Of a stretch of 15,478 nt of DNA, positions 1 to 15,478 are shown piece after piece. The translations under genes were made by a program, and so were the position numbers. Numbering within the stretch: the stretch's first letter is position 1; every line of letters starts with the position of its first letter. A model generated the notes under the pieces. That model was not told where the DNA came from and did not search any database. It was given only the letters and a program-made list of their open reading frames with translations. The stretch comes from Phycisphaerales bacterium (GTDB lineage: Bacteria; Planctomycetota; Phycisphaerae; Phycisphaerales; UBA1924), in the NCBI GenBank assembly GCA_016764015.1, contig JAESSR010000050.1, forward strand, positions 1 through 15,478. Direction: 5' to 3'.

Positions 1-52
1 CTTAGTAGGCTTTATGGCAGGATAATTACAAATTCCTGAGGAGAAGACAGAT

Positions 53-457
53 ATGCACATGCGTCAATCAGATCACGATCACGGCCCAGATACCGTACCC
101 GTCAAGATCATCCTTGAGAACCCCGAAGAACTCAACGAAGACGGGTCAGATACCGCGATCCATGAGCTGATGGCGGCCAAGGGCGAGCACCTGCTCGAAA
201 TCGCGATCGAACACGGGATCAACATCGAACACTCCTGTGGCGGCGTTTGTGCATGCTCAACCTGCCATATCTATATCGAAGAAGGTATGGATATGATCTC
301 GGAGGCGGAGGAAGAGGAAGAAGATCGCGTTGAGGAAGCACCGGGGCTCCAGATGAACTCTCGGCTCGCCTGCCAGTGCGATATCATCGGCGACGGCCCA
401 ATTGTCTTCCGTGTGCCCTCGTGGAACCGCAATGCGGTCAAAGAAGTGCCTCATTAG
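53..457 (+). CDS. ISC-type [2Fe-2S] ferredoxin
   Basis: Small electron carrier of the adrenodoxin/ISC ferredoxin type, expected in the cytoplasm as electron donor in iron-sulfur cluster assembly or to an oxygenase. The cluster ligands are visible as C62-x5-C68-x2-C71-x35-C107, inside SCGGVCACSTC and LACQC; the extra C66 and C109 are also common in this family. An acidic stretch (residues 83-92, EAEEEEEDRV) follows the ligand loop, as in ferredoxins that dock on basic partners. The start at 53 has a strong Shine-Dalgarno (GAGGAG at 38-43); an ATG two codons later (59) is possible. The N-terminus is longer than usual and has a small His/Asp cluster (HDHGPD). No ISC genes are adjacent, so the physiological partner is unknown. 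Confidence 0.93.
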   Translation: MHMRQSDHDHGPDTVPVKIILENPEELNEDGSDTAIHELMAAKGEHLLEIAIEHGINIEHSCGGVCACSTCHIYIEEGMDMISEAEEEEEDRVEEAPGLQMNSRLACQCDIIGDGPIVFRVPSWNRNAVKEVPH

Positions 458-491
458 TGCGATTGCTGTGCCAAGGCGATATCCTTATGGC

Positions 492-2054
492 ATGAATCGC
501 ACCCCGAGCATTGTTCACATCTTGGTCACGATCGCATTGGCAGCGTCGTCATCGTTGTGCGCTGGCGGGCCACTCAAGGCAAGGACCTCGCCTACGGGTG
601 ATGTTGTGGAATCGGTCTGGGTCTCGATGCGGATCAAGGTGCCCACGCCAGATGCGATGGGCGATGCCAAAGGGTTCGGATTGGTGCTGATCGATCCTGA
701 TCGTGGATCGTTGACTGATGATTTTCTATGGGATGAGCCAAACACCGATCATTCAATTGCGATCGGGTTTGATGTCCATAACCCTGTTCCAAATAAGGAT
801 GCCGATGAGAATGATCGGGTGATGGGATGGTTCGATGCGATGGGCAACTGGTACGATCGCCCGCAGCGCGAAGTTTCAGTTCATGCGAATGGTCGCGAAC
901 GAATCAATGTGCTCTCCGATGTCGAGTTCCGTACCGGCGAGTGGATGGATGTCATGATCCAGCTCCGCTACATCCTCGGCGGGGCGCATGTGATGGTGAT
1001 GATCGACGGGCAGGTTGTGATTGACGATGATCTCTGGAATGTCAAACCAATGCGGCTCCATGCAATGGTCGGAGTTGAAGGCGACGGGATCGAGATTGAA
1101 GAATTGACGATAGTTCATTCGACGATGCTCGATGAGCCAATGCCCGAACCTGTGCGTGTTGAGGTGTTCACTGAAGAGTTCTTAGCCAACGCCAAGTGGC
1201 TCAGATCGGATGTTGATTTTTCGACGATTCCTGAATCTGTTGGGCGAGTGATCGCAACGATGACGATCTCGGAACCTGAGGTTGGGTACGACCATTGGGA
1301 CAAGAAGGGCACGATCGGGCTTACGGTTCCGGATGTTGGCGAAGAGGCTGGCGAGCGGTTTGAGGTGTTCCGGTTCATTACGCCTTTCCGTCGTGGGTGG
1401 ACTTGGTATATGGATGTGACGGATTTGCTGCCTTTGTTTGTCGATCAGCGTCAGTTCGATGCCCACATTGGGACCTATATGAAGGGTTGGGATGTGTCGT
1501 TCGCGTTGGATTTCTATCCGGGTGTTCCAGATCGCACGCCGATCTCGGTGGTGAATCTATGGAATGGCAATGCGGATATCGGTGATCCAGATAAGCCGGT
1601 CGCGGAGTTTTACGAGGCTCGCGAGATCGAGGTTCCCGAAGGTACCACACACGCACGGGTGCGCGCGACGGTGACTGGGCACGGGATGTTCCCCAACAGC
1701 AAGAACGCCGGCGAGTTCATGCCCATCTGGCGGACGCTGACGATCAGATCAGAAGCGAACGAGGGCGATGTGCTTGAGGGCGACTATGTCACCATGTCGG
1801 CGCGGGATTATCTTTGGAAGACCGATGTGTATTTGAACCCGTGTCGCCCGCAGGGTGGGACATGGAAGTTTGATCGCTCGGGCTGGGCGCCGGGCTCGAA
1901 GGTTGAGCCTTGGATTGTCGATGTTCAGCGCGAGTTTGTCTTTGGCGAAACAATAACTGTTGAGTATGTACTCGATGAATATCTCAATGAAGGGCGAGGC
2001 GAGACCTGGGCGCCTCACCATTGGACCGATGCGGTGATAGTTTTTTACAAGTAA
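492..2054 (+). CDS. Secreted PNGase F-like protein with N-terminal lectin-like domain
   Basis: Probable exported relative of peptide-N-glycosidase F, which cleaves N-glycans from asparagine. I chose ATG 492 because it gives a signal peptide (residues 1 to about 24) and a 520-residue product; the open frame extends upstream to 402, inside the ferredoxin gene, but that start would put about 30 polar residues before the signal. Residues about 40-210 look like an all-beta lectin/LamG-type domain. Residues about 222-350 and 375-520 match the two PNGase F domains from memory: YDHWD aligns with CDEWD (catalytic Asp60 corresponds to D270), RFITPF with RFITPY, AGEF with CAEW (Glu206 corresponds to E408), and DRSGWAPG with DRAGWCPG. 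The third active-site acid, Glu118, has no obvious counterpart, and the PNGase F cysteines are mostly replaced. Family confidence is good; glycosidase activity is inferred. Confidence 0.75.
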   Translation: MNRTPSIVHILVTIALAASSSLCAGGPLKARTSPTGDVVESVWVSMRIKVPTPDAMGDAKGFGLVLIDPDRGSLTDDFLWDEPNTDHSIAIGFDVHNPVPNKDADENDRVMGWFDAMGNWYDRPQREVSVHANGRERINVLSDVEFRTGEWMDVMIQLRYILGGAHVMVMIDGQVVIDDDLWNVKPMRLHAMVGVEGDGIEIEELTIVHSTMLDEPMPEPVRVEVFTEEFLANAKWLRSDVDFSTIPESVGRVIATMTISEPEVGYDHWDKKGTIGLTVPDVGEEAGERFEVFRFITPFRRGWTWYMDVTDLLPLFVDQRQFDAHIGTYMKGWDVSFALDFYPGVPDRTPISVVNLWNGNADIGDPDKPVAEFYEAREIEVPEGTTHARVRATVTGHGMFPNSKNAGEFMPIWRTLTIRSEANEGDVLEGDYVTMSARDYLWKTDVYLNPCRPQGGTWKFDRSGWAPGSKVEPWIVDVQREFVFGETITVEYVLDEYLNEGRGETWAPHHWTDAVIVFYK

Positions 2055-2069
2055 GTGGATTGATAAACG

Positions 2070-2729
2070 ATGGCACAAAAACGAGTACTCCAAGATAGAT
2101 ATTTCCGCCAAGCCAAACGCGAAGGCTATGTCGCGCGATCGGCGTACAAGCTGCTTGAGATCAACAAGCGGCGCAAGCTCATCCGCAAGGGTGATCGCGT
2201 GCTTGATCTCGGGTGTGCGCCCGGTTCTTGGCTGCAGGTCGCTGAGAAGATTGTGGGCGAAGACGGCTTGGTCGTCGGGATCGATCTTAAACGCGTGAAA
2301 ACCGAGTATGGTGAGAATGTGCACTTGATCGAAGGCGACTTCACCAAGGTCACCGCAGCGGATCTGCTCGGAGGTGGCGACGAGCTCTTCGATTCGGTGA
2401 TTTCCGATATGGCACCAGATACAACCGGGCACGGCGATCACTTTTTCTCAGAACGGCTATGCCAAGAGATCATCAACTCGCTGCCAAAGCTGCTCAAAAC
2501 CCGAGGCACATGCACCATGAAAGTGCTCGAAGGCGAGACCTTCCCGTATCTGATTAAACGCATGAAGCATTGTTTTCGGATTTCGGGCGCGATCAAGCCC
2601 GATGCGTGTCGAGATGTTTCGCGTGAGACTTATCTGTACGGGATCGGGTTCCGTCCGACTCGGGTGATTCACCACAACGAACGCCATGAGGGCGAGCTGC
2701 CCGAGCCTACACCCGGGTGGAATGATTGA
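2070..2729 (+). CDS. rlmE: 23S rRNA (uridine-2'-O)-methyltransferase RlmE (FtsJ/RrmJ)
   Basis: SAM-dependent methyltransferase that 2'-O-methylates the A-loop uridine (U2552 in E. coli) of 23S rRNA on the large ribosomal subunit. The 219-residue length fits the family. The SAM-binding motif is VLDLGCAPGSW (44-54), with the acidic ribose-binding position at GIDL (70-73). The K-D-K-E catalytic tetrad is complete: K27 (SAYKLLEI), D113 (SDMAP), K151 (TCTMKVLEGE) and E186 (SRETYLYG). It starts 15 nt after the PNGase F-like gene and its stop overlaps the TTG start of the next gene, so it may be co-transcribed with both. There is no strong Shine-Dalgarno. Confidence 0.95.
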   Translation: MAQKRVLQDRYFRQAKREGYVARSAYKLLEINKRRKLIRKGDRVLDLGCAPGSWLQVAEKIVGEDGLVVGIDLKRVKTEYGENVHLIEGDFTKVTAADLLGGGDELFDSVISDMAPDTTGHGDHFFSERLCQEIINSLPKLLKTRGTCTMKVLEGETFPYLIKRMKHCFRISGAIKPDACRDVSRETYLYGIGFRPTRVIHHNERHEGELPEPTPGWND

Positions 2730-4567
2730 TTTTTCTCGCGCCCATCGCGGGGTTGATCGCTGGTGCGGCTGGGATCAGTGCGGTGCTCTTGCTCTACATG
2801 CTCAAGCTGCGTCGGCGTCCTGTTTCTGTGTCGAGTACGCTGCTCTGGAAGCGAGCGGTCAGGGACATGGAGGGCAATGTGCCCTGGCAACGGGTGTCGC
2901 CGAGCATGTTGTTGTGGTTGCATTTGCTGATTGTGATTTTGATGTCGCTGGCGATTGCTCGCCCGGTGTTCGATGATGCGCTTGGTGAGAATCAACGGGT
3001 GTATTTGGTGATCGACACGAGCGCCTCAATGAACGCGGTGGTCGATGGACGATCAGGGCTGGAACGAGCCAAGACGCAGGCGATTGATCGGGTGCGATTG
3101 CTCTTTGATTCTGGGCGTTCGGCGAGGGTGAGTGTGATTCAAGCTGCACTTGAAACGAGTGTTGTGATCTCAGATTCAAATCAGCGTGGGCGGGTGATCG
3201 GTGCGATCAACTCAATCCAGGCGAGCGATCAGCCGGGCGATACTGTTGATGCGATCAAACTGATCGAATCGCTTCATGAGGCTTCATTTCTCGATGACTC
3301 TGAGGATGGTGAGCAGTTCAGTGACGGGTCGGTATGGGTATATACCGATGGTGGATCGATCGACACCCAAGCAATCGCGATGCGTGGTGGCAGCGGCGTG
3401 AGCGTATTGCCTTATGCTGATGATGCCAAGCTGGGAAATGTCGGCATCATTGCGATCGGTGCGGCGCGGGATCGGAGTGATCCGGCGATGTGCCGAGTCT
3501 TTGTGCGTGTGCAACGAAATGATGACGGGCCGATCGCAGCGGTGGTTCGTGTGTTGGCCGATGAAGAGTTGATTGTTTCGAGAGCGATTGTGTTTGAGGA
3601 CGGGGAGGTATCGGTGAGCGAGACCTTCGAGCTTCGGCTGATTCAAGGCGTGCTGCTTCGTGTCGAGCTTGATGTGAATGATTCGATTGATGCGCTCGAC
3701 GCGGATGATCAAGCGTGGGTTTCGGTGCCTGATCCGAGCCCGATGCGGATCACGGTGGTGGCACCGGGCGGGATTGCCGATCCGCTGTTGGTTGATGTGC
3801 TCAGCGTGATTGCTCGCGTCGATGTTGAAGTGGTTGATGAAGAAGCAGTGTTCGCAGGATCGGATTTGGTGGTGTTCGATCGGGTGTCGCCTGTGCTGAT
3901 TGGGGATGTAGCCACGCTCGGGTTTGGGAGCTTGCTGCCTTGGCAGGCAAGCAGTGATCGGTTGGATGAACTGAGATCGCGTTCAAGGATGATCTCGTGG
4001 GATCGAGCCGATGCAATGGTGCGTGATTCGTCATTGGGATCTATTTCGTATGAACGATCAGTGTTGCTGCCAGCACATAATGGTGTGCGGGTGTTGGCGA
4101 GTGATCGAGATGGAGCAATCATTGTTGAGCAGGTGATCGGGGCGCATCGCCATGTGCGGGTTGGCTTCGCGTTGCACGATTCAAACTGGGCGGTGCAGGT
4201 CGGGTTGCCGATTTTTTTGGTCAATGTGATCGAGCAGCTTCTGCCCGGAACCAATGGAATCGGCGAGGTCTACACAACCAGCGAGATCATCAGGATTGAT
4301 ACGGATAATGGCGAAGAATCTATCGGGCCGATGCAACGAGCGGGCGTGGTGGAAATTGGCGGGCGAATAGTGGGCGTGAGCTTGCTCGATGCAGACGAGA
4401 GTTCATTGAGGCTACAAACAGATGTGGCGATTGGATCAGCGACATCCCAAGCGGGGAGATTGGGCGGGCTTGAGCAGCGATCGCTCTGGCGGGTGTTCAC
4501 ACTCTTTGCGATTGTGCTCATCGCTTTTGAATGGTTCGTGTATGCATCGAGAGTCAAGATTGTGTAG
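2726..4567 (+). CDS. BatA-like membrane protein with von Willebrand factor A domain
   Basis: Membrane-anchored protein with the N-terminal domain of BatA/aerotolerance regulators. It has two hydrophobic helices (about 5-26 and 58-80) around a basic KLRRRPV loop and the conserved SSTLLWKRA segment, then a VWA domain from about residue 92, and a final helix near the C-terminus (about 588-608). The metal-ion-dependent adhesion site looks complete: DTSAS (97-101), a Thr in GDTVDAI, and the Asp of YTDGG. Such proteins usually sit with MoxR ATPase and DUF58 genes as chaperone-like envelope complexes; none of those is visible here. The start is TTG at 2726, overlapping the rlmE stop by 4 nt, with GGTGG just upstream; no in-frame ATG fits. 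Its stop codon directly abuts that of the convergent gene. Confidence 0.85.
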   Translation: MIFLAPIAGLIAGAAGISAVLLLYMLKLRRRPVSVSSTLLWKRAVRDMEGNVPWQRVSPSMLLWLHLLIVILMSLAIARPVFDDALGENQRVYLVIDTSASMNAVVDGRSGLERAKTQAIDRVRLLFDSGRSARVSVIQAALETSVVISDSNQRGRVIGAINSIQASDQPGDTVDAIKLIESLHEASFLDDSEDGEQFSDGSVWVYTDGGSIDTQAIAMRGGSGVSVLPYADDAKLGNVGIIAIGAARDRSDPAMCRVFVRVQRNDDGPIAAVVRVLADEELIVSRAIVFEDGEVSVSETFELRLIQGVLLRVELDVNDSIDALDADDQAWVSVPDPSPMRITVVAPGGIADPLLVDVLSVIARVDVEVVDEEAVFAGSDLVVFDRVSPVLIGDVATLGFGSLLPWQASSDRLDELRSRSRMISWDRADAMVRDSSLGSISYERSVLLPAHNGVRVLASDRDGAIIVEQVIGAHRHVRVGFALHDSNWAVQVGLPIFLVNVIEQLLPGTNGIGEVYTTSEIIRIDTDNGEESIGPMQRAGVVEIGGRIVGVSLLDADESSLRLQTDVAIGSATSQAGRLGGLEQRSLWRVFTLFAIVLIAFEWFVYASRVKIV

Positions 4568-6358
4568 TTAGTTGGAAATGAGCTGGTCGAAGTTGTCGGC
4601 TTGAATGCTCAATCGCCCGGGCTCGGGTTGGTCAGGGATCATTCGGCGGGGCCAGGCGGTGTGTGTGTTGTATGCGTCGGTGCGTTCGAGCCCGAGCTGG
4701 AGGATTTGGTCCTCGTCGAAGGCGCTGGTGGGCAGATCGATCATCGCGACCCAGCGGTTGTCCAATATTCGAGTCTGAACCCTCGGCAGCGCGATATGTG
4801 AGCGCGACCCGATTCCAACTTTGATCTTCCCATCGGGTGTAATCGTCCAGACGGCGAACGGGCTTGTGTACGGGCCGACCCAGAGTGTGAGTGATTCGTT
4901 GGGGCTGTGCGGATCGGGCGAGGCAAGCTCGATGTAGAGCTGCCAGCCTTGGGTTTGGTTTGTTCGTGTGGGCGGCGCAGTGCGGCGCAAGATGCCGACA
5001 GCTGAATGTGCTGCGTTGGGCGAAGCATTGGCCAATGGGCGATCGGTGAGCAGGGCATCCATCGTCCAGTCGTTGAGCATCGGGCCTATCCGGATATAAG
5101 GTGCCCTTGCAGGGGTTGGTGATGCAATGACATGGCGGGTGGTGCTCCATCGACCGGTGCGGATGCGGATCGATTGTGTTTCAAGTGTTGGATTGCTCGC
5201 CGAGATTTTGATCGGATCGATCGCAACTACCTGCGAAGTGGCTCTGTATGGTGAGAGCGTGGCGAGTTCAGTTGATGAGCCGGTCGGGTCGATTCTGAAG
5301 AGGGAATCGCCGAATGATTGTGGGAGCGAGAGCATGGTGATTGTCGGGAGGAAGCGGTTTGAATCAGCCTCGATCTGTCCTTGGTCGTCGGTGATCCAAG
5401 CGAGGGCGCGGGGTTGATTTTCGAGCCAGGCCTTGGCGCGAAGTACACGGGTCTGGTCATCGACAAACGGAGAGAGTAAATCATCGGCAAGGCGTGAGAG
5501 ATCAGCGGTGTCGCTCGTCCATACAGGCAGGGTGCGTTTGCCAAATCGGGCAGTGGCGATGAGCTGAGATTTGAGCCTGCGAGCGACGGCTGGATCGATG
5601 AGCCAGATGCGCCCGAGGATGATCTGCCAACGGGCTTGGTGTTGAAGAGCGAGTGCACGCAAGATGTTGGTACCCGGAGTGTCCATCGAGAGTTCGAGTT
5701 CGAGCTGTTCGAGCGATTGGGCAGCATCGATCGCGTTGGGATCGAGCCCGTCGGTGAGCAAGATGGCTCGCCAGTTCTGGAACGGGTCGTGGTGGTATTG
5801 GTCGATCGCTGATTGGACTGCAGGGTCGTTGCGGGCGTCGGCTGAGAGCTTGAGCGACCAGAACTCAGTAAGATCGTTGATACTCACATTCGGGTTTGAA
5901 TCAAGATTGGCTTCGAGATGCGTTCGTTGGGGATCGGGCAACCAGTTGAGTTCGTAGCGCTCGCCTTGGAACCAAATGCCTTGTCCGACGGCGTCGATCG
6001 GCAAGGGGATATTGATGAACCATGCCCCGATTGGCCGTCTGGACTTGGGGAGTTTGGCGATGGTTTCGTATGGTGTCGCGGTCCAGATGCCTATGGGTGT
6101 CGTCCAAGCGGGGAGCACACGGATGGGAGAGAGTCCGATCCAGTAGGCTTGGGAGTGGAGTTCTCGTCCGTCGTCGAGTTTGGTGATGACTCCTGATCTG
6201 AGATCGCGTTCGTTGGCAACGCTGATCGGGAGGACAAGCGGGTACGAAACGATCGCGTCGAGCCGATCGGCGACCGGGCGGATTGATTGTGCGTGCGCCG
6301 ATTGAACAATGATCGAAATGCACACACAGAAGAACCGAGTTGAAAGATTTATGGGCAT
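4568..6358 (-). CDS. Large secreted protein of unknown function
   Basis: I do not recognise this 596-residue protein. It begins with a clear signal peptide (about 1-23, ending SAHA before QS), so it is exported. The middle (about 150-330) is predicted to be mostly helical and contains repeated DP/WRAIL segments; the C-terminal 160 residues are rich in beta-type sequence with Trp and Gly (ELASPD, LWVGPYTSPF, WVAMIDLP), a layout reminiscent of CBM9/DOMON-like carbohydrate-binding sandwiches, but this is only a visual impression. Its stop is directly next to that of the convergent BatA-like gene, and its start faces the glycine-zipper lipoprotein gene across 138 nt. No good Shine-Dalgarno precedes the ATG. 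It may be a planctomycete-specific envelope protein. Confidence 0.8.
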   Translation of the reverse strand: MPINLSTRFFCVCISIIVQSAHAQSIRPVADRLDAIVSYPLVLPISVANERDLRSGVITKLDDGRELHSQAYWIGLSPIRVLPAWTTPIGIWTATPYETIAKLPKSRRPIGAWFINIPLPIDAVGQGIWFQGERYELNWLPDPQRTHLEANLDSNPNVSINDLTEFWSLKLSADARNDPAVQSAIDQYHHDPFQNWRAILLTDGLDPNAIDAAQSLEQLELELSMDTPGTNILRALALQHQARWQIILGRIWLIDPAVARRLKSQLIATARFGKRTLPVWTSDTADLSRLADDLLSPFVDDQTRVLRAKAWLENQPRALAWITDDQGQIEADSNRFLPTITMLSLPQSFGDSLFRIDPTGSSTELATLSPYRATSQVVAIDPIKISASNPTLETQSIRIRTGRWSTTRHVIASPTPARAPYIRIGPMLNDWTMDALLTDRPLANASPNAAHSAVGILRRTAPPTRTNQTQGWQLYIELASPDPHSPNESLTLWVGPYTSPFAVWTITPDGKIKVGIGSRSHIALPRVQTRILDNRWVAMIDLPTSAFDEDQILQLGLERTDAYNTHTAWPRRMIPDQPEPGRLSIQADNFDQLISN

Positions 6359-6496
6359 GTATTGGCTTTAACTGATGATTTTCATGAGATTTGCGATTTG
6401 GTGTCAGCCCAGCGATCAGTGGTGGGGTATACCAGTATATGCGGCACGGATTCGTTCCATGCTCCGCAACACAGCGTTCACTTCAGGAGATTGGCT

Positions 6497-6931
6497 ATGC
6501 TCACAAACCATACGCAAAGATCGTTATCCCGTTCCAAGGCTGGCTACAAGGCTTTGATTTTGGCAGGAGCCGTCTTGGCTGCGAGTACACTCTCCGGATG
6601 TGGTAATGCAGGCGAAGGGCTCTTTACTGGCGCAGCACTCGGAGCCGTCACCGGATTGGTCATCGGGTCAATGAATGGCGATGCCGGCGAGGGCGCAGCA
6701 ATCGGTGCCGTCATTGGCGGGGCAGGCGGTGCGATATTGGGCGACCAGAACCAGCGCAACAGAGAGAATGCTCGATACGGGACATATGAAACCCGCAGGG
6801 GTCCTGCGTATCGGTCAAATCATCCGTATCGCAACACGCACAGGACCTATCGTGCTCACCGTTCGTATCCTCGCCCACATCATGGCTCAAATGGGCATGG
6901 ATATGGGTACGACGATTGGTGGAATGACTGA
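6497..6931 (+). CDS. Glycine-zipper lipoprotein
   Basis: Predicted lipoprotein of 144 residues. The chosen ATG has a near-ideal ribosome binding site (AGGAGA at 6485-6490); the longer open frame back to a TTG at 6362 has none and would bury the signal. The signal sequence ends with the lipobox LSGC (Cys35 lipidated). Residues 41-82 form a glycine zipper (GAALGAVTGLVIG and GAAIGAVIGGAGGAILG) split by an acidic NGDAGEG turn, as in the Rick17kDa/OmpA-like glycine-zipper families, which form a membrane hairpin. The tail (84-144) is rich in Arg, His and Tyr, ends DDWWND, and may bind acidic polymers. The next gene, lepA, follows at about 60 nt. Confidence 0.85.
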   Translation: MLTNHTQRSLSRSKAGYKALILAGAVLAASTLSGCGNAGEGLFTGAALGAVTGLVIGSMNGDAGEGAAIGAVIGGAGGAILGDQNQRNRENARYGTYETRRGPAYRSNHPYRNTHRTYRAHRSYPRPHHGSNGHGYGYDDWWND

Positions 6932-6990
6932 TTCAGAGCGAGTTTTCGCATACCATGCTGGGCTTACACTCTTTCTTTAGGATACCAGCT

Positions 6991-8802
6991 TTGCATATTC
7001 GAAACTTCTCCATTATTGCGCATATTGACCACGGCAAATCCACGCTCGCCGATCGGCTCCTCCAAGCCACCGGCGCGGTGTCAGATCGTGAGGCCAAAGC
7101 CCAGATTTTGGATTCGATGGATCTCGAACGCGAACGCGGGATCACGATCAAAGCATCCGCCGTCACGGTGCATCACACGCACAACGGCGAAGACTACATG
7201 CTCAACTTTATTGATACCCCCGGTCATGTTGACTTCGGGTACGAAGTGTCTCGCGCGCTCAAAGCGTGTGAAGGTGCGTTGTTGATTGTTGATGCGTCGC
7301 AGGGTGTCGAAGCGCAGACGGTGGTGAATACTTATCTCGCCGTCGAGCAGGACCTTGAAATTGTGCCGGTGTTGAACAAGATCGACCTGCCCGGTGCGCG
7401 TCCTGATGAGATCGCGGATGAAGTCGAGCAGGTTTTGGGTATTGATGCGATGGAATGTATCCCGGTGAGCGCGAAGACCGGTGAGGGGATTCCTGAACTG
7501 TTGTCAGCGATCTGTGATCGGTTCCCGCCGCCGGCGCCTTCGACGATTAAGGAAACGCGTGCGTTGATCTTTGATGCGGTCTATGACGATTATCGAGGCG
7601 TGATTGTGTACTGCCGAGTGTTTGATGGCAAGTTGACGGTGGGCGACAAGATCCGCATGATGGGGATCGAGCGGACATTTGCGATTACCGAGCTTGGTAA
7701 ATACACGCCCAAGCAAGAGAAGCATAAAACGATCGGCGCGGGTGAGACTTGTTATCTCGTCGCGGCGATCAAGAACCTCAACGAGGTGCGTGTCGGCGAT
7801 ACGATCACGCTTGAGAACAACCCGGCGGCCGAGGCGCTCGAAGGCTACGAAGCTCCGTCACAAATGGTCTTCTGTGATTTCTATCCATCGACGACCGAGA
7901 TGAAGGGCAACAGCTTCGAAGAACTCCGCGATGCGATGGAGAAGTTGATTCTCAATGACTCGTCGTTTAGTTTTCAGGCGGTGCATTCCGAAGCGTTGGG
8001 CTTTGGGTTCCGGTGTGGATTCCTCGGGCTGCTCCATATGGACATTATCCAAGAGCGCCTCCAACGCGAGGGCGGGGTCGAGGTCATCCAGACTGCGCCG
8101 ACCGTGTCGTACAAGATCAAGATGAGAGGCAAACGCAATGAGATCAAGGAAATCGAGATTCACAACCCGGCGGACTTGCCCGATGCGGGCTTGATTACCG
8201 AGTTCTGCGAGCCGATTTGTAAGGTCGAGATCATGACGCCGGGGCAGTACATCGGCGAGATCATGAAGCTTTGCATGGACCGCCGAGCGGTGTTCAAGAA
8301 CCAGGCGTTTGTTTCGCATGGCCGAGATATGCTTTCCTTCGAGGTGCCCCTCGCCGAGATTATCTTCGACTTCTACGACAAGCTCAAGGGCATATCCCAA
8401 GGCTACGCGACGATGGACTACGAGGTCATTCGTTTCGATAAGAACGAACTCGTTAAGGTTTCGATTTTGATCAACAACGAGCCGGTCGAGGCGTTGAGTT
8501 TGATTTGTCATCGCGATCGGGCTGTGGCTCGTGGGAAGCTGTTGTTGCACAAGCTCAAGAAGCAGATCGATCGCCACCAGTTCGAGATCCCGCTCCAGGC
8601 AGCCATCGGCGGCAAGATCATCGCCCGCGAAACCATCAAGGGGTTCCGCAAGGATGTGACCGCCAAATGCTACGGCGGCGACATCTCCCGAAAACGCAAG
8701 CTGCTCGAAGCTCAGAAGAAGGGCAAGACCAAGATGAAGTCGATCGGCTCGGTAAACATCCCACAGAAGGCCTTCATGGCGGTGCTTGATACGGGGGAGT
8801 GA
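6991..8802 (+). CDS. lepA: Elongation factor 4 (LepA), back-translocating GTPase
   Basis: Ribosome-associated translational GTPase of the EF-G family. All GTPase motifs are present (numbering from the TTG start): G1 AHIDHGKST (10-18), G2 RERGIT, G3 DTPGH (75-79), G4 NKID (129-132) and G5 SAK (160-162). The LepA-specific C-terminal domain is complete, with GGDISRKRKLLEAQKKGK near the end. I chose TTG 6991 because it gives MHIRNFSIIAHIDHGKST, matching the usual LepA N-terminus, yields 603 residues (E. coli 599) and has AGGA 8 nt upstream. The alternative ATG at 6955 adds 12 residues and lacks a Shine-Dalgarno. The last codons (AVLDTGE) are repeated at the end of the next gene. Confidence 0.97.
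   Translation: MHIRNFSIIAHIDHGKSTLADRLLQATGAVSDREAKAQILDSMDLERERGITIKASAVTVHHTHNGEDYMLNFIDTPGHVDFGYEVSRALKACEGALLIVDASQGVEAQTVVNTYLAVEQDLEIVPVLNKIDLPGARPDEIADEVEQVLGIDAMECIPVSAKTGEGIPELLSAICDRFPPPAPSTIKETRALIFDAVYDDYRGVIVYCRVFDGKLTVGDKIRMMGIERTFAITELGKYTPKQEKHKTIGAGETCYLVAAIKNLNEVRVGDTITLENNPAAEALEGYEAPSQMVFCDFYPSTTEMKGNSFEELRDAMEKLILNDSSFSFQAVHSEALGFGFRCGFLGLLHMDIIQERLQREGGVEVIQTAPTVSYKIKMRGKRNEIKEIEIHNPADLPDAGLITEFCEPICKVEIMTPGQYIGEIMKLCMDRRAVFKNQAFVSHGRDMLSFEVPLAEIIFDFYDKLKGISQGYATMDYEVIRFDKNELVKVSILINNEPVEALSLICHRDRAVARGKLLLHKLKKQIDRHQFEIPLQAAIGGKIIARETIKGFRKDVTAKCYGGDISRKRKLLEAQKKGKTKMKSIGSVNIPQKAFMAVLDTGE
8777..8802 (+). repeat. 26-bp direct repeat, copy 1 (lepA 3' end)
   Basis: The sequence from tggcggtg to gggggagtga matches 9044-9069 at 25 of 26 positions; the single difference is c at 8785 versus a at 9052. 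This copy encodes the last LepA residues AVLDTGE plus stop and carries the GGGGGAG (8793-8799) that serves as ribosome binding site of the next gene. Confidence 0.95.
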
Positions 8803-8805
8803 GCG

Positions 8806-9069
8806 ATGCGTCAAGATCCGAAGAACACTATTGTGGGCTTGCTCCTCATCGGGCTTTGCTGCATGGCGTTTGCGTGGATGGTTGAGATGTTGTTCTTTGT
8901 AAATCTCAGGGCCGATCAATCGACCAAAGACATCATTGATGTACTCGATGATGTGCGGGATATGCGGCTGTTGAGCAACTTGTTTTATGTGCTCGGAGTG
9001 CTCTTTATTCTTGCTGGTGGCGTGCGTGTGTTGAAGCTGCCTGTGGCGGTGATTGATACGGGGGAGTGA
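8806..9069 (+). CDS. Small two-helix membrane protein, unknown function
   Basis: An 87-residue protein with two predicted transmembrane helices (about 9-32 and 58-75) joined by a charged segment (KDIIDVLDDVRDMR) likely to form an amphipathic helix; both ends are short. No family recognised. It starts 3 nt after lepA, with GGGGGAG 6 nt upstream, so it is probably translated from the lepA message. Its last residues, AVIDTGE, and the DNA beneath them copy the end of lepA almost exactly, which suggests that its 3' end came from a local duplication. It is probably a real gene, given its good ribosome binding site, hydrophobic pattern and neighbour-like codon use. Confidence 0.75.
   Translation: MRQDPKNTIVGLLLIGLCCMAFAWMVEMLFFVNLRADQSTKDIIDVLDDVRDMRLLSNLFYVLGVLFILAGGVRVLKLPVAVIDTGE
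9044..9069 (+). repeat. 26-bp direct repeat, copy 2 (end of small membrane-protein gene)
   Basis: Second copy of the lepA 3'-end repeat (25/26 identical to 8777-8802). It encodes AVIDTGE plus stop and supplies GGGGGAG (9060-9066), 6 nt before the ATG of the following gene, the same spacing as in copy 1. Confidence 0.95.
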
Positions 9070-9072
9070 AGG

Positions 9073-9720
9073 ATGTCAAAAAAGGATATTGTTGCTGCAA
9101 CTAGTGAGGCGATCACTGGCTTGCTAGGGCGTGATAAAAACGAGAATTTTGTCAGTGTGAGTAAGGTTGTTCAGGCAACAATCAAGAATCATGGATTCGA
9201 ACAACTCAAAGAGGAATGGGAGAAACTCAAACAAGAGGGGAAGATTGCAGACGAGTATGTAGCAAGCGAAGCTTGCCGTGATCGGTTTGCAAGAGTTTGT
9301 CGGTATTTTGATTCAGATTTTGTTGATCCAAAGGCTATTGAGTTGATGCGGAGAATTTTTATTAACGCATCTGTGCTTAATAATCAGGAAGATATTCTGC
9401 CTGCCCAGTACATTGATCTTGTGTCAAATCTTGAAGTCGGTGAGATATCCATCTTAGTCGCTTGCTACAAGCAGTGTTGTGGCCAAGGATTTGTAATTGA
9501 TTCTGGCGCTGTAGGCTATGCACAATGGAGTAAAGAGATCGCTTGTCTCACAGGTCTTCGGCATCAGGAGTTGGTAGATCAGTTTTGCCGTTCCCTGATT
9601 AATAAAGGATTACTCAACCAGCGTGTGTATGCGGATTCAAGTGGGTTTAATGAATACGGAAGAGGTGGATTGTCATCCTTTGGTATGGCCCTTCTTCAGT
9701 ATTCGTTTCAAGGGTCATGA
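9073..9720 (+). CDS. Cytosolic protein of unknown function, AT-rich, possibly Abi-alpha/DUF4393-like
   Basis: A 215-residue soluble protein with no signal peptide or membrane helix. It is helix-rich: a charged N-terminal half (EEWEKLKQEGK), then about residues 70-130 (YFDSDFVDPKAIELMRRIF ... LPAQYIDLVSNLEVGEISIL) and a winged-helix-like end (LVDQFCRSLINKGLL ... GLSSFGMALL). This order, with a paired 'members of the layer / still to decide' helical block and a late 'xLTxFGxxL'-type motif, recalls the Abi-alpha (DUF4393) group linked to phage abortive infection, but I cannot confirm it. The gene is visibly richer in A/T and uses codons (AAA, AAT, TTT, GTA) that its neighbours use less, suggesting horizontal acquisition. 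It starts 3 nt after the previous gene behind GGGGGAG. Confidence 0.7.
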   Translation: MSKKDIVAATSEAITGLLGRDKNENFVSVSKVVQATIKNHGFEQLKEEWEKLKQEGKIADEYVASEACRDRFARVCRYFDSDFVDPKAIELMRRIFINASVLNNQEDILPAQYIDLVSNLEVGEISILVACYKQCCGQGFVIDSGAVGYAQWSKEIACLTGLRHQELVDQFCRSLINKGLLNQRVYADSSGFNEYGRGGLSSFGMALLQYSFQGS

Positions 9721-9751
9721 CGATTGTTATATTTTGAGCTAGGAGTTTGAA

Positions 9752-10417
9752 ATGGACAAGGCACTCGCAGATCCCAAAGCTACCGGCTATCGGTTGTTCA
9801 TCTTGGCGGTGTCGGTGCTCTCGTTGCTTGTCATCGCGGCGATGATGTTGATGCCTATGGATGAAGAAACCTTTCGGCTGCTCGGGTTGATTGATGTGGT
9901 TGCGTGCTTGGTGTTCTTTGCGGATTTTCTTCGCCAGTTGTACAAGGCCGAGTCGCGGGTGCGGTATATGTATACTTGGGGTTGGCTCGATCTGATCGCG
10001 AGTATTCCCAGTGTCGATGCGTTCCGGTGGGGGCGGGCGGTTCGGCTGGTGCGCGTGGCGCAGCTGCTGCGAGGCGTGCGGTCGGGTCGACATCTGTTGC
10101 GGATTCTTGGGCACTATCGCCGGCGCAGTGCGGCGGCCGTATCTGGGTTGATCGCGTTCTTATCCGTGACGATCGGCAGCATGGGGATTTTGCACTTCGA
10201 GCTTGGCGTCGATGATTCAAATATCCGTACAGCCGAGGACGCGATCTGGTGGGCGTGGGTGACGATCACAACGGTTGGCTATGGCGACTATTCACCCGTC
10301 ACCACCGGCGGGCGGATCGTGGCGATGGTGCTGATGGTGGTGGGGGTCGGGCTGTTTAGTTCGATGAGCGGTTTGATCGCGAGTTGGTTGTTGGAATCGC
10401 CTGCGGATAAGGAATGA
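9752..10417 (+). CDS. Six-helix potassium-channel-like ion transporter
   Basis: Inner-membrane ion channel of the voltage-gated superfamily, 221 residues. The selectivity filter TTVGYGD (173-179) is intact and predicts K+ selectivity. S1 (about 13-34), S2 (44-64) and S3 (76-90) precede an S4 segment with Arg spaced every three to four residues (RWGRAVRLVRVAQLLRGVRSGR, about 92-113), which suggests voltage sensing; S5 (128-148), the pore loop and S6 (187-214) follow. The C-terminus is very short (ESPADKE), without RCK or cyclic-nucleotide domain. The start has AGGAG (9741-9745) 6 nt upstream. It is separated from the preceding orphan gene by 31 nt and may have its own expression. The stop lies 1 nt from the convergent phosphatase stop. 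Confidence 0.92.
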   Translation: MDKALADPKATGYRLFILAVSVLSLLVIAAMMLMPMDEETFRLLGLIDVVACLVFFADFLRQLYKAESRVRYMYTWGWLDLIASIPSVDAFRWGRAVRLVRVAQLLRGVRSGRHLLRILGHYRRRSAAAVSGLIAFLSVTIGSMGILHFELGVDDSNIRTAEDAIWWAWVTITTVGYGDYSPVTTGGRIVAMVLMVVGVGLFSSMSGLIASWLLESPADKE

Positions 10418-10418
10418 C

Positions 10419-10985
10419 TCAGTACCGCAACTGGACTGTTCGCACATGGCGGCCGTCTTTGAGGAGGACGGCGTAGAAGTGGTCGAAGCTGGTTTCTTCG
10501 AGATCGGGCAGGGATGGACCGCCCAGAGCAGCGATGATTGTGGGCACGGTGTTGGAGTGGGCGATGATGAGGGTGGCGTTTGCAGAGTTCGATGCTCGGA
10601 TGCTTGTCGCCAGACCGGTCGCGTCGAATGGGGGATAGATGGTTGATGTGATGCCGGCAGCGGCAGCTGATGGGGCAGCGGTCTGGATCGATCGGTTGGT
10701 GTTGGTGACATAGATCGCGTTGAGCTGTTCGTCTTGGATCATGTTGGCGAGTAGGATCGCGCGGGCTTGGCCTTGGGCGTTGAGACTCGGGTTGCTGCCA
10801 GAGTTTGGATCGGTGTCGGCGTGTCTGAGTACAAAGACGATTTGGTTTTCCGCCAGCCCGATCTGTGCTGGTGCTGGTGCTTGGGCCGTCTTGGCGGTTG
10901 GCTGGGCAAAGCCAAAGGCCGCGATGAGCGTGATGGCGAGCGAAACAATTAATGTGATCACTGTGATTGATGTCGTGGTTTTCAT
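10419..10985 (-). CDS. Exported histidine phosphatase superfamily protein
   Basis: Phosphatase of the phosphoglycerate-mutase-like superfamily, 188 residues. It has an N-terminal signal peptide (about 1-27, ending GFA before QPT), so it acts in the periplasm or at the envelope. The catalytic motif is RHADT (54-58, phospho-accepting H55), with the second Arg at R98 (NTNRSIQT) and the second His at H143 (IIAHSNT). AGGA stands 9 nt before the ATG. It lies 34 nt downstream of the flavin oxidoreductase gene on the same strand, so it is probably the last gene of the cobalamin-riboswitch operon. CobC (alpha-ribazole phosphatase) is in this superfamily, but the signal peptide argues against a cytoplasmic CobC; the substrate is unknown. 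Confidence 0.88.
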   Translation of the reverse strand: MKTTTSITVITLIVSLAITLIAAFGFAQPTAKTAQAPAPAQIGLAENQIVFVLRHADTDPNSGSNPSLNAQGQARAILLANMIQDEQLNAIYVTNTNRSIQTAAPSAAAAGITSTIYPPFDATGLATSIRASNSANATLIIAHSNTVPTIIAALGGPSLPDLEETSFDHFYAVLLKDGRHVRTVQLRY

Positions 10986-10996
10986 TGTGGGAATCC

Positions 10997-11022
10997 TGTG
11001 CTGTGATTATGTGCTGTGATTA
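10997..11022. repeat. 13-bp perfect tandem duplication
   Basis: TGTGCTGTGATTA occurs twice in tandem (10997-11009 and 11010-11022). The second copy includes the stop codon of the flavin oxidoreductase gene (TTA at 11020-11022 on the plus strand); the first copy lengthens the spacer to the phosphatase gene. Confidence 0.97.
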
Positions 11023-11751
11023 GTGGAGGTCTGCGCCCTTTGATTCAAAGTAGGCTCCAAGCCCTTCGCGGGCTGCGTAGCTGAACTTCTTTGCGATGGC
11101 CTGCGACCATGTCGCCGGCTTGGCGCCACGATCGACGAGGTATTGCTCGTACACCTTATCATACCGATCGATGCTGGCGTTGGTTTCATCATCGGACGGG
11201 TATTGGTTTTCATACAGCACCGAATCTGGCGCAAGGCGCGGGCGATGTGTTGGTGATTCATCGGGGACGCCGACACATAAACCATAGAACGGCATCACAC
11301 CCTTGGGCAAGCCAAGAAGCTTGTCGACCGCAGGCAGGTCATTGCGAAGCCCGCCGATGTAGCAGGTTCCATAGCCGAGCGATTCGAATGCGAGGACGAA
11401 GTTCTGGGCGAAGAGTGATGCGTCGATTGATGCAACGAGGAACGCTTCGAGTCCGGTTTCGTAGGGCTTGTTGGCGCGTTCGAGGATGAGCATATGTTTT
11501 CGAAGGTCGCCGCAGATGATGAAGAAGGCTGCGCAGTCGTGAACCTTTTGTTGAGGCCCGCAGAGATTGGCGATTTTTTGTCGCTTGTCACCATCGGTGA
11601 TGTGGAGTACGCAGTAGGGCTGGACAGACGACGAGGTTGCGGCTGCTTGGCCTGCGAGCATCGCTTCGTCAATATGAGCTTGTGGGATCGGATCGTTGGT
11701 GTATGTCCTGATCGATCGATGTGCCCGCATGGTGTTGATGGTTTCATTCAT
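11020..11751 (-). CDS. NfsA/FRP-type NAD(P)H-dependent flavin oxidoreductase (nitroreductase family)
   Basis: FMN-dependent oxidoreductase that reduces nitro compounds, quinones or free flavin with NAD(P)H. The N-terminal motif HRSIRTYTNDPI (residues 11-22), the FMN-binding AGQAAATSSSVQPY, and later FESLGYGTCYIGG and CVGVPDE are typical of the NfsA/FRP branch, and the 243-residue length from ATG 11751 fits. I prefer ATG 11751 to a TTG at 11772: the ATG lies inside the end of the upstream [2Fe-2S] gene (8-nt overlap, ATGAATGA), which favours translational coupling, and neither start has a good Shine-Dalgarno. BluB, the enzyme making the B12 lower ligand, is in the wider superfamily, but this sequence does not look like BluB. 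A flavin reductase could reduce corrinoids through FMNH2; that is inference. Confidence 0.9.
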   Translation of the reverse strand: MNETINTMRAHRSIRTYTNDPIPQAHIDEAMLAGQAAATSSSVQPYCVLHITDGDKRQKIANLCGPQQKVHDCAAFFIICGDLRKHMLILERANKPYETGLEAFLVASIDASLFAQNFVLAFESLGYGTCYIGGLRNDLPAVDKLLGLPKGVMPFYGLCVGVPDESPTHRPRLAPDSVLYENQYPSDDETNASIDRYDKVYEQYLVDRGAKPATWSQAIAKKFSYAAREGLGAYFESKGADLH

Positions 11752-11980
11752 GCCCGAAGGATAGGGGGACAAACTGGGTTTGGCCGGTGCGGATCATTTG
11801 GCGGATGTAGGGTTCACACAAGGCACAGCCAGTTGTGCATTTGGTTTTTGTGCGGAGATGATCGAGGATGGTATGTTCATCATCAACACCAGATTGCCGC
11901 AGACGGTCGATGAGTGGAAGCATGTCTTTGAACATGACGAAGTGACACACGCATCGATCAACCCTGTTCGCTGGCATCAT
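11744..11980 (-). CDS. Small BFD-like [2Fe-2S]-binding protein
   Basis: A 78-residue gene hidden inside a longer frame that mostly shadows the prepilin gene. It encodes a bacterioferritin-associated-ferredoxin-like domain: RCVCHF (C10, C12) and TTGCALCEPYI (C52, C55; an extra C48 precedes) are the expected C-x-C ... C-x2-C cluster ligands, separated by a helical stretch. The tail IRTGQTQF is also usual for this group. The start is ATG at 11980 or the adjacent ATG at 11977, with GGTGG just upstream; the first overlaps the upstream stop by 4 nt (ATGA). Its end overlaps the flavin oxidoreductase by 8 nt. The pairing suggests an electron carrier for that enzyme, although BFD domains also act in iron release or cluster delivery. 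Confidence 0.82.
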   Translation of the reverse strand: MMPANRVDRCVCHFVMFKDMLPLIDRLRQSGVDDEHTILDHLRTKTKCTTGCALCEPYIRQMIRTGQTQFVPLSFGHE

Positions 11981-12795
11981 TTCCACCGCTCTGGGCTTTG
12001 GACATAGTTTGGATCGTTGGTTTTCGAGATTGAACCGATTCCATGTTTGGCAATTGACTTCGCTTCTGGATCGTGTTTTTCTTTGGTCACCGAGCCGTCG
12101 GCCCGGGCGGTGATGGCTTGGCCAAACCCTTCGCCCTTTGGTTTGCCGTGCCGAAAGGCGGTGGTGGGCGAGAAGTTTTCTCGCCAGCCCAAGCCAGGCG
12201 TGAAGAGTTTGGGCGGGTCGAGCAGTGCAGAGTTGGAGGGTTGGCCGCTGAACAATGCGATGAGTGTGTCGGCAAACACAAGCTGCGAAGATGGTCGATG
12301 CAGGCTCGCAACGCGAATCGTTCGTTGGTTGTAGAGCGAAAAGTAGCCTGTGGTGGACGGGGCTAATCCATACGCGTTGTAGCCGTAGGTCGAGGTGAAT
12401 CCGTTGGTCGAACCTTGGGTGTGATATGAATCGGTTGGCTGGTTTGGGCATTCAAAGACAGAAGTGTCGCCGGGCGATGCACTGAGGTATGGGGTGAGTG
12501 TTCCTGCGTTGTGATCGAGTGTTTGATTCGCAATGTTTTCGGAGCCGTACCAATATTGGCGAGTGATGCCCGAGGCTCGCAGGTGAGGCATCGCGTAGCC
12601 TCGGTAGTCGTCGGTGTACATGATCCAAGCGGTGACGAGTTGGCGTTGGTTTGAGGCACAGATCGTTGCTTGTGCAGATTGCTTCGCGCTGCTTAGCGAT
12701 GGGAGCAAGATGCCTATGAGCAGCGCAATGATGGCGATGACGACTAAGAGTTCGATGAGTGTGAAGGCCCGGGATGGATCGCGTGTTTGGGTCAT
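11977..12795 (-). CDS. Prepilin-type (pseudopilin) secreted protein
   Basis: A type IV pilin-like protein of 272 residues, of the abundant planctomycete family with a prepilin N-terminal cleavage/methylation motif. The leader is 10 residues (MTQTRDPSRA), and cleavage before F11 leaves FTLIELLVVIAIIALLIGILLP; E15 is the conserved Glu5. Ala rather than Gly stands before the cut, as seen in related planctomycete proteins. The C-terminal half carries FRHGKP...ARADGSVTKEK, similar to the H-X9-DG motif of these families. The ATG overlaps the stop of the upstream propeller gene by 4 nt (ATGA), and its own stop overlaps the start of the [2Fe-2S] gene. A prepilin peptidase elsewhere in the genome would be needed. 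The role could be assembly of a surface filament or presentation of the operon's exported proteins. Confidence 0.9.
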   Translation of the reverse strand: MTQTRDPSRAFTLIELLVVIAIIALLIGILLPSLSSAKQSAQATICASNQRQLVTAWIMYTDDYRGYAMPHLRASGITRQYWYGSENIANQTLDHNAGTLTPYLSASPGDTSVFECPNQPTDSYHTQGSTNGFTSTYGYNAYGLAPSTTGYFSLYNQRTIRVASLHRPSSQLVFADTLIALFSGQPSNSALLDPPKLFTPGLGWRENFSPTTAFRHGKPKGEGFGQAITARADGSVTKEKHDPEAKSIAKHGIGSISKTNDPNYVQSPERWK

Positions 12796-14351
12796 CTATG
12801 GAGTTGGTCAATGAGTTGGTCGATGGTGATTTGACCCTTTGTATATCGGCTCATAAGTTGTAAAGGCGTGAGTGGGGTCGGTGCGAAGGCGTGGATGCCG
12901 TTGGCTCCGGGGGTATAGATCCATGAGCCGAGCATCGCGGGGGTTGAGCCGGTGCCTGCGTATTGCTCGACGATGAAGTTGGGGTCGGTTGGGAGCTTGG
13001 TGAGATCAATCAACGCGATATCAGTGTTGTGGCTGATGAAATTAGTGATGGTTGTCTCGGGGAGCGTGCCGACGAGAAGCATTGGGGTGTTGTCGAGTAT
13101 GAATGCGATGGGTTGGTGTGTCCAGCCGCCCAGCGAGAGGAATGATTCGCCGCGATCCCAGTAGCCGTTGGTGTTTGCGTCGTCGAGTGTATCGGTTGCC
13201 GAATCCCAAAGTACACTCGCCGAGTTATCATTTGTTTCATCGATGTATTGAATGCTTGGGAGCGAGCCAAAGAACGGGAGTGCATCGGTGGTGCTGATCG
13301 GAACACCGCCGGAGACGATGACATCTCCCGAGGGTAAAACGATCGGGGTTGCGTCGGTGCGGTTGGTTGGGACGGACCAGGCGAGTTGCCCGGTGTGCTT
13401 GTTCACCTTGACGGTGTTGGAGTTGAACTGAAGCCCTGAGAAGTTATACGACGAGGCATAGACATGGCCTTTGGCGATTGAGACGCCTGAGAAAAAACCA
13501 GCGTTGATGGTGTTGGTGAATGTCCAAGTCGGCGATGGAGCTGTTATTGCAGCTGCATCGAAGGCATGGATCAATCCTGCTTGCGAACTCGATCCTGATG
13601 CCGTCGCAACAAAGACTATGCCATCGGCGTACGCTGGGGTATTGCCAGAGCTGTCGCCACTGAGCGAAGCCTGCCAAACGATCTCGCCGGGCTGGAATGG
13701 ATTTTGGGTTAGGTGAAATGGATCGGTATTGATGCAAGTGAGCTTTGAGGCGTTGCCGCCGCCGAAGGAGTAGTTGGTGATGAATGCGCGATCGTTGTGC
13801 CGGAGATCGGAAGTGATCACCGGCGAAGCATTCACAACGATGCCGTTGATCGGGGTGGACCAGTTTTGTGCGCCGGTTGTCGTGTCAATCGCGATGAGCT
13901 GATTACTGATGGCGATGATGATCTGTTGGTGTTGGATATCAATCGCAGGCGTCGACCAAGAATCAAGAATCGCAGCCGGGATCGGTGTTGCCCATATGAA
14001 GCTTCCTGTGAAGCGGTTATACGCAACAGCAAAGCTCGATCCAGGTTGGGCAGGGTTGGTCGCGAGAGTGTAGACCTGCGATCGATCAACAACGAGCCCG
14101 GTTTGAGCGATGGGGATATAGGTCGTCGTGCCATCGCCCAATGCGATCCAGGTCGGCGATGCGAGTGTTGGAATGTTAGGCGATAGACGAGCGGTGCTTT
14201 GTCGGCGGGTGTTGCCGCCGAAGTGTGACCAGATGGAAGCATCATCAATAACCTCTGGCTGCTTCTGATTCACCGATGGGAATGGGGTGCTTTGTGCGCA
14301 CAAGCCTGTACATGTTGCGGCGAGTAGAAGAATCTGGAGTTTGTGAATCAT
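12792..14351 (-). CDS. Secreted PQQ-like beta-propeller protein with a calcium-type loop
   Basis: Exported protein of 519 residues. ATG 14351 gives a signal peptide (about 1-19, near GLCA before QST); a TTG 27 nt upstream adds nine residues before it and is unlikely. Repeated blades of the PQQ/YVTN type are visible: FAVAYNRFTGSFIW (107-120), QLIAIDTTTGAQNW (151-164), LIHAFDAAAITAPSPTW (260-276) and NTVKVNKHTGQLAW (312-325), with the final IHAFAP near 490. A loop DANTNGYWDRGE (391-402) fits an EF-hand or dockerin-like calcium site (D-x-N-x-N-G-x-x-D-x-x-E). No PQQ dehydrogenase active site was noticed, so a binding role is more likely than catalysis. It lies 100 nt below the PEP-CTERM gene and overlaps the prepilin gene. 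A surface beta-propeller that binds B12 is known in Bacteroides (BtuG), but no sequence match is claimed. Confidence 0.88.
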   Translation of the reverse strand: MIHKLQILLLAATCTGLCAQSTPFPSVNQKQPEVIDDASIWSHFGGNTRRQSTARLSPNIPTLASPTWIALGDGTTTYIPIAQTGLVVDRSQVYTLATNPAQPGSSFAVAYNRFTGSFIWATPIPAAILDSWSTPAIDIQHQQIIIAISNQLIAIDTTTGAQNWSTPINGIVVNASPVITSDLRHNDRAFITNYSFGGGNASKLTCINTDPFHLTQNPFQPGEIVWQASLSGDSSGNTPAYADGIVFVATASGSSSQAGLIHAFDAAAITAPSPTWTFTNTINAGFFSGVSIAKGHVYASSYNFSGLQFNSNTVKVNKHTGQLAWSVPTNRTDATPIVLPSGDVIVSGGVPISTTDALPFFGSLPSIQYIDETNDNSASVLWDSATDTLDDANTNGYWDRGESFLSLGGWTHQPIAFILDNTPMLLVGTLPETTITNFISHNTDIALIDLTKLPTDPNFIVEQYAGTGSTPAMLGSWIYTPGANGIHAFAPTPLTPLQLMSRYTKGQITIDQLIDQLHR

Positions 14352-14382
14352 GGGGCGTCCAATCAAAGGCGGAAACAATCTG

Positions 14383-14398
14383 CCCGGGTTTCCCCGAG
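14383..14398 (-). other. Stem-loop with GAAA tetraloop before the propeller gene
   Basis: On the minus strand, CTCGGG GAAA CCCGGG forms a 6-bp stem (one G-U pair) closed by a GNRA tetraloop, 32 nt before the propeller start and 54 nt after the PEP-CTERM stop. There is no U-run after it, so it may be a processing or mRNA-stability element rather than a terminator. Confidence 0.5.
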
Positions 14399-14451
14399 CA
14401 AACTGTCATCTCTCTCCGCTCCCAAAGGGGTGGGAACGGGAATGAAAATCG

Positions 14452-15276
14452 TTACGCTCGGCGTCTGCGTGCCGCAGCCAAAGCGCCAATGCTCAAGAGC
14501 ATGAATGCGCCCGGTGCAGGAACCACCGCGACCGCATCAATCTCAAAGGCTTCGCCCGATTCGTTGAGGAATCGAACATAGTTGGCCGAGTTGAGTCCGG
14601 TCGAGGAGATATCGATGCCAACGCCACCCCCCGAGCCGTTGTAGAGATCGATGATCTGTGAGAAGGAAAGGTTGGCTAAATCTGAGAGCATCAACGATGG
14701 GTCCATTGCTTGGGTGAAGTCTGTTTCGATCGAGCCGATGCTGCCCGGCGTCGGAAGATCGAAATCGGAGTACCCAAGCGTTGGGAACAGATCAAGCGTG
14801 GTGATCGCAGCGGTGAACCAGTTGGTGCCGTCGTTGGATACCTGGATGGTTGCTTCGCCGCCAGCACCAAAGATGAACGGGTTGGAGCCGATGACGCCGG
14901 TACCATCGTTGGATGGGTCGGCGTCGAACCATGAGGTGTCGCTGAACCCGGCGTTAGAGAACACGATGAAGTCGATGCCATACGCGTGTGATGCATCGTT
15001 GGTGATGGCGGTGTCGAACCGGAGATCAAGATGTCCGCCACTACCGATCGAAACAAGTTCATCGGTTCCAAAGGCCGGGTTGAATGGGGTGACGCCGCCG
15101 GGGAAGATGCCTTCGCCGGTGAATCGTTCGGCAGCACCAAGCGCGGTGTTTGCGTCGTTGTAACCGATCGCCGAGTTTGATCCCGCGTCATAGGACAACA
15201 CGCTCGATGCGTATGGATTGGCGAGGGTGAGGGATGTGGTGACAGCGATGGCTGACGATGTGATGATTGCACGCAT
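14452..15276 (-). CDS. PEP-CTERM-like surface-sorted protein, first gene after the B12 riboswitch
   Basis: Exported protein of 274 residues. The signal peptide spans about residues 1-20 (ending near TLANP), and the C-terminus VPAPGA + hydrophobic + ARRRRA is a PEP-CTERM-type sorting tag that an exosortase would process. The mature part is beta-rich, with HLDLRFDTAI, YGIDFIVFSNAGF and ATIQVSNDGTNWF, a pattern I recall from secreted proteins with a discoidin-like fold. ATG 15276 is preceded by a GA-rich Shine-Dalgarno (GGAAAGAGAG); the open frame continues upstream into the riboswitch leader, but that part is non-coding in character. The position directly below a cobalamin riboswitch implies repression by B12 and a role in B12/corrinoid acquisition at the surface. 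Function is inferred from context only. Confidence 0.87.
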   Translation of the reverse strand: MRAIITSSAIAVTTSLTLANPYASSVLSYDAGSNSAIGYNDANTALGAAERFTGEGIFPGGVTPFNPAFGTDELVSIGSGGHLDLRFDTAITNDASHAYGIDFIVFSNAGFSDTSWFDADPSNDGTGVIGSNPFIFGAGGEATIQVSNDGTNWFTAAITTLDLFPTLGYSDFDLPTPGSIGSIETDFTQAMDPSLMLSDLANLSFSQIIDLYNGSGGGVGIDISSTGLNSANYVRFLNESGEAFEIDAVAVVPAPGAFMLLSIGALAAARRRRA

Positions 15277-15291
15277 GTGCTTCTCTCTTTC

Positions 15292-15310
15292 CGATGCGTT
15301 CGCGGCATCG
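15292..15310 (-). promoter_or_regulatory. Leader hairpin next to the ribosome binding site
   Basis: CGATGC / GCATCG form a perfect 6-bp stem with a 7-nt loop. On the minus strand its 3' side runs directly into the GGAAAGAGAG ribosome binding region of the PEP-CTERM gene, so pairing here could affect translation. This is a structure seen by eye; its role is inferred. Confidence 0.5.
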
Positions 15311-15311
15311 T

Positions 15312-15336
15312 GAATCCTGTGTTTGCACACAGACTC
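15312..15336 (-). promoter_or_regulatory. Leader hairpin with GCAA tetraloop
   Basis: On the minus strand GAGTCTGTGT pairs with ACACAG-(G)-ATTC around a GCAA tetraloop: ten pairs with one G-U and one bulged G. It lies 35 nt before the PEP-CTERM start. There is no following U-run, so it is not a standard terminator. Confidence 0.5.
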
Positions 15337-15377
15337 CCCGGATGAACAAATCATCGGCAACGCGGGTTCAAAGAGAT

Positions 15378-15420
15378 GGTGGGGAGGGTTCGCTTGGGAA
15401 GGAGGGCGAACAAGTCCACC
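15378..15420 (-). promoter_or_regulatory. Possible riboswitch expression-platform hairpin
   Basis: Lower stem GGTGG/CCACC, an internal loop, and upper stem GTTCGC/GCGAAC around a 12-nt loop containing CCTCCTT, the same sequence as the 16S rRNA anti-Shine-Dalgarno. It lies 30-odd nt below the B12-box. The bases after it (ATCTCTTTG on the minus strand) are only modestly U-rich, so either weak termination or loop pairing with a purine-rich partner is possible. Confidence 0.45.
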
Positions 15421-15449
15421 AACCCCAATCGCGAGGGCCGACATACATG

Positions 15450-15478
15450 TTCGAGGCAGGTCTTCCGGCTCTGGGTTC
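15450..15478 (-). promoter_or_regulatory. Cobalamin riboswitch, 3' end only (cut by window edge)
   Basis: On the minus strand, 15470-15455 read AGCCGGAAGACCTGCC, the highly conserved B12-box that closes the cobalamin riboswitch aptamer, preceded by GAACCCAG as usual for this element. The rest of the aptamer lies beyond the window. The orientation points to the PEP-CTERM gene and the minus-strand genes below it, about 175 nt upstream of the first start. Known switches of this class turn expression off when adenosylcobalamin or another corrinoid binds. Confidence 0.85.

What the first reader, a model, noticed from the sequence alone, without database searches (positions are those of the whole stretch)
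10419..15478. A cobalamin-riboswitch operon of envelope and redox proteins, without classical B12 transport genes in view
Seen: a B12-box on the minus strand at 15455-15470 and, below it on the same strand, genes for a PEP-CTERM protein, beta-propeller, prepilin-like protein, BFD-type [2Fe-2S] protein, flavin oxidoreductase and exported histidine phosphatase, with overlaps of 4, 4 and 8 nt and a 34-nt gap. Known: cobalamin riboswitches normally control B12 synthesis or uptake, and a surface beta-propeller (BtuG) captures B12 in Bacteroides. Inferred: this is a planctomycete corrinoid capture and reduction system built from exosortase-sorted and pilin-like surface proteins; no TonB-type transporter or ABC transporter is in this window.
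Basis: partly seen in the sequence, partly recalled or inferred. Interest (0 to 1): 0.82.

Follow-up and report, generated by a model that had tools for sequence, protein, structure and literature searches.

The report
Planctomycete vitamin B12 surface-capture operon
Planctomycete bacteria that use vitamin B12 but seem unable to make it carry a B12-sensing RNA switch in front of genes for a B12-binding-type surface protein, a propeller protein and a pilus-like protein, and in many of them the usual outer-membrane B12 gate was not found, so this may be how they catch the vitamin.

The parts
15438..15478 (-). 3' end of a cobalamin riboswitch aptamer (B12-box at 15455-15470); the rest lies beyond the window
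   Evidence: sequence; full RF00174 match (79.6 bits) in G001:C42:25016-25242, whose last 41 nt are window 15438-15478
15277..15437 (-). leader between aptamer and first start codon (presumed expression platform), strongly structured
   Evidence: 15340-15455 folds at -40.6 kcal/mol, z -4.6; mode of control not determined
14452..15276 (-). gene 1 (P0001, 274 aa): exported BtuH-type beta-sandwich protein with PEP-CTERM-like tail
14352..14451 (-). intercistronic region with two hairpins (about 14409-14445 and 14374-14407), no T-run after them
   Evidence: z -5.1; z below -2 in the 100 nt after gene 1 in 19 of 34 loci (G001 included)
12792..14351 (-). gene 2 (P0002, 519 aa): exported PQQ_2-type beta-propeller
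   Evidence: PF13360, 50.4 bits; 34 of 38 strong homologues lie within 6.5 kb of the riboswitch
11977..12795 (-). gene 3 (P0003, 272 aa): type IV prepilin-like protein, DUF1559-like
11744..11980 (-). gene 4 (P0004, 78 aa): BFD-like [2Fe-2S] protein (below Pfam's cut-off)
11020..11751 (-). gene 5 (P0005, 243 aa): NfsA-like nitroreductase / flavin oxidoreductase; seen only around the window's genus
   Evidence: (212 bits, cut-off 223)
10419..10985 (-). gene 6 (P0006, 188 aa): exported histidine phosphatase; seen only in the window's genus

Best explanation
This is a B12-acquisition operon. When cell B12 is low, the cobalamin riboswitch lets the operon be expressed. Gene 1 makes a BtuH-type surface protein that binds corrinoids, and the adjacent propeller acts as its partner, as BtuG and BtuH do in Bacteroides. 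The prepilin-like protein is a dedicated part of the same apparatus. Captured corrinoid reaches the periplasm and enters the cell through a BtuF/BtuC-type transporter encoded elsewhere, beside metH in this genus. Shown here: the riboswitch, the order-wide cassette, the BtuH relationship, B12 use, and absence of one corrin-ring marker. Inferred: ligand binding by the window's protein, surface anchoring, the propeller-BtuH partnership, the prepilin's role and the outer-membrane route. The redox genes are optional additions of unknown task.
Confidence: 0.82

Rival explanations
1. Conventional route: the surface proteins only concentrate B12 and hand it to a TonB-dependent BtuB-type receptor encoded elsewhere, as in Bacteroides; the prepilin is an accessory.
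For: 43 of 101 genomes have a Plug or receptor-barrel match. In G073, G086 and G095 a receptor gene follows a cobalamin riboswitch directly. BtuH and BtuG are thought to feed BtuB in Bacteroides (PMC10404256, passages).
Against: 58 of 101 genomes, and 46 of the 81 that are at least 90% complete and at most 5% contaminated, show neither domain; in the window's genus 13 of 21, ten of them of that quality. Of the 54 receptor-free genomes with a riboswitch, 51 have the BtuH-type core and 47 the prepilin head at it. G001's own barrel hits are on a 42.5% GC contig (its other stretches viewed 53-55%) and at a contig end, so perhaps foreign or chimeric.
Confidence: 0.35
2. The prepilin is a minor pseudopilin of a type II secretion or surface-assembly system that exports or anchors the capture proteins, and takes no part in moving B12.
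For: N-terminal methylation motif and GspG-like N-terminus; many similar prepilins per genome; the nine structural matches reported are all type IV pilins.
Against: One specific prepilin lineage is tied to the B12 riboswitch while its paralogues mostly are not, and its head is conserved apart from the common helix.
Confidence: 0.3
3. One reading: capture coupled to corrinoid reduction by the BFD protein and flavin oxidoreductase.
For: Both genes overlap their neighbours in the operon; the BFD gene is at 41 of 92 long loci; the nitroreductase is at 10 of the genus's 19 riboswitch loci, some of which are cut short.
Against: Among the fetched loci the nitroreductase was found only around the window's genus; it scores as an NfsA-like nitroreductase just under its cut-off and poorly as BluB.
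Confidence: 0.2
4. The riboswitch controls envelope genes unrelated to B12, such as adhesion or biofilm proteins.
For: PEP-CTERM, dockerin-type and pilin-like proteins are common envelope proteins in this phylum (recalled; for prepilins).
Against: BtuH homology, DUF4465 (a B12-binding family) in 3 of 10 proteins scanned, receptors in the same position in three relatives, and the out-of-order association.
Confidence: 0.06

Closest known systems
BtuH (BtuH2 of Bacteroides thetaiotaomicron, PDB 7BIZ; BtuH domain of BtuG1, PDB 8BLW)
   Same: Homologous domain by profile and predicted structure; exported; under a cobalamin riboswitch; beside a propeller (fused to it in BtuG1)
   Different: PEP-CTERM or dockerin-type tails instead of a lipoprotein anchor and Ig-like domains; the window-genus version lacks the Gln contact; no BtuB beside it
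BtuG (surface propeller lid of BtuB)
   Same: Exported propeller in a cobalamin-riboswitch operon with a BtuH domain
   Different: P0002 belongs to PQQ_2/BamB-type propellers by Pfam; a second propeller type replaces it in other relatives; no BtuB partner in the operon
BtuJ / DUF4465 B12-binding proteins (PMC13398666)
   Same: DUF4465 domains occur in this cassette in G074, G088 and G092
   Different: P0001 has no Pfam DUF4465 match
Type IV pilins and pseudopilins; DUF1559 proteins of planctomycetes
   Same: N-terminal methylation motif, long N-terminal helix, pilin-like predicted architecture
   Different: Control by a cobalamin riboswitch and a conserved head domain; two searches of the paper library showed, by title and abstract, no report of such a pilin under that switch
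BtuB-TonB and BtuFCD uptake
   Same: BtuC-type (FecCD) permease matches in 97 of 101 relatives, 88 of them at 1e-18 or better; beside metH in the four genomes of the window's genus that I viewed
   Different: Not in this operon; no TonB receptor detected in 58 of 101 relatives

Membership tests
Cobalamin riboswitch (RF00174) | Covariance-model match above gathering score, full length | tested here: met
   G001:C42:25016-25242, 79.6 bits vs 31.5, positions 1-189; window holds only the last 41 nt
Cobalamin riboswitch (RF00174) | B12-dependent repression of downstream genes | not testable with these tools
   needs expression data
BtuH-type B12-binding protein | Sequence homology to the BtuH domain | tested here: met
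   family profile A1 vs 8blw_B 4e-20 and 7biz_A 3e-16; A4 1.5e-34 and 2.1e-26; A3 to A4 hhalign 98.1%. P0001 or its genus alone gives no PDB hit
BtuH-type B12-binding protein | BtuH fold | tested here: met
   AF2 pLDDT 87.3, pTM 0.84; best Z to 7biz_B (12.7) and 8blw_B (11.8), next rows 11.0
BtuH-type B12-binding protein | Residues that contact B12 in BtuH2 | tested here: inconclusive
   Asn399 position kept (N108); Gln333 kept in the A4 sub-family but lost in the window's genus; the other contacts not aligned with confidence (residue numbers matched by my count)
BtuH-type B12-binding protein | Binds cobalamin with high affinity | not testable with these tools
   needs purified protein
BtuG | Homology to BtuG/YncE-type surface propellers | tested here: inconclusive
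   P0002 best matches PQQ_2/BamB; the other propeller type gives only a weak YncE hit, E 0.07; no propeller structure was predicted
BtuB / TonB-dependent uptake | Plug and receptor-barrel protein in the operon | tested here: not met
   none among the 15 window proteins scanned; none seen among ORFs upstream of the switch in G001 (read by eye)
Type IV prepilin | N-terminal cleavage/methylation motif | tested here: met
   PF07963 33 bits vs 21.2
Type IV prepilin | Pilin fold | tested here: inconclusive
PEP-CTERM sorted protein | PEP-CTERM tripartite tail | tested here: inconclusive
   PF07589 18.3 bits vs cut-off 20.7 for P0001; 16 of 45 family members match at E up to 1
PEP-CTERM sorted protein | Exosortase in the same genome | not tested
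   no search run for it
BFD-like [2Fe-2S] protein | Fer2_BFD above cut-off | tested here: not met
   15.9 bits vs 26; cysteine spacing looks right by eye
NfsA-type nitroreductase | Curated equivalog score | tested here: not met
   NF008033 212.4 bits vs cut-off 223; general Nitroreductase family met, 81 vs 23.5 bits

The most novel reading that the evidence does not exclude
An order of planctomycetes takes up vitamin B12 across the outer membrane without any TonB-dependent receptor: surface BtuH-type and propeller proteins catch it, and a dedicated, riboswitch-controlled type IV pilin-like protein carries or pulls it inward.
Probability: 0.25. Interest if true: 0.93.

Novelty: new variant of a known kind. 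Interest (0 to 1): 0.76.

Why it matters
B12 is a scarce vitamin that microbes exchange, and these bacteria appear to depend on others for it. The finding extends BtuH-type capture from Bacteroides to planctomycetes, with different surface anchors. It also points at a prepilin as a near-constant partner of the B12 switch. If the receptor-free genomes are truly receptor-free, a long-assumed rule (B12 is too large for ordinary porins and needs BtuB-TonB; recalled) has an exception that can be tested. Two papers cite earlier work suggesting that pili-like fibres from crater-like surface structures of planctomycetes take up large molecules (PMC9028447 and PMC6554331, passages); this cassette would be a defined case with a known ligand and a known switch.

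Tried and rejected
Rfam on the window alone gives no hit, because the aptamer is cut off. P0001 alone and its genus profile against the PDB find nothing credible; the link appears only with the wider family and with the structure model. NCBIfam gave no family match to P0001 above its cut-off; among the 45 members its best-supported names were sorting-tail families and a lipoprotein family of unknown function (LIC_13355, 20 of 45 members, best 1.4e-6). Foldseek on the prepilin model gave no match at 0.001; no solved relative of its head was found, and a missing match proves nothing. Foldseek on the P0001 model had one match below 0.001, 8blw_B at 6e-6, with low TM-scores. Of the 15 of 55 genomes whose best prepilin is not near a riboswitch, 5 have no riboswitch call at all; in the other 10 it is on another contig, some by contig breaks, some perhaps truly apart, and G004 seems to lack the prepilin at its locus. 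The terminator hypothesis for the gap between genes 1 and 2 was dropped: strong hairpins, but no T-run. Paper searches for cobalamin riboswitch with PEP-CTERM (1 paper, off topic in its passages), with pilin, planctomycetes with cobalamin and riboswitch, with vitamin B12, uptake, outer membrane and TonB, with btuB and riboswitch, and with BtuG (none) showed by title and start of abstract no report of this cassette; the library lacks most subscription journals and all bioRxiv preprints.
Full report
CHECK OF THE OBSERVATION. The B12-box AGCCGGAAGACCTGCC is at minus-strand 15455-15470. The window's own assembly is not held. The nearest genome, G001, holds window 10419-15478 at 100% (rounded) identity on contig C42. 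In G001 a full cobalamin aptamer scores 79.6 bits against a cut-off of 31.5, although 13 letters of it read N. The gene list, the overlaps of 4, 4 and 8 nt and the 34-nt gap are correct. Between genes 1 and 2 there are 100 nt with two hairpins (z -5.1). Similar structure follows gene 1 elsewhere: z below -2 in 19 of 34 loci, G001 included. Having no T-run, it looks more like a processing or stabilising element than a terminator (inference). Upstream of the switch in G001 the neighbouring genes, by my reading of their translations, are a divergent RecQ-type helicase, an FKBP-type protein, a glycosyltransferase and fatty-acid synthesis genes; I saw no B12 gene.

THE CASSETTE IN RELATIVES. RF00174 was found in 93 of 101 relatives (91 above the curated cut-off), once in 86 and twice in 7 of them; 3 of the 100 places are below the cut-off. 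I fetched all 100 loci and searched up to 8 kb downstream with profiles built from the loci themselves. In the 92 loci with more than 4 kb downstream, the BtuH-type core is at 80, the prepilin head at 84, the PQQ propeller at 31, a second PEP-CTERM propeller type at 25 and the BFD gene at 41. Propeller, BtuH-type gene and prepilin are all present at 56 of 92; BtuH-type gene and prepilin without a detected propeller at 22. These counts are partly in-sample. The same profiles gave 0, 0, 1, 0 and 0 hits in 20 control loci (metH and receptor neighbourhoods). In three genomes (G073, G086, G095) a TonB-dependent receptor follows a riboswitch.

TEST OUTSIDE THE ORDER. In 294 genomes spread over the phylum, 38 have an A1 match. 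I fetched 20 of the 26 that lie outside the order. In 17 of these 20 a cobalamin riboswitch above the gathering score lies upstream of the gene on the same strand. The 20 are not all independent: four belong to one family, f78. Of the three without a riboswitch, in L308 the match starts at the contig's beginning, and L309 and L310 are very long open frames. A prepilin of this type is beside it in 7 of 20, in one of them only by the whole-protein profile. In L317 the gene is divergent from a BtuF-like and a BtuC-like gene (read by eye).

PHYSIOLOGY. B12-binding domains occur in 101 of 101 genomes, and the corrin-ring marker CbiC in 0 of 101, while 7 of 14 control genomes ring. FecCD permeases match in 97 of 101, 88 of them at 1e-18 or better; the weaker ones may be other permeases. 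In the window's genus one lies beside metH (four genomes viewed: L204-L207; metH named from its B12 domain and by eye). Plug was found in 41 and the receptor barrel in 40 of 101 genomes; neither in 58, and in 46 of the 81 good-quality genomes neither. G001's own barrel hits are doubtful: one lies on a 42.5% GC contig, the other at a contig end. Draft genomes can miss genes, but ten receptor-free genomes of the window's genus are at least 90% complete.

MECHANISM. Low B12 releases the riboswitch (established for the class; recalled). The BtuH-type protein catches corrinoid at the surface (homology; binding not shown here). [quoted passage not shown] the hairpins after gene 1 might give the same excess (inference). 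The propeller probably receives or locks the ligand (analogy to BtuG1, where propeller and BtuH domain are one protein). The prepilin is the near-constant third part; whether it moves the ligand, anchors the others or helps export them is open. Inner-membrane import would use the BtuC-type permease (inference). The BFD protein, nitroreductase and phosphatase are accessory: within the fetched loci the nitroreductase is at 10 of the genus's 19 riboswitch loci plus one unplaced relative, and the phosphatase in 6 genomes of the genus. A corrinoid-reducing role is unproven.

PAPERS. PMC13398666: part 1 of 5 of the text and passages. PMC8941943: section 8 and passages. PMC10404256, PMC9028447, PMC6554331 and PMC12530212: passages. 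All other papers were seen only in search listings.

VERDICT. The unanswered and more interesting point is how B12 crosses the outer membrane in species without a detectable TonB receptor, and what the riboswitch-linked prepilin does there.

Noticed in passing
window 14352-14451: Two strong hairpins between gene 1 and gene 2 (a 15-bp stem with a GAAA loop at about 14374-14407); similar structure with changed sequence follows gene 1 in many relatives.
   Followed up: partly
L138 (G086) and L137 (G095): Two cobalamin riboswitches in tandem: one before a prepilin-like gene, the next before a TonB-dependent receptor, with an ExbD-like gene (by eye) further on.
   Followed up: partly
L113, L144 and L152 (G088, G092, G074): DUF4465 (BtuJ-type B12-binding) domains in the same cassette; in L152 the domain is the C-terminal part of a 718-aa protein.
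   Followed up: partly
L123, L162, L168, L100, L130, L163: Small PEP-CTERM-like proteins (about 220-345 aa) of two further families follow the riboswitch in some relatives, sometimes in place of the BtuH-type gene; of those scanned none has a Pfam name beyond PEP-CTERM. Possible additional corrinoid binders.
   Followed up: no
L204-L207: metH and a BtuC-type permease gene lie tail to tail in four genomes of the window's genus, away from this riboswitch.
   Followed up: partly
G001:C23 (L319): A 42.5% GC contig with a TonB receptor barrel, while other stretches of this genome viewed are 53-55% GC; perhaps contamination of this MAG.
   Followed up: partly
window 402-2051: A 550-aa frame with a peptide-N-glycosidase F C-terminal domain (38.8 bits, cut-off 25).
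   Followed up: no
L092 and L120: Here the cassette is followed by nucleotide-pyrophosphohydrolase-like and TrpA-like genes and a type III glutamine synthetase-like gene (names by eye, not tested).
   Followed up: no
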